This document shows, piece after piece, positions 1-64,000 of a DNA stretch of 64,000 nucleotides. Positions within the stretch are counted from its first letter, which is position 1. Every line of letters begins with the position of its first letter. The stretch is from positions 124,001-188,000 of the forward strand of contig VGZC01000003.1 in the NCBI GenBank assembly GCA_016872725.1, read 5' to 3'. The position numbers and the translations under genes were made by a program. Source of the stretch: Planctomycetota bacterium. GTDB taxonomy: Bacteria; Planctomycetota; Planctomycetia; Pirellulales; Pirellulaceae. The notes under the pieces were generated by a model. That model ran no database searches. It was not told the DNA's origin and worked only from the letters and a program-made list of their open reading frames with translations.

Positions 1-29
1 CGGGAGCTCGCGGTAGGCTACGGGGACCG

Positions 30-2936
30 ATGAGCGATCTTCCCAAACAGCGTACGTTCGCCGCGTTCGACGACGAGGGTCCCGAATCGGCGGCGCGAGC
101 CGTTCCGAGCGGACCGGCGATTCCCGACGCCGACCCGGCCGCATCGACGCGCGGTGGGGGAGGGGGCGAGTCGGCGTCCGGTCCGGAAACGGGAGCGGCT
201 CCGGGAATCCTCGCCGGAAAGACCGTCTGGGTCGTCGACTCGCACTCGCTCATCTATCAGGTGTTCCACGCGATGCGGGAGATGTCGAGTCCGGCGGGGC
301 AGCCGGTCGGCGCGGTCCACGGGTTTACCCGCGACCTGCTCGACATCATCGGGCAAAAGCGGCCCGACTATCTGATCTGCGCGTTCGATCATTCGGACGT
401 GACGTTCCGCAACGCGATCTACCCGCGATACAAGGAGCACCGCGAGTCGATGCCGGACGACTTGCGGTCGCAATTCGCTCTGATCGACCGGATGCTCGAC
501 GCGCTCGGCATCGCCCGAATCGCGGCGCCGGGTTACGAGGCGGACGACATCCTCGCGACGCTCGCGCGGCGCGCCCGGGACGCGGGGGGCGCGTGCGTGC
601 TGGTGACGAACGACAAGGACTGCCGCCAACTGATCACCGACACGGTGCGCGTCTACAACGTCCGCAAGGACGCGATGTTCGACGGCGAAGCCTTGCGCCG
701 CGAGTGGGGCATCGAGCCCGGGCAGGTCGTCGACTACCAGTCGCTCGTCGGCGACAGCGTCGACGCGGTTCCCGGCGTGCCTCTGATCGGACCCAAGATG
801 GCGGGCGAACTGCTCCGCCAATACGGGTCGCTCGACGGAATCTACGCGCGGATCGACGAGCTCGGCCCGTCGAAGCGCAAGTCGAATCTGATCGAGTTCC
901 GCGACCAGGCGTTGATGAGCCGCGAGCTGGTTCGGCTCCGCGACGACGTGCCGCTCGAACTCGCCTGGGACGCGGCGCGGGTCGGTCCGGTCGACGCGGG
1001 CCGGGTCGGCGCTCTTTGCGGGGAGCTCGGATTCCGCGCCTTGAGTGACCGGATTATGTCACTCGCGAACGCGGGAGCCGGGGGGGAGGCCGAACCGAGC
1101 GGAGCGCCGATCGCGTTCCGGGTCGTGGACACCGAAGGGGCGCTCGACGCGCTCGCCGCCGAGCTCGCGAGGGGACGGCCGTGTTCGGTCGATCTCGAAA
1201 CCACGTCGATCCATCCGCGATGGGCCGAGATCGTCGGGTACGCGATCGCGGTCGAGGAAGGGAGCGGTTGGTACGTTCCGGTGCGGGCGCCCGAAGGCGA
1301 ACGACGGCTCGACGCCGACCGTGCTCGGGAAACGCTCCGACCCGCGCTCGAAAACCCGGCCATCCCGAAAATCGGCCAAAACGTGAAGTACGACCTGATC
1401 GTGCTGCGCTGCCACGGCGTCGCGCTCGCCGGAATCGCCTGCGATACGATGGTCGCCGACTATCTGCTGGCGCCCGGCGAACGCAACCACAACCTGGATG
1501 ACCTGGCCCGCCGCTATCTGAAACACGAGACGATCCGGATCGGAGCATTGATCGGCGAAGGGAAGAATCGGAAGCGGATGGACGAGGTGCCGGTCGAGCG
1601 GGTCGCCGAGTACGCGGTCGAGGACGCGGAGATCCCCCTTCGCCTCGCGCCCCGTCTTCGCCGCCGGCTTCACGACGACGGATTGGAGCCGCTCTTCGAC
1701 GACGTCGAGATCCCGCTCATCGAAGTGCTCGCCGAAATGGAGTTCAACGGAATCCGCGTCGATCGCGAACGGCTCGCCGAACTATCGGGCCGGTTCGGAG
1801 CCCGCATCGCCGAGCTTGGCGACCGGATTCAGGAATTGGCCGGAGCGCCGTTCAACATGGACTCGCCCAGGCAGCTCGCCGACGTGCTCTTTCAGCGTCT
1901 GAAGTTGCCGGTCGTGAAGCGGACGGCGAAGTCGGGACCGAGCACGGACGCCGAGGTGCTCGAACAGCTCGCCCCCTTGCACCCTTTGCCGGCGCGGATG
2001 GTCGAGTACCGCCGGCTCATGAAACTCAAGGGCACGTATCTCGACGCGCTCCCCGAGCTCATCCATCCCCGGACGGGGCGCGTGCACACGTCGTTCAAAC
2101 AGGACGTCGCGGCGACGGGTCGATTGAGTTCCAAGGATCCGAATCTGCAGAACATTCCGGTCCGCACGCGCGAGGGACGATCGATCCGCACGGCCTTCCT
2201 TCCCGCCGAGGGATGGAGTTTGTTGACCGCCGACTACTCGCAGATCGAACTGCGCGTGCTCGCGCATTTCAGCCGGGACGACGCCTTGCTCGATGCCTTC
2301 GCGCGGGGCGAGGACGTGCACGCGCGGGTGGCGGGCGAGGTGTTCGGCGTGCCGATCGGCGATGTGACGAAGGAGATGCGGCGCCGCGCGAAGGCGGTGA
2401 ATTTCGGGATCGTCTACGGGCAATCGGCGTTCGGGCTCGCTCGGGCGCTCGCGATTCCCGACGACGACGCGGCTCGATTCATCGACGCCTATTTCGAACG
2501 GTATCCGGGCGTTCAGCGGTTCATGGAAAGCACACTGGATTCGTGCCGGGAAAAGGGTTATGTTGGGACGATCCTGGGACGGCGCCGCGCGGTGTCCGGA
2601 GTTCGCTCCGCCGCGCAGCGCGGCGACGGCCGTTCCCGGACCCTGCCCGAACGCATCGCGATCAACACGGTGATCCAAGGCTCGGCGGCGGACCTCATCA
2701 AACTGGCGATGATTCGCGTCCATCGTCGGCTTCGCGAGATCCCGCGGAAATCGCGCATGCTGCTGCAAATCCATGATGAACTAGTCTTTGAATTCCCTCC
2801 CGAGGAACGGTCCGAACTGGTGCGGTTGGTGGACCAGGAAATGAGGTCCGCCGCGGACCTGGCGATTCCCCTTGTCGTCGATCTGCGAACCGGCGCCAAT
2901 TGGGCCGACTGTGATGATGCGGCCGTGAGCGAATGA
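30..2936 (+). CDS. polA: DNA polymerase I
   Basis: 968-residue family A DNA polymerase for repair synthesis and Okazaki-fragment processing. All three activities look intact. A 5'-nuclease domain starts near residue 70 (GYEADDIL, TNDKDCRQL, GDSVDAVPG). The 3'-5' exonuclease has the DxE pair in SVDLETT near residue 387 and the YxxxD motif in YAVEDAE. The polymerase has motif A (TADYSQIELR, near 734), motif B (RRAKAVNFGIVYG) and motif C (HDE, near 914). The first 65 or so residues are a Gly/Ser/Ala-rich extension absent from typical PolA. The start is the first in-frame ATG, 29 bases from the window edge. The stop overlaps the next start as ATGA, so translation is probably coupled to coaE. Confidence 0.97.
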   Translation: MSDLPKQRTFAAFDDEGPESAARAVPSGPAIPDADPAASTRGGGGGESASGPETGAAPGILAGKTVWVVDSHSLIYQVFHAMREMSSPAGQPVGAVHGFTRDLLDIIGQKRPDYLICAFDHSDVTFRNAIYPRYKEHRESMPDDLRSQFALIDRMLDALGIARIAAPGYEADDILATLARRARDAGGACVLVTNDKDCRQLITDTVRVYNVRKDAMFDGEALRREWGIEPGQVVDYQSLVGDSVDAVPGVPLIGPKMAGELLRQYGSLDGIYARIDELGPSKRKSNLIEFRDQALMSRELVRLRDDVPLELAWDAARVGPVDAGRVGALCGELGFRALSDRIMSLANAGAGGEAEPSGAPIAFRVVDTEGALDALAAELARGRPCSVDLETTSIHPRWAEIVGYAIAVEEGSGWYVPVRAPEGERRLDADRARETLRPALENPAIPKIGQNVKYDLIVLRCHGVALAGIACDTMVADYLLAPGERNHNLDDLARRYLKHETIRIGALIGEGKNRKRMDEVPVERVAEYAVEDAEIPLRLAPRLRRRLHDDGLEPLFDDVEIPLIEVLAEMEFNGIRVDRERLAELSGRFGARIAELGDRIQELAGAPFNMDSPRQLADVLFQRLKLPVVKRTAKSGPSTDAEVLEQLAPLHPLPARMVEYRRLMKLKGTYLDALPELIHPRTGRVHTSFKQDVAATGRLSSKDPNLQNIPVRTREGRSIRTAFLPAEGWSLLTADYSQIELRVLAHFSRDDALLDAFARGEDVHARVAGEVFGVPIGDVTKEMRRRAKAVNFGIVYGQSAFGLARALAIPDDDAARFIDAYFERYPGVQRFMESTLDSCREKGYVGTILGRRRAVSGVRSAAQRGDGRSRTLPERIAINTVIQGSAADLIKLAMIRVHRRLREIPRKSRMLLQIHDELVFEFPPEERSELVRLVDQEMRSAADLAIPLVVDLRTGANWADCDDAAVSE

Positions 2937-3610
2937 AAACGCCAGGGTTGATCGTAGTCGGAATCGCGGGCGGCATCGCCTGCGGGAAGAGCGAAGTCGC
3001 CGGCCGGCTGGTCGAGCTCGGCGCCGTGCCGCTGGACGCCGACCGGGCCGGCCACGAGGCGCTCGAGGCCGCCGACGTGCGAGCGGCCCTTCGCGCGCGG
3101 TGGGGCGGCGACGTCTTTCGCGTCGACGGGTCGGTCGACCGGCAGGCGGTCGCCGCGCGGGTGTTCGTCTCCGCGGATACGGCGGGCGATCGGTCGGCCG
3201 TTGAAGCCGATCGGAAGTTCCTGGAACAGTGGACCCATCCGAGGATCGAGCGGATCCTGGAACGGCGGTTGCGCGAGGAGATCGAGCGGAGCGGGGGCGG
3301 GAGCTCGCCCCGCGTCGCCGTGCTCGACGCCGCCTTGCTCCTCGAAGCCGGATGGGACCGATTTTGCGACGAGATCTGGTTTGTGGAATCACCCGAGTCG
3401 TCGCGCCGGGAGCGGGCGGCGGCCCGGGGTTGGACGGAAGACGAATGGCGGGCGCGGGAGGCGGCGCAATGGCCGTTGGCCGATAAACGGCGCCGCGCCC
3501 AGCGCATCCTGGAGAACACCGGAAGCAAGTCGGCGTTGCGGGAGCAAGTGGACGCATGGTGGGTCCGGCGGGTCGGCTCGGAGCCCGCTCCGACCGCCGG
3601 CTCCCGTTGA
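2933..3610 (+). CDS. coaE: dephospho-CoA kinase
   Basis: 225-residue P-loop kinase for the last step of coenzyme A synthesis, phosphorylating the 3'-hydroxyl of dephospho-CoA with ATP. The N-terminus carries the Walker A motif GGIACGKS at about residues 12-19. LDADRAGHEAL follows, corresponding to the substrate-binding Asp region of the family. The C-terminal end is slightly longer than usual. The start codon overlaps the polA stop as ATGA, which fixes the start. Confidence 0.93.
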   Translation: MKTPGLIVVGIAGGIACGKSEVAGRLVELGAVPLDADRAGHEALEAADVRAALRARWGGDVFRVDGSVDRQAVAARVFVSADTAGDRSAVEADRKFLEQWTHPRIERILERRLREEIERSGGGSSPRVAVLDAALLLEAGWDRFCDEIWFVESPESSRRERAAARGWTEDEWRAREAAQWPLADKRRRAQRILENTGSKSALREQVDAWWVRRVGSEPAPTAGSR

Positions 3611-3694
3611 CTCGACTCGCGCCGCCGTCACCGACATCCCACCGCCCGCCCCATCCTCGGCGGATATCCTCATCTTGTCAGGAGCACGCGTATC

Positions 3695-5353
3695 ATGGCC
3701 CTATCCCGATCGAGAGGCGCGCGACCGCGCGACGAGAAACCCGAACCCGGCTCGGCCGCCGCGCGTCCAACGGCCTCCGCGTCCGACGGACCGCGCGCGT
3801 CCGAATCGCGGTCCGACTCCCCGGAGACGCCTTCCCCGGCTCCCGCTCCGCTCGCCGCGAACGGGCGGGCCTCCGCGCGCGAAGCATCGCGCGCGCGGCC
3901 GGATTCCGAGCGGGACCGTGTCGACCGCGGCGCGTCAACCGAGCGAGTCACGAACCCCGACATCGAAGCGGCGCTCGCCGCCCTCGAACACGAGGAACCG
4001 ATTTCGCTCGCCGAGGAGCTCGCCGAGGAAGCGGCGCGCGGCGGCGCGGCGGACGAGACGAACGACCGGTACGAGCGGATCAAGCAGGGCGAGATCCACA
4101 TCGCCGAACTGCAGAAGATGAGCATGTCGCAACTGATCGAGGAGGCCCGCAGCGACAACTTGACCGAAGTGGCCGGCATGAAGAAGCAGGATCTGATCTT
4201 CAAGATCCTGAAGGAACGGGTCAAGATGAACGGCCTGATGTACGGCGAGGGAACGCTCGAAGTCCTCCCCGACGGTTTTGGGTTCCTTCGAAGTCCCGAA
4301 TACCACTACCTGTCGTGCCCCGACGACATCTATGTTTCGCCGAGCCAGATCCGGCGGTTCGGGCTCCAGACCGGCGCGACCGTTTCGGGACAAATACGGC
4401 CACCGAAGGAGAACGAGCGTTATTTCGCCCTGCTTCGGGTCGAGGCGATCAACTACGAGGACCCGAATCTGGTTTCCAAAAAGGTCCCGTTCGACGACCT
4501 GACTCCCCTGCACCCGAACCAGCGGATCCTGATGGAGTACGATCCGAACGACGTCGCGACGCGCGTCGTCGATCTCATCGCGCCGATCGGATTCGGCCAG
4601 CGGGGGCTCATCGTGAGCCCGCCGCGCGCGGGCAAGACGATCCTCCTGCAGAAAATGGCGCGAGCCGTGCTGCACAACTTTCCCGACGCGTACGTCATCA
4701 TGCTGTTGATCGACGAGCGGCCCGAGGAGGTCACCGACATGGAGCGGGAGGTCAAGGGCAAGAACTGCGAAGTGATCAGTTCGACGTTCGACGAGCCTCC
4801 CTCGCGGCACGTGCAGGTGTCGCAGATGGTGATCGAGAAAGCGAAACGGATGGTCGAATACGGCTTCGACGTCGTGATCTTCCTCGATTCCATCACGCGG
4901 CTCGCCCGCGCGTGGAACTCGGAATGCCAGCCGTCCGGGAAGATCCTCTCGGGCGGCCTCGACGCCAACGCCCTGCAGCAGCCCAAGCGGTTTTTCGGTT
5001 CGGCGCGCAAAGTCGAGGAAGGCGGATCCCTGACGATCATCGCGACCGCGTTGATCGATACGGGCAGCCGGATGGACGAGGTGATCTTCGAGGAGTTCAA
5101 GGGAACGGGCAATCTCGAAATCGTCCTCGACCGGCGACTCGTCGACAAACGCATCTGGCCGGCGATCGACATCAACCGATCGGGCACTCGGCGCGAGGAG
5201 ATCCTGATGGATCCCGAGGAGCACCGCCGCGTGTGCGTCCTGCGCCGCGCGCTCAACGAGATGAACCCGGCCGACGCGATGGAACTCCTCGTCGCCCGCA
5301 TGAAGAAGGCGCGATCGAACGCCGAGTTCCTCATGAGCATGCAGATGCGTTAG
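3695..5353 (+). CDS. rho: transcription termination factor Rho
   Basis: 552-residue hexameric RNA helicase for factor-dependent termination. After an approximately 125-residue Ala/Arg/Glu-rich N-terminal extension come the Rho N-domain ([13 protein letters not shown]), the cold-shock RNA-binding domain ([18 protein letters not shown]), and the ATPase core with Walker A SPPRAGKT near residue 308, Walker [14 protein letters not shown], and the Q/R-loop region ending in [10 protein letters not shown]. The disordered N-terminal insert is common in high-GC and planctomycete Rho proteins. The upstream gap of 84 bases after coaE shows no strong promoter. Confidence 0.96.
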
Positions 5354-5426
5354 GCGGGCGATTCGCCGTCGCGCATCGCCGCTGCGTTGGGTTGGATTTC
5401 CTATTCGCGTTCCGCACGAGACGCCG

Positions 5427-5903
5427 ATGTCAAGAAACTGGGAAGGTCAGGTCCGCGCGCACGCCGACGACGCGTTCGCGATCGTGGTGTCCCGCTACAA
5501 CGCGACGATCACCGAACGGCTGCTCGACGGCGCCCTGCGCGTGTTGCGCGGCGCCGGCGTTCCCGATCCGCGGATCGATGTGGTCCGGGTCCCGGGCGCC
5601 TGGGAGATCCCGGTCGCCGCGCGGGTGCTCGCCCGGTCCGGCCGATACGCCGCCGTGCTTTGTTTGGGCGCGGTCATCCGGGGCGAGACGAGCCACGATC
5701 AGTACATCAACGAGCAGGTGAGCCGCGGTCTCGGCGAGATCGCGCTCGAAACGGACCTTCCCGTGCTCTTCGGCGTACTCACGTGCCATTCGCTCGAACA
5801 GGCCATCCAGCGCGCGGGCGGGAACGCGGGGAACAAGGGCGAGGAATGCGCGGACGCGGCGCTGCGCATGGCCGACCTCCTGCGGGCCCTGCGCGGCGCG
5901 TGA
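5427..5903 (+). CDS. ribH: 6,7-dimethyl-8-ribityllumazine synthase
   Basis: 158-residue lumazine synthase, the penultimate enzyme of riboflavin biosynthesis, joining 5-amino-6-ribitylaminouracil with 3,4-dihydroxy-2-butanone 4-phosphate. Family motifs are the substrate-site region VVSRYNATIT, VPGAWEIP, the conserved LGAVIRGETSHDQYI loop, and GVLTCHSLEQA. The length is normal. The ATG lies 73 bases after rho. ftsY is antisense and its stop lies 38 bases beyond this stop, so the two genes converge. Confidence 0.95.
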   Translation: MSRNWEGQVRAHADDAFAIVVSRYNATITERLLDGALRVLRGAGVPDPRIDVVRVPGAWEIPVAARVLARSGRYAAVLCLGAVIRGETSHDQYINEQVSRGLGEIALETDLPVLFGVLTCHSLEQAIQRAGGNAGNKGEECADAALRMADLLRALRGA

Positions 5904-5941
5904 CCGATCCTCGCCGCGCCGGAAGGAAACGTGGGCCCGAT

Positions 5942-6955
5942 CTATTCGGAGGGGCCCGAAAAGAGACCGTCGACGAACGCGGACGGATCGAAAACGGCGA
6001 GGTCGGACGATTTCTCGCCCACTCCGACGAACTTGACGGGCAACCGGAATCGCTGGCGGATGGGGATGATGACTCCGCCTTTCGCGGTGCCGTCGAGCTT
6101 CGCGAGCACGATGCCCGTGCAGTTCGCGGCGTCGGAAAAGCCGGCGGCCTGGCTGATCCCGTTTTGACCGGCGGTGGCGTCGAGCACGAGCAGCGTTTCG
6201 TGGGGCGCGTCGGCGATCTGCTTCGCGATCACGCGGTGGATTTTCCGGAGCTGGTCCATGAGGTTGGCTTGGGTTTGGAGGCGTCCGGCCGTGTCGATGA
6301 CGCAGATGTCCGCGCCCCGCTCGACGGCCGCCGCCACCGCGCGATGCGCCACGCTCGCCGGATCGCCTTGCGGAGGCCCCGTTACGATCTCCGCCCCCTC
6401 ACGCTCGGCCCAGATCGTCAGTTGCTCGACGGCCGCCGCGCGAAACGTGTCGCCCGCGCCAAGGACGACCTTCTTGCCTTGCCGGCGGAAGTACTGGGCG
6501 AGCTTGGCGATCGACGTCGTCTTTCCCGAGCCGTTGACGCCCACGACGAGAATCACGGTCGGACCCGTCTCGGCCAGCCGGATCGACGTCGATTCCTGGT
6601 CCAGGAGCGAACGGAACTTGGCTTTGACCTCGTCGATCAACTGTTCGAGCTCAACGACCCGGCCGCGAAACTCGGTCCGGACATGTTCGCGGATCTCCTT
6701 CGCGGGGCCCGCGCCCATGTCGGTCTTGATGAGGATCGCGTAGAGGTCGTCAAGCCACTCGTCGACGAGCTGGCCTTGGCGGCGGGTGAAAAGATCGCGG
6801 ATGTCGGTTCGGAGCAAGTCGGAGGTTCGTTTGAGGCCTTGCCGGAAGAGGCCAAAGAAACCCCGCTTGGGAGGCGATTCGGCGGGTTCGCCTTCGGCCG
6901 ATCCACCCGACGGCGGATCCGGAGGCTCGCTCGCCTTTTTTCGAAACCAGCTCAT
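5942..6955 (-). CDS. ftsY: signal recognition particle receptor FtsY
   Basis: 337-residue SRP-receptor GTPase that docks SRP-ribosome complexes at the inner membrane. The start ATG at 6955 gives MSWFRKK and is preceded by GGAG. An in-frame upstream ATG at 7009 would add only unrelated Arg/Ser-rich sequence. A short acidic linker precedes the NG domain: helical N domain, then G1 GVNGSGKTT (about residues 139-147), DTFRAAA, G3 DTAGRLQ and G4 LDGTAKGG. The long acidic A domain of E. coli FtsY is missing, as in many bacteria. It is divergent from nusB. Confidence 0.95.
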   Translation of the reverse strand: MSWFRKKASEPPDPPSGGSAEGEPAESPPKRGFFGLFRQGLKRTSDLLRTDIRDLFTRRQGQLVDEWLDDLYAILIKTDMGAGPAKEIREHVRTEFRGRVVELEQLIDEVKAKFRSLLDQESTSIRLAETGPTVILVVGVNGSGKTTSIAKLAQYFRRQGKKVVLGAGDTFRAAAVEQLTIWAEREGAEIVTGPPQGDPASVAHRAVAAAVERGADICVIDTAGRLQTQANLMDQLRKIHRVIAKQIADAPHETLLVLDATAGQNGISQAAGFSDAANCTGIVLAKLDGTAKGGVIIPIRQRFRLPVKFVGVGEKSSDLAVFDPSAFVDGLFSGPSE

Positions 6956-7264
6956 CGTAGGCCAACGACTCCAAGGCGCATCCGCGACACGAGACGACGT
7001 CGACCGCATTGTAGCGGCGAGGGTCGGACCTGTAGAGGCGGTCTCGTCCGCGAGGGATCGAGGCCGGTTCCGCGTTCGCGCCCGGCTTCGGCTTTCACGA
7101 GGAACGGGTGGGCGTCCCGCCCCGCCGCGATCGCCGGTCGAATCGAAACGCCTGCTTTGCTACAATGGCGGCTCCCGCCCGGTGGAACGACAAGGCGAAT
7201 CCGCGCCGCTCCGACCGATCGTTCGGCCCCAAGGCCTTTGGTGTCCACCCGCTCGAGCACCTTT
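6956..7264. other. ftsY/nusB divergent intergenic region
   Basis: About 310 bases between divergent starts with no convincing ORF. The one promoter-like element on the plus strand is TACAAT at 7161-7166, about 100 bases before the nusB start. The -35 position (TCGAAT, 7138-7143) is poor, so this is only a candidate. No hairpin with a T-tract or riboswitch-like structure was recognised. Confidence 0.4.
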
Positions 7265-7684
7265 ATGACCCGACGTAGCCGAGCACGCGAAGTCGCGTTG
7301 CAAATACTCTACGAAGACGACCTCAATCCGACCCGCAATCTCCAAGTCGCCGACGAATTCCTCTGTCGCCGACTCGGACCCGATGCCCGGTTGATCGAGT
7401 TCGGCCGCTCGCTCGTCGCTGGAGTGCGCCGCCACCGGCCGGAGATCGACGTGTCGCTCGCATCCCGGGCCGAGAACTGGAGCCTCGAACGGATGGCTGT
7501 GACCGACCGCAATATCCTCCGACTGGCCGCCTACGAAATGCTCTTTTCGGACACGCCCGGTCAGGTCGCCATCAATGAGGCGATCGAATTGGCGAAGCGG
7601 TATGGGGGCCGCCAATCGCCGCAATTCGTCAACGGCGTGCTCGATCGACTGCTCCGCGAACGCCCCAAGACGGGTTCCTCTTGA
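7265..7684 (+). CDS. nusB: transcription antitermination protein NusB
   Basis: 139-residue all-helical NusB that pairs with NusE (S10) at boxA RNA in rRNA antitermination complexes. Recognisable family segments are RSRAREVALQILYEDD at the N-terminus, the central DRNILRLAAYEML helix, VAINEAIELAKRYG, and the C-terminal FVNGVLDRLLRE. The ATG at 7265 is chosen because it begins exactly where NusB homology begins; the frame runs open far upstream only because of high GC. The stop overlaps a possible TTG start of the next small frame. Confidence 0.94.
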   Translation: MTRRSRAREVALQILYEDDLNPTRNLQVADEFLCRRLGPDARLIEFGRSLVAGVRRHRPEIDVSLASRAENWSLERMAVTDRNILRLAAYEMLFSDTPGQVAINEAIELAKRYGGRQSPQFVNGVLDRLLRERPKTGSS

Positions 7685-7959
7685 CGCGGCGCGGAAGAGG
7701 ACGCGACGGCACGGCGAAAGCAAGAAGCGTCCGCGTCCTTTTGTTCCCGGTCGAGTCGGACCCGGACTGTTTGGCCATGCTAAGGCACTATCGGAGCCTG
7801 ATGCCGATGGCACAGGAGGCGGGCAAACCGATCTTTCATTTGAAACCCGGCGACGGTGCGTTGGGCTCGCATTCCGCCGCGGTCCGCGATGCGTACGACG
7901 AATTCAAGGCGCTGGCGTTTCGCGTGGCCCAGGGGGCCGGCGTGGGGCACTACGACTGA
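7681..7959 (+). pseudogene. orphan fragment resembling a ParA-family C-terminal tail
   Basis: A 92-residue frame that could only start at a TTG overlapping the nusB stop, or internally at ATG 7777. It contains LRHYRSLMPMAQEAGKPIF, then LKPGDGALGSH and AYDEFKALAFRVA. From memory this pattern is like the end of ParA/MinD-type partition ATPases, where a serine-rich 'SLMPMAQE-KP-F-LKP-DGA-G-H' stretch follows the ATPase core. No Walker A or other ATPase motif lies upstream, because nusB occupies that place. It is either a truncated relic or a small standalone protein; the family resemblance is recollection, not a search. Confidence 0.4.
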
Positions 7960-8217
7960 TTCAATCCGCACCGGTTTCCAGCTGGAGGGCGATCGGTCGG
8001 ATTTGGCGGGATCGAGTCGAAACAAAGGCCTGTACGGCGTGTCGTGGAGTGTCCGATACGAACGATGGGAAGGCGTCGCGGACACGATCCGCGTTACGCG
8101 AGGATCGGCGGGACCGATCCGGCGCCTCGGCGCGCGCCGTTCCCACACCCGGCGGCAGGCGGCTGCTTGGGAGCTACGCGTTCCACGCGTCGCGACTCCA
8201 GGAGGGAGATGGGAATC

Positions 8218-9558
8218 ATGAATCGTTCGTTCTTCGCGGCCGGCGCCGCGCTCGTGTGCCTTTGCATGGCCCAACCGCTGTCGGCCCAGTTCGGATCCGC
8301 CGTGCCGTCGACGGGCTCCTCATCGTGGAACCCGTCGGGCTACGACTACTACGCCAGCTCGACTCAACCGTCACCGTCCGATCTTCCGAGCGTTCCAAGC
8401 GGCGTGCCCGAGGCCGTGTCGTATGAGCTCGGCCCCGAGTGCGAATCGTCGTGTTGCGGCCCGTGGCGCCTGATGCCCGATTGGCCCGCGTGTTTCACGG
8501 CGACCGGATGGCTCGCGGGCGGCGGCGCGGCGAACGCGGACCGTCCGGCGAGCCGGTTCAACGGTCCGCTCACCTTCGCCGACCGCCATGAAATGATGGC
8601 GAACCAGGCGTACGCCGTGATCGAACGGCAAGCCGATGGGAGCCAAGGGCTCGATATCGGAGCGCGGCTCGATCTGCTCTACGGGACCGACCACTACTTC
8701 ACGCAAGGCGTTGGTCTGGAAACCGACCGGACCGGAGCGCCGAAGTGGAACAACCACCGGTTCTACGGGCTCGCCATGCCCCAGGCCTATCTCGATTTCG
8801 CCTATGGCGATTGGTCGGTGAAGGTCGGCCACTTCTATTCGTTCCTGGGCAATGACTCGGTCATGGCTCCCAACAACTTCTTCCACACGCAGTCGTACGC
8901 GCGGCAATACGCCGAACCGTTCACCTTCACGGGCGTCCTTTCGACGTATCGGTTGACCGACCGGTTGACGCTCCTTTCGGGCATCCACAGCGGCTGGGAT
9001 GTTTTTGACCGCTATACGGAACGCGCGGCCTACATGGGCGGATGGCGATGGACAGGCCCCGATGGCCTCTTCACGCTCGCGTTCGGCGTCACCTCCGGAC
9101 ATGAACTCAATCCAGCCGACTTCTACGGAAACCGCACGCTCTACACGCTCGTCGCCACGATGCAACTCACCGATCGCCTCCGGTACGTCCTGCAGCACGA
9201 CCACGGTTGGCAGCGCGACTACTTCGCGGCCGGTGTCGACGCCGAATGGTACGGGCTGAACCAATCGCTCTTCTACGAGATCAACGACTGCTGGGCGTGG
9301 GGAACTCGGTTCGAATGGTTCCGTGACGACGACGGAGCGCGTGTCACGGGCGTCCGACCGACGAATCCGATCGCGGGGCTTTCGTATGCGGGCAACTTCT
9401 ACGAGGTGGGCACGGGACTCAATTGGTTCCCGACCCACAACCTGACGATCCGCCCGGAGATCCGGTGGGATTGGTTCGACGGCGTCGGATTGCCGTTCGA
9501 CGACGGCGCCAAGGACAACCAATTCGTCGGCGCCTTCGACATAATTCTCGCCTGGTAG
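8218..9558 (+). CDS. BBP2-type outer-membrane beta-barrel porin
   Basis: 446-residue exported protein. It begins with a cleavable signal peptide (MNRSFFAAGAALVCLCMAQ, ending near SAQ at residue 25). The rest has alternating aromatic/polar strands typical of a barrel: GHFYSFLGNDSV, QYAEPFTFTGVLSTYRLTDR, GGWRWTGPDGLFTLAFGV, and a terminal strand ending in FDIILAW with an aromatic C-terminus. This matches the putative beta-barrel porin-2 (BBP2) proteins common in Planctomycetota, probably outer-membrane channels with undefined substrate. ATG 8218 has AGGAGG twelve bases upstream; ATG 8209 is too close to it. The 258 bases upstream show no clear promoter. Confidence 0.85.
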   Translation: MNRSFFAAGAALVCLCMAQPLSAQFGSAVPSTGSSSWNPSGYDYYASSTQPSPSDLPSVPSGVPEAVSYELGPECESSCCGPWRLMPDWPACFTATGWLAGGGAANADRPASRFNGPLTFADRHEMMANQAYAVIERQADGSQGLDIGARLDLLYGTDHYFTQGVGLETDRTGAPKWNNHRFYGLAMPQAYLDFAYGDWSVKVGHFYSFLGNDSVMAPNNFFHTQSYARQYAEPFTFTGVLSTYRLTDRLTLLSGIHSGWDVFDRYTERAAYMGGWRWTGPDGLFTLAFGVTSGHELNPADFYGNRTLYTLVATMQLTDRLRYVLQHDHGWQRDYFAAGVDAEWYGLNQSLFYEINDCWAWGTRFEWFRDDDGARVTGVRPTNPIAGLSYAGNFYEVGTGLNWFPTHNLTIRPEIRWDWFDGVGLPFDDGAKDNQFVGAFDIILAW

Positions 9559-9781
9559 CAGCCGCCTGGGGCGGCGCGGCTCGCGTTGACTTGCCGCGGG
9601 CTTCGAAAGGACCGTCGGTTTGCGACTCGCGCCGCGACTCGGATTGCCCGGTTCTTGGGCATTCGCGCTTGTGAACCGCGCGGTCGGGCATTCCGCGGGA
9701 ATCGACTCCATGCGGCTGAACGGGCGTTTTCAACGGCGATTCCGAGTTCGACGATCCGACGCGACATGAACGCGTCGGGCA

Positions 9782-9798
9782 TGGCACGCGGGTTGCTT
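9782..9798 (+). promoter_or_regulatory. sigma-54 (RpoN) promoter upstream of the P-II gene
   Basis: TGGCACGCGGGTTGCTT matches the sigma-54 consensus TGGCACG-N4-TTGC[AT], with the -24 GG and -12 GC correctly spaced. It points at the P-II gene and predicts transcription starting near 9808, leaving a leader of about 210-220 bases. The surrounding 459-base interval (9559-10017) holds no credible gene. An imperfect ATTCC-GCG-GGAAT palindrome at 9690-9702 lies at a plausible distance for an activator, but it does not resemble a canonical NtrC site. Confidence 0.72.
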
Positions 9799-9842
9799 CA
9801 TCCAGACGGCGGCTCGTGCCTGGGCCGGAAGGTCAATCCAGC

Positions 9843-9875
9843 GGCCCGGCAGGCGTCCGCCTCGCCTGCCGGGCC
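9843..9875 (+). promoter_or_regulatory. 13-bp perfect hairpin in the P-II leader
   Basis: GGCCCGGCAGGCG (9843-9855) and its exact complement (9863-9875) flank a 7-base loop. Flanking AAGGTC/TGGACCTT bases could extend the stem with a bulge. It lies about 35 bases after the predicted sigma-54 start site and about 150 bases before the P-II start. There is no T-run after it, so a simple intrinsic terminator is unlikely. It could be a leader structure, the processed end of the porin transcript, or a dispersed palindrome. Confidence 0.6.
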
Positions 9876-10026
9876 TGGACCTTTCGCATCACCGTCGCCT
9901 ATCTTCTTCCATGGACGGCGCTGACCGGCCTCGCGTCATGGCATGATGCCGACGGCCGCGGACGTCGATCCTCGGTGAATCGAACGGCCGACCGCCGACC
10001 AAGCGACCCGCGAGCGGATGTCCAAA

Positions 10027-10365
10027 ATGAAATTGATCATCGCCATCATCCAGCCAAGCCGGCTTGAAGCCGTCAAAGAGGCGCTCTCGGACGTCGAAGT
10101 CGTGCGGCTGACCGTCATGGACTGCCAGGGATTCGGAAGGCAAAAAGGGCAGACCGAGATCTATCGCGGCCACGAGTTGACGATCAACCTGGTGCGCAAA
10201 GTCCAATTGCAGATCGCGGTCAACGAAGAGTTCGTGAAACCGACCGTCGATGCCATCATCCAGGGCGGCCGAACGGGTGAAATCGGTGACGGAAAGGTCT
10301 TTATCCTCCCAATGGAGGATTGCATCCGCATTCGAACGGGTGAACGGGGTCCCGAGGCCATTTGA
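10027..10365 (+). CDS. glnB: P-II nitrogen regulatory protein (GlnB/GlnK family)
   Basis: 112-residue P-II signal protein that senses 2-oxoglutarate and ATP/ADP and controls nitrogen-assimilation targets by direct contact. Visible family features are the N-terminal MKLIIAIIQP strand, the T-loop region GFGRQKGQTEIYRGHE, the B-loop GRTGEIGDGK, and the C-terminal signature CIRIRTGERG. Starting at ATG 10027 puts the T-loop in canonical numbering; ATG 10018 would add MSK. Residue 51, the tyrosine uridylylated in proteobacterial P-II, is Leu here (YRGHEL). A sigma-54 promoter upstream suggests nitrogen control of expression. No amtB or glnA is adjacent. Confidence 0.92.
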   Translation: MKLIIAIIQPSRLEAVKEALSDVEVVRLTVMDCQGFGRQKGQTEIYRGHELTINLVRKVQLQIAVNEEFVKPTVDAIIQGGRTGEIGDGKVFILPMEDCIRIRTGERGPEAI

Positions 10366-10408
10366 AACGGCGCGCCTCGGTTTTTTTTCCGACGATCGAC
10401 GGCGCCGA

Positions 10409-11380
10409 TCATGGGCCGGGAGCCATGTCGAGCAGGACCGTGCCGCCGTCGGGTTCGAAACGCGTCGTACACTCGGCGGGGATGAGCGCCGTTTCGCCGA
10501 ATGCGATCGGGAAGCGGTTTCCAGGAAATACGACGTCGGCTCGGCCCTTCAAGACGGCCACCATGTGGAACCGGCCGTCGCCGCCCACCGCGCGCGGTTC
10601 GGTTCCCATAACGCGGTCCACGATGAAATAGGGACATGCGATCAATCGCTCGCGTCCCGGCTCGTCCGTCGGAACGGGCGTCACCCGTTCCACCGGACCA
10701 TGATCAAAATCGATCGCGCGAAGGCCTTGATCGATATGGAGCGTTCGCGGCCGGCCGCCGGGGCCGAGCCGATTCCAATCGAAGAGGCGGAATGTGGTGT
10801 CGCTCGATTGCTGGATCTCCGCGATCACCAGTCCGGCACCGATGGCGTGAACGACGCCGGCCGGCAGGAAGACACAGTCGCCGACTCGCGGTTCGATCGA
10901 GTGCAGGAACCGCTCGACGTCGCCGTGCCGAAGGGCCTTTTCGAAGGTCGACCGATCCGTTCCCGGTTCGAGTCCGGCGAAGATCCGCGAGCCGGGTTCC
11001 GCGTGGATCACGATCCACGCCTCGGTCTTTCCCAGGTCGGGCGGATCCAGGGTCGCGGCCATCGCGTCGCCGGGATGGACTTGGACCGAGAGGGGTCGCT
11101 GGGCGTCGAGGAATTTGAACAGGAGGGGGAATCGGTCGCCTCCCGACCGACGTCCGAGCAGTCTTTCGCCGTACTCGTTCCGCAGATCGGCGAGTCGCAT
11201 TCCGGCGAACGGCCCATCGCGCACGACGCTCTGATCCGGTCCGTGGTCGGCGACTTCCCAGCTCTCCGCGTAATCGTCGCCGGGACCGAGCGGTTTGCCG
11301 AGGATCGACTCGAGCCTTCGACCGCCCCACAGATAGCGGCGGAAAAAGGGTTCGAATCGCAATGGGCAAAGCGCGGTCAT
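10409..11380 (-). CDS. manA: mannose-6-phosphate isomerase, class I
   Basis: 323-residue zinc-dependent cupin isomerase interconverting fructose-6-phosphate and mannose-6-phosphate, feeding GDP-mannose and glycan synthesis. Zinc-site motifs are visible: QVHPGD, the Glu in GKTEAW, and GVVHAIG. The N-terminus FEPFFRRYLWGG is typical. The start at 11380 (MTALCPL) leaves the familiar N-terminus; ATG 11395 is also in frame. It converges on the P-II gene with a 43-base gap and diverges from tatC. Confidence 0.9.
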   Translation of the reverse strand: MTALCPLRFEPFFRRYLWGGRRLESILGKPLGPGDDYAESWEVADHGPDQSVVRDGPFAGMRLADLRNEYGERLLGRRSGGDRFPLLFKFLDAQRPLSVQVHPGDAMAATLDPPDLGKTEAWIVIHAEPGSRIFAGLEPGTDRSTFEKALRHGDVERFLHSIEPRVGDCVFLPAGVVHAIGAGLVIAEIQQSSDTTFRLFDWNRLGPGGRPRTLHIDQGLRAIDFDHGPVERVTPVPTDEPGRERLIACPYFIVDRVMGTEPRAVGGDGRFHMVAVLKGRADVVFPGNRFPIAFGETALIPAECTTRFEPDGGTVLLDMAPGP

Positions 11381-11403
11381 GGGAAGCCCGTCCACCGTGC
11401 GCG

Positions 11404-11432
11404 TTGTGGCCTATTCGGCGTGTAGGTATAAT
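11404..11432 (+). promoter_or_regulatory. probable sigma-70-type promoter for tatC
   Basis: TTGTGG (11404-11409), a 17-base spacer and a perfect TATAAT (11427-11432) lie about 150 bases upstream of the tatC start, in the gap between divergent manA and tatC. The -10 is exact and the spacing ideal; the -35 matches at three of six positions. Confidence 0.6.
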
Positions 11433-11580
11433 CGGGCGGAACGCGCGACCGCAACCCCGCCGTGCGGACCTCGTTGGGCACGATGCGGCGCTGCATGGCG
11501 GACAGCCGTGCTTTGGGCTTTCGGCCCGTTGATCGTTGCGGGGATTCCCGGCGGATTGTCCTGGCTGCAGGTGTGTATTC

Positions 11581-12663
11581 ATGGCGAAGCGGATGCGGGA
11601 AGAGGACTATTTCGCCCATACGACGATGACGTTCGGCGAGCACCTCGAGGAGTTGCGCAAGGTCCTCTTTCGCGCCGTCATCGGGCTCGGCATCGGGTTC
11701 CTCATCGGTCTCGCCGTCGCCAAGTACGTCGTTCGGTTCATAGAGCGGCCGCTCGAACGGGCCATGACGGAGTACTATGTCCGCCGCGACGCCGACGCGG
11801 CAAGCGACTCGCTCGTCGCCAGGGGCATGTCGAAGAGCGAGGCGGACGCCGTCGCCTCGAAGCTCGCCACCGAGATGATCCGACGCAACCTCACCTACAC
11901 GCAAATGTACATCGAGGCCGACGAAGTGCGGCGCGTCCACGGCGAACTGCTCCGGCTGATCGATCCTTCCGCGCCGAACGATCCGGGGAAGGCGGCCGAG
12001 CCCTCGCCGGAGGACGACACGAGCGGGCCGCCCAGTCTCGACGGCCGGATGATCCGCATCCGTGTTTGGTCGCCCGTCAAGGCCCAGATCACGGCGCTCA
12101 GCGCCGAGGAACCGTTCATGATCTGGCTCAAGGCCGCATTCGTGGCGGGGCTGGTCTTGTCGAGCCCGTATGTCTTCTATCAGATCTGGACGTTCATCGC
12201 GGCGGGCCTCTATCCGCACGAACAACGGTACATCCACGTCTTCTTGCCGTTCAGCATCGGACTGTTCATCCTCGGCGCGTCCACCGCGTTTTTCCTCGTG
12301 TTCGATCCGGTGCTCACATTCCTCATGGAATTCAATCGGAGCATGAACATCGATCCGGATCCCCGGATCACCAACTGGATCGGGTTCGTTCTGTTCCTGC
12401 CGCTCGGATTCGGCATCGCATTCCAGTTGCCGTTGGTCATGCTCTTCCTGCATCGGGTGGGCATCATTCCCATCGAAGCGATGCTCAGCAAGTGGCGCAT
12501 CGCCGTGCTCGCCATCTTCGTCATCTCGATGGTGCTGACGCCGGCCGATCCGATCAGCATGCTGGCGATGGCGATTCCGCTGACGTTTCTCTATTTCGTC
12601 GGGATCGTCATGTGCCGTTGGATGCCGACGATCGGAAAACGGTCCGATGAACTCGTCGCCTGA
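11581..12663 (+). CDS. tatC: Sec-independent protein translocase TatC
   Basis: 360-residue core receptor of the twin-arginine translocase, about 100 residues longer than E. coli TatC. The N-terminal HLEELRKVLFRAV is the signature that contacts Tat signal peptides. Six membrane segments can be placed: the first near residues 23-45, the rest from FMIWLKAAFVAGLVL onward. The LFLPLGFGIAFQLPLV and SKWRIAVLAIFVISMVLTPADP stretches are classic. The extra length is a hydrophilic loop (about 50-175) after TM1, facing the periplasm. Tat-type substrates are encoded in this window at 26.1-27.3 kb and 58.1-59.4 kb. No tatA is adjacent. The start gives MAKRMREED; an upstream in-frame ATG at 11536 is less likely. 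Confidence 0.93.
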   Translation: MAKRMREEDYFAHTTMTFGEHLEELRKVLFRAVIGLGIGFLIGLAVAKYVVRFIERPLERAMTEYYVRRDADAASDSLVARGMSKSEADAVASKLATEMIRRNLTYTQMYIEADEVRRVHGELLRLIDPSAPNDPGKAAEPSPEDDTSGPPSLDGRMIRIRVWSPVKAQITALSAEEPFMIWLKAAFVAGLVLSSPYVFYQIWTFIAAGLYPHEQRYIHVFLPFSIGLFILGASTAFFLVFDPVLTFLMEFNRSMNIDPDPRITNWIGFVLFLPLGFGIAFQLPLVMLFLHRVGIIPIEAMLSKWRIAVLAIFVISMVLTPADPISMLAMAIPLTFLYFVGIVMCRWMPTIGKRSDELVA

Positions 12664-12674
12664 CGCGGGCCGAA

Positions 12675-12944
12675 TCAGAGTCGCGACCACCAACTGTCGC
12701 GGAGCCACCGGCTGCGGACCGGCTCGGCAAGCGGTTTTTGGAATTCGCGGGGACGACCGCCGACAACCTCCGGCCCCAGATCCGAATCGGGGTAGGGGTC
12801 GTGCAGTGTCGCTTGGTACTGTTGATAGGGAGCCGTACCCGGACCGCCGAATCGAGGCCACGTGCATCCGGGCTGGGCAAGGAGTGTCGCGGCGCACACC
12901 GCGATCAGGATCCAGCGCCGGGCGGGCGTCGCGGGTGCGTCCAT
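12675..12944 (-). CDS. small planctomycete-type lipoprotein
   Basis: 89-residue predicted lipoprotein or secreted protein of unknown function. The N-terminus has Arg-Arg, then a hydrophobic stretch WILIAVCAATLLAQ and a Cys at residue 27 (QPGC, an imperfect lipobox). The mature part is short and proline-rich: QYQATLHDPYPDSD, then GPEVVGGRPREFQKP. The 'DPYP-D-GPEVVGGRPREF' core is, to my recollection, recurrent in small planctomycete membrane/secreted proteins. It converges on tatC with 11 bases between stops. Confidence 0.7.
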   Translation of the reverse strand: MDAPATPARRWILIAVCAATLLAQPGCTWPRFGGPGTAPYQQYQATLHDPYPDSDLGPEVVGGRPREFQKPLAEPVRSRWLRDSWWSRL

Positions 12945-13025
12945 CGGATATCGCCGATCGGTTGGGGGAGGAATCGTCGGATGGAACGTCGCACGACGCC
13001 CATCCGGGCAGGCACGCGGGGCGGG

Positions 13026-13055
13026 ATTATAGACGGAATATCCCCGTTTCACCAA
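13026..13055 (-). promoter_or_regulatory. probable promoter for the small lipoprotein
   Basis: On the minus strand, a perfect TATAAT (13031 to 13026) is preceded by TTGGTG (13055 to 13050) at 18-base spacing, about 80 bases before the lipoprotein start. The rest of the 368-base interval 12945-13312 has no credible gene, and no promoter was found there for rluB on the plus strand. Confidence 0.5.
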
Positions 13056-13312
13056 GGCGGATCCCGCAGCCCTGCATAAGCCATCGACCGGATCCGCAAA
13101 ACGCCTCCATTCGGGGACTCCCGTTTTCTGAGCCTTCGGCGCCGGGCCGCGGCCGTTTTCGAACGACGTACCGATTGCGTCGATTGGCGCGGCCGTGGCC
13201 TCGCGGGCCCTGGTCCCCGATCGTCGCCGGACGCTAAGATGGAGCGCGTTCCACCGACGCGGACCCGTCCCACGCTTGCGCACGACTTCCCCTCCCAACG
13301 GAACCACCGACC

Positions 13313-14224
13313 GTGCCTCCATCACCCAAACGCCGCGACCCCCGCCCAGGCAAGGGGCGAAAGAAACCAAAAGACGGGAGTTCCGGGCGTCGGGCCGTGC
13401 GACGCCCGGCGCGATCGAGCGGCGCGTCGGGCGAGGGTTCGGCGCAGCGGGTGCAAAAAGTCCTGGCGGCCGCCGGGCTGGGAAGCCGGCGGCAGTGCGA
13501 GGAGCTGATCATCGAGGGTCGCGTCGAGATCGACGGCAAGACGGCCGAGCTCGGAAGTCGCGCCGATCCGATGCGTCAAGAGATCCGGGTCGACGGAACC
13601 AAATTGGCTCGACCTGAGCGAGTCTATTACGCGTTGAACAAGCCGCCGGGCGTGGTATGCACCAATCACGATCCGGCCGGCAGGGCGCGGGTCATCGATC
13701 TGGTGCCTTCGCCGAGTCGGCTGTTCGCGATCGGCAGATTGGATCGAGCGAGCGAGGGGCTGATCCTGCTGACGAACGACGGCGAGTTCGCGAACACGGT
13801 GGCCCATCCGCGACACGAGATCGAGAAGATTTATCGGGTCATTGTTGCGGGCGCCATCGAGGATGCGAGCATCCGCAAGCTGCTCAAGGGAATTCACTTG
13901 GCGGAAGGAGTCGCCCGCGCGAAGTCGGTTCGGATTCGCAAGAAGCACAAGCAGAGCACGGAGCTCGAGCTGGTATTGGCCGAGGGTCGGAACCGGGAGA
14001 TCCGACGCGTTCTTGCGCGGCTTGGGCACAAGGTGATGCGGATCCGACGCATCGCGATCGGACCATTGCGCCTGGGCGAAATGCCGGTTGGCGCGTATCG
14101 GCCGCTTGCCAAGCGCGAGATCGCCGCGATGAAGGCCGCGGCGGCGCGCCCGGACGATCGGCCCCGAACGCCGCGCGGCGTTCAACGGGACGGAGTTCCC
14201 GGGCGAACCGGCGAGGGCCTGTGA
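13313..14224 (+). CDS. rluB: pseudouridine synthase, RluB/RsuA family
   Basis: 303-residue RNA pseudouridine synthase that modifies ribosomal RNA. A basic, disordered N-terminus of about 45 residues precedes an S4 RNA-binding domain (RVQKVLAAAGLGSRRQCEELI). The catalytic domain follows: LNKPPGVVCT, and GRLDRASEGLILLTNDG, where the Asp in GRLD is the nucleophile. EGRNREIRRVLARLGHKVMRI fits the large-subunit RluB/RluE branch. It starts with GTG 13313. Its TGA stop overlaps the GTG start of pyrK (GTGA), indicating an operon. Confidence 0.9.
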   Translation: MPPSPKRRDPRPGKGRKKPKDGSSGRRAVRRPARSSGASGEGSAQRVQKVLAAAGLGSRRQCEELIIEGRVEIDGKTAELGSRADPMRQEIRVDGTKLARPERVYYALNKPPGVVCTNHDPAGRARVIDLVPSPSRLFAIGRLDRASEGLILLTNDGEFANTVAHPRHEIEKIYRVIVAGAIEDASIRKLLKGIHLAEGVARAKSVRIRKKHKQSTELELVLAEGRNREIRRVLARLGHKVMRIRRIAIGPLRLGEMPVGAYRPLAKREIAAMKAAAARPDDRPRTPRGVQRDGVPGRTGEGL

Positions 14225-15141
14225 TCGTGATCGATTCCGACCGGCAGACACCGCGATACGCCGACACGTTGGTGCACGCGTCGGTCCCGATCGTTTCCAA
14301 TGAGAGGATCGCGTTCGACACATATCGCTTGCGGTTTCACTGCGCCGAGATGGCGACCCGGTTCGTGCCCGGTCAATTCCTGATGGTCCGGATCGACGGA
14401 TGCCAGGATCCGCTCCTGGGGCGTCCGTTCGCCCTTTTTGACACGGTCTTGGACGCCGAGGAGCGTCCGATCGGTATCGACGTGGTCTACCTTGTGAAAG
14501 GAAAACTCACCTCGCGCCTCGCGAAGCTCGAACGGGGCGCGGTCCTGGGCGTCTGGGGGCCGCTCGGCAACGGGTTTGCTCCGGTCGCCGCGCGCCGGCT
14601 CATCATGGCGGCGGGAGGGATCGGCCAAACGCCGTTCTTGGCGCTGGGACGCGAGTCGCTCGGACGACGCGCGTACGGAACGCCCGCGCGGCCGATACTC
14701 GACGTGCCCGACGTGATCTTGCTCTACGGAGCGCGCAGCGCGGATCGGCTCGCCGGCGTCGACGCGTTCCGTGACGCGGGGATCGACGTGCGGATCGCGA
14801 CCGAGGATGGCTCGGCGGGACATCGCGGTCGAGTCACCGAGTTGCTCGAAGCGTGTTTGGCCGAGTCCGCGTCGGCGCGGGGCGGCGTTCAGGTGGTCGC
14901 GTGCGGCCCCGACCCGATGCTCGAAGCGGTCAGCCGATTGACGCGCGAGGCGCGTGTCGCGTGCCGCGTGTCGCTGGAGACGCCGATGGCCTGCGGCATC
15001 GGCATCTGCTTCTCGTGCGTCGCGCGGGTGCGCGACGGCGAGGGATGGGACTACCGGAGGACGTGCGTCGAAGGTCCCGTGTTCGCCGCCGATTCGATTG
15101 TCTGGTCGGTGAAACCGGGCGGGAGGAACGACCGTGCCTAG
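14221..15141 (+). CDS. pyrK: dihydroorotate dehydrogenase electron-transfer subunit (PyrK type)
   Basis: 306-residue flavin/iron-sulfur reductase subunit. The FAD-binding beta barrel has VPGQFLMVRI and LLGRPFALFD. The nucleotide-binding domain has AAGGIGQTPFLAL and ends with VACGPDPMLEAV. The C-terminus has the PyrK-type [2Fe-2S] cluster: C-x4-C-x2-C in ACGIGICFSC, then Cys in YRRTCVEGP. In class 1B systems it passes electrons from PyrD to NAD+. pyrD is not in the window, so the partner must be elsewhere. The GTG start overlaps the rluB stop; its stop lies inside the nagA start region. Confidence 0.88.
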   Translation: MIVIDSDRQTPRYADTLVHASVPIVSNERIAFDTYRLRFHCAEMATRFVPGQFLMVRIDGCQDPLLGRPFALFDTVLDAEERPIGIDVVYLVKGKLTSRLAKLERGAVLGVWGPLGNGFAPVAARRLIMAAGGIGQTPFLALGRESLGRRAYGTPARPILDVPDVILLYGARSADRLAGVDAFRDAGIDVRIATEDGSAGHRGRVTELLEACLAESASARGGVQVVACGPDPMLEAVSRLTREARVACRVSLETPMACGIGICFSCVARVRDGEGWDYRRTCVEGPVFAADSIVWSVKPGGRNDRA

Positions 15142-16339
15142 CGTACTCGCGCGGCGTTACGACGACGAACAACCGTGCGTCGCGCACTGGGATGCCGGGT
15201 ACTGGACGTCGGTCCGGCGCGCGACGCCGAGCGAGCTCCGCGCCGTCTCCGTCGCCGTCGAGGGTCTGCCCTATCTGGCGCCCGGACTCGTCGACCTGCA
15301 GATCAACGGATATCAAGGCCGCACGTTCACCGATCCGACGCGCCGCTTGACGGTCGACGACGTATGGGAGATGACGCGCGCGTTGGCCGCGGACGGCATC
15401 ACGTCCTATTGTCCGACATTGACGACCCACGCGCGCGCGACGTTGCTCCACGGAGTCGCCGTGATCGCGTCGGCGTTCGCCGATTCGGACGCGCATCGAT
15501 CCTGTTTCGCCGGGATCCACCTCGAAGGGCCTTACATTTCCGCCGAGGACGGGCCCCGGGGCGCGCATCCGGCCGAGCATTGCCGAGCGCCCGATTGGGG
15601 CGAGTTCGAGGTCCTCCAGGAGGCGGCGCGGGGGACGATCCGCATCGTGACACTGTCGCCCGAATACCCGGGCGCGTGCGGTTTCATCGAGCGTCTTGTC
15701 GAGCGGGGCGTGCTGGTCGCGATCGGCCATACGGGCGCGGCGTGCGAACAGATCGCGGATGCCGTTTCCGCCGGCGCTCGATTGAGTACGCATTTGGGGA
15801 ACGGCGCGCACGCGCGCATCCGGCGGCATCCGAATTACATTTGGGAGCAACTGGCCGACGACCGGCTGACGGCCAGTTTGATCGTGGATGGACACCATCT
15901 GCCGCCGTCGGTCGTCCGCTCGTTCGTTCGCTCGAAGACGGCCGAACGGTGCGTGCTGGTGAGCGACATCACGTCGCTGGGAGGCATGCCTCCCGGCCGA
16001 TATGAAACGGGTCTTGGCGCCGTGGAAGTGCTCGATGACGGCCGACTGGTCGTCGCGGGTCAGCGGGAGTTCCTCGCCGGCGCGGCGCGTCCCATGCTCG
16101 ACGCGATCCGCAACGTGATGCGTTTCGCGGGAGTGGGGCGGGCGGAGGCGATCGACATGGCGAGCACGCGGCCCGCGCGGCTCGTCGGTGCCGCGGTCCC
16201 CCGGCTCGAGCCGGGCGCGCCGGCCGATTTTGTGCTGTTTGATCCGCGCGCGTTCGACGCCGACGCCGGAACGGACCCGCCGCGCGTCGCGGCGACGTAC
16301 CGCCGAGGCCTTCCGGTCTATCAAGCGAACGCGTCCTGA
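15134..16339 (+). CDS. nagA: N-acetylglucosamine-6-phosphate deacetylase
   Basis: 401-residue amidohydrolase-superfamily enzyme converting GlcNAc-6-phosphate to glucosamine-6-phosphate plus acetate, in amino-sugar catabolism and wall recycling. NagA motifs are visible: PGLVDLQINGYQG, HLEGPYISAEDGPRGAHP (metal-binding Glu), AIGHTGA, STHLGNGAHARI (metal-site His), and the catalytic Asp in LVSDITSLGG. The start is GTG 15134, overlapping the last eight bases of pyrK. nagB is not adjacent. Confidence 0.88.
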   Translation: MPSVLARRYDDEQPCVAHWDAGYWTSVRRATPSELRAVSVAVEGLPYLAPGLVDLQINGYQGRTFTDPTRRLTVDDVWEMTRALAADGITSYCPTLTTHARATLLHGVAVIASAFADSDAHRSCFAGIHLEGPYISAEDGPRGAHPAEHCRAPDWGEFEVLQEAARGTIRIVTLSPEYPGACGFIERLVERGVLVAIGHTGAACEQIADAVSAGARLSTHLGNGAHARIRRHPNYIWEQLADDRLTASLIVDGHHLPPSVVRSFVRSKTAERCVLVSDITSLGGMPPGRYETGLGAVEVLDDGRLVVAGQREFLAGAARPMLDAIRNVMRFAGVGRAEAIDMASTRPARLVGAAVPRLEPGAPADFVLFDPRAFDADAGTDPPRVAATYRRGLPVYQANAS

Positions 16340-16415
16340 ATGGACTACAATGCGTTCATGGGTCGGGAACGCATTCCGCGCGGCGCGTCCCCGCGGCCAT
16401 CGCCGGTCGGCATTC

Positions 16416-18107
16416 ATGAAGCTCACATCGATCCCCCAACTGTACCGGAATCTGAAACGGTGGACGGAAATCCTCACCGTGCTCAGCAAGTATGGACTCG
16501 CCGATTGGCTCAGCCACAGCAACGTCACGTTTGTCCGCGACCAGCTTAAGGACCGGCAGGGGCAGAGCCTCGCGCGATTGACGCAGGAGCGGCGGATCCG
16601 GATGGCCCTTTCCGAGCTTGGTCCGACGTTTATCAAGATCGGACAGCTCCTGAGCACGCGGCCGGATATCGTCGGGATCGCGCTCGCCGAGGAGTTGAGG
16701 CAATTGCAGTGCGACGCGCCCGCCGATCCGCCCGACGTCGTGCGACGGACGTTGCAGCAGGAACTAGGCTTGCCCATCGACGATCTCTTCGCGTCGTTCT
16801 CCGACATTCCCATCGCGTCGGCATCGATCGGCCAGGCGCATCTCGCGCGGTTGCCCGACGGCCGACAGGTCGTTGTGAAGGTTCAGCACGCGGGCATCGA
16901 GCGGATGGTGCAGGAGGACCTCGAAATCCTCGCCGGGCTCGCGGCGCTCGCCGAGCGGCTTCCCGAGTTCGCGCCGTACCGGCCGGCGGCCACGGTGGCC
17001 GAATTGAGCCGAACGCTGCGGCGCGAACTCGACTTTGGGCGCGAGGAGCGCAACATCCAGCAGTTCGTCTTCCAGTTCCGGGATGATCCGACGATCCGTT
17101 TTCCCGTGCCCCGCTCGGAATTCTGCACGTCGCGCGTGCTCACCATGGAATACCTCGAGGGCATTCCGTTGAACGAGCCGAGCCGGCTTCGGGCATCGGG
17201 CCTGGATCTCGAAGTGCTGGCGCGGCGCGGCGGCGATCTGTTCCTGTGGATGATCTTCAGTCTGGGCTTTTACCATGCCGATCCGCATCCGGGGAACATC
17301 CTGGTGATGCCCGGCAACGTCATCGGCCTGCTCGACTTCGGAATGGTGGGTCGCATCGAGGAACGTCTGCGCGAGGAGATCGAGGAGATGCTCGCGTCGA
17401 TCGTTCGCCACGACGTCGTCGTGCTCGCCGGATTGATCCGCCGCGTGTGCGACGCGCCGCCCGACCTGGATGGGAACGCGTTTGCGAACGACCTCGCCGA
17501 CTTCGTCGGCAACTACGCCAACCAATCGCTCGACCATTTCCATCTCGACCGCGTGCTCACCGACATGATCGAGATCCTCCACACGCATCACATCACGCTT
17601 CCGCCCCAAGTGGGTCTCCTGATCAAGGCCCTCGTCACGCTCGACGGGACGACCCGCGCGTTGAGTCCGGCGATCAGCCTGATGGAGATGATGCGCCCGT
17701 TCCATCGCCGGATGGTGCTTCGCCGTCTTTCGCCCCGGCACCGTCTCAAGAAACTCCGCCGGACACTGCTTTCCCTCGAACGGCTCGCCGAGGTCCTTCC
17801 GGGCCGGATCGTCGAGATCCTCGAACAGGTGCAGTCGGGCAAGTTCGACGTGCACCTGGACCATCGCGGGCTCGAACCGTCCGTCAACCGACTCGTGCTC
17901 GGCATGTTGGCCAGCGCCCTGTTTCTCGGCTCGACCCTCTTGCTGAGTCAGGAGGTGCCGCCGCTCCTCTTTCGGGACGCGGGAGGCTGGTACGGGATCG
18001 AGCGGGTTTCGCTGCCGGGCATCGCGGGATGCGCGATCGCCCTGTTGCTCGGCCTTCGACTGCTGCGCGCGATCGGCAAGTCGGGCCATCTTGACCGGCG
18101 ATCGTAG
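16416..18107 (+). CDS. ubiB: UbiB/ABC1 (AarF) family atypical kinase
   Basis: 563-residue ABC1/ADCK-family protein, linked to quinone biosynthesis as an atypical kinase or ATPase. Signature elements are the KxGQ motif in GPTFIKIGQLLSTRPD, the Ala-rich nucleotide loop in PIASASIGQAHLA, and the metal-binding region GFYHADPHPGNILV followed by GLLDFGMVGR. Two C-terminal membrane helices (LGMLASALFLGSTLLL and AGCAIALLLGLRLL) anchor it, as in the family. The start at 16416 gives MKLTSIPQLYRN. TACAAT at 16346-16351 could be a -10 but lacks a good -35. Confidence 0.9.
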   Translation: MKLTSIPQLYRNLKRWTEILTVLSKYGLADWLSHSNVTFVRDQLKDRQGQSLARLTQERRIRMALSELGPTFIKIGQLLSTRPDIVGIALAEELRQLQCDAPADPPDVVRRTLQQELGLPIDDLFASFSDIPIASASIGQAHLARLPDGRQVVVKVQHAGIERMVQEDLEILAGLAALAERLPEFAPYRPAATVAELSRTLRRELDFGREERNIQQFVFQFRDDPTIRFPVPRSEFCTSRVLTMEYLEGIPLNEPSRLRASGLDLEVLARRGGDLFLWMIFSLGFYHADPHPGNILVMPGNVIGLLDFGMVGRIEERLREEIEEMLASIVRHDVVVLAGLIRRVCDAPPDLDGNAFANDLADFVGNYANQSLDHFHLDRVLTDMIEILHTHHITLPPQVGLLIKALVTLDGTTRALSPAISLMEMMRPFHRRMVLRRLSPRHRLKKLRRTLLSLERLAEVLPGRIVEILEQVQSGKFDVHLDHRGLEPSVNRLVLGMLASALFLGSTLLLSQEVPPLLFRDAGGWYGIERVSLPGIAGCAIALLLGLRLLRAIGKSGHLDRRS

Positions 18108-18131
18108 GGACGTCCGAGCGGAACGCCGCGA

Positions 18132-18284
18132 TCAGGCTTCGACCGAGTGCCGGTCGGCGATGAGGCCCGATTCGCGTGCCGAGGCGATCGCGGCCTCGAC
18201 CCGCGCGTTCAAGGCGTCGAGTTGAGCCAGCAGGTCATCCTGACGCGCGTCGAGTTCGGCCAGGAGGTGGCATTCGGCGGTCAT
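18132..18284 (-). CDS. small coiled-coil protein of unknown function
   Basis: 50-residue hydrophilic protein predicted to be one helix: LLAELDARQDDLLAQLDAL, then NARVEAAIASARESG. Heptad-like Leu spacing suggests a short coiled coil. Similar tiny proteins occur beside housekeeping genes in planctomycetes, to my recollection, but no function is known to me. The ATG at 18284 has only a weak upstream AGG. It converges on the UbiB gene with 24 bases between stops. Confidence 0.5.
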   Translation of the reverse strand: MTAECHLLAELDARQDDLLAQLDALNARVEAAIASARESGLIADRHSVEA

Positions 18285-18669
18285 GACGCGTCGACCTGTC
18301 GCGAGGGCTTGGGAGAATCTGTGCTGAGGTAACGATCGGGTCGGCGAGGGGCGAGGGTTGAATCGCCTCGATGTCCCCGTCACACCTTCGCCATCCTTCC
18401 GACATGCCCTCCGACACGTGCGGAATCCGTTCCTCCTCGTCGGATTCGCGTGCTCCGCGCCGCTCGGGCTCCACTTGGGTGCGGGGTCCATTTCGTAGGG
18501 CCCGGGCTCGGCTGTTCATCGGAGCCCATGTACCCGATCGACGGATCGCCCCGATCGATGGGGGGAGGCCGAGCGGCCTTGTGGAAGGCGGACGCCGATG
18601 GTAGAAGAACGGTTTGCGAAAACGGGGTTCGCCGAGCGTGTTTTGCGGGTTGCGGTCAAAGGTGCGACG
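18285..18669. other. intergenic region upstream of rpmE
   Basis: 385 bases between the small coiled-coil gene and rpmE, which diverge. Nothing resembles a known RNA or an L31 leader regulator. TTGTGG (18579-18584), 17 bases, then TAGAAG (18602-18607) could be a weak plus-strand promoter about 60 bases before the rpmE start. Confidence 0.35.
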
Positions 18670-18915
18670 ATGAAGGACGGGATTCACCCAGCCTATTTCG
18701 AGACGGTCGTGCGGTGCGGTTGCGGCGAGTCGTTTACGACGCGCAGCACGCGCAAGGAGCTGAAGGTCGACATTTGCAGTGCGTGCCATCCGTTTTATAC
18801 GGGCAAACTGAAGTATGTCGACACGGCGGGCCGGATCGAGAAGTTCCAAACGAAGTTCGCGGCGGGCGGCTACGCCAGCCTGCAGCCCAAGAAAAAAGGA
18901 AAGAGCAAGGCTTAG
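18670..18915 (+). CDS. rpmE: 50S ribosomal protein L31, zinc-binding form
   Basis: 81-residue large-subunit ribosomal protein. [11 protein letters not shown] is the standard L31 N-terminus and fixes the start at 18670. Zinc ligands are present (RCGCGESF and [12 protein letters not shown]), so this is the Cys-plus form used when zinc is sufficient. The C-terminus ends in a basic Lys-rich tail. It is followed by prfA and prmC, forming a translation cluster. Confidence 0.95.
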
Positions 18916-19013
18916 CCGGTCCTTCGGCATCTTTGCGCGTGCGCGCCGCGCGGGACATCGTCCGGCGACGCGCGTCTCGTATCCATGGCGACCCCCGGAT
19001 GTGCGGTTGATCC

Positions 19014-20093
19014 ATGCGCGAAATGCTCGAAGAGAAACTCCGCCGGTTCGAGGAACTCGAACGCCAAATGGCTGATCCGGCCGTGCTGGCCGATTCGAAC
19101 CGCATGGCCGCCACGGCCCGCGAACACGGCTCCCTCGCGAGGCTCGCCACGAAGTACCGCGCGTTCAAGGCGGCCAACGACGAATTGGCTGAGCTCGCCG
19201 AATTGCGAGGAAGCTCCGATCCCGACGAACGGGAACTCGCCGAGACCGAGATTTCCGTCGTTCGGGCTCGACGCGAGCGAACCTGGAATGAGCTTCTCGA
19301 ACTCACCGTGGGCGGCGATGACGCCAACCGCCGCCGCTGCGTGTTGGAGATCCGCGCGGGGACGGGGGGCGACGAGGCCGCGCTGTTCGTCCGCAATCTG
19401 TACGAAATGTACAAGAGGCACGGCGAGCAGAGAGGATGGAAGGTCGAAATCCTCGAAGCCAGTCCGACCGAACTCGGCGGATTCAAGGAGATCATCCTCG
19501 GAGTCGAGGGCGAGGACGCGTATCGGGAGCTCCAGTACGAGAGCGGGGGGCACCGCGTCCAGCGCGTTCCCGAAACCGAGGCGAAGGGCAGGATCCACAC
19601 ATCGGCGGCGACCGTGGCCGTGATGCCCGAGCCGGAGGATGTCGAAATCGATCTCAAGCCCGACGACTACCGCAAGGACATTTACTGCGCGAGTGGTCCC
19701 GGCGGGCAGCATGTGAACAAGACGGCGTCGGCGATCCGATTGACGCACTACGATACGGGGATCGTCGTGGCGATGCAGGACGAGCGAAGCCAGCACAAGA
19801 ATCTCGCCAAGGCGCTCCGCGTCCTGAAATCGCGGGTCTACGAACATTACCGGGCGAAGGAGCAGGCGAAGCGTGCCGAGGAGCGCAAGACGCTCGTCGG
19901 ATCGGGCGATCGGAGCCAGCGGATTCGAACGTACAATTTCCCCGAGAACCGCCTCACCGATCACCGCGTTCCCGGCCTGACGCTGTATAAGCTCGACCAG
20001 ATCATCGCCGGAAACCTGCAGCCGGTTACCGATGGCCTGATCGAATACGACCGTGCGAATCTCCGGAGCCAGATGGGCGGCGATCTCGATTGA
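19014..20093 (+). CDS. prfA: peptide chain release factor 1
   Basis: 359-residue class I release factor recognising UAA/UAG. The catalytic GGQ loop is in [12 protein letters not shown]. The codon-recognition PxT tripeptide is PET in [16 protein letters not shown], which identifies RF1 rather than RF2 (SPF). The acidic N-terminal coiled-coil domain ([18 protein letters not shown]) is complete. The next gene is prmC, the methyltransferase for this protein's GGQ glutamine. Confidence 0.96.
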
Positions 20094-20192
20094 CGGAACG
20101 GCCCCCGCGGTGAAGGGCCGAGGATCGCGAAGGGCCGACCGGAGTCCCCGGCCGACTCGAGGAATCACTTGACGGGAACTCCCGTACGTGCC

Positions 20193-21116
20193 ATGGAACC
20201 GCCCGCCAATGCCAGTCCGTCAACCATCGCTTCCCAGGACGGACCGTGGACCATCCTGCGTTTGCTCCAGTGGACGACCGCCTATTTGGCTCGGCACGGC
20301 GCGTCGAACGGCCGGCTCGACGCCGAAATCCTGCTCGCCCATGTGCGGGGCTGCGAGCGTCTCCAACTGTATACGGCGTATTCCGAAGTCGTATCCGAGT
20401 CGGATCGGGCGGCCTATCGGGAGTTGGTGCGGCAGCGTGCGTCGGGTAGGCCGGTCGCCTATCTCGTGGGTTACCGCGAGTTCTATTCGATGCGGTTCGC
20501 GGTGACGCCCGACGTCTTGATTCCGAGGCCGGAGACGGAGTCTTTGGTCATCGCGCTGTTGGATTTGGCGAAAGGTTTTCCGCGCCACCCGCGTGTGGCG
20601 GACGTCGGAACGGGCAGCGGCGTGCTGGCGATCTGCGCCGCCAAATACCTGCCCGACGCGCGCGTGACGGCCATCGATCGGAGCCTTCCCGCGCTCGACG
20701 TGGCCCGGCGGAACGCCGCGTCGCTCGTACCTGAGCGGGGGATCGAGTTCGTCGCGAGCGACCTGTTCGAGGCCCTGCCCTCGGAGCGGCGATTCGACAT
20801 CGTCGTGAGCAATCCGCCGTACGTTTCGGATCAGGAGTTCGAGCAGTTGCCGAAGGATGTGCGCGACTTCGAGCCGACGATGGCGCTGGTCGCCGGACCG
20901 ACGGGAACCGAGATCGTCCTGCGTCTGGCGAGCGAGTGCCGCGATCGGCTTGAGCCGGGCGGATGGCTCGTGTGCGAAATCAGTCCGATGATCGCCGATG
21001 CCTCGCGGGCGATTTTCGCGTCGGAGGGCATTTGGCACGATCCGCGAACGACGCGCGATCTTGCGTCGCACGAACGGGTACTCACCGTCCAGCGGCGTCG
21101 CGACGGCGGCCCGTGA
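20193..21116 (+). CDS. prmC: peptide chain release factor N5-glutamine methyltransferase
   Basis: 307-residue SAM-dependent methyltransferase that methylates the Gln of the GGQ motif in release factors. The helical N-terminal domain is followed by the Rossmann domain with DVGTGSGVLAICAA (SAM binding) and the NPPY catalytic motif in VVSNPPYVSDQEF. LIPRPETE is also typical. ATG 20193 is preferred; a TTG at 20169 would add eight residues. It sits directly after prfA, consistent with co-expression. Confidence 0.93.
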   Translation: MEPPANASPSTIASQDGPWTILRLLQWTTAYLARHGASNGRLDAEILLAHVRGCERLQLYTAYSEVVSESDRAAYRELVRQRASGRPVAYLVGYREFYSMRFAVTPDVLIPRPETESLVIALLDLAKGFPRHPRVADVGTGSGVLAICAAKYLPDARVTAIDRSLPALDVARRNAASLVPERGIEFVASDLFEALPSERRFDIVVSNPPYVSDQEFEQLPKDVRDFEPTMALVAGPTGTEIVLRLASECRDRLEPGGWLVCEISPMIADASRAIFASEGIWHDPRTTRDLASHERVLTVQRRRDGGP

Positions 21117-21152
21117 GCGCGGGACGGGGATACGGAATCGATCGGTCCGGCG

Positions 21153-22421
21153 TCACGCGACGGGAACTTCGATCGTGACGCCGGTTACGGGCAGATGCTT
21201 GGGTTCGACGACGGCGAGCCCGGTCTCGGTGTGGACGCACGTCCGATTGCGGCCCGCTCGACGGGCTTCGCCGAGCGCCGCGCGCAGCCGATCGATCGCT
21301 TCGGCGATCGACTCTTCCGATGCCAGCGTCACCGCCGCGCAGCTCACGGTGAGTTCGAACTCCCGGTCGCCCACCCGGAAGGAGGTCGCCTCGACTTCCT
21401 GCCGCAACCGCTCGCAAGCCAGCTCGGCGCCCTCGATCGGCGTGCCTCCGAGCACGAATACGAACGTCGATCCACCGATCCGGGTCACTCGGTCGAATCC
21501 CCGGTTCTGCCGCAGTCCTTCCTCGAGGTTCCTCGCGAACGCACCGAGCAATCGATCGCCGACGACCGAGCTGACCTGTTGGTGGACGCGGTGGAATCGG
21601 TCGATGTCGACGAGCGCCAACGAGACGGTCTCGCGCTGATGATCCTCGTCCCGCCGGAAGATCTGATAGACGTATTCCAGGCCGACGCGGTTATAGAGCG
21701 CGAGTTGCGGATTGAGGAGGAGCGGGGTGGGTGTGGCGAGCACTCGGTCGCGGGAACGCAGTTCGAGCGCGAGGAGTTCTTCGAGTTCATCGCGCAGGCG
21801 GAAGGTCATTTCAAGCTGTTCGCGCAGGGTAGCCCATCCGTTTGGGTCGGGCGAAGGCGCCCGCTTACCGGCCGCATTGTGCGGCGGTCCCGATGGCTGC
21901 GACTGTTCCCAGCGCATGGCGTGATCCATCACTACGTCGGACAAGGGACGCGTTGCCCGATCGGAATCGCGCTCCTGGTTGAGCCGCTCGACGGCCTCGT
22001 GCAGGTTCGCGGCGAGCGACCGGGCTCTTGCGTCGCGCGAGTCGACGGCGTCGGGCGGCACGTCGCGTCCGGACTTCACCGCGTGTTCGACGTCGCGGAG
22101 GGCCGTTCCGAGTTGCTCCGCTTCCCGCAGCAGGACCCACAATGCCGATTCGCGCAGCCCCGCGCCGCTCACCCCCATGCCTTCGATCGCGCCCCGCCAA
22201 TCCTCGGATATGGCCGGTTCCGAAGGGGTGGTGATCTCGGAGCCGCGGACATTGGATGCCGCCGCGCCGCGCGCGGCGGGCGACGTTTCAAGGACACGCG
22301 CCTCGGCCGAGCCGGTCGGCGCGGCGATCCATCGGTCGTGCGCGATCGCCACCGCGAATCCCATGCCGATATTGACCGCCGCGACGGCGATGAAAAAGGC
22401 GAGCACGGAGTCAGGCTCCAT
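21153..22421 (-). CDS. membrane-anchored GGDEF-domain protein with degenerate active site
   Basis: 422 residues. One N-terminal membrane helix (VLAFFIAVAAVNIGMGFAV) is followed by a long charged, partly helical cytoplasmic region, then a GGDEF fold from about residue 250 (LYNRVGLEYVYQIF, LALVDIDRFHRVHQQ). The signature is RIGGSTFVFVL, so GG[DE]EF is replaced by GGSTF near residue 315. The general base and metal ligand are lost, so diguanylate cyclase activity is unlikely; a c-di-GMP/GTP-binding or scaffolding role is possible. The ATG overlaps the galE stop by 11 bases. Confidence 0.8.
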   Translation of the reverse strand: MEPDSVLAFFIAVAAVNIGMGFAVAIAHDRWIAAPTGSAEARVLETSPAARGAAASNVRGSEITTPSEPAISEDWRGAIEGMGVSGAGLRESALWVLLREAEQLGTALRDVEHAVKSGRDVPPDAVDSRDARARSLAANLHEAVERLNQERDSDRATRPLSDVVMDHAMRWEQSQPSGPPHNAAGKRAPSPDPNGWATLREQLEMTFRLRDELEELLALELRSRDRVLATPTPLLLNPQLALYNRVGLEYVYQIFRRDEDHQRETVSLALVDIDRFHRVHQQVSSVVGDRLLGAFARNLEEGLRQNRGFDRVTRIGGSTFVFVLGGTPIEGAELACERLRQEVEATSFRVGDREFELTVSCAAVTLASEESIAEAIDRLRAALGEARRAGRNRTCVHTETGLAVVEPKHLPVTGVTIEVPVA

Positions 22422-23394
22422 AGCCGGTTGGATGATTGCGATGCCAGTTCCACGCCGTTTCGACGATGCGTTCGATCGCCGTGTACCGAGGCGTCCAGCC
22501 GAGCACTTGTTTCGCGCGTCGCGGGTCGGCGATCAACGTCGGCGGATCGCCCGGCCGGCGCGGGCCGATCACGTCCGGGATCGGATGGCCCGTGACGCGG
22601 CGGCACGCGTCGAGGATCTCCCGCACGCTGTTTCCCACACCCGTTCCCAAGTTCAACTTCCACGCCGTACCCGGTTCGAGCCGATCGAGGGCCCGTTCGT
22701 GGGCGTCGGCGAGATCGTCCACGTGCACGTAGTCGCGGACACACGTTCCGTCGGGAGTCGGATAGTCGTTTCCGAAAACGGTGATCGCGTCGCGTTGGCC
22801 GAGCGCGACCTGGAGCACGATCGGGATCAAGTGCGATTCGGGATCATGGTCCTCGCCCAAGTCGCCGTCGGGCGCCGCTCCCGCCGCATTGAAGTACCGC
22901 AGCGACGCGACGGCCCATCCATAGGCGCGGGCATAGTCATCGAGGAGTCGTTCGACGCAGAACTTCGTGAAACCGTACGGATTGATCGGCCGCTGCGGTT
23001 CGTCCTCGGAGATCGGTTGCCGCTCGGGAGCGCCGTAGGTCGCGGTGGTGCTCGAAAACACGAATCGCGTCACGCCCGCGGCGCGCATCGATTCGGCGAG
23101 CCGGATCGGGGCGACGAGGTTATTGCCGTAGTAGCGCGCTGGATCCGCCATCGATTCGCCGACGAGCGCGAACGCCGCGAAGTGCATCACCGCGTCGATC
23201 GACCGTTCACGCAGCACCCGCGTGACATGGTCGGCGTCTTCGAGTTCGCCCTCGATCAAGCGTCCCGGGGGAACGGCGGCCCGGTGTCCCCGCGAGAGGT
23301 TGTCGAAGACGAGCACGTCATGGCCCGACTTCAGCAGCCTTCGGACGGCATGCGAACCGACGTAGCCGGCGCCGCCCGTTACGAGAATGCGCAT
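22411..23394 (-). CDS. galE: UDP-glucose 4-epimerase
   Basis: 327-residue extended short-chain dehydrogenase interconverting UDP-glucose and UDP-galactose. The NAD-binding GGAGYVGSH is at residues 7-15, the catalytic Ser/Thr region is SSTTATYG, and YxxxK is in NPYGFTKFCVERLL. RYFNAAGA and TPDGTCVRDYVHVDDLA are GalE hallmarks. The ATG at 23394 gives MRILVTGG and has GGAG ten bases upstream. Its last bases overlap the start of the GGDEF-like gene, so the two are probably co-transcribed. Confidence 0.92.
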   Translation of the reverse strand: MRILVTGGAGYVGSHAVRRLLKSGHDVLVFDNLSRGHRAAVPPGRLIEGELEDADHVTRVLRERSIDAVMHFAAFALVGESMADPARYYGNNLVAPIRLAESMRAAGVTRFVFSSTTATYGAPERQPISEDEPQRPINPYGFTKFCVERLLDDYARAYGWAVASLRYFNAAGAAPDGDLGEDHDPESHLIPIVLQVALGQRDAITVFGNDYPTPDGTCVRDYVHVDDLADAHERALDRLEPGTAWKLNLGTGVGNSVREILDACRRVTGHPIPDVIGPRRPGDPPTLIADPRRAKQVLGWTPRYTAIERIVETAWNWHRNHPTGYGA

Positions 23395-23503
23395 CGAATG
23401 GGAACTCCGGGTTGTGGCGGTTGGGTCGTTGGAACCGGGCCCGCGGCGGCTCGGTCCCCACAAACATACTCCTTGATTGACGGCGGGGCCGCGCGTCGAG
23501 CCG

Positions 23504-24610
23504 ATGAATAGTGCGGAGCCCGCGCGGTCGTCCGGCCCGCGCGCCGTCATCATGCGAACTCGATCCCGCCATCCCACCGACCCATCGCCGTCCGCGCGCC
23601 CGACGCCTCGGGACGCGCCCGCGGCCGATCCGAAGTCAACGGGCGAACCGCCCGGTCGCCCCGTGATCCGGAAGGGACGGCGACTGGCCGTCCGGTCGCA
23701 TGATCGCCCGGTCCCCGGATCAAATCAACCGCATTGGTTCGATGCGTTCATCGACTATCTGCGGGGCGAGTGCCATCTGGCCGAGAACACGGTCGCAGCC
23801 TATGGCCGCGATTTGACCCGGTTCCGCGCCTGGCTTTCGGCCCGTCCCATTCCGGCGCTCGGCATCCGGGAACTCGCCGACTACGCGGGGTGGCTGCACG
23901 AACGGGGCCTCGCGCCCTCGTCGATCGCTCGGCATCTCGTGGCCCTTCGGATGTTCTTCCGATACCTGCAGCTCGAAGGCGTGTTGACCGAGAACCACGC
24001 CGACTTGCTGGGCAGCCAGAAACTCTGGCAGCGCATCCCGTCGGTCCTTTCGCCCGGTCAGGTCGACGCGTTCCTCGCCGCGCCGCGGCGAACCGATGCG
24101 TATTGGCGTCGGGACCGAGCGCTGCTCGAAATGCTCTATGCGACCGGCTGCCGCGCGTCGGAGATATCGCACCTTCCGCTTCGCGATACGCGGCTCGATG
24201 ACGGCTATTGCCTTTGCCAGGGAAAAGGGTCGAAGGAGCGACTGACGCCGATCGGGCGTCGCGCGATCGAGTCGGTGCGGGAGTACCTCGAGCACGAACG
24301 GCCCGTATTGGCCGCGATTCCCGGGACGCCTCCCGCGTGGCTGCTCCTGTCGCGTCGAGGCCGCCGGTTGCGCCGCGAGGCCATTTGGGAACTCGTGAAG
24401 AAGTACGCCGCGCGGGCCGGAATCGCCTCGACGATCAGTCCGCACAGTCTGCGGCACAGCTTCGCCACGCACTTGCTCGCCGGGGGCGCCGATCTCCGGC
24501 AGGTTCAGGAAATGCTCGGCCACGCGTCGATCGCGACCACGCAGATCTACACGCATATCGAGCCGTCGCGACTCAAGAAGATCCACCAGAAGTTCCATCC
24601 CCGCGCGTGA
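23504..24610 (+). CDS. xerD: tyrosine recombinase, XerC/XerD type
   Basis: 368-residue site-specific recombinase with complete catalytic residues: Arg in ATGCRASEISHLPL, His-x-x-Arg in SPHSLRHSFATHLL, His in MLGHASIATTQ, and the nucleophile Tyr in QIYTH. The N-terminal core-binding (SAM-like) domain runs FIDYLRGECHLAENTVAAYGRDLTRF. Length from that domain onward matches Xer proteins resolving chromosome dimers. About 70 disordered residues precede it; the true start could be 23504, 23552 or TTG 23477. With no integrase-like neighbours or att sites, a chromosomal Xer is favoured. Confidence 0.85.
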   Translation: MNSAEPARSSGPRAVIMRTRSRHPTDPSPSARPTPRDAPAADPKSTGEPPGRPVIRKGRRLAVRSHDRPVPGSNQPHWFDAFIDYLRGECHLAENTVAAYGRDLTRFRAWLSARPIPALGIRELADYAGWLHERGLAPSSIARHLVALRMFFRYLQLEGVLTENHADLLGSQKLWQRIPSVLSPGQVDAFLAAPRRTDAYWRRDRALLEMLYATGCRASEISHLPLRDTRLDDGYCLCQGKGSKERLTPIGRRAIESVREYLEHERPVLAAIPGTPPAWLLLSRRGRRLRREAIWELVKKYAARAGIASTISPHSLRHSFATHLLAGGADLRQVQEMLGHASIATTQIYTHIEPSRLKKIHQKFHPRA

Positions 24611-24635
24611 TTCGCACGCGTCTCGGACCCCGCGA

Positions 24636-26129
24636 TCAGGATTTCGGCGGGCCGTCGCGCCAGAGCATGCGTTCGAGTCTCGGGAAGAGTTTGAGCGCGT
24701 TGTCGCGGAGCACTTGTCCTCCGATCCGGATCGCGTGCTCCTCGCGCAGTTCACCCCGTTCCACCTTCTCCGCGAGCGCTTCGGCGAGGCATTGCCGTGT
24801 GAACTCGGTCGCCGCGTAAATGCCCTCGGCGTTCACCGTGTCCGCGCCCCAGAGGATCCGATCGGAGGGAAAGGCCTCGAACCACTCCTGGTAGGCGCGT
24901 TTCGCGACGGTATAGCTGAGCGTCGGGAGCCAGCACGAGTCGATCCAGACGTTCTTGTGCCGCATGGCGATCACGGCCGTTTCGCCGATCCACGGATAAC
25001 CGCCGTGGAACAGGATGAACTTCGTCTTGGGATTCGCTTCGATCAAGTCGACCAAATTCATCGGATTCGAGCCTTGGATGCGGGCTTGACCCGTGTGGAC
25101 CTGGAACGGCAGATCGTACTTCGCGCTGAGCCCGCAGATCGTCCAGAACATGAAGTCCTCGAAGTCGCCTTGTTCCTCGGGCGTCGTCTCCGCTGGCGGT
25201 TTTTGGAAGATGGAAGCGGCCCGTTCCTTGGTCACCTTCCCGTACCGCAGGCTCCGCTGATAGGCTTGGGTCGATTTGAGGCAGACCGCGTCCGCCGCGA
25301 CGGCCTCCGCAAACAACCGGTCCACGACCGCCAGATAGTCGTCGAGCGAATCGGCCTTCAGTCCCATGCGGCGCGCGGCGGCGAAGGGACTATCCGCGTC
25401 CGACGTCACGCGGCCGGGGTGGCTCGCGCTGAGGAGTGTCGTGACATTGAGGACGGGCACGGAATAAGGATAGTCGCGAGCGAATTGCAGGCGGCTCCAG
25501 TACGGATCGATCAGCATCAGTTCGATATTGGCCTTGTTCACGATGACGTCGTTCAGCCAATCGGCGTTCCGGTAGTTCTCGAAGATCCGCGCGTTCAAGG
25601 ACCGAGCCTGTTCGGCCGTGATCGTGTCGAAATCGATTCCGTAGAGGTCGCGGAACGCGGGGAGCAGATACCGATAGAAGCTGGTCGCCCGCGCGTTGTC
25701 GAAATTGTGCTCGGCCTGCTTCCACCACGTGTCGAATTGCCCGTCCGCCGGCCAGGGCGCGAGCGGATTGGTCCACCCGTAATAGCTGCCGGACCAGATG
25801 CCAAAGAGCGTCATGCCCGTACCGTCGGGCGTCGCCACTCGGTTGGGCAGTTCGTCGAATCCGCGAAGGTGTTCGTGCGTATCGATCGCGCGGACCGCTT
25901 GGAGCGCGGCTTTGATCCGCGCGTAGGTTTCAGTCTTCTTGACGTCCTGGGCGCGAAGCGGAGCGAACCCGATCAGGACCAGCGCGGTCAGGACGAGCGG
26001 AGCGACACGGCGAATCCACCATGCGTCTCGGCATCGCACGGCATCGGCCTTTCGCACGGGCAGGGGAGGTGCGCGCCGCTCGGCCCCATCGGCGCACGCC
26101 GCGCCGCGGGATTCCGCCGCGCCGCGCAT
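24636..26129 (-). CDS. exported amidohydrolase (Amidohydro_2 type)
   Basis: 497 residues. A basic N-terminus and a hydrophobic segment (RVAPLVLTALVLIGFAPLRAQ, about residues 40-60) indicate export. The body resembles metal-dependent amidohydrolases: IDTHEHLRGF supplies the first HxH, LPFQVHTGQ and LFHGGYPWIGE give further His ligands, and RILWGADTVNAEG supplies the Asp. Related planctomycete proteins act on unknown, possibly uronate-like or aromatic, substrates. The ATG overlaps the stop of the upstream molybdoenzyme gene (TGATG), so the two are translationally coupled. No substrate is claimed. Confidence 0.78.
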   Translation of the reverse strand: MRGAAESRGAACADGAERRAPPLPVRKADAVRCRDAWWIRRVAPLVLTALVLIGFAPLRAQDVKKTETYARIKAALQAVRAIDTHEHLRGFDELPNRVATPDGTGMTLFGIWSGSYYGWTNPLAPWPADGQFDTWWKQAEHNFDNARATSFYRYLLPAFRDLYGIDFDTITAEQARSLNARIFENYRNADWLNDVIVNKANIELMLIDPYWSRLQFARDYPYSVPVLNVTTLLSASHPGRVTSDADSPFAAARRMGLKADSLDDYLAVVDRLFAEAVAADAVCLKSTQAYQRSLRYGKVTKERAASIFQKPPAETTPEEQGDFEDFMFWTICGLSAKYDLPFQVHTGQARIQGSNPMNLVDLIEANPKTKFILFHGGYPWIGETAVIAMRHKNVWIDSCWLPTLSYTVAKRAYQEWFEAFPSDRILWGADTVNAEGIYAATEFTRQCLAEALAEKVERGELREEHAIRIGGQVLRDNALKLFPRLERMLWRDGPPKS

Positions 26130-27310
26130 CACGCGGTGATCTCGATATCGCGGGGCCATTGCTCGTACGCCTCCCAATAAGTCCTCTTCAGAGCGATTTC
26201 GTCATCGGACGCCGAGGGTTGGATCCGGCCGTTCGCGTCGATCGCCCTCGACACCAGCGTGTGCTTGCCGGGGGCGAGCGAACCGGCGTCGCACGTGAAG
26301 AAAGTCCATGCGAATTTCGATCGGGGTTCGGCGGCGAGTTCGGCGGGTTGCCACGGTCCGTCATCGATCTTGACATCAACGCGCGCGATGCCCGTTCCGT
26401 CGTCCCATGTCGCGCCAAGCACGCGAACGGGCGCCTTGCCGTCGATCGTCGCCTTGCGCGTGACCCGCGCGATCACCGATTTCAAGTTCACGCGCGTGAC
26501 CGATGTTTCCACGAACGTGATCGCGTCTCCCTTCCGCTCGCCCCGGACGGTCACGTAGTCCCGCCCCATGAATCGGCCCATGTAGCGCCGGTCGCGGCAT
26601 TCGATCCGCGCGAGCCATTTCACGTTCGCGATGCCGTACCATCCGGGAACAATCAGCCGCACGGGAGCGCCGTTGCCCTTTTCGAGCGGAGCGCCGTTGC
26701 GTTCGTGGGCGAGGATCGGGTCGAGCCGCTTCACGTCGGCGAGCGACATGCTGCGCCCGAACGGCACATGGAACTTCAATTCGCGGGCCGTGCCCGGCCG
26801 CAGGGTTTCCTCCTGTTGGTCCCTGCCGATGAACACGAGTTCGATCACGCCGGCCTGGATGCCGCATTCCTCGAGAAGCGGCAGGAGCGGCGTGCCCGTC
26901 CATCGGCTGTTGTAGACCGCGTTCATGAACCCCTTGCTCGAACCGTTGCCCGAGCATTCGAGCGTCATGACCAGATCGCGCTTCGGCCGCGCTCTCAATT
27001 CGTCCATCGTGAGACTCACCGGCCGATCGACCAGCCCGGCGATTTCCAACCGGTGCGTCGCGCCGTCGAATTCGGGCATTCCGTAATGCTGGACGCCGAA
27101 GACCTGGTCCTGCGGCGTCAGCCATGCGTCGAGCGTTTCCCAATCGAGGCGATTGGGAGGCGTTCGGGGCATGTCGAGGAACGGGACGAGCTCTTCGCCG
27201 TCATCCATCGCGGGGAACGCGATTCCGCGCGACGCCATCCACGCGATCAGGCTCGCGGAAGTCGTCGCGGCGGCTTTCAACAGGTCACGCCGACTCGATT
27301 CGTTCACCAT
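26129..27310 (-). CDS. Tat-exported sulfite oxidase-like molybdoenzyme
   Basis: 393-residue molybdopterin-domain oxidoreductase of the sulfite oxidase superfamily. A twin-arginine signal is visible (SSRRDLLKAAATTSAS, RR at about residues 7-8). The molybdenum-ligating Cys is in MTLECSGNG near residue 119. The cofactor-binding fold continues through VRLIVPGWYGIANVKWL, and a C-terminal Mo-co dimerisation-like domain follows (ARVDVKIDDGPWQPAEL). It probably folds with cofactor in the cytoplasm and exits via Tat. AAGGA ten bases upstream favours ATG 27310 over 27319. It overlaps the amidohydrolase gene. Confidence 0.87.
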   Translation of the reverse strand: MVNESSRRDLLKAAATTSASLIAWMASRGIAFPAMDDGEELVPFLDMPRTPPNRLDWETLDAWLTPQDQVFGVQHYGMPEFDGATHRLEIAGLVDRPVSLTMDELRARPKRDLVMTLECSGNGSSKGFMNAVYNSRWTGTPLLPLLEECGIQAGVIELVFIGRDQQEETLRPGTARELKFHVPFGRSMSLADVKRLDPILAHERNGAPLEKGNGAPVRLIVPGWYGIANVKWLARIECRDRRYMGRFMGRDYVTVRGERKGDAITFVETSVTRVNLKSVIARVTRKATIDGKAPVRVLGATWDDGTGIARVDVKIDDGPWQPAELAAEPRSKFAWTFFTCDAGSLAPGKHTLVSRAIDANGRIQPSASDDEIALKRTYWEAYEQWPRDIEITA

Positions 27311-27353
27311 GGTGTTCATTTCCTTGCGAGAATTCAACAGAACGCCGATTCCA

Positions 27354-27423
27354 CTTGCCTTGTTTTCATTGCCCTGTTTTCATTGCCCTGTTTTCGGTGC
27401 CCTGTTTTCGGTGCCCTGTTTCG
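27354..27423. repeat. five tandem copies of a 14-bp repeat
   Basis: Five units of about ATTGCCCTGTTTTC lie head to tail (27354, 27368, 27382, 27396, 27410), the first and last slightly degenerate. They sit in the 120-base gap between the molybdoenzyme start and the cupredoxin stop, both minus-strand genes. Copy number may vary by slippage. The array separates the two genes and could affect readthrough. Confidence 0.9.
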
Positions 27424-27434
27424 ACCGCGCCACT

Positions 27435-28160
27435 CTACTTGCCCGGCCGTCGCCGGTCATCCGGGCTGAGCCGGAGATCGACGTCGACCGTCTCATCCGC
27501 CCGGGCGACGATCGTCTGGCTCGCCCGCAATTCGCCGGCCGCGTGATTCACTTCGATGCGGTATTCGCCGGGCGGTACGTCGCGAAGCTCGAACGCGCCG
27601 TCATGTCCCGTGAGTTGGAACCAGGGATGGTCGAACACATAGATCCAGGTCCGCATGGCCGTATGGAAGGAGCATCCGACGAAATGCGGTTGGCGAACGC
27701 TCGTCGCCCGGCGAAACGTCTCGATATGCTCGCCCTCGGGCGGCATGTTGACGTCGAAGGAATGTCGGGCCGACGTCATGCGCACGTTGTGGACTTGATG
27801 GTCGCTGTTCAGGAACCGGACGCGGTCGCCGACTCGAATGGCGACCGATTCGGGCGTGAACTGAAAGTCCTTCTGATCGACGGTGACGGTTTGGGCTTCC
27901 CGGTCCGCATCGGCGCCCTTCAATCCTCGGCGGGACAATGCGACGACCGCTTCCGCGAGTTCGCCCGTGCCCGGCTTGCGGACGTAATAGCGGCTGAGTC
28001 TCCACGGTCGCGCGGCGTCGGCTTGATACGACACGGTTCCTCGGATCGTGCCCATACCGGGCTCGGACGATCCAGGTTCGCCGCGCGCATCGCCGCGGAT
28101 TCCAAACAGGAGGAGGCCGGCGAGCAGGAAGTCGATCAAGGCGTGAATGCGTGGACGCAT
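27435..28160 (-). CDS. secreted cupredoxin-like protein with carboxypeptidase-regulatory-like end
   Basis: 241 residues with an N-terminal signal (ALIDFLLAGLLLFGIRGDARG). An N-terminal beta domain is followed by a plastocyanin-like fold carrying type 1 copper ligands: His in SDHQVHNVRM, and Cys-x2-His-x2-Met in VGCSFHTAMRTW. The last 40 residues (GAFELRDVPPGEYRIEVNH) look like a carboxypeptidase-regulatory-like fold. Such proteins are often named methylamine-utilisation or plastocyanin-like; a periplasmic electron carrier is plausible and could serve the neighbouring molybdoenzyme. The start at 28160 gives MRPRIHAL. Confidence 0.78.
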   Translation of the reverse strand: MRPRIHALIDFLLAGLLLFGIRGDARGEPGSSEPGMGTIRGTVSYQADAARPWRLSRYYVRKPGTGELAEAVVALSRRGLKGADADREAQTVTVDQKDFQFTPESVAIRVGDRVRFLNSDHQVHNVRMTSARHSFDVNMPPEGEHIETFRRATSVRQPHFVGCSFHTAMRTWIYVFDHPWFQLTGHDGAFELRDVPPGEYRIEVNHAAGELRASQTIVARADETVDVDLRLSPDDRRRPGK

Positions 28161-28296
28161 GGACTTCGGATCTCCGATTCCGATCACGCCCTGTATAGCG
28201 TGCGCGATCCGTTCGCACAAGCTTTGCAGTGGAGGCGGCGCCGAGTCATACTTGGGGCCTCGCCGCATGGATTCACGTCTTGGGAGTTTTCGGAGC

Positions 28297-29571
28297 ATGA
28301 GCCACGTGTTTGTTCGCCGGATTGAGCGGAAATGGGTCGAGCGATTCGCGGCCGCCGCGCTGTTCGTGATGCTCGCGGGGCGCGCTCCGAGCGACCTTCG
28401 ATGCGCGGCGGATCAGCCGCCCCAACCGCCGGCGGCGGGTTCGGCGCCCGCCGATACGACGGACTCGGTGTCCACACAGGCAACCGAACGGCGCCGCGGC
28501 CGGCGGGAGCCACAGGAAGTGGAGGGTGTCGACCATTTCCGGCGCGAGTCGGCGTTGCTGACCGCGTTCTGGGGAAGGCCGATGGAGATCGAGGCCGGCG
28601 TCGTTCTTCCACCGGGGCATGATCCGGCCGCCAAGAATACGCCCGTTTGTTATTCCATTCATGGTTTCGGCGGATCGCACCGCGAGGCATGGCGAGCGGG
28701 TCCCGATCTGCGGCGGAAGATGGCGGAGGGCGACTATCCGCGCATGATCTATGTCTATCTGAACGCGCAGTTCCCCATGGGACACCACGAATTCGCCGAT
28801 TCGGTCAACAACGGGCCGTGGGGCAAGGCGCTTACCGAGGAGTTCATCCCCGCGCTCGAGTCGACCTATGGCGCGGCGGGCATTTCGGAAGGACGGTTCG
28901 TCACGGGACACTCGAGCGGCGGCTGGAGCAGCCTCTGGTTGCAGGTCAACTACCCGACCTTCTTCAACGGCACGTGGTCCACGGCCCCCGATGCGGTCGA
29001 CTTCCGCGATTTTACGGGGATCAACGTCTACGAATTCAAGAACGCGTTCGTCGATCCCCAAGGCAATCCGATCCAGCTCGTGCGGGGAAACGACGGCGAT
29101 TGGGTCCAGACGGTGAAGGACTACGTCGAAGGTGAATTCGCGCGGAGCGACTATGGAGGCCAGTTCGCCAGTTTTGACGCCGTGTTCAGTCCGCGCGGCG
29201 AGGACGGTCGGCCGATGCCCCTCTTCGACCGAAAGACGGGCGAGATCCACGCCGACGCGGCCCGCGCGTGGGAACGCTACGACATTCGACTGATTCTCAA
29301 GAACGGCTGGCCCACACTGCAACCGCGGCTAGCGGGGAAGCTCCACATCTTCGTCGGCTCCAAGGACACCTATCGGCTCGAAGGCGCCGTCCTGCTCCTG
29401 CAACAGGAACTCGCGTCGCTCGGGAGCGACGCCGAGTTCCGGATCGCCGAGGACCGTCATCACGGGAACCTCGGGATGCCCCACGAAACCTGGTGGCCTG
29501 CCGGTCTGCGAACGCATATCCACTCGGCGATGTGGGCGCGATGGAAGGCCGCCGCGCCGGCCTCGAAGTGA
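28297..29571 (+). CDS. secreted esterase D-like alpha/beta hydrolase
   Basis: 424 residues with an N-terminal hydrophobic export segment (FAAAALFVMLAG) and a Pro/Ala-rich linker. The hydrolase core has SIHGFGGSHREAW, the nucleophile elbow GHSSGGWSS, and a late His in EDRHHGNLG that probably completes the triad. The pattern fits putative-esterase families related to enterochelin esterase. The substrate is unknown. Upstream GGGAG and GGAG elements support ATG 28297. It is divergent from the cupredoxin gene. Confidence 0.78.
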   Translation: MSHVFVRRIERKWVERFAAAALFVMLAGRAPSDLRCAADQPPQPPAAGSAPADTTDSVSTQATERRRGRREPQEVEGVDHFRRESALLTAFWGRPMEIEAGVVLPPGHDPAAKNTPVCYSIHGFGGSHREAWRAGPDLRRKMAEGDYPRMIYVYLNAQFPMGHHEFADSVNNGPWGKALTEEFIPALESTYGAAGISEGRFVTGHSSGGWSSLWLQVNYPTFFNGTWSTAPDAVDFRDFTGINVYEFKNAFVDPQGNPIQLVRGNDGDWVQTVKDYVEGEFARSDYGGQFASFDAVFSPRGEDGRPMPLFDRKTGEIHADAARAWERYDIRLILKNGWPTLQPRLAGKLHIFVGSKDTYRLEGAVLLLQQELASLGSDAEFRIAEDRHHGNLGMPHETWWPAGLRTHIHSAMWARWKAAAPASK

Positions 29572-29672
29572 CGACCCATGCGCGCCGAACCGAATCGCGT
29601 GTACGATAGTCGACCGCAATCGCGACGGACGGACGATTGGAAAGGGCCGGTCGGGAACGGAGTCTCTAAGGA

Positions 29673-30560
29673 ATGACGAACGCGGCGGCGACACGGAAAA
29701 GGTTGCTCTACGAAACCCACTCCCATACGCCCCTCTGCCGGCACGCCGTCGGCGAGCCCGGCGACTACGCCGAGTTCGCCCTGCGTCGCGGCCTGCGCGG
29801 CGTGATCGTGACGTGCCACAACCCGATGCCCGACGGGTTCTCGTCGAGTGTCCGCATGGCGCTCGACGAATTCGACGCGTATGTCGCCATGGTTGAACGA
29901 GCGCGCGCGGAGTGGGCCGGAAGAGTCGACATCCGATTGGGCATCGAGGCCGACTTCTTCGAGGGATACGAGGCCTTTGTGGAAAGGCAACTCGACGCCG
30001 CCCCGTTTGAATATGTGATCGGGTCGGTCCATCCGCAGATCGGTGAGTATCGCAAGCGGTATTGGGACGACGATCCCGTACGGTACCAGACGGCGTATTT
30101 CACGCGGCTCGCGGACGCAGCCGAGGCGGGACTATTCGATTGCCTCTCGCACCCGGACATCATCAAGAACGAGACGGCCGGCGCTTGGGAACCGGACCGG
30201 ATCATGGACGCGATCGGAGCCGCCCTCGATCGAATCGCGCGCACCGGAATCGCCATGGAACTCAATACGTCGGGAGCGAACAAAACGATCCCCGAAATGA
30301 ACCCGTTCCCGGCCATGCTGCGGGCGATGCGGTCGCGCGGCGTCCCCGTCGTTGTCGGAAGCGACGCCCATGTCCCCGAACGGACGGGCGACCGGTTTGA
30401 AACGGCGCTCGAACTGCTCCGCTCGTGCGGATACGAATCGGTGAGCCATTTCGTCGGGAGGCGGAGGGTGGACGTTCCGATCGAGAACGCCCTCGCGAGC
30501 CTAGTGCCGGCCGATCAGGGCTTCAATTTGCGGATCAGGAACGTCGTCACCGAACCATAG
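29673..30560 (+). CDS. PHP-domain phosphatase, histidinol-phosphatase (HisK) type
   Basis: 295-residue PHP metallophosphoesterase. Metal-binding motifs are ETHSHTPLCRHA at the N-terminus, IEADFF, GSVHP, the LSHPD segment and GSDAH. This arrangement is that of HisK-type histidinol-phosphate phosphatases, which remove phosphate in the second-last steps of histidine synthesis, but no other his genes are nearby, so the substrate is not certain. AAGGA abuts the ATG. Its 3' end overlaps the convergent hydrolase gene by 46 bases. Confidence 0.82.
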   Translation: MTNAAATRKRLLYETHSHTPLCRHAVGEPGDYAEFALRRGLRGVIVTCHNPMPDGFSSSVRMALDEFDAYVAMVERARAEWAGRVDIRLGIEADFFEGYEAFVERQLDAAPFEYVIGSVHPQIGEYRKRYWDDDPVRYQTAYFTRLADAAEAGLFDCLSHPDIIKNETAGAWEPDRIMDAIGAALDRIARTGIAMELNTSGANKTIPEMNPFPAMLRAMRSRGVPVVVGSDAHVPERTGDRFETALELLRSCGYESVSHFVGRRRVDVPIENALASLVPADQGFNLRIRNVVTEP

Positions 30561-31531
30561 GTCGTGTCGACCGATCCCGGATACGATACGACGACCTCGA
30601 CCCCCGCGGCTTTCATCTTTTCGGCGAACGCCACGCCGTACATGGCCGAATGGGTCGGATCGGGTTCCTGCCGGCCGATCTCCGGCGGCGTCTTTTGATT
30701 CGGATAGTCTAGGAATAGGGGCGGATCGTCCGACGTGACCAGTTCGATCGGCGAATACTCGCGGATCCAGGGCAACACCTCTTCCCGTTTCTGGATCAGC
30801 AGGTCGAACTCGTCCGCTCGGCTGCGCCCCTTCTCCGCGAAGCCGAACGCATGTCCGCCGTAAACCGCGTTGGGAATCCACTCGCGCAGTTGTGTTGGAT
30901 CGAGCGACGTTTGGGCGCCCGTCACGGCGGCGCAGGTCAATCGCGAGGATTGCCGAGCGATCGGGTCGCCGCTCGTCGGATCCGCCAGATCATCGCGCAG
31001 GGCGAGCCAGAGCGACGTGCAGGCGCCGGCCGATCCGCCTGTCGCGCCCACTCGGCTCGGATCCACGTTCCATTCGATTGCCTTGGAACGAATCGTCTGG
31101 AGCGCGCGGGCCGCGTCATGAAGGCATGCCTTGACGGGCGGTCTTACGCCCTGTTCCATCGCCTGGGCAATGAACCGGTAATTGATCGATGCGACCGAAA
31201 TACCCTCTTTCAGGAACGGGTCGATCATCGTCTTTCCGAAACCGGCCTTGTCGCCGTTGACCCAGCCTCCACCGTGGATCAAGAGGACAACGGGTGTCGG
31301 CGTGTCCGACTTGGCTTGCCAGAAATCGAATTTCTGGCGTTCCGATTCGGTTCCGTACACGTAGTTCGCGACGGTCGGCGCGGGCCGTTCGGGCAGTCTC
31401 TTGACGGCGCGGGCCGGTGCCTTCTCCTTGGCTTTTTCCTGGGCGGGCGAGGTCGGCGGGAGGCCGAATGCGGCGAGCACGAGGATGACGAGCGAAATAC
31501 ACCCGAACAATCGAACGGCGCGGCGCGGCAT
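30515..31531 (-). CDS. secreted alpha/beta hydrolase (BD-FAE/carboxylesterase type)
   Basis: 338 residues with a signal peptide (LFGCISLVILVLAAFGLPPTS). The hydrolase fold shows the oxyanion motif LIHGGGWVNGDK and the nucleophile elbow ATGGSAGACTS. The fold resembles acetyl-xylan or feruloyl-type esterases, so a polysaccharide-related substrate is possible. AAGGAG ten bases upstream fixes the start at 31531. The last 46 bases overlap the 3' end of the PHP gene on the other strand. Confidence 0.8.
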   Translation of the reverse strand: MPRRAVRLFGCISLVILVLAAFGLPPTSPAQEKAKEKAPARAVKRLPERPAPTVANYVYGTESERQKFDFWQAKSDTPTPVVLLIHGGGWVNGDKAGFGKTMIDPFLKEGISVASINYRFIAQAMEQGVRPPVKACLHDAARALQTIRSKAIEWNVDPSRVGATGGSAGACTSLWLALRDDLADPTSGDPIARQSSRLTCAAVTGAQTSLDPTQLREWIPNAVYGGHAFGFAEKGRSRADEFDLLIQKREEVLPWIREYSPIELVTSDDPPLFLDYPNQKTPPEIGRQEPDPTHSAMYGVAFAEKMKAAGVEVVVSYPGSVDTTYGSVTTFLIRKLKP

Positions 31532-31700
31532 GGATGGCGTCTCCTTGCGAGGTGCGGGAATCGCGTTGTCGGAAAGAGTCGAAGGATCTCTTCGCGGTTC
31601 GCTGGGTGGGGACGATCGCCGCGGCAAGCAAGGGCGGCTGTGCCGACATCATGGCCGGGCGATGCATCCGCCTGCAAGTGGGGAAGATAGGGTATCCGTA

Positions 31701-32966
31701 TCAGTGACCCATGGCCGCTTCGATCCGGTAGAGGCGGGTCTTGGTCCGCACGATCAGCGCGTCGCCGTGGACGGCGGGCGACGCCATGCAACCGTCGTCG
31801 AGCCGGTTCGTCGCGACGTGCCGGAACGCCGCCGCGTTCGCCTCGATGACATGTGACGCTCCGTCTTCGTCAAAGAAGAGGATATGTCCGCCCGCGCGAA
31901 TCGGTGATGCGCTGAACCGGCCTTCGAACCGATCGGTCCAGATCGGCCCTCCCGTGCGCGCGTCGATGCAGGAGACGATTCCCGTATCGCTGATCATGAA
32001 CAGGGCGTCGCCCATGATGAGCTGCGACGGACGCGTGGGGGTGCCTTTCGAGTTCGTCCAGGCGACGTGCGTCTTGGTCACATCGCCCTCACCGTCGGGG
32101 CGGATGGCGACCTGCTTGTCGCCGCCTTGTGTGCAGATGATCACCGTGCCGTGGCTATAGAGCGGTCTCGCGGCCGCGTTGAATCCGCCGTGGTACACCT
32201 TCCAAATCTCACCGCCCCGGAACGGATCATACGCGATCGTCGCCACCGCCGAGGGGCTCACCAATTGCCATCGTCCGGCATGCTCAAGGACGGTCGGCGT
32301 CGAATACGCTTTCTTCATGTCGCCGTCGTCGGTGCCGTAGTCGATCGTGCGATCGGTGCGCCAGACGGTCGTGCCGGTTCGTTTGTCAAGCGCCGTGACG
32401 TATTGCTGGTCGAATCCGTCGAACGTCAGGATAAGCAGATCCTGGAAGACGATCGGCGAGGACCCCGGGCCGCGATGATGATCGCAAGGAAGGTCCTGTC
32501 TCGCCCAGATCGCCGCGCCGGTTTCGGTGTCGAGACACGCGGTGCCCGCGCTCCCGTAATGGACCCATAACCGGCCCTCCTCGATGACCGGCGTGGAACT
32601 TGCATAGCTGTTGAACGGGTAGCAGAACATCGGCTTTTCGATGCGGAAGACGACCACGTTGTGTTCGATGGCTCCCGTCGCGGCGTTGATCCGCAGCGCG
32701 GAAAGCTCCTTTCCATCCTCGGTGGCGGAAGTGAGCCATATCGAGTCGTTCCAGACGACGGGCGATGACCATGCCTTGCCCGGGATCGCCGTTTTCCAGC
32801 GAACATGTTCGGATTCGCTCCACGTCGTGGCCGTACTCGCGGCGGGCGCCTGGCCATCGCCCTGAGGTCCGCGGAACTGATTCCAATGCCCTTCCGCGAC
32901 CAGCGCGTTCGGGATTCCGATGGCGGCAAGGCCTACGAGCGCGCCGATCGCCGAAGGGAATCGCAT
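31701..32966 (-). CDS. secreted PQQ-repeat beta-propeller protein
   Basis: 421 residues with a signal peptide (IGALVGLAAIGIPNALVAEG). The N-terminal motif HWNQFRGPQGDGQ is the standard opening of planctomycete outer-membrane-assembly-type propellers. Repeated blades contain the PQQ-like AxD-xxTG-xxxW pattern, for example LDTETGAAIWARQDL, LDKRTGTTVWRTDR and IDARTGGPIWTDRF. No PQQ-dehydrogenase active-site cluster is visible, so it is more likely a scaffold than an enzyme. Confidence 0.85.
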   Translation of the reverse strand: MRFPSAIGALVGLAAIGIPNALVAEGHWNQFRGPQGDGQAPAASTATTWSESEHVRWKTAIPGKAWSSPVVWNDSIWLTSATEDGKELSALRINAATGAIEHNVVVFRIEKPMFCYPFNSYASSTPVIEEGRLWVHYGSAGTACLDTETGAAIWARQDLPCDHHRGPGSSPIVFQDLLILTFDGFDQQYVTALDKRTGTTVWRTDRTIDYGTDDGDMKKAYSTPTVLEHAGRWQLVSPSAVATIAYDPFRGGEIWKVYHGGFNAAARPLYSHGTVIICTQGGDKQVAIRPDGEGDVTKTHVAWTNSKGTPTRPSQLIMGDALFMISDTGIVSCIDARTGGPIWTDRFEGRFSASPIRAGGHILFFDEDGASHVIEANAAAFRHVATNRLDDGCMASPAVHGDALIVRTKTRLYRIEAAMGH

Positions 32967-33055
32967 GGGTTGCGTCTCCGAGGTGCCTATCCGAGCCGCG
33001 GGTCGAGCGGGATCGCATCGCGTCTCGACGGGCCGCCGCCCATTCTATACCATTT

Positions 33056-33181
33056 TTTCCGTTCAACGCGGCTCGCAGTCGCTCGCCTCTCCGAGGCGAG
33101 TTTCCTAACTTTCGAACGTGTTTTCAGTTCAACGCGGCTCGGAGAGCCGCGCGACAGTCGCCTCTCCGAGGCGAGTTTCCC
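33056..33181. repeat. first array of a 75-79-bp double-hairpin repeat
   Basis: One full unit (33077-33155) is flanked by partial copies. Each unit has CGCCTC-TCC-GAGGCG, a spacer GAGTTTCCTAACT plus an AT-rich stretch ending in TTTTCAGTTCAA, and CGCGGCTC-GGA-GAGCCGCG, so it can form two strong stem-loops. The same unit recurs three times at 34074-34303. It lies upstream of, and points toward, the small membrane-protein gene at 33579. Frames reading through the repeat are not considered genes. Confidence 0.93.
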
Positions 33182-33272
33182 GCCGGTTTCGTCGACGCGA
33201 AAGCGATTGCAACCACGTGGGGGAGTGGAGTCGCATTCACCGGATCCTCGAATGTGGCTTCTCGATCGTTGC

Positions 33273-33324
33273 GGATCCCACCGTCTACCGGGGTGAAGTG
33301 GCTGGGCCGTATTCGGTGGGATCC
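33273..33324. repeat. long inverted repeat, 11-bp stem with 30-base loop
   Basis: GGATCCCACCG (33273-33283) pairs exactly with CGGTGGGATCC (33314-33324). It lies in the 612-base non-coding interval 32967-33578 between the PQQ gene and the small membrane-protein gene. No T-tract follows. Apart from this, the repeat array and the promoter candidate at 33378, nothing else was recognised in the interval. Confidence 0.6.
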
Positions 33325-33377
33325 CCCCTGCTTCGGGAGCGAATACGCACCCACCTACAGCTAGGGCGTAGATACGA

Positions 33378-33407
33378 TTGCGCGAGAATTGCAAAAAATC
33401 ATATAGT
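33378..33407 (+). promoter_or_regulatory. candidate promoter for the small membrane-protein gene
   Basis: TTGCGC (33378-33383), 18 bases, then TATAGT (33402-33407) lie in a locally AT-rich stretch about 170 bases upstream of the gene at 33579. The -10 has five consensus matches and the -35 four. Confidence 0.4.
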
Positions 33408-33578
33408 CCCGTCGGACGAGTTCTTTGCCCGCTTCCGGTCGGGGGCACGACCGGGGCCGCGTGAGCCGACTCGCTGCACTGGTGTCCACTCCCGCGATAA
33501 TCCGATTGGCGAACGGCGAAGGACGCTGGTAGGCTATCCTATCCAGGGATGTTCAGGCACTCTCCGGAGACGTTCGCC

Positions 33579-34040
33579 ATGGGCGGTTATTGGCATCGAC
33601 AGCACGCGCCCCTCTGTCTTGTACTCTACGCGCTTGCCGTCCTCTTTCTGATCCTCGCCGTGCAACTTGACGAGGAACCGTGGTTGAACTACCTGTTCGC
33701 CGCCTGCGGGCTGTTGGTGCTCGTGTGCGCCGTGGCCTTCCATCATCTGACGGTATTCGATGACGGCGACGGGCTCGCCGTCCGGTTCGGCCCGCTCCCC
33801 CTGTTTCGCGCGCGCGTCCGCTACGCTACGATCCGCGACGTCGCCGTCGACCGATCGACCTTGTTGGAGGGGCTTGGCATCCACTTGAGTCCGCGCGGCT
33901 GGATCTGGAATCTGTGGGGACGCGATTGCGTCGCCATTCGGCACACGGCGGGGACGTTTCGGGTGGGAACCGATGAGGCGATGGCGCTTGCGGATTTCCT
34001 CCGAACGAAAATTCCGCCGGATTCGGCAAGTGTGGTATGA
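33579..34040 (+). CDS. small two-helix membrane protein, PH-like cytoplasmic part
   Basis: 153 residues, unknown function. Two membrane helices (about 11-30, LVLYALAVLFLILAV; and 36-54, YLFAACGLLVLVCAVAF) are followed by about 95 soluble residues. That part (GLAVRFGPLPLFRARVRYATI, then RVGTDEAMALADFLRTKI) resembles the bacterial PH-like domains appended to short membrane hairpins. The start is set by GGAGA eight bases before ATG 33579. The gene is bracketed by two arrays of the 75-bp repeat. Confidence 0.75.
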   Translation: MGGYWHRQHAPLCLVLYALAVLFLILAVQLDEEPWLNYLFAACGLLVLVCAVAFHHLTVFDDGDGLAVRFGPLPLFRARVRYATIRDVAVDRSTLLEGLGIHLSPRGWIWNLWGRDCVAIRHTAGTFRVGTDEAMALADFLRTKIPPDSASVV

Positions 34041-34073
34041 TGCCGGGCGACGTGATGCTCGGCTTGGCGCGCT

Positions 34074-34303
34074 AGTCGCTCGCCTCTCCGAGGCGAGTTT
34101 CCTAACTCCCGAACGTATTTTCAGTTCAACGCGGCTCGGAGAGCCGCGCGACAGTCGCCTCTCCGAGGCGAGTTTCCTAACTTCCGAATATATTTTCAGT
34201 TCAACGCGGCTCGGAGAGCCGCGCGACAGTCGCCTCTCCGAGGCGGGTTTCCTAACTTTCGAACGTGTTTTCAGTTCAACGCGGCTCGGAGAGCCGCGCG
34301 ACA
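34074..34303. repeat. second array: three full copies of the 75-bp double-hairpin repeat
   Basis: Units run 34074-34152 (79 bp, an extra CTCG), 34153-34227 and 34228-34302 (75 bp each). Both hairpin arms are conserved in every copy, while the linker between them differs at a few bases (TCCCGAACGTA, TTCCGAATATA, TTTCGAACGTG). The array ends directly against the ATG of the next gene, so that gene has no spacer for a conventional promoter or ribosome-binding site. Confidence 0.95.
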
Positions 34304-35164
34304 ATGAGGAATCTCTTTATGCGACGACGGGATGCGATATGTGTCATGTGCCTCGTCCCGCTTCTCGCTCAGAACGCGGCCCCACCGCGCGCGGCGCGGG
34401 CCGATGAACGCGAGGCCATCACGCCGACCGACGCCCCGATTGTCCTCTTCAACGGCAAGGACCTCACGGATTGGTACGTCTGGATGAAGGACACGGGAAC
34501 AAGCGATCCCAGAAGCGTATTCTCCGTTCGTGACGGGCTCCTCCACGTTTCCGGTGACGGACTTGGCGGGCTCACCACCGAAAAGGCCTACCGCGACTAC
34601 CATTTGATCGCCGAGTGGAAATGGGGAACGCGGACATGGAAGAACCGCGAAAAGTCCACGCGGGATTCGGGAATCCTCGTTCACGGGATCGGGCCGGACG
34701 GCGGCTATTCCGGAACCTGGCTTTGTTCCTTCGAATCACAGATCATCGAGGGAGGTTGCGGCGACTTCATCGTCGTCGCCGGAAACCTCGCCGATGGTTC
34801 ACCCGCTCCGCTCAAGCTCACCGCCGAGATCGAACTGGATCGAGACGGCGAAACGGTCTGGAAGCGGGGCGGCGAGCGCCGCACGTTCGAGAAGGGGCGG
34901 GTGAATTGGTTTGGAAGGGATCCCGATTGGAAGGATGAACTCGGGTTTCGCGGCGCCCAGGACGTCGAAAAAAGGGCCGGCGAATGGAACCGGCATGAGG
35001 TGATTTGCGACGGCCCGCGGATCATCAACATCATCAACGGTACGGTCGTCAACGAAGCGGTCGAAGTATCGCCGGCCGCCGGCAAGATCCAGATCCAAAC
35101 GGAACTCGCGGAGATCCTCTTCCGCAAGATCGAACTGCGTCCCTTGAACCGAACCGCGCGCTAG
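34304..35164 (+). CDS. secreted DUF1080 (3-keto-disaccharide hydrolase-type) protein
   Basis: 286 residues with an N-terminal signal (MRRRDAICVMCLVPLLAQN). The mature part begins with the family hallmark FNGKDLTDWYVW and continues with EWKWGTRTWKNREK, DSGILVHGIGPDG and FESQIIEGGCGDF, a concanavalin-like sandwich expanded in planctomycetes and tied to sugar degradation. The C-terminal WNRHEVICDG and INIINGTVVNEA are also typical. The ATG at 34304 immediately follows the repeat array. No Shine-Dalgarno is available other than GAG within GGCTCGGAGAGCC of the last hairpin. Confidence 0.85.
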   Translation: MRNLFMRRRDAICVMCLVPLLAQNAAPPRAARADEREAITPTDAPIVLFNGKDLTDWYVWMKDTGTSDPRSVFSVRDGLLHVSGDGLGGLTTEKAYRDYHLIAEWKWGTRTWKNREKSTRDSGILVHGIGPDGGYSGTWLCSFESQIIEGGCGDFIVVAGNLADGSPAPLKLTAEIELDRDGETVWKRGGERRTFEKGRVNWFGRDPDWKDELGFRGAQDVEKRAGEWNRHEVICDGPRIINIINGTVVNEAVEVSPAAGKIQIQTELAEILFRKIELRPLNRTAR

Positions 35165-35243
35165 GCATGATTGGGGCAAGCATCCTGGCTGCCACCTCGT
35201 GTCCTTGGCGACAACCAGGGTTTCCCTTCGCGCGATCGGCCGT

Positions 35244-35775
35244 TCATGTTCCGCAAAACGCGCGATAGGCGCCGAGTCCTGGTGGAGGAGGCAGAGCGAA
35301 CAATGGGCTTTCCGCACGGTCCTCGAACGGCCTTTCGAGCGCCTCGAGCAGGCTCGTCAAGACCGACCGGTCGTTTCGCTCGGCTGCCGCGATCGCTTCC
35401 TCAACGCGATGATTGCGGGGGATCACTCGGGGATTGACCGATCGCATGATCGCCCGCGCGTCGTCGTCCGAAACGCCCTCGTGTTTCCGCCTCGCGCTCC
35501 AGCGCGCTCGCCACGCGATGAACTCGGGATCGGCGAGTCTGCCGTCCGCCGGTCCTTCGATCGCCGCGAGATCCCGGAAGGTCGACGTGTAATCGGCGCG
35601 CGTCCGAGCCATCCAGTCCAGGAGCGATTCGACGAGTTCCCTGTTGCTCGCCGATCAGGATCGCGCGGCCATCGCCGAGCATCGTGAAGGCGCCGAACTG
35701 GTGTCCCGCGTGCGCGGAACAGTACGAGTTGTCGAACCGCCAGCCGACCTCGATTCCTTGAAATTCCGGCGACGC
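35244..35775 (-). pseudogene. selO: gutted SelO (YdiU) pseudoenzyme/AMPylase gene
   Basis: Reading the minus strand, one frame encodes VGWRFDNSY (35748-35722), then directly AGHQFGAFTMLGDGRA and ILIGEQ (to about 35641). Both are near the N-terminus of SelO-family AMPylases but normally lie tens of residues apart. The sequence then shifts frame and continues as ELVESLLDWMARTRADYT through NPRVIPRNHRVEEAI to the stop at 35244, the normal SelO C-terminus. The whole kinase-like core, roughly 350 residues, is missing. The segments are well conserved, so the deletions look recent. Confidence 0.75.
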
Positions 35776-35810
35776 GAGGGATGGCGTCGATGGCGCTCGC
35801 GACGGCGTGA

Positions 35811-36491
35811 TCAGGCGGTCTCCCGTTCGGAAGCATCGCCGCGCACCAGGGCGTACATCTGGTAGGCGCTCCGCATGAACGCCTTCAGCTCCTCGGGTTT
35901 CACGCGGCGTCCCTGACGGAAAAAGATCAGCCGCTTGTCCGCACCCGCCGCGCAGATGTTCTTTTCCGATTCGAGGTGGCGAACAAGCGGTTCGGTGAAG
36001 ATCCGACGCACCGGTTCCTCGTCGCCCTTGAGCACATAGAGCTTGGAGAATCCGGGATACTCGGCGAAGTTGATGTCCTTCATGCCAAAGACCGACTGGC
36101 CGACCCGGTGGTACCAGCGCTCGGGATAGAGATCGAACGGCGGGAGGTCCAGCATCGCGGAACGAAGGAAGGCGACGGTCTGATTGTGGGTCGCCTGATG
36201 CTTGCCGCTCCCTGTCGTGAACCGATAGTCGAATACGAACAACTGCTCATCATCGGTCCCACCGCGCATGACATTGGAGGCGCGGCGGGAATGCCCCTGC
36301 TGGCATAGCGGAAATGTCTCGGCGCCCGACGGAACGGCCGTCGCCGAGGATATCAATTCAAGGCCCAGCGAATCGGCGATCGCCTGGACCGCCCGCGTCC
36401 GCTTCTTTTCGGCGAAGACCGTGTAGACGATCACGACGCCGATCATGCCGATCACCACGACGATGCCGGCGAATGTAATGACGGCCTCCAT
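35811..36491 (-). CDS. membrane-anchored protein of unknown function
   Basis: 226 residues. One N-terminal membrane helix (ITFAGIVVVIGMIGVVIVYTVFA) is followed by a charged cytoplasmic domain with no family I recognise. Notable segments are LCQQGHSRRASNVMRG, the central FVFDYRFTTGSGKHQ, FDLYPERWYHRVG and a basic C-terminus (RLIFFRQGRRVKPEEL). It looks like a conserved hypothetical rather than a spurious frame, because composition and helix placement are protein-like. Confidence 0.65.
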   Translation of the reverse strand: MEAVITFAGIVVVIGMIGVVIVYTVFAEKKRTRAVQAIADSLGLELISSATAVPSGAETFPLCQQGHSRRASNVMRGGTDDEQLFVFDYRFTTGSGKHQATHNQTVAFLRSAMLDLPPFDLYPERWYHRVGQSVFGMKDINFAEYPGFSKLYVLKGDEEPVRRIFTEPLVRHLESEKNICAAGADKRLIFFRQGRRVKPEELKAFMRSAYQMYALVRGDASERETA

Positions 36492-36627
36492 AAACGCTCA
36501 AACTCCTCGATGCGAATCCGATCCATGACCAAACCCCGCCCGTCCTGACGGGGGCGATGCAGACCATCGTACGGGATTGTTGTCGAAATGCGACGGAATG
36601 GGTAGACACCAACGGCCGGAATCGGGG

Positions 36628-36672
36628 CCCGTGATCGGGAGACCCGTGATCGGGAGGCCCGTGATCGTGCGG
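36628..36672. repeat. three tandem 15-bp units
   Basis: CCCGTGATCGGGAGR occurs at 36628, 36643 and 36658 (the last diverged), immediately before the rtcB stop. Each unit contains the near-palindrome CCCGTGATCGGG. It may be a slippage product or part of the rtcB 3' end. Confidence 0.75.
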
Positions 36673-36674
36673 CG

Positions 36675-37841
36675 CTAGTCCTCGGCCTGGCTTCCGTCCC
36701 CGCACATCTTGACGACGCGGGGATCGAACCGCGCGACGATCTCGACGAGATCGGTCTGTTCGCGCATGACCTCGTCGATGTCCTTGTACACTTCGGGCAC
36801 CTCATCGGCTCCGGCCGAAAGGACGTGGATGCCTTGCGCCTCGAGTCGGCGCTGCGCGGCTTTCCACGTGAACCGGCTCCTTGCCGCCGTGCGCGACATG
36901 CACCGGCCCGCTCCGTGCGCCGCCGACTCGATGCTCGCCGGATTCCCCTTGCCTCGGACGACATAGGCGGGCGTGCCCATCGATCCGGGGATCACGCCGA
37001 GCACTCCGGCGCCGGCGGGCGTCGCGCCTTTGCGGTGGACGATCCACTCGCGGCCGCCGTGTGATTCCTTCCATGCGAAGTTGTGGTGGTTCTCGACTCG
37101 GGCGATCACGCGGGCACCCAGCCGTTTGCTCACCGTTTTGTGGATCACGTCGTGGTTGGCGGCCGCGTAGTCGCCCATTAGATTCATCGCGTCCCAGTAT
37201 TCGCGGCCGGCGTCGGAATCGAGGGCGAGCCAGGCGAGGTAGGCGAGCGGCGCGTGGCGCGCGGGCAGTCTGGCGCGCGCGATGCCGCTGTAGGTCGAGC
37301 ACACCGCCGCCCCGGTCCCTCGGCTTCCGCTGTGGCTGAGCAGGGCGACGTACCGGCCGGGTTCGAGATCGAGTCCGGGTTGGGCGGACGACAACGTCAA
37401 TGCACCGAACTCGACGAAGTGGTTTCCCGATCCGGACGTGCCGAGTTGGCGGCGCGCGAGGTCTTTCCTTTCCCGCGTCACGCGACTGACCGTCCAATCC
37501 TCGTCCATGACCGGATGGTCCTTGGGTGTTTCGTATTCGGAGCCGACGCCGAACCGCGTTCCCCGTTCGAGCGCGTCCTCATAACGGTGCCACGAATCGC
37601 GGAGCGAATCGGCGGGCATATCGAGGACCGAGAGTTTCATACGGCACGCGATATCCACGCCGACGGCGTAGGGAATCACGGCGTTCTCCAAGGCGAGCAC
37701 GCCGCCGATGGGAAGCCCGTACCCGACGTGCGCGTCGGGCATCAGCGCCGCGCCGACGGCCATCGGCACTTCGCACGCCTGCCGCATCTGGGCGTGCGCG
37801 GCCTCGTCGATCCGCGAACCCCATACTTGGTAGGTGATCAC
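36675..37841 (-). CDS. rtcB: RNA-splicing ligase RtcB
   Basis: 388-residue GTP- and manganese-dependent RNA ligase joining 2',3'-cyclic phosphate (or 3'-phosphate) and 5'-OH ends. Conserved features are ALMPDAHVGYGLPIGG, the metal-binding Cys in GVDIACRM, GTSGSGNHFVEF, LSHSGSRGTG, and NHHNFAWKE. The guanylylated His lies in SAAHGAGRCMSR. The start is GTG 37841. It follows the terpenoid-cyclase-like gene by 20 bases. No rtcA, rtcR or archease gene is adjacent. Confidence 0.92.
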   Translation of the reverse strand: MITYQVWGSRIDEAAHAQMRQACEVPMAVGAALMPDAHVGYGLPIGGVLALENAVIPYAVGVDIACRMKLSVLDMPADSLRDSWHRYEDALERGTRFGVGSEYETPKDHPVMDEDWTVSRVTRERKDLARRQLGTSGSGNHFVEFGALTLSSAQPGLDLEPGRYVALLSHSGSRGTGAAVCSTYSGIARARLPARHAPLAYLAWLALDSDAGREYWDAMNLMGDYAAANHDVIHKTVSKRLGARVIARVENHHNFAWKESHGGREWIVHRKGATPAGAGVLGVIPGSMGTPAYVVRGKGNPASIESAAHGAGRCMSRTAARSRFTWKAAQRRLEAQGIHVLSAGADEVPEVYKDIDEVMREQTDLVEIVARFDPRVVKMCGDGSQAED

Positions 37842-37861
37842 GCGGGTTCAGCCTCTTTCGG

Positions 37862-38923
37862 TCATTTCACATCGCACGCGGCGAGCGCCATGACGGCGAA
37901 CGCCGATCCGGCGTGGGAAATGAAATGGTTGCCGTCCTTGAACAAGGATCGCGTAAACCACCGGCCGCTCGCGCGCTGGTTCGCCTTGAGCCATGCGACG
38001 CCTCGTTGGATTTCGGGCGCGTCGGCCGGAACACCGGCTTGGCGCAGGACATAGACGGCGAACCCCGTGGCGTACCCGTCGCTCGACGCGACGTCCTGCG
38101 CCGCGCCGTCGGACCGTTCCCACGCGCCGAACGTCGCGAGCGCCCATCCTCCGTCCTCTTTCTGGAGCGAGCGTATTTCGTCGATCGTCGCATCACGGGC
38201 CGCGCCGTCGACGAGTTCCGGCAGATACGAACCGGCCCAGACCAGCATGGCCCGGTGGTGCACGGTCGCGGCGGGCTCCGAAACAAAGTAGGCCTTGATC
38301 CGGGCGAGTCCGGCCCGCGCCGATTCGGTCTTGGAATAATCCTCGGGCGCGGCGCCGACGGCGATCGCGGCCATCGTCGCGCCGAAGTGGTCATCGGATT
38401 CCATGGGGGGCCATTTGCACTTCAGCCAGTTGAATCCGCCGTCCCCGCGCTGCACGGTCCACATGCGATCGAGGGCCTGGCGCGTGATGGCATGGAGTTT
38501 TCCGGTGGTCGCGCGATCGTTGATCGCGAGCGCGGCCGCCGTCATGACGACTTCGGCGTCCCAACGCGGCCCCGATTCGGCCCAACGCCCGGTCACCAGC
38601 TTTTCCAGCTCCGCGCGGACCTCGCGGTGCGCCGTATTCTCGGCGGATACGGCCGGCCTCGCCATCAGATAGGCGTAGTTCGTATGGCATGTGAAGCACT
38701 TGCGGCTCGCCGTCCACTCGAGCGACGCCTGGTCGAGGAACGCCACGGCCTTGTCGAGCGAGAAGCGGTCGGCCCTCGGTTCGTCCACCGCGTTCGGCGC
38801 CGGGCGCGTCGCCGTGGCCAGGGTGAGGTCCTCGCCTTGAACGTCCCGAATCGGGCCCGATGTTCCGACCCACACGCCGAAACACGCAATGCACGCCGCC
38901 GCGCGTCGATGGACCGCCTTCAT
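37862..38923 (-). CDS. secreted terpenoid-cyclase-like repeat protein with CxxCH
   Basis: 353 residues with a signal peptide. Helical repeats carry QxxDGGxxW-type motifs (TVQRGDGGFNW; SLQKEDGGWALATFG) and end in FTRSLFKDGNHFISHAGSAF, like the alpha/alpha-barrel of squalene-hopene cyclases. Near the N-terminus ASRKCFTCH (Cys76, Cys79, His80) is a CxxCH heme-attachment motif. The cyclase catalytic DXDD is not visible, so this is more likely a secreted binding protein with a mono-heme site. Start is well supported by AAGGAT upstream. Confidence 0.78.
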   Translation of the reverse strand: MKAVHRRAAACIACFGVWVGTSGPIRDVQGEDLTLATATRPAPNAVDEPRADRFSLDKAVAFLDQASLEWTASRKCFTCHTNYAYLMARPAVSAENTAHREVRAELEKLVTGRWAESGPRWDAEVVMTAAALAINDRATTGKLHAITRQALDRMWTVQRGDGGFNWLKCKWPPMESDDHFGATMAAIAVGAAPEDYSKTESARAGLARIKAYFVSEPAATVHHRAMLVWAGSYLPELVDGAARDATIDEIRSLQKEDGGWALATFGAWERSDGAAQDVASSDGYATGFAVYVLRQAGVPADAPEIQRGVAWLKANQRASGRWFTRSLFKDGNHFISHAGSAFAVMALAACDVK

Positions 38924-38940
38924 TGGATCATCCTTTCACG

Positions 38941-40062
38941 TCACGCCCGCGATTCGCACACCAAATGCCGCTGAATGAAATCCTCGTTGAGGTCCACGCC
39001 GAGTCCGGGCCGGTCGGGAACTTGGATCCAACCGTTCTCGGCTTGGACTTTTTGCAGGGTCAATTCGTGGCGGAGCGGCGAGTCCTCGACGCAATCCTCG
39101 AAAAGGAACGTGTCGCGGCAGGTCGATAGCCAGTGGAGACTCGCCGCCACGGTGACGGGGCTCGTATAGCAATGGTTGCAAAGGCGCGCGCCGACTTCCT
39201 CGACCCGGTCGCGGATATACGCCGCGTCGGTGAATCCGCACCGGGCGAGATCGACCTGATAGACGTCGAGCGCGTGGCGGTCGATGAGCGCGCGGAACGA
39301 CTCGCGTCCGCATTCCCCCTCGCCGGCCGCGATTGGAACGGGTGAACGATCGCGCAGCCATTCGTATCCCGCCACATCCGCCTGCCTCAGCGGTTCCTCG
39401 AGCCAGCCGGGTTCGTATTCCGCGAAGAGTTTGGCGCGGCGCAGCGCCGTTCTCGCGTCCCAGACGCACCCCGCGTCGATCAGCAATGTGGCGTCGCCGA
39501 GCCCATCGCGGGCGCCGCGGACCAGATCGAGATCGACCGCCTCGCTGGGGCCCATCGGCTCCCATCCGAATTTGACGGCCGTGTATCCGGCCTCGATCCA
39601 GCGACGCCCGATGTCGCGCGTTTCGGCCCCGTCACGACCAAACAGGATGGACGCGTACGCGCGGATCCGTTCGTGCCGCCGGCCTCCGAGCAGCCGATGG
39701 ATCGGCTGCTGAAAATATTTGCCTTTCAAGTCCCAGAGCGCCATATCGACGGCGGCCATCGCCGTCATCGTGACACCCGTGCGCCCCAGGTACATGGTGC
39801 GCCGGTACATCTTCTGCCGCAGGCGATCGTGTTCGAGCGGATCCTCGCCGATGAGCAGCGGGCGCAGTCCACACGCGACCAGATGGCTGAACGGGGCGTC
39901 GACGATCGCTTTGACCACCTCGGGCGACGAGTCCGCCTCGCCGATCCCCTCGATTCCCTCATCGGTCCGGATTCGGACCAACACCGAATCCTGGCTCGAC
40001 GCGGTCTTCTCCGTCACGTTGGGAATCCGGAGGACTTGGCACACGATTTCGGTGATCTTCAT
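38941..40062 (-). CDS. enolase-superfamily enzyme (mandelate racemase-like)
   Basis: 373-residue cytoplasmic enzyme with the N-terminal capping domain and TIM barrel of the muconate-lactonising/mandelate-racemase branch. Metal ligands can be read as Asp in LLIDAGCVW, Glu in WLEEPL and Glu in IAAGEGECG. The Lys in AVKFGWEP is at the first catalytic position and a His in LCNHCYTSPVT at the far side. It probably dehydrates or epimerises a sugar acid. Its ATG overlaps the stop of the ceramidase-like gene (ATGA), and it is 17 bases from the next gene. Confidence 0.85.
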   Translation of the reverse strand: MKITEIVCQVLRIPNVTEKTASSQDSVLVRIRTDEGIEGIGEADSSPEVVKAIVDAPFSHLVACGLRPLLIGEDPLEHDRLRQKMYRRTMYLGRTGVTMTAMAAVDMALWDLKGKYFQQPIHRLLGGRRHERIRAYASILFGRDGAETRDIGRRWIEAGYTAVKFGWEPMGPSEAVDLDLVRGARDGLGDATLLIDAGCVWDARTALRRAKLFAEYEPGWLEEPLRQADVAGYEWLRDRSPVPIAAGEGECGRESFRALIDRHALDVYQVDLARCGFTDAAYIRDRVEEVGARLCNHCYTSPVTVAASLHWLSTCRDTFLFEDCVEDSPLRHELTLQKVQAENGWIQVPDRPGLGVDLNEDFIQRHLVCESRA

Positions 40063-41630
40063 GGAGCGTTTCCCTCGGTGGCGGCGTCCCGCAACAACTT
40101 CAATGCGGCTTCGACCAGCATCTCGCCGCTGCCCGGCGCGGTGGCCGAATTCAGGACCTCGTAGCTTCCGCCCGCGTACGCCGCGCGGGTCGGAACGTAG
40201 ATCGTCTCAACACAATTGGACAACTCGATCACGATCGTGGTTCGGAACGGAGACGCGCGTTTGATCGCCAGGCCGAGTTCGACGAAGATCTCCCCGGGCA
40301 AACCGACGATCGCTAGGTCCGAACCGAGGCAGAGGGTCTGAACCTCGACGGGCAGATGATCGCCGACCCCCGCCCATTTGCGGCAGAGCCCCCAATTGAT
40401 GAACGCGGTCGGATCGGCGGAAGGCCGCTCGTTTCTCAGTTGTTCGAGCATCACGGCCTTGTACGCGGCGACTTGTTCGAAGAAGTCGACCTTCGCCCCG
40501 TCCTTCGCGCTCAGGAGCAGAGGGCGCGCGGCGGCCAATTGCGAGTCGGTGACCTCTTGCAGGGGCAGCGGCACCACGGCGCGGCCGACGTTCAATCGGG
40601 GCGAGGCGATCGGTTGGGACCGACCGACCGCTTCGGTGACGGTTCGGCCGAGCGACGTGCCGATATGCTCCGTCGAGTTCCGATCGGCGCGCGTCGGATC
40701 GGAGTGGTTGATGTCGCCGCAGCATCCGGTTCCGAAAACGGAAACGACGTCGTCGCCAAGCGCGCTCCGCACGGCGCGTTCGATCGGATACGGGTAGTCC
40801 GCGCTCCACATCGTCCCGCCCACCGTATCGAGGTGCAGCGCGAAGTTCACGAGCGCGCCGATCGGCCGTCCGTCGGATGCGCGGCGCGCGACGAGCACGG
40901 CGAGCTCGGGATCGATCGGGCCGGCCGGGCGGACGACGTCGGGATTGTCGAGCCGCTGCCAGGTGCGGACGCTTCCGTCCCGCATGACAAACCGCCGATT
41001 GAACGAAACAGGGTCCTGTTGGATGGCCGTCGCCGATTCGAGCGTGACGGGCGCCGTCTGGTCATTCGCGGCTCGGATCGCGTCGACGATGGAGGCGATC
41101 AGGGACCGGGAATACGCGCCGTCGCCTTGCGAAACTCCGGCGCGGTCGGCCGTGTGCGCGAACAGATCGCGCCCGTAGTCGGGCGCGGTGTGCGAGTGGG
41201 TCGCGGAGACGGTGATCTGTTCCCAGGGGATGCCCGTCGCGCGCGAGGCGTCCTCGCGCACGGCCGACGAAAGGTCGATCGAGATGCCGGTCAGGTCGCA
41301 GACGACCCACGCCGCCCGCGTTTCCCCCTGGTGAAACACGATCGCCTTCGCCTTGAGCGGATCGTGGGTCCCGGTCGCCCTTCGTTCATGGTAGTATCCG
41401 GCCACCGGAAAACCCTCGGGCGGCGTGATGTCCCGTTCGGCGAATCCCACACGCAGCGCCTCGGGTTCGCCGCCCCCGCCCTCACTCCGCGCGAAACACG
41501 CCGCGCCGGCCGATCCCAACCCGAGAGCGGCCGCGATGGCGATCGCGGACGCCCACCGGCCCCATCGCGTCACCGACGCGCGACGGACGGCCGCTGAAAC
41601 CGATTTTGTGCTCACGTTGATCCGTGCCAT
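40059..41630 (-). CDS. exported neutral/alkaline ceramidase-like hydrolase
   Basis: 523 residues. An N-terminal hydrophobic segment (ASAIAIAAALGLGSAGAACFA) indicates export. The fold matches the neutral ceramidase N-terminal zinc-hydrolase domain: VGFAERDITPPEGFPVAGY, ISIDLSS, and the zinc motif VSATHSHTAPDYG, then LVNFALHLDTVGG and VFGTGCCGDINH. The ceramidase C-terminal Ig-like domain is absent, so the substrate may be another amide or ester. GAGGAG lies upstream of ATG 41630. It is the first gene of a four-gene minus-strand run ending in rtcB. Confidence 0.85.
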   Translation of the reverse strand: MARINVSTKSVSAAVRRASVTRWGRWASAIAIAAALGLGSAGAACFARSEGGGGEPEALRVGFAERDITPPEGFPVAGYYHERRATGTHDPLKAKAIVFHQGETRAAWVVCDLTGISIDLSSAVREDASRATGIPWEQITVSATHSHTAPDYGRDLFAHTADRAGVSQGDGAYSRSLIASIVDAIRAANDQTAPVTLESATAIQQDPVSFNRRFVMRDGSVRTWQRLDNPDVVRPAGPIDPELAVLVARRASDGRPIGALVNFALHLDTVGGTMWSADYPYPIERAVRSALGDDVVSVFGTGCCGDINHSDPTRADRNSTEHIGTSLGRTVTEAVGRSQPIASPRLNVGRAVVPLPLQEVTDSQLAAARPLLLSAKDGAKVDFFEQVAAYKAVMLEQLRNERPSADPTAFINWGLCRKWAGVGDHLPVEVQTLCLGSDLAIVGLPGEIFVELGLAIKRASPFRTTIVIELSNCVETIYVPTRAAYAGGSYEVLNSATAPGSGEMLVEAALKLLRDAATEGNAP

Positions 41631-41739
41631 GTCGCCGCTCCTCGATCGATTGGCGGCAGTCTACGCCGCGCCGGGCCGGCTCGCAACATGCCCGTTCGCC
41701 GGCGCCCTTCGGCCGTTTGCGGATCGCGGTGACGGAACG

Positions 41740-41760
41740 AAACGACCGGGAGGGTCGTTT
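41740..41760 (-). terminator. hairpin terminator downstream of rnhA
   Basis: AAACGACC (41740-41747) and GGTCGTTT (41753-41760) form an 8-bp stem with a 5-base loop, 25 bases past the rnhA stop on the minus strand. On that strand it is followed by CGTTCC rather than a long T-run; on the plus strand it ends in TTTT. It may work in both directions. Confidence 0.55.
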
Positions 41761-41784
41761 TGCGTGGGACGAGGCGTCGGTCGG

Positions 41785-42255
41785 TCACTTGCGGATCGCG
41801 GCGACGGCGAGCGCGTCGCATCGTTCGTTCTCGGCATGGCCGCTGTGGCCCGCGACGCGCGTATAGGTGAGCGGGTGGACTTGGAGGAGTTCATCGAGTC
41901 GTTGCCAGAGGTCGGCGTTCTTGACGGGATGGAGACCGCCGCGGTCCCGCCGTTTCCACCCGTTGCGTTTCCAGGTCGGCATCCATTCGGTGAGCCCCTT
42001 GCCGACGTAGGCGCTGTCGGTGAACAGTTCGACGCGGCAGGCGCGTTTGAGCGCTTCGAGTCCGCGTACGACGGCCGTCAGCTCCATGCGGTTGTTCGTC
42101 GTGTGCCCCTCGCCGCCGCTGGCCTCGGCCTCCGCGCCGGTCTTCCGATGGCGCAGGATGTAGGCCCAACCACCCGGCCCAGGGTTGCCGCTGCACGCTC
42201 CGTCCGTGTACAGCTCGACCTGCGCCGGGAGATTCGCCGCACGCGGCTCGGCCAT
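41785..42255 (-). CDS. rnhA: ribonuclease HI
   Basis: 156-residue enzyme that cuts RNA in RNA-DNA hybrids (R-loops, primers). All DEDD carboxylates are visible: Asp in [14 protein letters not shown], Glu in [10 protein letters not shown], Asp in [11 protein letters not shown], and Asp in NERCDALA. The handle region [15 protein letters not shown] is present. AAGGAAG seven bases upstream selects ATG 42255; ATG 42282 would add nine residues. Confidence 0.95.
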
Positions 42256-42371
42256 CGTGTGCTTCCTTTCACTCGAACCCATCGTCCGTCTTCCTTACAC
42301 GCGCATTCGGGCGCTCCCTCCCTCGGGGGCATCCGCGCCGTCGACTTACGGCTCCCGTCGAGGAACGCAAC

Positions 42372-44309
42372 CTAGAATCCGACGCCCGTGGCGTGCCGTC
42401 TCGCGGACGACTCCGACGCCGTCGGGCTCGGCAACAAGGGGCATTCATCGAGCGACCAGGGAAGGCGCACGCGGAACGTGCTTCCTTTGCCGAGTTCGCT
42501 TTCGAAATCGATCTCGCCGCGCAGCAGCTTGCACAATTCGCGGACTATGGAAAGCCCCAGGCCGGTGCCCGAGTACTCGCGCGTGAGCGAATCCTCGCCC
42601 GCGACCATGCGGCTTTGGCGGAATTTCTCGAAAACAATCTCGCGGTCCTCCTCGGCGATCCCGACGCCCGTGTCGGCGACGGTGAGCAGGAATCGGCCGC
42701 TCGCCTCGCGTTCGCCGCGCACCGTGATGCGGCCTCCTTCGGGCGTGAACTTGATCGCGTTCGACAAGAGGTTCGTGAGGATCTGCTGGACCTTACCTTG
42801 GTCCTGGAAGAGGTGGGGGAGGTTCTCCTCGATCTGAACCGACAGATCGATGTTCTTGCCCTCGGTGAGCGCCCGGACCATTTCGCACTGCGTTTGGATC
42901 ACTCCGTCGACCGGGAACTCGGTCGGCCGCACCTCCATCTTGCCCGCCTCGATCTTCGCGACGTCGAGGATGTCGTTGATCATGTCGAGCAGCGACCGGC
43001 CGGCCTTCCGGATGTTCTGCGCGTAGCGGCGCTGTTTGTCGGTGAGCGAATCGATGCCTTGAAGGACCTCGGAGAAACCGATGATGCTGTTGAGCGGCGT
43101 GCGCAGTTCGTGGCTCATGTTCGCGAGGAACTCGCTCTTGACCCGGTTCGTTTCATACAGACGCATGTTGAGTTGGGCGAGTTCGTCGACCTTGGCGTCG
43201 AGGTCCTTGTTGACGGCTCGAAGGTCGGCCTGGGATTCCGTGAATTGGCGGAGCATGCGGTTGAACGACGCCGCGAGGTCCTCGAATTCGTCGTTCGTGT
43301 GGATCTCGGCGCGCAGATCGAGATTGCCGCGACTGATCGCGTCGCTGACGTCGCGGAGATGCTTGAGCGGCGAGACGACGACATAGCGCACGATAACATA
43401 CAGCGCGACCATCGCGACGAAGAACGTGATGATCCCCGCCGCGATCAGCACGGCGCGGATCCAGTTCACCTCCCCCCTCGAAACGCCGTGGTCGAGGACG
43501 ATGCGGACCACCCGGAACGGTTCGTACCGGTCCGACAACTGCGCGTCCTCGGCGGATGCCGGCATCGTGCCCCGCAACGAGCCGTGGCACGTGTTGCACG
43601 ATTCGTGGTAGATCACCGGTTGAAAGAAATGGTATTGCTCGGCGCCGTTCGGACCCGTCGCCACGATGCGTTCGCGGAAAAGGCGTTGATCGTCTTCCGG
43701 AGGCCGGAACGTGTCCGGGTCGAGGATCGGGACGGGTTCCTCCAAGAGCCCCGTTCGGGCGGGTGACGCGTCTTCGTTCGCGACTCCGTGGCCGGCGACG
43801 GGCGTCGCGGCCGGCGGTGGCGATTCGTTCGGCGCGGGCGAAGGCGCCGCGGCGTCCGGCGTTTCGGGAGAATCCGCGCCGCGTGCCGGCGCGCGGCTCC
43901 GCGCGCGGAGTTCGTCGAGCAATTCGCGCATGACGTCGCGTTCCCATGCCGTCTGGGGCTCGCGGACGTCGAGCTTGACGTTGCCGTCGAATCCGAGCAC
44001 TTCGGCGCGGTACGTTTCGCGTTCGAGGCCGCGGATGATGTCCTCGACGACCGCCTTCTGCTCCTCGTTGCCGCTCGCCCATGCGATGAAATGCAACTTG
44101 AGCATCGTCATCACGGCGAACGCGCGGCCTCGCTGCTGCTTGTTGACCCGTTCCTGCTGCAGCGTGGAATGGACGAGCTTCTCGGCGATCTGGTCGACCC
44201 AGATGTAGGCTCCGGCGATCAGCAGGAGCAGGCAGGTTCCGAACAGAAACCGGCACTTTCGCTCCAGGCTTGTTTCGCCCAGCACCCGTTTCAGCGACTG
44301 ATACGCCAT
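42372..44309 (-). CDS. membrane histidine kinase with periplasmic CxxCH sensor
   Basis: 645 residues. Domain order: TM1 (FLFGTCLLLLIAGAYI), a long periplasmic region with Pro/Ala-rich insert, the heme motif ESCNTCHGSL (Cys238, Cys241, His242) as in DUF3365/Tll0287-like sensors, TM2 (VLIAAGIITFFVAMVAL), HAMP, HisKA with NMSHELRTPLNSI, and HATPase_c with NLLSNAIKFTPEGG, DTGVGIAEED and GTGLGLSIVRELC. It likely senses redox state or small gases through a c-type heme. No response regulator is adjacent. The start gives MAYQSLKR. Confidence 0.88.
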   Translation of the reverse strand: MAYQSLKRVLGETSLERKCRFLFGTCLLLLIAGAYIWVDQIAEKLVHSTLQQERVNKQQRGRAFAVMTMLKLHFIAWASGNEEQKAVVEDIIRGLERETYRAEVLGFDGNVKLDVREPQTAWERDVMRELLDELRARSRAPARGADSPETPDAAAPSPAPNESPPPAATPVAGHGVANEDASPARTGLLEEPVPILDPDTFRPPEDDQRLFRERIVATGPNGAEQYHFFQPVIYHESCNTCHGSLRGTMPASAEDAQLSDRYEPFRVVRIVLDHGVSRGEVNWIRAVLIAAGIITFFVAMVALYVIVRYVVVSPLKHLRDVSDAISRGNLDLRAEIHTNDEFEDLAASFNRMLRQFTESQADLRAVNKDLDAKVDELAQLNMRLYETNRVKSEFLANMSHELRTPLNSIIGFSEVLQGIDSLTDKQRRYAQNIRKAGRSLLDMINDILDVAKIEAGKMEVRPTEFPVDGVIQTQCEMVRALTEGKNIDLSVQIEENLPHLFQDQGKVQQILTNLLSNAIKFTPEGGRITVRGEREASGRFLLTVADTGVGIAEEDREIVFEKFRQSRMVAGEDSLTREYSGTGLGLSIVRELCKLLRGEIDFESELGKGSTFRVRLPWSLDECPLLPSPTASESSARRHATGVGF

Positions 44310-44410
44310 GGCGTTCCAAGAACCGCGGGGTCGTCGAACAACTCGGCCGCATTCTAGGCCGATTCGCGGACGCGAGCCAGTGGAACGGGTCCGAGAACGC
44401 CGCGCGGCGG

Positions 44411-46690
<2,280 letters not shown>

Positions 46691-46857
46691 CGACACCACT
46701 CCGCTTGCCCGCCGCGCCGCCTCGCCGCGGGGCGGGGTCCCTGTTTCGTCCTTGGAATCCCCGTTACCATAACAGTCGAACTCCCGGCGGCGGAACCCCC
46801 GCGCGGGGATCGACGACCGACCGACGGCATTCGCGCTCCCGACACGACGATTCAAAC

Positions 46858-47580
46858 ATGACTTCGCTGCGCATCGGTATCCTCGGCGGATCCTTTGATC
46901 CCGTTCATTGCGGACATTTGCTGCTCGCCGAGTCGTGCCGGGAGGCGTGCGGCCTCGATCAGGTCTGGTTCATGCCGGCCGCGACGCCTCCCCACAAGCG
47001 GCGCCTCACCCTTGCTCCCGCGCACCACCGCATCGCCATGCTCCGTCTCGCGACGGCCGATCATGAGGCCTTTCAGGTCACCGATCTGGAATGCGTGCGG
47101 GGAGGAGTGAGTTATACCGTGGACTCGCTGACGGCCCTTCGGGCGATGGGGCCCGGCGATCGGCTCCACCTCCTCATCGGAGCCGACACATTGCTCGACC
47201 TGCCGAACTGGAAGGAACCCGAACATATCTGCGCATTGGCGGGACTCGTCGTGGTGGCGAGGCGAGGCCACCAACCCGACTGGGAACCCCTCCGACGTCG
47301 GATCGGCGCGGAACGGTTCGGCCACGTCGATGCGCGGCTGGTCGAAATGCCCGAAATCGGGATCAGCGGCACGGCCATTCGAGCGGCCGTGCGCGCGGGT
47401 CGTTCGATTCGCTATCAAACGCCCGGCGAGGTCGAGGCCTACATTCGGGAGCACGGACTCTATGGTGAACCCGAGCTCGTCGGATCCGATGGACCGTCCG
47501 TTCTCGATTCCCGTCCTGATGGGGCGCCCGAGTCGACTGCGAAAAATGGGCAATTACGCGGCGCGCCGGCAACCGATTAG
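46858..47580 (+). CDS. nadD: nicotinate-nucleotide adenylyltransferase
   Basis: 240-residue NMN adenylyltransferase-family enzyme of NAD biosynthesis that couples nicotinate mononucleotide to ATP. The GILGGSFDPVHCGHLLLA loop carries the nucleotide-binding (H/T)xGH, and EIGISGTAIRAAVRAG is the C-terminal ISSTxIR-like motif. The C-terminal 30 residues are a non-conserved tail. ATG 46858 is chosen because family homology begins there. It is divergent from priA. Confidence 0.93.
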   Translation: MTSLRIGILGGSFDPVHCGHLLLAESCREACGLDQVWFMPAATPPHKRRLTLAPAHHRIAMLRLATADHEAFQVTDLECVRGGVSYTVDSLTALRAMGPGDRLHLLIGADTLLDLPNWKEPEHICALAGLVVVARRGHQPDWEPLRRRIGAERFGHVDARLVEMPEIGISGTAIRAAVRAGRSIRYQTPGEVEAYIREHGLYGEPELVGSDGPSVLDSRPDGAPESTAKNGQLRGAPATD

Positions 47581-47811
47581 ATGTCGCAGCTCGACGCTCA
47601 TCGGCACGCGTGCGAGTTCGGGTTCGTTCCGGAGCGCGTCGCGAACTTGGGCAAGCTGGTCGAGGACAGGCTCGGAGAGGTCGACAAAGAGCCGTCGGCG
47701 ACCGCGAAACTCACAGACGCCGCCTCCCGTGCCAAGCCACTCCCGGCGAACGTCCAAGCCGAGTCTCTTGGCGACATCGAGCGCTTGTTCGAGCAGTTCC
47801 ACGCCGTGCAT
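47554..47811 (-). CDS. conserved small protein of unknown function
   Basis: 85 residues: MHGVELLEQALDVAKRLG, then GTGGGVCEFRGRRRLFVDLSEPVLDQLAQVRDAL. The 'EWLG-GGG-CE--G---LFVDL' core is, to my recollection, a recurring small planctomycete protein. The predicted fold is a short helix followed by strands; no motif suggests an activity. The start at 47811 is the likely one, with no strong ribosome-binding site. Its 3' end overlaps the nadD 3' end by 27 bases on the opposite strand. Confidence 0.6.
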   Translation of the reverse strand: MHGVELLEQALDVAKRLGLDVRREWLGTGGGVCEFRGRRRLFVDLSEPVLDQLAQVRDALRNEPELARVPMSVELRHLIGCRRAA

Positions 47812-48001
47812 CCGTGCCCATCCTGCGATCGTCGATGATCGTGGGTTGCCGGTCGCCGGGAAACGGCGGATCGGCGTTCCGAGGCTGTCGGGGCGGATTG
47901 TATCGGCTTCGCCTACAGTCGCCAAGCCGGATTCGACGATAAGTCGTTAGATGCAAGGCACCTGAGCGGAACAACGTGACGGCATTCACACGGTGGGGAG
48001 C

Positions 48002-48898
48002 ATGCGCAGCGGAAACGAATCGGGTGCCGAAAGTTGGACTCCGGCGAGCCCGAACGGAGCGGTCCGATGCGGCGATGGGGGCGAGCCCGACGTCGACGCC
48101 CTTCTTCGCGAGGTGCGCGGGCTGCGCGCTCAGTTGGCCCAGTCGCAGCGGATGGCCGCGCTGGGCGAACTGGTGGGGACAACGACGCACGAATTCAACA
48201 ACGTGCTGATGACCGTCATCAACTACGCGAAACTCGGCCTTCGCGCCTCCGATGCCGCATCGCGTCAAAAAGCCTTTGAACGGATACTGGCGGCCGGACA
48301 GCGCGCGTCCAAGATCACGGCGACTATTCTCGGTGCGGCACGGAATCGATCGGCTTCGTTCGAAGCCACGGATTTGGCCGTATTGGTGGAGGACGCCTTG
48401 GTCCTGCTCGACCGGGAAATGCAAAAACACAGGATTGTCGTCGAGCGCGAATTCCGGCCGTCGCCGCCCGCCCTGGTCAGCGGAAACCAAATCCAACAGG
48501 TTCTGATCAACCTGCTGATCAATGCGAGGCAAGCGATGCCCCAGGGCGGACGCATCGTCCTCCGGATCGCGCCGGACGCCGAGCGTTCGATGGTGCAATT
48601 GACCGTCCGCGATTCGGGAACGGGTATGGACGCGGAGACGCTGCACCGGATCTTCGAGCCGCATTTCAGCACGAAGACGGGGCCCGACGCGACAGGCAAG
48701 GGCGGAACGGGCCTTGGCCTTTCCGCATGCCGCGAGATCATCGAGGCGCACCGCGGGCGTATTCGCGTGGAGAGCGCTCCGGGACGCGGCACGGCGTTCA
48801 CCATCCTGTTGCCGACCGCGGCCGTCGGGAACCCGGTTTCCGCCGACGGCGAGTCGACCTCACCCACGGCGCTCCCACCCCTCTCGCGTCGCGCGTAG
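48002..48898 (+). CDS. soluble histidine kinase
   Basis: 298 residues, no membrane segment. A short coiled-coil region (LLREVRGLRAQLAQSQRMAA) leads into a HisKA-like segment with the phospho-acceptor His in TTTHEFNNVLMTV near residue 63. HATPase_c has the N box LINLLINARQAMPQGG, G1 VRDSGTGMD and G2 GKGGTGLGLSACREII. The THEFNN box is typical of NtrB-like sensor kinases with two-domain cores. No adjacent receiver protein. GTG 47993 is an alternative start. Confidence 0.85.
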   Translation: MRSGNESGAESWTPASPNGAVRCGDGGEPDVDALLREVRGLRAQLAQSQRMAALGELVGTTTHEFNNVLMTVINYAKLGLRASDAASRQKAFERILAAGQRASKITATILGAARNRSASFEATDLAVLVEDALVLLDREMQKHRIVVEREFRPSPPALVSGNQIQQVLINLLINARQAMPQGGRIVLRIAPDAERSMVQLTVRDSGTGMDAETLHRIFEPHFSTKTGPDATGKGGTGLGLSACREIIEAHRGRIRVESAPGRGTAFTILLPTAAVGNPVSADGESTSPTALPPLSRRA

Positions 48899-48945
48899 CG
48901 TGGGCTTCAGCCCACGCGCCTTCTCGCGTTGGCTCAAGCCGACGC
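48898..48945. repeat. pair of REP-like 20-bp palindromes
   Basis: GCGTGGGCTTCAGCCCACGC (48898-48917) is a perfect 9-bp hairpin with a 2-base loop, starting just before the stop of the upstream kinase gene. GCGTTGGCTCAAGCCGACGC (48926-48945) is a diverged version eight bases later. Exact or near copies are at 54389 and 54430. They could end the upstream transcript. Confidence 0.8.
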
Positions 48946-49098
48946 CGCGGCCCACACACCCCTGCGACGAATATCGGGCTGTTCGGCCTTGAAGGGAGCG
49001 TCCGTTTCGAGGACACTACGCCCCCCGTTTCTCCGGCTTGCGCGCCGCCGTTGACGGTTCGGGTCGGCATGGCATCGAGGCGCGGGCGGACTCGCCCC

Positions 49099-49833
49099 AT
49101 GATCGAATCAAACCCTGTTCGACAACTCGGCGGTCCAAACACGCGGCAATCGGGTCGTGCGCCGGTCTCCATCCGCGCGACGTTCATCCACGATCTCGCA
49201 GGCCGCCGGCCGCGCGGATTCGCGCTGTCGGCCATGATCCTGCTTGCCCTGACGGCAGCCGGATGCGGACGGTGGATGCCGCGAGGCCTGTTGAGACCAA
49301 GGCCGGAACCCGCGTTCCTCGATAACCCGCTCTTTGTGCCGATGACGGACATCGATTTTGTTTGGGATCAGGTCGTCGACTCGGTGGACGATTTTTTTAG
49401 GATCGATCGCGAGGAACGGCTGCGGCTTGTCGGAAACGCTCTGACCGAGGGTCGCCTCGAGACGTTTCCGATAGTCGGTTCGACGGTGCTCGAACCCTGG
49501 CGGACCGACGCGACTCCGGGATTCGAACGATGGCAAAGCTCGTTGCAGTCGATTCGTCGCAGAGCGTCGGTTCGCGTGACGCCTTCAGCCGGCGGACTGC
49601 AGATCGAGGTGCTCGTCGCGAAGGAACTCGAGGATCTCTACCAGCCGGAACACGCGACCGTGGGCGGGGCGACGCTGCGGTACGACGGCACCGTCGTGAG
49701 GGCCGAGCCGGGGCGGGCGACCGGACCGGTGAGTCTCGGCTGGATACCGATCGGCCGCGATGTCGTGCTCGAACAGCGCCTGCTTTCCGACATCCGGGCC
49801 CGCGTCGTGGACGCGGGAGTGGGTCCGCGCTAG
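49099..49833 (+). CDS. conserved lipoprotein of unknown function
   Basis: 244 residues. A basic N-terminus precedes a lipoprotein signal with hydrophobic LSAMILLALTAAGC, the Cys being the lipidation site near residue 56. The mature part is well conserved in character: DIDFVWDQVVDSVDDFFRI, EGRLETFPIVGSTVLEPW, SLQSIRRRASVRV and GWIPIGRDVVLEQRLL. To my recollection this layout recurs in planctomycete lipoproteins of unknown role. An upstream in-frame ATG at 49069 is possible. Confidence 0.75.
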   Translation: MIESNPVRQLGGPNTRQSGRAPVSIRATFIHDLAGRRPRGFALSAMILLALTAAGCGRWMPRGLLRPRPEPAFLDNPLFVPMTDIDFVWDQVVDSVDDFFRIDREERLRLVGNALTEGRLETFPIVGSTVLEPWRTDATPGFERWQSSLQSIRRRASVRVTPSAGGLQIEVLVAKELEDLYQPEHATVGGATLRYDGTVVRAEPGRATGPVSLGWIPIGRDVVLEQRLLSDIRARVVDAGVGPR

Positions 49834-49910
49834 CAACGCCGGCCCGAACGGAATCGGACCGAACGGGCCTTGACCCCCGCGAGGCGATCGGCGGACGAGG
49901 TTCGCGTTCG

Positions 49911-50609
49911 CTAGGCGTAGAAACCCGAGTCCATGCCGAGCTGCATTCGGAGTTCGTCGAATCCCCGGAAGTATTTCTCATTCGACGAATGGACGTGCTC
50001 GGCTTCCGTTACGAACCGGAGTTCGTCGTTGCGCCGCACCTGATAGCGCTGGAAGACGGCCTCGAACGGACGAAGCGGTTCGCCGTAGACGATCAACAAC
50101 TTGTGTTCGTCGAATTGGATCTCTTGGGGTGTCGCCGAGTTGATGACGGCGAGTCCGGTGCATCCGTCGTTCAGCAGGAGGTCCTCGAAGTCCCAAAGGA
50201 CGCTCTTGAGGACGGGCATGTCGATATGCTCGCGATAGAGATCCTCATGCCCGCCCTGTTGGCGCGTGTGGCTGGTTTCCAGCACCACGTCGACCTCGGA
50301 ACCCAGCGGTTCGAGCAGGTCGAGGAACAGGTCGAACATGTTCTCGCGCGACGCGGAGGCCATCAGCACGGGAATGCGGCTCTTGGTTTCCTCGTCCTCA
50401 TAGATGTCGTGCCGGTATCCCTGCGCCGGAACGACCTGCAAGTCGTACGAGGGCCGGATCGCGTCGGTCAACTGGAATTGGCCGTATTTGGAGATCCGGA
50501 GGTGGGCTTCGAGCTGTTCCTCACTGAGCCGCTCGAAACTGCTCGGAGCCGTTTCGGCGGGCATTCCCTCATGGAAGACATTGCGGAACAGACGCTTCAG
50601 GAAGCCCAT
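49911..50609 (-). CDS. conserved protein of unknown function
   Basis: 232 residues, soluble, with no recognised motif. Sequence shows an N-terminal basic segment (MGFLKRLFRNVFHEG), then DIYEDEETKSRIPVLMASAS, FDLFLDLLEPLGSEVDVVL, LLNDGCTGLAVIN and a C-terminal FRGFDELRMQLGMDSGF. The composition looks like a globular alpha/beta protein, possibly planctomycete-restricted. GAGG seven bases upstream supports ATG 50609. It converges on the lipoprotein gene with 77 bases between stops. Confidence 0.7.
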   Translation of the reverse strand: MGFLKRLFRNVFHEGMPAETAPSSFERLSEEQLEAHLRISKYGQFQLTDAIRPSYDLQVVPAQGYRHDIYEDEETKSRIPVLMASASRENMFDLFLDLLEPLGSEVDVVLETSHTRQQGGHEDLYREHIDMPVLKSVLWDFEDLLLNDGCTGLAVINSATPQEIQFDEHKLLIVYGEPLRPFEAVFQRYQVRRNDELRFVTEAEHVHSSNEKYFRGFDELRMQLGMDSGFYA

Positions 50610-51124
50610 CGTCAACCTCGATACTCTGCCAGTCGATCCGGAATCCGGGTCCGGAGGGCGGTGGGGAAGGACGCTCTAACCTAGGTCACGGTTCGCACGC
50701 ATGACGTTCGGTCATCCTACGGGTGGATCGTGTGACGCGAGGCTCCAGGAATTCGGCGAAGCAACGGACGTCGGCACGGACCGTGGGTCAATGGGGTGGG
50801 ACGGTCGGGGCAGCCGCTCGGCGATCGGGTTTCCCATCGGTCAGTCGATGCGCCGCGACGGAGTACCGCGGCGAGCGGGCTCCGTCGAAACCGGTGTGCC
50901 GGGTCGTTGTCCCGGCCGTCTACTGGAAATCTAGCATCCGGTCCGATGCGCCCCGAACTGTCCAGCCGCCTCGGCGGCAATTCGTCGAGCCTTCAGCCGG
51001 TCCAATTCAGATTGCGCAAGCTATTCCGCGAAAACCGATGTGGTGGCTCGTTTGGACTCTCTGCTATATTGACTGCCCATGGCACGGTCAGGGACGCTGC
51101 CTGAGTTCGTAAGGGGGGATCGGG
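50610..51124. other. divergent intergenic region upstream of the transglutaminase gene
   Basis: 515 bases between divergent starts. On the plus strand TATATT (51065-51070) is the only -10-like element close to the transglutaminase start; the -35 positions (GGTGGC or TGGTGG) are poor. TGGCACGGTCA near 51080 resembles half a sigma-54 site but lacks the -12 GC. No RNA gene or ORF of note was seen. Confidence 0.35.
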
Positions 51125-53041
51125 ATGGATCGGTCGGCATGGAGCCACGGACGGCGGAGGCGCGCCGCGTGGGTGGTCGCATGGTTCGCGGGCATCGTGG
51201 TGTTCGTCGGCTGCCGCCCCGATCCTGACGCCGCGAAAGGGCGAGCCGCGCCGAAGACCTCCGACGATCGGGCGGAGCGCCGCCCGATTTCGGATGCGCG
51301 GGAGTCGGCGAGCCAAGCCGCTCAGGTCGATCAAGGCGCGCCGGGCGCGCCAAGCGGGAACGGCATCCAGGCGAAAGGCGGAGCGGCCGATCCACGTTCG
51401 AACGGGCCCGCCGCGAACGGGCCCGCCGCGAACGGGCCCGCCGCGAACGGGCCGGCGCCGCGTCCCGGCGAGAAGGGCGAGTCCCTAGGGGATTCGGCCC
51501 CGGGGACGCATTCGGAATCGCATTCCCAAGCGAATCCCGGCGGGCGCCCCGCGCCCGATCCGACACGCTCGCTCCTCGCGGAACCGGTTGCGGGACCGCC
51601 GATCGACGAAGTGTGGATGGCGTATTACCTTGGAACCGCGAAGGTGGGGCACGCGGTGACGCGCGTGTACGAGGTCGCGCCCGAGTCGCTCCCGGGCGAA
51701 TCGCCGAACGACGCGTACAAGCGGACGGAGATGGAGCAGGTCATCACGTTGCTGCGGAATGGAGACCGGGTGACGCAGCAACTGCGGTTGGCGAGTCTGG
51801 AATACGCCGACGGCCGCGTCGCCGAATTGGGAACATCGATGAGCGACGGGGGGCCCGAGGTCACGACGAGCGCTCGGCGCGACGGACCGCAATTGCACGT
51901 CGTGCTCCGAGCGCCGGGCAGTTCGAGCCTTCAGTCGATTCCGTGGAACGACGGGTGGCGAGGGTTCTTCGCCGATCAGCAGGTCCTATCGGCCAAACCG
52001 CTCGCGCCGGGCGATCGGTGCGCGTTCACATCGTTCATTCCCGTCTTGAACATCGTCGGCGAGACGACCTTGTCCGCCGTCGATTGGGAAGAGGCGGAGA
52101 CGCCGTTCGGTCGGGAACGTCTCCTGCGGATCGACTCGCACGTTTCCGCCGACCAGCTCCAACTCGATTCGACCCTTTGGTGCGACGCGCTCGGAATCAT
52201 CCGCAAATACCACATGCCCCAAGCCGACATGACGGCGTACCGGACGGTTCGCGAGCTGGCGCTCGCCGCAAACGTGGACGTCGATCTCTACGCGATGATC
52301 CATGTCACGGTCTCCAATCCGATCCCCGATCCGCATCACAAACGGAACGCCGTGTATCGAGCGAGGCTCAAGGGTGACAAAGACCCGTCACGCGTGTTCG
52401 TGAATGACGGTTCGCAGTCGATCGCGCGAGTCGATCGATCGACGGTCGACATCACCGTGCGGCGCGTGGAGCCCGGATCGCTGGACGTTCCGGTCGGCGG
52501 CGCCGCGCCGGGACCCGCCGACCTCGAGCCGAACAGCCTCATACAGAGCGACGACGAGGCCGTGCGGCGCATGGCCGAGGCGATCGACGCCGGTTCGGAC
52601 GACGCGTGGGCCCTGGCCGCGGCGTGCGAACGGACCGTGCATCAGGCGATCGAACGCAAGGCGTTGACCGAGGCGTTCGCGTCGGCCGCCGAAGTCGTCC
52701 GCTCGCGTACCGGGGACTGCACCGAACACGCCGTCCTGCTCGCCGCCCTGTGCCGAGCCCGCAAGCTGCCCGCCCGCGTCGCCACGGGGTTGGTCGCCTT
52801 CCGGGACGGTTACGCGTTCCATATGTGGAACGAGGTTTGGATCCGCGACCGCTGGGTGCCGCTCGACGCCACGCTCGGACTCGGCGGCGTCGGTGTCGGC
52901 CATATCAAACTCGGCATATCCGATCTCAACGGCGTCAGCCCGTTCGCGGCGCTCGCCCCCGTCCTCGAAGTCATGGGTTCGCTGGAACTCGACGTCGTCT
53001 CCTTCGAGCAGCCGAACCGGTCGATCCGCGCCATTCCCTAG
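51125..53041 (+). CDS. lipoprotein with transglutaminase-like domain
   Basis: 638 residues. A signal ending at GIVVFVGC gives a lipidated Cys near residue 30, then about 130 residues of low-complexity linker with four NGPAA repeats. A large central domain follows, then a transglutaminase core with Cys532 in SRTGDCTEHAVLLAAL, His in FHMWNEVWI and Asp in WVPLDATLG, a complete papain-like triad. It sits 134 bases upstream of the ubiquitin-like gene on the same strand. Transglutaminase-fold proteins can cut or form isopeptide bonds, so a role in the cassette is possible, though its export makes direct action on cytoplasmic conjugates unlikely. Confidence 0.85.
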   Translation: MDRSAWSHGRRRRAAWVVAWFAGIVVFVGCRPDPDAAKGRAAPKTSDDRAERRPISDARESASQAAQVDQGAPGAPSGNGIQAKGGAADPRSNGPAANGPAANGPAANGPAPRPGEKGESLGDSAPGTHSESHSQANPGGRPAPDPTRSLLAEPVAGPPIDEVWMAYYLGTAKVGHAVTRVYEVAPESLPGESPNDAYKRTEMEQVITLLRNGDRVTQQLRLASLEYADGRVAELGTSMSDGGPEVTTSARRDGPQLHVVLRAPGSSSLQSIPWNDGWRGFFADQQVLSAKPLAPGDRCAFTSFIPVLNIVGETTLSAVDWEEAETPFGRERLLRIDSHVSADQLQLDSTLWCDALGIIRKYHMPQADMTAYRTVRELALAANVDVDLYAMIHVTVSNPIPDPHHKRNAVYRARLKGDKDPSRVFVNDGSQSIARVDRSTVDITVRRVEPGSLDVPVGGAAPGPADLEPNSLIQSDDEAVRRMAEAIDAGSDDAWALAAACERTVHQAIERKALTEAFASAAEVVRSRTGDCTEHAVLLAALCRARKLPARVATGLVAFRDGYAFHMWNEVWIRDRWVPLDATLGLGGVGVGHIKLGISDLNGVSPFAALAPVLEVMGSLELDVVSFEQPNRSIRAIP

Positions 53042-53175
53042 GATTCGCCGACCGGCCCGACTAAGATTGGGCGCCGATCGACGAATATCCCGGCATTCGC
53101 CGCCGACGGGACCGATCGGAGTCGCCCGAGGCCGCCCCGCCGATCGCGCCGACACGTGTTGGAGGAACAAGGGTC

Positions 53176-53478
53176 ATGACTGATACCGGATCGTCGTCCA
53201 ATGTGCCTTCGAGGCGGACGCGCGTCACGTTTCTTGACCAGACCGGCTCGAAATCGGTCGAGGCGGAGATCGCCGAATCGGTTTCCGTGAAGCGGATCCT
53301 GCCCAACATCATCACCCGCATGAATCTGCCGGTCATGGGGCCGGACGGGCAGCCGATGAGCTACAGTCTCGATCACAAGGAGGGGGGCAATCGGTTGCGG
53401 GAGGATCAGACGCTCATCGACGCGAGCGTACGTGACGGGGATCACTTGATTGTGTACCCTGAGATTGTGGCCGGTTGA
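53176..53478 (+). CDS. YukD-like ubiquitin-fold protein (Ubl)
   Basis: 100 residues with a beta-grasp ubiquitin-like fold: RRTRVTFLDQTGSKSVEAEI forms the first hairpin, then SVSVKRILPNIITRMNLP for the helix, and RLREDQTLIDASVRDGDHLIVYP for the last strands. It ends in EIVAG with Gly as the final residue, giving a single-glycine tail and not the usual diglycine. In the described prokaryotic systems (Iyer, Burroughs and Aravind), such a Ubl is activated by the linked E1 and passed to the E2. GGAGG precedes the ATG by about ten bases. It is the first gene of the five-gene cassette. Confidence 0.85.
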   Translation: MTDTGSSSNVPSRRTRVTFLDQTGSKSVEAEIAESVSVKRILPNIITRMNLPVMGPDGQPMSYSLDHKEGGNRLREDQTLIDASVRDGDHLIVYPEIVAG

Positions 53479-53598
53479 GCCGTTCGCCGGGTGGCGTGGT
53501 CGGCACGGGGACATTCGACCGGGCCGCTGGTGCCGGCAGCTCGCCGGGCCCGCTCGAACGGACTCCAAGGCATCGACCGCGTCCAAGGTGATCGATCG

Positions 53599-54369
53599 AT
53601 GATGCGTGAATCGCCTCGAACCCGCCGACTCCGGTCCGATTTCCAAGCGATGCGGCAACTGGCCTTGGAGAGCACGATCCTGGAGTTCTCCTATCGCGTG
53701 GTGGCGGACAACGAGCCGCCCGAGGCGTATCTCCTGCGGTTCCGGGGTGTCGGACTGGCGCGCGACGAGCGGTCGGGCGAGGTCGTCGAAAGGAATGATC
53801 ACGAGGTTTCGGTCGAGCTTGGCGCGTCGTACCCCCGATTGATGCCGGAGCTGGTTTGGAAAACGCCCGTGTTCCATCCCAACATTTCGGCGAACGGCGT
53901 GGTCTGTCTCGGCGGATATTCGACGCACTGGGTACCCAGCCTGCGGCTCGTCGAACTCTGCCGCATGCTCTGGGACATGATTCGGTACGCGAATTTCGAC
54001 GAGGAGAGCCCGTACAATCGGGAGGCCGCGATCTGGATCCGCCGCTGGAATCGGCACCGACTCCCCCTCGATGATCGCCCGCTCCGCGATCTCTTCCAAG
54101 GAACACCCCCGTCACCCGCCGAACGATCCGAGTGCATTCCCGATCGGCCGATTGAGCGAGACGGCGCGGGCACGGCCCTTGCGTCCAACGTGGAGGCCGG
54201 CGGGGCGAGGGTCGGCGTGACGTTCGCCGATTCGAGCGGTCGAGCGGGCGATGGGGAGGGCGACGTGGTCATTGTCGATGGGGGCGAATCGATCCGGGTC
54301 GGTGCGGTGGACACGGCGGCGCGGCGCGGCGAATGGACGGAGGAACCGGAAATCGTTTTCCTGGACTAG
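53599..54369 (+). CDS. E2-like ubiquitin-conjugating enzyme
   Basis: 256 residues. The UBC fold covers about 1-160: LRSDFQAMRQLALES, YPRLMPELVWKTPVFHPN, NGVVCLGGYSTHW and LRLVELCRMLWDMIRY. The canonical HPN tripeptide (93-95) and the catalytic Cys103, eight residues after Asn95, have the same spacing as eukaryotic E2s (HPN-x7-C). The last 95 residues are a predicted disordered region (Ser/Pro/Glu-rich, ending EPEIVFLD) with no counterpart in minimal E2s. AAGGTG eight bases upstream selects ATG 53599. It follows the Ubl gene by 120 bases. Confidence 0.85.
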   Translation: MMRESPRTRRLRSDFQAMRQLALESTILEFSYRVVADNEPPEAYLLRFRGVGLARDERSGEVVERNDHEVSVELGASYPRLMPELVWKTPVFHPNISANGVVCLGGYSTHWVPSLRLVELCRMLWDMIRYANFDEESPYNREAAIWIRRWNRHRLPLDDRPLRDLFQGTPPSPAERSECIPDRPIERDGAGTALASNVEAGGARVGVTFADSSGRAGDGEGDVVIVDGGESIRVGAVDTAARRGEWTEEPEIVFLD

Positions 54370-54388
54370 CGCCGGGACCGTCGACGTA

Positions 54389-54449
54389 GCGTGGGCTTCA
54401 GCCCATGCGGCGCCGGGAGAGGTGACGTGGCGTGGGCTTCAGCCCACGC
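54389..54449. repeat. two REP-like palindromes between the E2 and E1 genes
   Basis: GCGTGGGCTTCAGCCCATGC (54389-54408) and GCGTGGGCTTCAGCCCACGC (54430-54449), each a 9-bp near-perfect hairpin. They are the same element as at 48898 and are spaced 41 bases apart. They occupy the 185-base gap in an otherwise compact cassette, and could attenuate or stabilise the transcript there. Confidence 0.85.
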
Positions 54450-54554
54450 GGCCCCAGAACCGGGACGGTACGAAAAGGCCGATCGAACGCGTACTTCAAG
54501 GTCTTGCCGACGCTCGCCGCACAGGGTCCGGCGCACGCCGCGAGGATGGGCTCG

Positions 54555-55727
54555 ATGTCGGACGGCCGGTGGTTCATCGACGACGACGACCGGTACGCCC
54601 GCCTCCGTTTGATCGGATGGTGGGATCAGGGGAAGCTGCGCCGCGCGAAGGTATTGGTCGTGGGGGCCGGCGCGTTGGGCAACGAGGTGCTCAAGAATCT
54701 CGCGCTGGTCGGCGTCGGCCACGTGTGGCTCTGCGATTTCGATCGGGTCGAGCCGGACAATCTGGCGCGATCGGTCCTTTTCCGCGCCTCGGACCGCGGG
54801 CGTCCGAAAGCGGAAGTCGCCGCCGAGAGCCTTCGCGGATTGAACGCGGACACGCGAGTCGAGCCGATTGTCGGCGACGTCATCACCGATGTGGGACTCG
54901 GCCTCTTCCGGGACGCCGACGTGGTCATCGGCTGCCTCGACAATCGCGAGGCCCGACTCTGGGTGAATCGGTGCTGTTGGAAGACGATGACGCCCTGGGT
55001 CGACGGAGGCATACAGGAGATCAACGGCGTCGTCAAGGTTTTCGTGCCGCCGTTCAGCGCGTGTTACGAATGCGCGATGACCGACAACGACTATCGACTG
55101 ATCCAGCTCCGATACAGTTGCCCGATGCTGCGGCGGGAGGAGATGCAAGCGGGCAAAGTCCCCACCGCGCCGACCATCGCGTCGATCATCGGCGGCTGGC
55201 AGGTTCAGGAAGCGCTCAAGCTGATCCACGGACTCGACGTGCCCGCGGGCGAGGCGATCGTCCTCAACGGCGTCGCCAACCAGTTCTATCGCACGAAACT
55301 GCCGTTCCGCGACGATTGCCTTTCGCATGAGACCTACGACGAGATCCGCGAGGTCGATCTGTCGAACGAGGCGACGGCGGACGAGTTGTTTCGCGCGGTC
55401 GGCGCTGTCGAGCTCGAACCGGCGCCTCGATTGCGACTGGATCGCGACCTCGTGACGGCCATCGCCTGCGCGCCGTGCGGATTCCGGAAAGACGTGTTGG
55501 GCACCGCGTATCGCGTGCCGCGCGAGTGGACCGAGTGTCCGCGATGCGGCAAGGGAGCGAGGCCCGAGCTCGTGCATGAAGTCACGGGAGGCTCGGCGCT
55601 TGCCCGCCGACGATTGGCCGACCTGGGGGTTCCGCCTTACGATATCGTGCGCGTGGTGGTGAACGGACGCGAACGGCACGTCGTCCTGGCGGCCGACCAG
55701 GGGAACCGCGGCGAACGGGGGAGATGA
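54555..55727 (+). CDS. E1-like ThiF-family adenylyltransferase
   Basis: 390 residues. The ATP-binding Rossmann fold has VVGAGALGNEVLKNLALVG (about 37-42) and LCDFDRVEPDNLARSVLF, the ThiF/E1 signature. Zinc-type Cys pairs are CYEC (171-174), CAPC (about 306) and CPRC (about 330), the last two in a C-terminal extension not found in ThiF. SCPMLRREE followed by APTIASIIGGWQVQEALKL matches the region around the catalytic Cys in E1-like enzymes, but the catalytic residue is not certain. GAGG nine bases before ATG 54555 decides the start. The stop overlaps the JAMM gene's first ATG. Confidence 0.88.
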   Translation: MSDGRWFIDDDDRYARLRLIGWWDQGKLRRAKVLVVGAGALGNEVLKNLALVGVGHVWLCDFDRVEPDNLARSVLFRASDRGRPKAEVAAESLRGLNADTRVEPIVGDVITDVGLGLFRDADVVIGCLDNREARLWVNRCCWKTMTPWVDGGIQEINGVVKVFVPPFSACYECAMTDNDYRLIQLRYSCPMLRREEMQAGKVPTAPTIASIIGGWQVQEALKLIHGLDVPAGEAIVLNGVANQFYRTKLPFRDDCLSHETYDEIREVDLSNEATADELFRAVGAVELEPAPRLRLDRDLVTAIACAPCGFRKDVLGTAYRVPREWTECPRCGKGARPELVHEVTGGSALARRRLADLGVPPYDIVRVVVNGRERHVVLAADQGNRGERGR

Positions 55728-55729
55728 CG

Positions 55730-57217
55730 ATGGCGGAGGAGGGCGACATCCGATTCGGCGAACTCGCCGAGGAATCGCCGCGGCCCCGCGGCCGACCCGA
55801 GGAGAATCCGCATCTGGCCGTCGTGACGCTGGGCCGTCCCCGCGAGTCGGATCCGACGGTCTATTTCGATCTGGACGCGCTGCGGCAAATGGAGCTCCAC
55901 GCCGCAACCGACGTCGATGTCGAACTCGGCGGCGTCATGCTCGGAGGCCAATACGTCGACGCGGACGGGCGGCCGTTCGTCATCGTGACGCAGGCGATCG
56001 CGGCGGCGCATTACGAGAGCACGCGGGGAAGTTTCAAGTTCACGCACGACACATGGTCCGACATCGCAAGGCAGCGGGCCGAGCATCCGTCCGAGTGGCG
56101 TGTCGTGGGCTGGTACCATACGCATCCCGGCTGGGGCATCTTCCTGTCGGACATGGACCGGTTCATTTGCGACCATTTCTTCAGCCGGCCGCTCGACATC
56201 GCCCTCGTCATCGATCCGCGCCGCGCCGATCGCGGCGTGTTCTGCTGGAGTTCCCAACCCGAAGCGCCGCGCGAGACGGTCCGCTTGGGTGGATTCCATA
56301 TCATGTCCTCGATGTTCCGCGGACACGAATTGGCCGCGCACGTTCATCAATGGGAGTCGGAAATGAGTATGGCTGGTCGACCGGGTTCCGAGTGGGGGCC
56401 GCGCGCCGGGGCGATTCCGCCCGCGCCGCCGCCTTCGCCGATGCCGTTCTGGTTTCCTCTGTCGCTCGCGGGTTCGTTCCTGCTCCAGTTCCTCCTGCTG
56501 GCGATGATCGCGTGGCGCGTCTTGGGATTGCCGGGAATGCCGGAAACGCTCGTACCCTCGCCGACCGATCACTCGGAAGGTCCCTCGCCGATCGCCGATG
56601 CGTCGCGGAACGCGGCGGGCCTCGCATCGAGCCGCGAGGTCGACGCCAAGCTGGCCGTCCTGGACGGCCTGATCCAAACGCAAGGTGGTCCGGAACATGC
56701 CGCCACGGCGCTCGCGGAACAGGCTCGGCGCAACGCGAGCCTAGAAGCCTCGATGCTCGGGCTCGACGCCGCGCGGGCCGAAGCCGAGCGCCAAGCCGCT
56801 CAATCGGCGAAGGAGTCGCGGGAATCCAAGGACACGCTCGAACGGGTTCGCGACGATCTGTCGAGCCGGCTCGCCGAAGCCCAATCCGAACTCCGCGCCC
56901 TCAAGGAACGCAACGCGGCGTTGGGGATCGAGCTCGCGCGGTATCGCGGCGAAACGCCTTCGAACGGCGCCGATGGCCCGTCGACGGCCGATGGCCCGTC
57001 GACGGCCGATGGCCGAACGGCATCGCTTTCCCACCGCACCGTCTGGTGGCTCACGGCCGGCGGACTCGTCCTGTTGTTCGGTTCGGCCGCTCTGGTCACC
57101 GGCGTGTTGACGCTCAGCCGGCGACGGGCGACGATCGATTCGGCGAGCGTCGATCATCCGGGCGCGGACCGATCGAGCCCATCGGCGGCGAGTTCCCATT
57201 CCCATGCGCCCAGGTAA
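55730..57217 (+). CDS. membrane-anchored JAMM (JAB/MPN+) isopeptidase
   Basis: 495 residues. The metalloprotease domain has Glu65 in VELGGVML and the zinc signature WYHTHPGWGIFLSDMD (His130, His132, Asp143), the complete JAMM motif found in deubiquitinases such as Rpn11. After it come TM1 (about 240-267, PLSLAGSFLLQFLLLAMIAW), a coiled coil (about 300-407), a short STADGP repeat, and TM2 (about 438-463). The catalytic domain should be cytoplasmic. It likely removes the Ubl from targets or trims it. ATG 55730 has GGAG seven bases upstream; ATG 55724 overlaps the E1 stop. Confidence 0.88.
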   Translation: MAEEGDIRFGELAEESPRPRGRPEENPHLAVVTLGRPRESDPTVYFDLDALRQMELHAATDVDVELGGVMLGGQYVDADGRPFVIVTQAIAAAHYESTRGSFKFTHDTWSDIARQRAEHPSEWRVVGWYHTHPGWGIFLSDMDRFICDHFFSRPLDIALVIDPRRADRGVFCWSSQPEAPRETVRLGGFHIMSSMFRGHELAAHVHQWESEMSMAGRPGSEWGPRAGAIPPAPPPSPMPFWFPLSLAGSFLLQFLLLAMIAWRVLGLPGMPETLVPSPTDHSEGPSPIADASRNAAGLASSREVDAKLAVLDGLIQTQGGPEHAATALAEQARRNASLEASMLGLDAARAEAERQAAQSAKESRESKDTLERVRDDLSSRLAEAQSELRALKERNAALGIELARYRGETPSNGADGPSTADGPSTADGRTASLSHRTVWWLTAGGLVLLFGSAALVTGVLTLSRRRATIDSASVDHPGADRSSPSAASSHSHAPR

Positions 57218-57253
57218 TGCACCGATCTTCGACACGCGGCGGGGAACGGGTCC

Positions 57254-58057
57254 GTGGACGGTCTGATCGCTTTTCTGTTCCTGATCGCGGCCATCTGGTT
57301 CTTCTTCCGCGCGTTTGGCGGAAGCGGGGGGCCGGTGCGGCGCGACGTGTGGCGCGCGCTGGCTCGCCGCTTCGAAGGCGCCGTCGACAAGAGCCGATGG
57401 CGCGGCGCGAGCGGCGTACGTTTCCGTTACGCCGGATCGGACGTTTTCGTCCGCCAGTCGGCTCGAGGCCGCACGGTCGCGACCGATGCCTGGTTCGATT
57501 GGCCCGACTCGGACTTGCGGCTCCACATCGTCTCGTCGTCCACATCGATCTCATCCGAATCGGTGCGCGGATTGCGGGTCTTCGAGAACCCGCGCGATCC
57601 GTTCCATTGGCGGTTCCGCGTCTTCGCGAACCACACCGACCGCGCCGACGGACTGCTCGGCGAGACCGTCAAGTGGCAGATCGAGCAACTTCGGCAGCAT
57701 TTTCCGAATCGGGGCGTGGAGATCCGCGTCGCGAACGGGCGGCTTCTGGTCCGCAAACGCGTCCTGTTCCACCAACTCTCCGCGCTCGAACGGTTCACGA
57801 AGGACGCCGTGCGGCTCTACGACCAGCTCCTCGTTTCGCAGGCCGACGGCATCGAGATCATCGCGACGGGGACCGAGCCCTCGGGGGTGATCGACTGCCA
57901 GATCTGCGGACAACCGATCGCGTCCGATCTCGTGCGATGCCGACGGTGCGGAACGCCCCATCACCGCGAGTGCTGGGAATACAACGGCGCCTGTTCGGTC
58001 TTCGGCTGCCTGGAAACCGTCTGCGTGCCCGCCCGGGACGGGTCGATCCCCGGATAG
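57254..58057 (+). CDS. membrane-anchored protein with C-terminal RING-like finger (E3 candidate)
   Basis: 267 residues. An N-terminal membrane helix (MDGLIAFLFLIAAIWFFFRAFG) is followed by a globular middle domain I cannot name. The C-terminus is a treble-clef cluster: Cys215, Cys218, Cys229, Cys232, His237, Cys240, Cys247, Cys252 in DCQICGQ, RCRRCGTPHHREC and CSVFGC. This matches the prokaryotic RING family found in Ubl operons, and is the best candidate for the ligase (E3-like) component. The start is GTG 57254, 36 bases after the JAMM stop. Confidence 0.8.
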   Translation: MDGLIAFLFLIAAIWFFFRAFGGSGGPVRRDVWRALARRFEGAVDKSRWRGASGVRFRYAGSDVFVRQSARGRTVATDAWFDWPDSDLRLHIVSSSTSISSESVRGLRVFENPRDPFHWRFRVFANHTDRADGLLGETVKWQIEQLRQHFPNRGVEIRVANGRLLVRKRVLFHQLSALERFTKDAVRLYDQLLVSQADGIEIIATGTEPSGVIDCQICGQPIASDLVRCRRCGTPHHRECWEYNGACSVFGCLETVCVPARDGSIPG

Positions 58058-58070
58058 GGAACCGGCCGCG

Positions 58071-59366
58071 TCAGGCGATGCAGTCGATCATGGGGAAGGC
58101 CTGGCCAAGGATCGGCTCGGCGGGGATCCCCATCCATTTCTCGAGCACGCTCGCGTACATGCCGCGGAAATCCTGCGTGTGCTTGAGGCTCCAGCCCGTC
58201 GGAATCAGCTCTTCCTTCTTGAGGCTCGGATGGGCGCCGTGGATGCCCGGTTTGACGCCTGGTCCCAACAGGAACTGCGCGCCGCCCGCCGAATGGTCGG
58301 TGCCTTGGCTGCCGTTCTCGAGCGTCGTGCGGCTGAATTCGCTCATCGTCATCATGAGGACGCGTTGGGCCTGGCCCTGCGCCTTCAGGTCCTTGAAGAA
58401 GGCCGTCGTCGCGTCGTTGACGGCGGCCATCAGGCTGTCGTGCTGCGCGCGCTGACCGCTGTGTGTGTCGAATCCGCCGATATGCACCCAGTACACGCGC
58501 GTCGACAGGCCGCCCGCGATCAAACCCGCGATGATCCGAAACTGGCTCGCCAATCCGTTGTTCGCCGGATATTCGATCTTCGGCTTGTAGTCGCCCGACA
58601 TGCGGCGGATCTGCTCGCTCGCCGCGTTCGCGGCCGCCGCCGTGCCGTTGACCCAATCGACCTGGGCGCTCGACTCCATCGGCTTAATCTCGTGGAGCTT
58701 CTTATAGAGATTGACGCGACGCTCGTCGTTTCGGTCACCGACGAACCGGAATCCTTCGGGATGCGACATCACGAGTCCCGGATGTTCGCCGCCGGCGATC
58801 GCCCAAGGCATGGTCGCCGGCCACGCGCCGCCGATGGCGAGCGTCAGTACGGGGTCGGGGTTGCCTTTGAACGCGTGATCGATCGCCCGGCCGACCCACC
58901 CGTGCACGACGTCGGTCGTTTGAAGGCCCGCGTCGCCGCCGACGGAACGCCGCGAGCGGGGATCGCCGCCGAACCAGATGTCGCACGCCGTGAAGTGGCT
59001 GTAGTTGGGATTCGGATAGCCGAGCCCGGGGAGAGCCGCGAAAGCGCCCTCGTCGAGCATTTCCTTCCAACCCTTGAGGTTCGGGTGGAGCCCCAATTCA
59101 TCGTTGATCTTGATGACCTCCTCATCCTTGATCCGCGTGTGGTTGCGGTGCTCGTGGTACTCCTTGTGCCCGTACGGCACCAGGGCGCTCAGCGCATCGT
59201 GGCCGCCGCCGAATTGAAGGACCACGGTGACCCGATGACCTCCGTCGGCTTCGGCCGCCGCCACCGGATTCCGGCGCAGGAATTCGGGAAGCATGCAACC
59301 CACGCCGAGCGCGCCGAGGCTCTGGGCGAGAAAACGCCGACGATCCGCCATCCCCAATCGTGCCAT
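58071..59366 (-). CDS. Tat-exported DUF1501 protein
   Basis: 431 residues. A Tat signal is visible (MADRRRFLAQSLGALGVGCM). DUF1501 features follow: VTVVLQFGGGHDALSALVPYG, ELGLHPNLKGWKEML, YWVHIGGFDTHSGQRAQHDS and MMTMSEFSRTTLENGSQGTDHSAGG. The family is related to the sulfatase/phosphatase superfamily and is very abundant in planctomycetes, with no proven reaction. AGGAGG lies eleven bases upstream of ATG 59366. It lies 168 bases after the DUF1800 stop, on the same strand. Confidence 0.9.
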   Translation of the reverse strand: MARLGMADRRRFLAQSLGALGVGCMLPEFLRRNPVAAAEADGGHRVTVVLQFGGGHDALSALVPYGHKEYHEHRNHTRIKDEEVIKINDELGLHPNLKGWKEMLDEGAFAALPGLGYPNPNYSHFTACDIWFGGDPRSRRSVGGDAGLQTTDVVHGWVGRAIDHAFKGNPDPVLTLAIGGAWPATMPWAIAGGEHPGLVMSHPEGFRFVGDRNDERRVNLYKKLHEIKPMESSAQVDWVNGTAAAANAASEQIRRMSGDYKPKIEYPANNGLASQFRIIAGLIAGGLSTRVYWVHIGGFDTHSGQRAQHDSLMAAVNDATTAFFKDLKAQGQAQRVLMMTMSEFSRTTLENGSQGTDHSAGGAQFLLGPGVKPGIHGAHPSLKKEELIPTGWSLKHTQDFRGMYASVLEKWMGIPAEPILGQAFPMIDCIA

Positions 59367-59534
59367 GGTCCCACCTCCTGATCGAATGGTTCGAGTCAAC
59401 ACCGCATACGACGCACCGGCCGCGTTCCTTCCGGGAACGCACGGCCGGTCCGCATGTCTCACCGATCCACACCAGACTGTTCCAACAACAATCGTCGTCG
59501 CACGACATCGTCGCGCATCATCCTTGAACCGACG

Positions 59535-61904
59535 TCAACCCACTTGGTATTCGGGAATGCTCATCAACATGACCAGCAAGGCCCGCAGGCGGGCGTTGAT
59601 CTGGTCCTTTTGCGCGGCCCACTCGGTCGAAGGCGGAAGGTCGCCGAGGAACTCGATCAAGGCCTGTCGTTTCTCGGGGCTCACGCCGGTCAGCAGGGAT
59701 CGTTGGATCAGGTGATCGACGACTTCCGACGCGTTCATGAGCGTCGTGCCCTGCAGGTTCGCGACGATATCCACGTCGCCCCGCTCCACCATATTGGCCA
59801 CATAGTTGTACCGATTCAAGATGCGTTCGGCGTTGATCCAGTCGGCTCCTTCGGCCCAACCCGCGACGCTCGGCGGCTCGAACAGGGTCTGGCCCATGGT
59901 GGAGCAGCCCGCGTCGAGGTGTCCATAGTCGACATTGGTCAGGTTCAGGATCTTGATCGTGCCGACCATCAGCTCGACCGGACTCTTGATCTGTCGCCCC
60001 ATGACGGCCGGATTGTAGAACTCCTCGGAGAGGAACAGATTCCGGAGCAGGGGCCGGACTTCATAGCTGTTTTCGCGCAGCACGTGCGCCATGCGATCGA
60101 CGATCTGGGGGTCGGGCGACCGGTTTGCGAAGTACTCGTAGAGCTTTTTCGCGACGTACCGCGCCGTGTGGGGATTGGCGAGGATGACATCGACCGCCTC
60201 GTGCGGGCCCATGACCCGCGTCTGGCCGAGCAGCGTCTTTTCGCCGAAGTCGTGCTGGGCGGCGTTGAACCGGAATTGGCCCGACCAGTAGTCGACCGTG
60301 TAGCCGGTCAGCGATCGCGTGTCGCCGTCCCGCACGTCTTTTTCCGAATAGCCGTCGGGTTTGTAGTTGGCGCTGTTCTCTTCGCCGAGCGAGAACAGTT
60401 CGAGGACTTCGCGGCCGAGGTTCTCGTTGACGTTTCCTTTTTGGTTCTGATGGTTGTCGAGGTACCAGATCATCGCCGGATCCTGGACGATTCCGTGCAG
60501 GAGGGCATCGAACTTATCGACGTTGCGGCGGAGCATTTCGTTCTGTTGGTGCAGGATGAGCACTTCCTGAACGCCGGTGGTCACGGTGAGTTTGGAGAAT
60601 CCGGTGGCGAAGTGGTCATGCCAGAAGAGGGTCAGTTTCTCTTCGAGCGGCCGTTTCGATTCGACGATGCGGCGCAGCCACCAGTGCCGGAGGGCCGTGA
60701 TCTGGGCGCGGTGCCCGTTCTGTCGGTCGGCCCACATTTTGTCCCGAGCGGCCTGATGCAGGCGCTGTTCGTACGCCATCCATCGTTGGGTCGCGGGAAC
60801 GGAGAATTGGAGTTGGGTCGTCGGCTGCCGCTGGAATTCGACGAGGAGATCGACGGCGTCGTAGGGTCCCATGGCGACGAGCGTTTGGATTTCCTGGGGT
60901 GTTCCGCCGAAACCCGCTCGGAAGAGCAGGTGGCGCGCCTTGGCGTAATCCCACGAGGCGGCGGTGATCGGTTTGAGCCCATCGAGGGCTTCGGCGTCGG
61001 TGAACGCGCGGGCTTCCTTCGAGGCGGCGATCGCGGCCGTCTTTTCATTCACGGCCGTTTCCGCGGCCGCCTTCTCGGCGTTGACCGCATCAAGAGCCGC
61101 CTTGGCTTCGGCGAGTTTCGCGGCTCCTTCGACCGCCGCCTTGTCCTTGTCGGCGAGATCCTTTTCCGCGGCGACCCGATCCTGTTCGCCTTTCGCGGCG
61201 GCCTCGGCGAGCGCCTTCTTCTTCTCGGCGTCTTGCTCGGCGTTCGCGGCGTCGGCGGCCGCCTTGGCGGCTTGGGTCTTTTCGGCCAGGACCGGTTCGG
61301 CGGCCGTTTTCGCGGCGGCCGAATCGGTCGCGACTTTTTGAGCGGCCGCGAGCGCTTCGGCCGCCTTGGCGGCGGCCGCCCCTTTTTCGGCGAGCGTCCG
61401 TTCGGCCTGTCCCCGTTCGTTCACGGCCCCTTCGACGGCGACACGGGCCGCCCAGGCCTTTTCCGCGACGACGCGCCGCCTCGCGGCGGTCGCGGCGGCC
61501 GTCTTTTTCGCAAGGTCCTCGTCGGCCGCCGCCTTCTCGGTCTGGACCGGCTTGATCGCTTCCTGGAGCGCGGCGATCGCCTGCTGGGCGGCGTCGAACG
61601 CGCGTTGGGCCTGTGCCTTCGCGTCTCCCTCGGTGGCGTCGAGCGCCGCTTTCGCTTTCGCCGCCGCGTCCTCCGCCGCCTTCACCGCGGCCGTCACGGC
61701 GTCGAGCACGGCGGCCTTGGCCGCCACGACCTGTTCCGCCGCCCCTTGTTCGGCTTGCGTCGCCGCGACCGCCTGTTCCGCCTCCGCCAACGGAGTCGGC
61801 GCCTGAGCGCCCGCGGGCTCCGCAATCAGGACCATGCTCACCAGGGCTACGCCAATCGACATCGCTCGCGCGCCGAGAATCCGTTGTACGATGGTTTGTT
61901 TCAC
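59535..61904 (-). CDS. secreted DUF1800 protein with long Ala-rich coiled coil
   Basis: 789 residues. The start is GTG 61904, chosen for a strong GGGGAGGAA upstream and a good signal peptide (RAMSIGVALVSMVLIAEPAGAQA). Residues about 35-320 are an Ala/Lys/Glu heptad-rich coiled coil built from AAAKAAEALAAAQK-type units. DUF1800 then runs from about 340: YAKARHLLFRAGFGGTPQEI, LTLFWHDHFATGFSKL, LGREVLELFSLGEE, and VGTIKILNLTNVDYGHLD. DUF1800 is usually paired with DUF1501, which is the next gene here. The long coil in front is unusual and might anchor or cluster the protein in the envelope. Confidence 0.9.
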   Translation of the reverse strand: MKQTIVQRILGARAMSIGVALVSMVLIAEPAGAQAPTPLAEAEQAVAATQAEQGAAEQVVAAKAAVLDAVTAAVKAAEDAAAKAKAALDATEGDAKAQAQRAFDAAQQAIAALQEAIKPVQTEKAAADEDLAKKTAAATAARRRVVAEKAWAARVAVEGAVNERGQAERTLAEKGAAAAKAAEALAAAQKVATDSAAAKTAAEPVLAEKTQAAKAAADAANAEQDAEKKKALAEAAAKGEQDRVAAEKDLADKDKAAVEGAAKLAEAKAALDAVNAEKAAAETAVNEKTAAIAASKEARAFTDAEALDGLKPITAASWDYAKARHLLFRAGFGGTPQEIQTLVAMGPYDAVDLLVEFQRQPTTQLQFSVPATQRWMAYEQRLHQAARDKMWADRQNGHRAQITALRHWWLRRIVESKRPLEEKLTLFWHDHFATGFSKLTVTTGVQEVLILHQQNEMLRRNVDKFDALLHGIVQDPAMIWYLDNHQNQKGNVNENLGREVLELFSLGEENSANYKPDGYSEKDVRDGDTRSLTGYTVDYWSGQFRFNAAQHDFGEKTLLGQTRVMGPHEAVDVILANPHTARYVAKKLYEYFANRSPDPQIVDRMAHVLRENSYEVRPLLRNLFLSEEFYNPAVMGRQIKSPVELMVGTIKILNLTNVDYGHLDAGCSTMGQTLFEPPSVAGWAEGADWINAERILNRYNYVANMVERGDVDIVANLQGTTLMNASEVVDHLIQRSLLTGVSPEKRQALIEFLGDLPPSTEWAAQKDQINARLRALLVMLMSIPEYQVG

Positions 61905-62085
61905 GATCGATTCCTCCCCTTGTCCGCCGCCCCTTCCGCCGTTCCAAACCTCAATACCCAAATAACCAGAAACCGACGACCCCGCCACTCCAACCCCCAA
62001 CATCGATCCAGTCCGGCGTCCGATCCGCGACGATTGACAAGTCTAGCTCTTGGAAAGGACCGATTGCAAACAGGTGTTTCCCCAC

Positions 62086-63798
62086 TTATTTGTTCGGTCC
62101 CCACGCATGGCCGGCGAATGCCTCGATGTTGGAGTAGTCCTGGCGCCACGTTGTATACATGACTCCGGCGGCCCCGGCTCGCTCGCGCCGCGCGACATCG
62201 AGCCAATCGGTGATCCGCGCGGGGTCCGCGTCGTAGTAGCCCGCGAGCACCTGAGCGTGTCCTCGGTCCCGGAACCAGGACAAGCTCGCCGCCGCCTTTC
62301 CGCTGTTCCAATTGATGATCCACATATCGCGGGGAAGGCCTTCCCAGGATCCGGTCAGGTCCCCGTTGACCAAATAGAACGGAGCGGCGGACGCATTGTG
62401 GTTCGGGTCGAACATGTCGGACCAGACGCAGAGCCGGGCCGTCGGGTTGACTCGCCGGATGGCGGCGACGCACTGGCGCATGTTGTCGGCGAGCAGGTGG
62501 CCCGCGGACCGTCCGTCGCGCCGGCACGCGTCGCACCAATTGGCCACGCGGATTTCATCGTGCGAAAGGAAGTACCAACGGGGCCCGAACAACCGCTCGA
62601 CGTTCCGTACCTGTTCCTCGATGATGCGGAACACGTCGGGCTCCGCGAGGCAGCAGCAAACCTGTTGGTCGTAGATCGTCAGTGTGTGGAAGAAGCTGAC
62701 GCGCAGGGCGGCGCCGTTTTCGATCCGCGAGCCGGGGAGGATGCGGATGGCGGGCGGTTCGTGGTAGACGTCGAAACTGCCTTCGTACGGAACGCGGCCC
62801 ATTTTGGGATCGGAGAGTTCGGCGAAGTCCCGACCCTCGACGAGGTCCCTGTTATCACTCGTCTGGATGCGAAGCGGGCAGCCCGTGCGGCGGACGAGGT
62901 TGACCAGCGCGGTTTCCTCGCAGGCGACGTCGTCCATCCAAAGGCGACCACCGCGGAGGCCCCAGGTTCCGCAGTACAATCGCACGGTCTCGTTGTCGAG
63001 GCTGTTGAAGACGACATGGTGTTCGGTCCAATCCTGATCGCGTTGGACGCCGAGATTCGCATGGGAGAGCACGCGGCCGTCGGCGCCCATCGCGAAGAGC
63101 CGCACGTCCTGGGCCGCCTCGAATCCCGCCGTCTTGATCCAGACCGACGCGTGGAATTGGCGTCGCGGCGCGACGCGGAACGCCTTGGCGACGCGCGCGT
63201 TTTGATAGTCACCCGGCTCCTTGCGCTCCCAACGCAGCGCTCGGCCGCCGCTGTGCCGCGCATGGGCGTCCGCGAAGCTCAGCGATCCCGGTCCGTCCTG
63301 CATGTCCCAGCCCTCGACCGCGTCCCCGTCGGATCGCTCGAAGCCGCCCCCCGGAATCAGCGGATCCGGCCGCGCCGCGAGGACCGCCGCGCCGTCGCGG
63401 ACGACGAACGGAGCATCGCGGACGGGCAGACCTTCGGCGAGATTCGGATTGTGGGCGAGCAGTCCGTCGCTGTAGCCGATCGGCGCGACGGTCGGAATCA
63501 GCTCCATGCGGAGTTCCGCGCAGAGCCGCTTTACCTGTTCGGCGTGCGCGCGATAGTGATCGGGGACGCGGTCGAGGATGTTGAGCTTATAGTCGGCGAG
63601 CACGACGCCGTTGTAACCGGCCGCGGCCGCGCGCCGGATCACGTCCGTCGCCTTCGGGACGTTGTCGGCCACCTGCAGGTTCATCGCCAGATAGACCCAA
63701 CGCTGCTCGAGTTCGTCCTCGGCGCGCAGCCGCTCGTGGAACGCCGCGAGTCCAATCGCGGCGACAAGCAAGACCGTCCGTTTCGTCGAATGAGCCAT
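62086..63798 (-). CDS. secreted TIM-barrel/sandwich protein, glycosidase-like
   Basis: 570 residues with a signal peptide (RTVLLVAAIGLAAFHERL). A TIM-barrel-like start (TDVIRRAAAAGYNGVVLADYKL) is interrupted by a carbohydrate-binding-like beta-sandwich (about 150-300, with RFHASVWIKTAGF-type strands). The barrel then resumes with YFLSHDEIRVANWCDACRR, typical of glycoside-hydrolase-like families of planctomycetes. The Asp-Glu in SHDEI is the most likely acid residue pair. No family number is claimed. The start at 63798 gives MAHSTKRT. Confidence 0.75.
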   Translation of the reverse strand: MAHSTKRTVLLVAAIGLAAFHERLRAEDELEQRWVYLAMNLQVADNVPKATDVIRRAAAAGYNGVVLADYKLNILDRVPDHYRAHAEQVKRLCAELRMELIPTVAPIGYSDGLLAHNPNLAEGLPVRDAPFVVRDGAAVLAARPDPLIPGGGFERSDGDAVEGWDMQDGPGSLSFADAHARHSGGRALRWERKEPGDYQNARVAKAFRVAPRRQFHASVWIKTAGFEAAQDVRLFAMGADGRVLSHANLGVQRDQDWTEHHVVFNSLDNETVRLYCGTWGLRGGRLWMDDVACEETALVNLVRRTGCPLRIQTSDNRDLVEGRDFAELSDPKMGRVPYEGSFDVYHEPPAIRILPGSRIENGAALRVSFFHTLTIYDQQVCCCLAEPDVFRIIEEQVRNVERLFGPRWYFLSHDEIRVANWCDACRRDGRSAGHLLADNMRQCVAAIRRVNPTARLCVWSDMFDPNHNASAAPFYLVNGDLTGSWEGLPRDMWIINWNSGKAAASLSWFRDRGHAQVLAGYYDADPARITDWLDVARRERAGAAGVMYTTWRQDYSNIEAFAGHAWGPNK

Positions 63799-63839
63799 CG
63801 TCGGAATCGCCTTGCGCGTGAGCGAGGAATAACACGGGT

Positions 63840-64000
63840 CTAGGGCGCGGTCCCGTCGGGCCATCGAAAATCGCCCAGGAAGAGCTGACTTGAATGGTCG
63901 GCGGTCCGAGTGCTCGTCCAAAGGAGTTTCGCGCCGTCCGGTGAGAAGACGGGCAACACGTCCGCGCTCGGCGAATCGGTGACGCGGACCGGCGGATCGA
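63840..64000 (-). CDS. 3' end of a PD40/TolB-like beta-propeller gene
   Basis: Partial gene running off the right window edge; 52 residues remain. The last codons read VFSPDGAKLLWTSTR, then QLFLGDF, which is the blade signature of PD40/TolB-like repeats (F-SPDG--L-W-S-R). The stop TAG is at 63842-63840, 41 bases upstream of the glycosidase-like gene, so the two are probably in one transcript. Function cannot be assigned from this fragment. Confidence 0.72.
   Translation of the reverse strand, partial: DPPVRVTDSPSADVLPVFSPDGAKLLWTSTRTADHSSQLFLGDFRWPDGTAP

Follow-up and report, generated by a model that had tools for sequence, protein, structure and literature searches.

Does a cluster of five genes on a planctomycete contig encode a working system for the conjugation of a ubiquitin-like modifier (Ubl), and if so, does such a system serve the cell or defend it against phages? 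The question arises at positions 53176–58057 of a stretch of 64,000 nucleotides (the window, i.e. the whole of the DNA that was analysed), where a first-pass annotation had named same-strand genes for a Ubl, an E2, an E1, a JAMM isopeptidase and a RING-like protein. Pfam analysis displays matches for all five, each exceeding its family cut-off. The planctomycete host proposed there is likewise borne out by the named relatives, which are nearly all planctomycetes, many of them Pirellulaceae. Judged from sequence, the cassette probably encodes a reversible Ubl conjugation system whose final step and reversal take place at the cytoplasmic (inner) membrane, and which is chromosomal and mostly vertically inherited rather than a mobile phage defence.

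The gene cassette and its enzymes

The Ubl gene (53176..53478, forward strand; Pfam YukD, 2.5e-15) encodes a modifier of 100 amino acids, a single YukD domain that ends in ...YPEIVAG with its terminal glycine exposed. Alignment of 20 Ubl sequences displays 46 invariant columns, and the C-terminal glycine is kept in 70/70 distinct Ubls with an LDHKE-type core. Conservation halts at this residue: 40 of these 70 end there, and 30 carry 1–215 further unconserved residues, the tailed forms including in-frame Ubl-E2 fusions (loci L098, L099 and L108). The sole Ubl found with an arginine at the glycine position (L131) differs in its core motif, and its locus has no E2, E1, JAMM or RING gene. That the modifier ends in a single glycine, not in Gly-Gly, is counted against conjugation. 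Mean identity is 78% for the Ubl, 58% for E1, 51% for E2, 40% for JAMM and 26% for RING; these loci were found through the RING protein, hence the position of the Ubl as slowest member is not selected on the Ubl itself. An identity of 0.775 from a set of 80 loci from other genomes is biased, because those loci were obtained through Ubl patterns; the loci found through RING give 0.776. The conservation of the Ubl is about equal to that of PII.

The E2 gene (53599..54369, forward strand; Pfam UQ_con, 4.8e-12) encodes 256 amino acids. The listed open reading frame begins at GTG 53491; ATG 53599 is used as start because relatives align from about that codon, and Cys103 is numbered from it. The HPN motif and catalytic cysteine claimed for this protein hold up: Cys103 is present, and among E2a sequences, including that of the window, the cysteine is found in 79/79, the HPN histidine in 78/79 and the asparagine in 79/79. 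The window E2 ends in EIVFLD, and a C-terminal tail motif is found in 74/79 E2a sequences. Fuller operons of relatives carry two additional genes, for a second E2, which is Cys-less, and for another JAMM, and a conserved acidic-hydrophobic motif lies at the C-terminus of both E2 types. The window cassette is without the Cys-less E2, which a search of the rest of its genome did not find either. The window as an ancestral minimal form is not favoured: its sister L077 retains the Cys-less E2, and the pair (local support 0.94) falls near expanded operons, with weak deeper nodes (0.45 and 0.72).

For the E1 gene (54546..55727, forward strand; Pfam ThiF, 2.4e-57), ATG 54546 is the most likely start, rather than 54432; the gene encodes 393 amino acids with one ThiF adenylation domain. 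A catalytic-type cysteine lies within RYSCP and is kept in 78/80 E1 sequences; of the two exceptions, one is a truncated open reading frame. Cysteine pairs at the C-terminus are invariant in the E1 alignment and may form a zinc-ribbon-like element. Structure prediction, proposed in the first-pass annotation as a check, was run on E1 (AF2 model, pLDDT 89.7), and a Foldseek search of the model returned ThiF as nearest, followed by UBA3/NAE and UBA5 chains. Hydrophobic windows in E1 (16/79 sequences with one, 5 with two) were considered as transmembrane segments and are taken as buried strands instead.

The start of the JAMM gene (55724..57217, forward strand) overlaps the E1 stop codon (ATGA). 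The predicted isopeptidase of 497 amino acids matches Pfam JAB at 4.7e-5 (23.6 bits, cut-off 22.5). It has the full zinc signature, E...HxHPx6SxxD, as had been noted, and the signature is kept in 70/71 sequences. A JAMM domain, a transmembrane segment (TM), a coiled-coil-like stretch and another TM are predicted in this order, and two hydrophobic segments are displayed by the window protein and 55/67 relatives. In Isosphaeraceae, a gene for a CAAX/Ste24-type M48 protease follows 19–42 bases after JAMM at 4/5 loci where this protease gene was clustered. The predicted membrane helices of the JAMM and RING proteins are absent from the first-pass annotation.

Taken over all families, key residues are kept in nearly all sequences (71–89 per family). 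The core gene set recurs in most of the 80 loci, some of which end at a contig edge; the window cassette is thus more than a chance arrangement.

The predicted membrane RING protein

The last gene (57254..58057, forward strand; Pfam Prok-RING_1, 1.3e-10) encodes a putative membrane RING protein of 267 amino acids, our candidate E3. It is predicted to consist of an N-terminal TM, a TtfA/CCDC47-like domain (residues 26–198 approximately) and a RING at 215–252. A single hydrophobic segment close to the N-terminus is found in 73/86 RING proteins. The 15 residues following this TM contain 3.12 Lys+Arg on average, a charge comparison that is weak because few residues precede the TM (median start 5). 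In the AF2 model (pLDDT 88.6), the predicted structure of residues 26–198 shares the TtfA/CCDC47-like fold: VIA-align to TtfA yields Z 15.4 with an rmsd of 2.9 over 157 residues, and three translocon chains, which we take to be CCDC47, follow at Z 10.0–11.3, the next row being at 7.7. This is a likeness of fold and not evidence of a common function. From folds missing among the VIA-align matches no inference is drawn.

The RING-like zinc finger of the earlier reading is confirmed by eight Cys/His ligands and the Prok-RING_1 match, and an eight-ligand RING occurs in 86/89 sequences. Does this RING act as an E3? It is conceivable that Ubl conjugation is real while the RING protein has a structural role as a zinc protein, or acts as a conjugate receptor, instead. 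We regard this as unlikely, but several details of the RING fit it. The proline and the basic linchpin typical of RING E3s are not conserved: proline is found at either end of the stretch separating the last two ligands in 0/81 readable RINGs, and Arg or Lys directly after the last ligand in 11/81. Moreover, a profile search of solved structures ranks the RINGs of plant cellulose synthases first, ahead of PHD and other zinc fingers. However, proline and basic linchpin are not universal among RING E3s, and Ile or Val, at the position of the hydrophobic E2-contact residue, precedes the second ligand in all 81 readable cases. VIA-align also places the RING part on RING E3s, with a middling Z of up to 6.4.

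A strong association of RING and E2 at the level of genomes argues further against such a non-E3 role. Prok-RING_1 proteins are present in 24/28 planctomycete genomes with an E2 (one of the 28 E2 matches, G159, being below the family cut-off) versus 27/266 without (294 genomes, kinship ignored), with at most 21 RING candidates scored in the RING counts. The 27 E2-less carriers, and one genome (G215) with 43 Prok-RING_1 proteins in which no E2 was found, are counted against this link.

Chromosomal site and distribution

The description of the cassette as rare needs correction: one genome collection contains 106 Ubl relatives, and the Ubl profile matches 30/60 genomes of the window's own family, including its own genome and a divergent match (G020). 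Among genomes from other families of the same order, 1/38 is matched. In many loci, the order is divergent core gene, transglutaminase (TGase) or GNAT, operon, NUDIX, CobAT, PII and GlnD. In the window, this site is marked by the divergent core gene at 49911..50615 (reverse strand; no Pfam match with E ≤ 10) and the flanking core gene for a transglutaminase-like protein at 51125..53041 (forward strand; Pfam Transglut_core, 2.4e-16). Both lie outside the cassette and were rejected as components: the former is present in 97/98 genomes, and the latter stands beside the divergent core gene in 16/17 Ubl-less genomes examined. Several genomes without the Ubl have the TGase gene directly next to NUDIX or CobAT.

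An anti-phage conjugation system similar to Bil or Bub, often found at a stable site and disabling phage parts by conjugation, would be a different explanation, and to us a rather improbable one. The bacterial operons of Ubl, E1, E2 and JAMM that have been resolved by experiment serve, to our knowledge, the defence against phages. Bil and Bub are reportedly among them, and CBASS conjugation has this function according to one report (PMC10097602). In PADLOC, the E1 of the window hits E1-E2 models (7e-19 at best) as well as BilD (2.5e-9); its match to NCBIfam 6A-MBL cap2_3 (1.7e-14) is far under the cut-off of that family. On the other hand, a PADLOC scan of the cassette proteins returned no match for Ubl, E2 or RING. 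The patchy presence in half of the own-family genomes and the RING proteins, which are fast-evolving and occur in tandem, would also fit phage defence; the Ubl, about as conserved as PII, counts against it.

The location of the genes bears on the same point. The Ubl lies at most 12 kb from the divergent core gene in 18/30 genomes with a strong Ubl match. In the other 12/30 it is on a different contig or far away, as might be expected of a defence system; contig ends account for only some of these, and two genomes (G052 and G064) clearly have it at another place. In a further genome (G019), 2.5 Mb separate the Ubl from the genes for JAMM, RING and the second E2. Against defence, the core-gene neighbourhood is seen in many genera, and operon presence is clustered on the divergent-gene tree, with 6 changes versus 20.6 in shuffles, a test that is not independent because the marker gene is linked to the operon site. 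Counting against our preferred reading, operon distances track core genes only moderately (rho 0.53–0.61 vs 0.77–0.80 for core-core pairs).

Carriage of the cassette by phages or plasmids was rejected on searches of E1 in phage records and of the Ubl in plasmids and viral contigs. Each of the 20 E1 matches in phage records had an identity below 60% and spanned less than 80% of the query. The Ubl gave no match in plasmids, and 600 pattern matches in viral contigs yielded no confirmed Ubl. The system looks mostly inherited, non-mobile and membrane-based, as our preferred reading of a resident conjugation system holds.

Relation to known systems

The class was rightly said to be known already: operons of YukD-like Ubl, E1, E2, JAB and RING were reportedly predicted by Burroughs, Iyer and Aravind in 2011. 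A YukD-type Ubl, E1, E2, JAB and Prok-RING together on one strand reportedly make up this class, and precisely these are found in the window; the gene content is the same, and Prok-RING_1 is the RING family of the window. Planctomycetes are among the carriers of related operons named in a passage that cites Burroughs 2011 (PMC4197634), and the window is therefore a further, reduced member of a class predicted earlier in planctomycetes. The present analysis describes predicted membrane anchors, the Cys-less second E2, the second JAMM, the common locus, the glycine boundary and the E2 tail motif, any of which Burroughs 2011 may already report.

Eukaryotes possess membrane RING E3s and E2/UEV pairs. 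The RING with its predicted membrane tether is a likeness to these, as is, in fuller operons, the catalytic E2 beside a Cys-less variant, with which it may pair; the window copy is without the latter. The gene set of Ubl, E1, E2 and JAMM is shared with Bil and with Bub, the E1 of which is said to have inactive plus active adenylation domains. In Bil, conjugation and precursor trimming are performed by Ubl, E1, E2 and JAMM; BilA contains a pair of Ubl domains, and BilD combines an inactive with an active adenylation domain and a Cys domain (passages of PMC11354881). In contrast, the window has one Ubl domain, a single ThiF domain in place of the inactive-active pair of Bil and Bub, a RING protein and predicted membrane anchors. 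The reconstituted E1/E2/srfp/Rpn11 system of Caldiarchaeum subterraneum is similar in its separate Ubl, E1, E2 and small RING protein and in an Rpn11/JAMM that acts both in the trimming of pro-ubiquitin and in the removal of conjugates; it differs in being archaeal, in its Gly-Gly modifier and small RING, and the passages of the report describe no membrane parts (PMC5654768). Beyond the works cited here, we recognised no paper on this family itself among the literature passages searched.

A Ubl acting as a scaffold that is not conjugated, like YukD of type VII secretion, or else as a sulfur carrier, like ThiS/MoaD, would agree with its Pfam family name, with the ThiF-like fold of E1 and with passages reporting YukD of B. 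subtilis as non-conjugated (PMC1779556), but appears very improbable given the invariant catalytic cysteine of E2, the JAMM and RING partners, the glycine boundary with ragged tails, and the 25 recurring neighbour clusters listed, among which no WXG100 or secretion ATPase (FtsK/EccC) gene was recognised.

A possible mechanism

Based on this dataset, we propose that E1 would adenylate the C-terminal glycine of the Ubl and then load the Ubl on its own cysteine and pass it to Cys103 of E2. The RING protein, by prediction anchored in the membrane, may recruit the E2~Ubl, and its TtfA/CCDC47-like domain may bring in clients that are part of the membrane or associated with it. Held by two predicted membrane helices, the JAMM protein would trim those Ubl precursors that have a tail and also strip the Ubl from conjugates. 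A role in the regulation or quality control of membrane or envelope proteins is our best guess at the purpose of such a cycle.

A wider model is offered tentatively: planctomycetes may possess a housekeeping Ubl system in which one slow Ubl, one E1 and one E2 supply RING ligases at the membrane that control the quality of membrane proteins or of the translocon, with a membrane JAMM as the reversing enzyme. For some families this would amount to a eukaryote-like hierarchy, with 21–74 RING proteins to a lone E2 and an evolution separate from phage defence. Whether bacteria use Ubl tagging for ordinary cell upkeep, with real E3 networks, would thereby become directly testable, and the cassette is present in Singulisphaera acidiphila DSM 18658 (L151), a named strain whose genome is complete.

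The five-gene cassette

The first-pass annotation had described a ubiquitin-like conjugation cassette of five same-strand genes, and all five were found in place on the forward strand, each with a Pfam name: the modifier Ubl (53176–53478, +, YukD), the E2 (53599–54369, +, UQ_con), the E1 (54546–55727, +, ThiF), the JAMM isopeptidase (55724–57217, +, JAB) and the RING protein, a candidate E3 (57254–58057, +, Prok-RING_1). The E1 and JAMM genes overlap in the sequence ATGA. Two GTGGGCTTCAGCCCAYG palindromes lie in the E2–E1 gap, at 54391 and 54432, and one more copy lies at 48900. This REP-like palindrome (48900–48916, 54391–54407, 54432–54448) yields 5 matches at these places, both strands counted, with 0.01 expected.

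The annotation also held that the operon class is known, and PMC4197634 (citing Burroughs 2011), where related operons are carried by planctomycetes, among others, agrees. The window cassette is thus a further member of a class already in print. Descriptions of its membrane anchors, glycine boundary, shared chromosomal site or E2 tail motif were not found in the literature searched, which left most subscription papers outside.

Distribution and fuller operons

With the RING protein as query, matches were obtained in 35/98 genomes (own genome counted), 34/60 in the own family and 1/38 in the other families of the order. The Ubl profile matched 31/98, namely 30/60 (including G020, a genome with a divergent match only) and 1/38. 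In a wider draw of 392 genomes of the phylum it matched 30, many of these being divergent families. A scan of named genomes gave 106 Ubl relatives, and the 80 loci retained are planctomycete nearly throughout (Pirellulaceae, others labelled Planctomycetaceae, and the Isosphaeraceae Singulisphaera acidiphila and Tautonia); the remaining labels are single MAGs of Wallbacteria, Riflebacteria and Abditibacteriales.

Part of these loci, several of which are cut off, carry extra members: a small JAMM gene, mostly between E2 and E1 (29 ORFs), a second E2-like gene 5' of RING (23 ORFs), and in some cases two or three RING genes per operon. The window cassette has neither small JAMM nor second E2, and a search of its own genome turned up no second E2-like gene. 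Stepwise loss of extra genes is a plausible account of this reduced gene content, since the nearest relative (locus L077) lacks the small JAMM yet keeps the second E2.

Conservation of the modifier and the enzymes

The C-terminal glycine is kept in 70/70 distinct Ubls with the core motif, as the last residue in 40/70 and before an unconserved tail of 1 to 215 residues in 30/70. Three natural in-frame Ubl-E2 fusions (L098:8301-9239, L099:8971-9909 and L108:8965-9903) retain VAG at the junction. Among the Ubls found, arginine replaces the glycine only in an orphan at the usual site (L131:7790-8074), which ends in ...VAR, not ...VAG, and stands outside the 70, its core motif being one residue off; E2, E1, JAMM and RING were not found in that locus. 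More distant Ubl families, in which tails are ragged too and a few ORFs end differently, mostly end in ...PEITAG (loci among L160-L173; E1 and often JAMM adjoining, no E2 match in the short loci) or ...STFVAG (E2, E1 and mostly JAMM adjoining). Such a glycine boundary with ragged tails fits the pattern expected if selection acts on a conjugated C-terminal glycine.

Mean identity in the loci found by RING is 0.776 for Ubl, 0.584 for E1, 0.511 for E2, 0.395 for JAMM and 0.260 for RING; PII reaches 0.78 in another locus set. An unchanging modifier combined with a fast RING protein is consistent with a hub that has varying substrate receptors.

In the E2, both the catalytic Cys (Cys103 in the window) and the N of HPN are present in 79/79. 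The second E2 is Cys-less, with Cys at the catalytic column in 1/28; its likeness to the UEV proteins of eukaryotes is limited to this trait. The JAMM signature is found in 70/71 membrane JAMMs and 34/34 small JAMMs, the RYSCP-type Cys in 78/80 E1s (one of the two misses being a truncated ORF), and the RING ligands in 86/89 RING proteins. The predicted E1 structure (pLDDT 89.7) has a ThiF-like fold; against solved structures the E1 profile finds eukaryotic E1s first (e.g. UBA7, 7e-47) and ThiF behind (1e-31), which is a ranking and not a phylogeny.

An acidic-hydrophobic, DILFIE-like stretch closes 74/79 E2s and 20/28 second E2s, against means of 1.6 and 0.2 (maxima 7 and 2) with shuffled tails. 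It occurs in 1/31 small JAMMs, 0/73 membrane JAMMs, 0/91 RING proteins and 0/82 E1s, and is like SUMO-interacting motifs in shape.

RING proteins and the membrane

Across 294 genomes of the phylum, Prok-RING_1 was found in 24/28 genomes with E2 versus 27/266 without, and ten or more copies in 8/28 versus 1/266. The 14 well-known genomes used as control gave a sub-threshold RING match in 1 and no E2. Deeper search of nine genomes (G115, G230, G245, G260, G273, G286, G215 of family f40, G308 and G162) gave 21 to 74 Prok-RING_1 places each, the loci of the RING-rich planctomycete genomes being among L266-L292. Seven of the nine have one E2 and G162 has two; none was found in G215 in this search. 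Their RING proteins vary in make-up, some with hydrophobic segments and one PDZ-like by eye.

By simple hydropathy counts, 73/86 of the operon's RING proteins show a single hydrophobic segment, close to the N-terminus and followed by positive residues, while 8 show none and 5 show two; the membrane JAMM has two in 55/67, one in 9 and none in 3. In structure comparison TtfA matches the middle domain of the RING protein at Z 15.4, and three translocon chains, which we take to be CCDC47, do so at 10.0–11.3, with type III chaperones and YbjN at Z 7.7 and less; the C-terminal part matches RING E3s with Z up to 6.4. In 4/5 Isosphaeraceae loci a CAAX/Ste24-type M48 protease gene stands close behind the JAMM gene (just 3' of it at L150:13207-14538 and L151, about 13124-14458), and in several of these operons the following gene is an MMPL gene. 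The membrane segments, fold matches and M48/MMPL neighbours are what hints at membrane quality control as a possible purpose.

Chromosomal setting and inheritance

In many loci the operon is flanked on one side by a divergent core gene (window 49911–50615, −) plus a transglutaminase (window 51125–53041, +) or GNAT gene, and on the other by NUDIX, cobalamin adenosyltransferase, PII and GlnD genes. The divergent core protein is present in 97/98 genomes and gave no Pfam match; its gene was clustered in 45/80 loci. Ubl lies within 12 kb of it in 18/30 genomes with a strong Ubl match (own counted) and not in the other 12/30, three of which (L078, L084, L091) still have NUDIX and cobalamin adenosyltransferase downstream. 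In 16/17 Ubl-less genomes inspected the transglutaminase adjoins the divergent gene, in several cases abutting NUDIX or cobalamin adenosyltransferase, and Ubl-less G018 has a lone RING left at the site. The site is not intact everywhere: the operon is elsewhere in G052 and G064, and its genes are split in G019.

On the divergent-gene tree, presence of the Ubl operon requires 6 changes (2 forced by starred branches), versus 20.6 in shuffles. Here 32/61 genomes were scored present: the 30 strong Ubl matches, together with two genomes whose E1, JAMM and RING genes lie on broken contigs (G041 and G055); G020, with its divergent Ubl, was scored absent.
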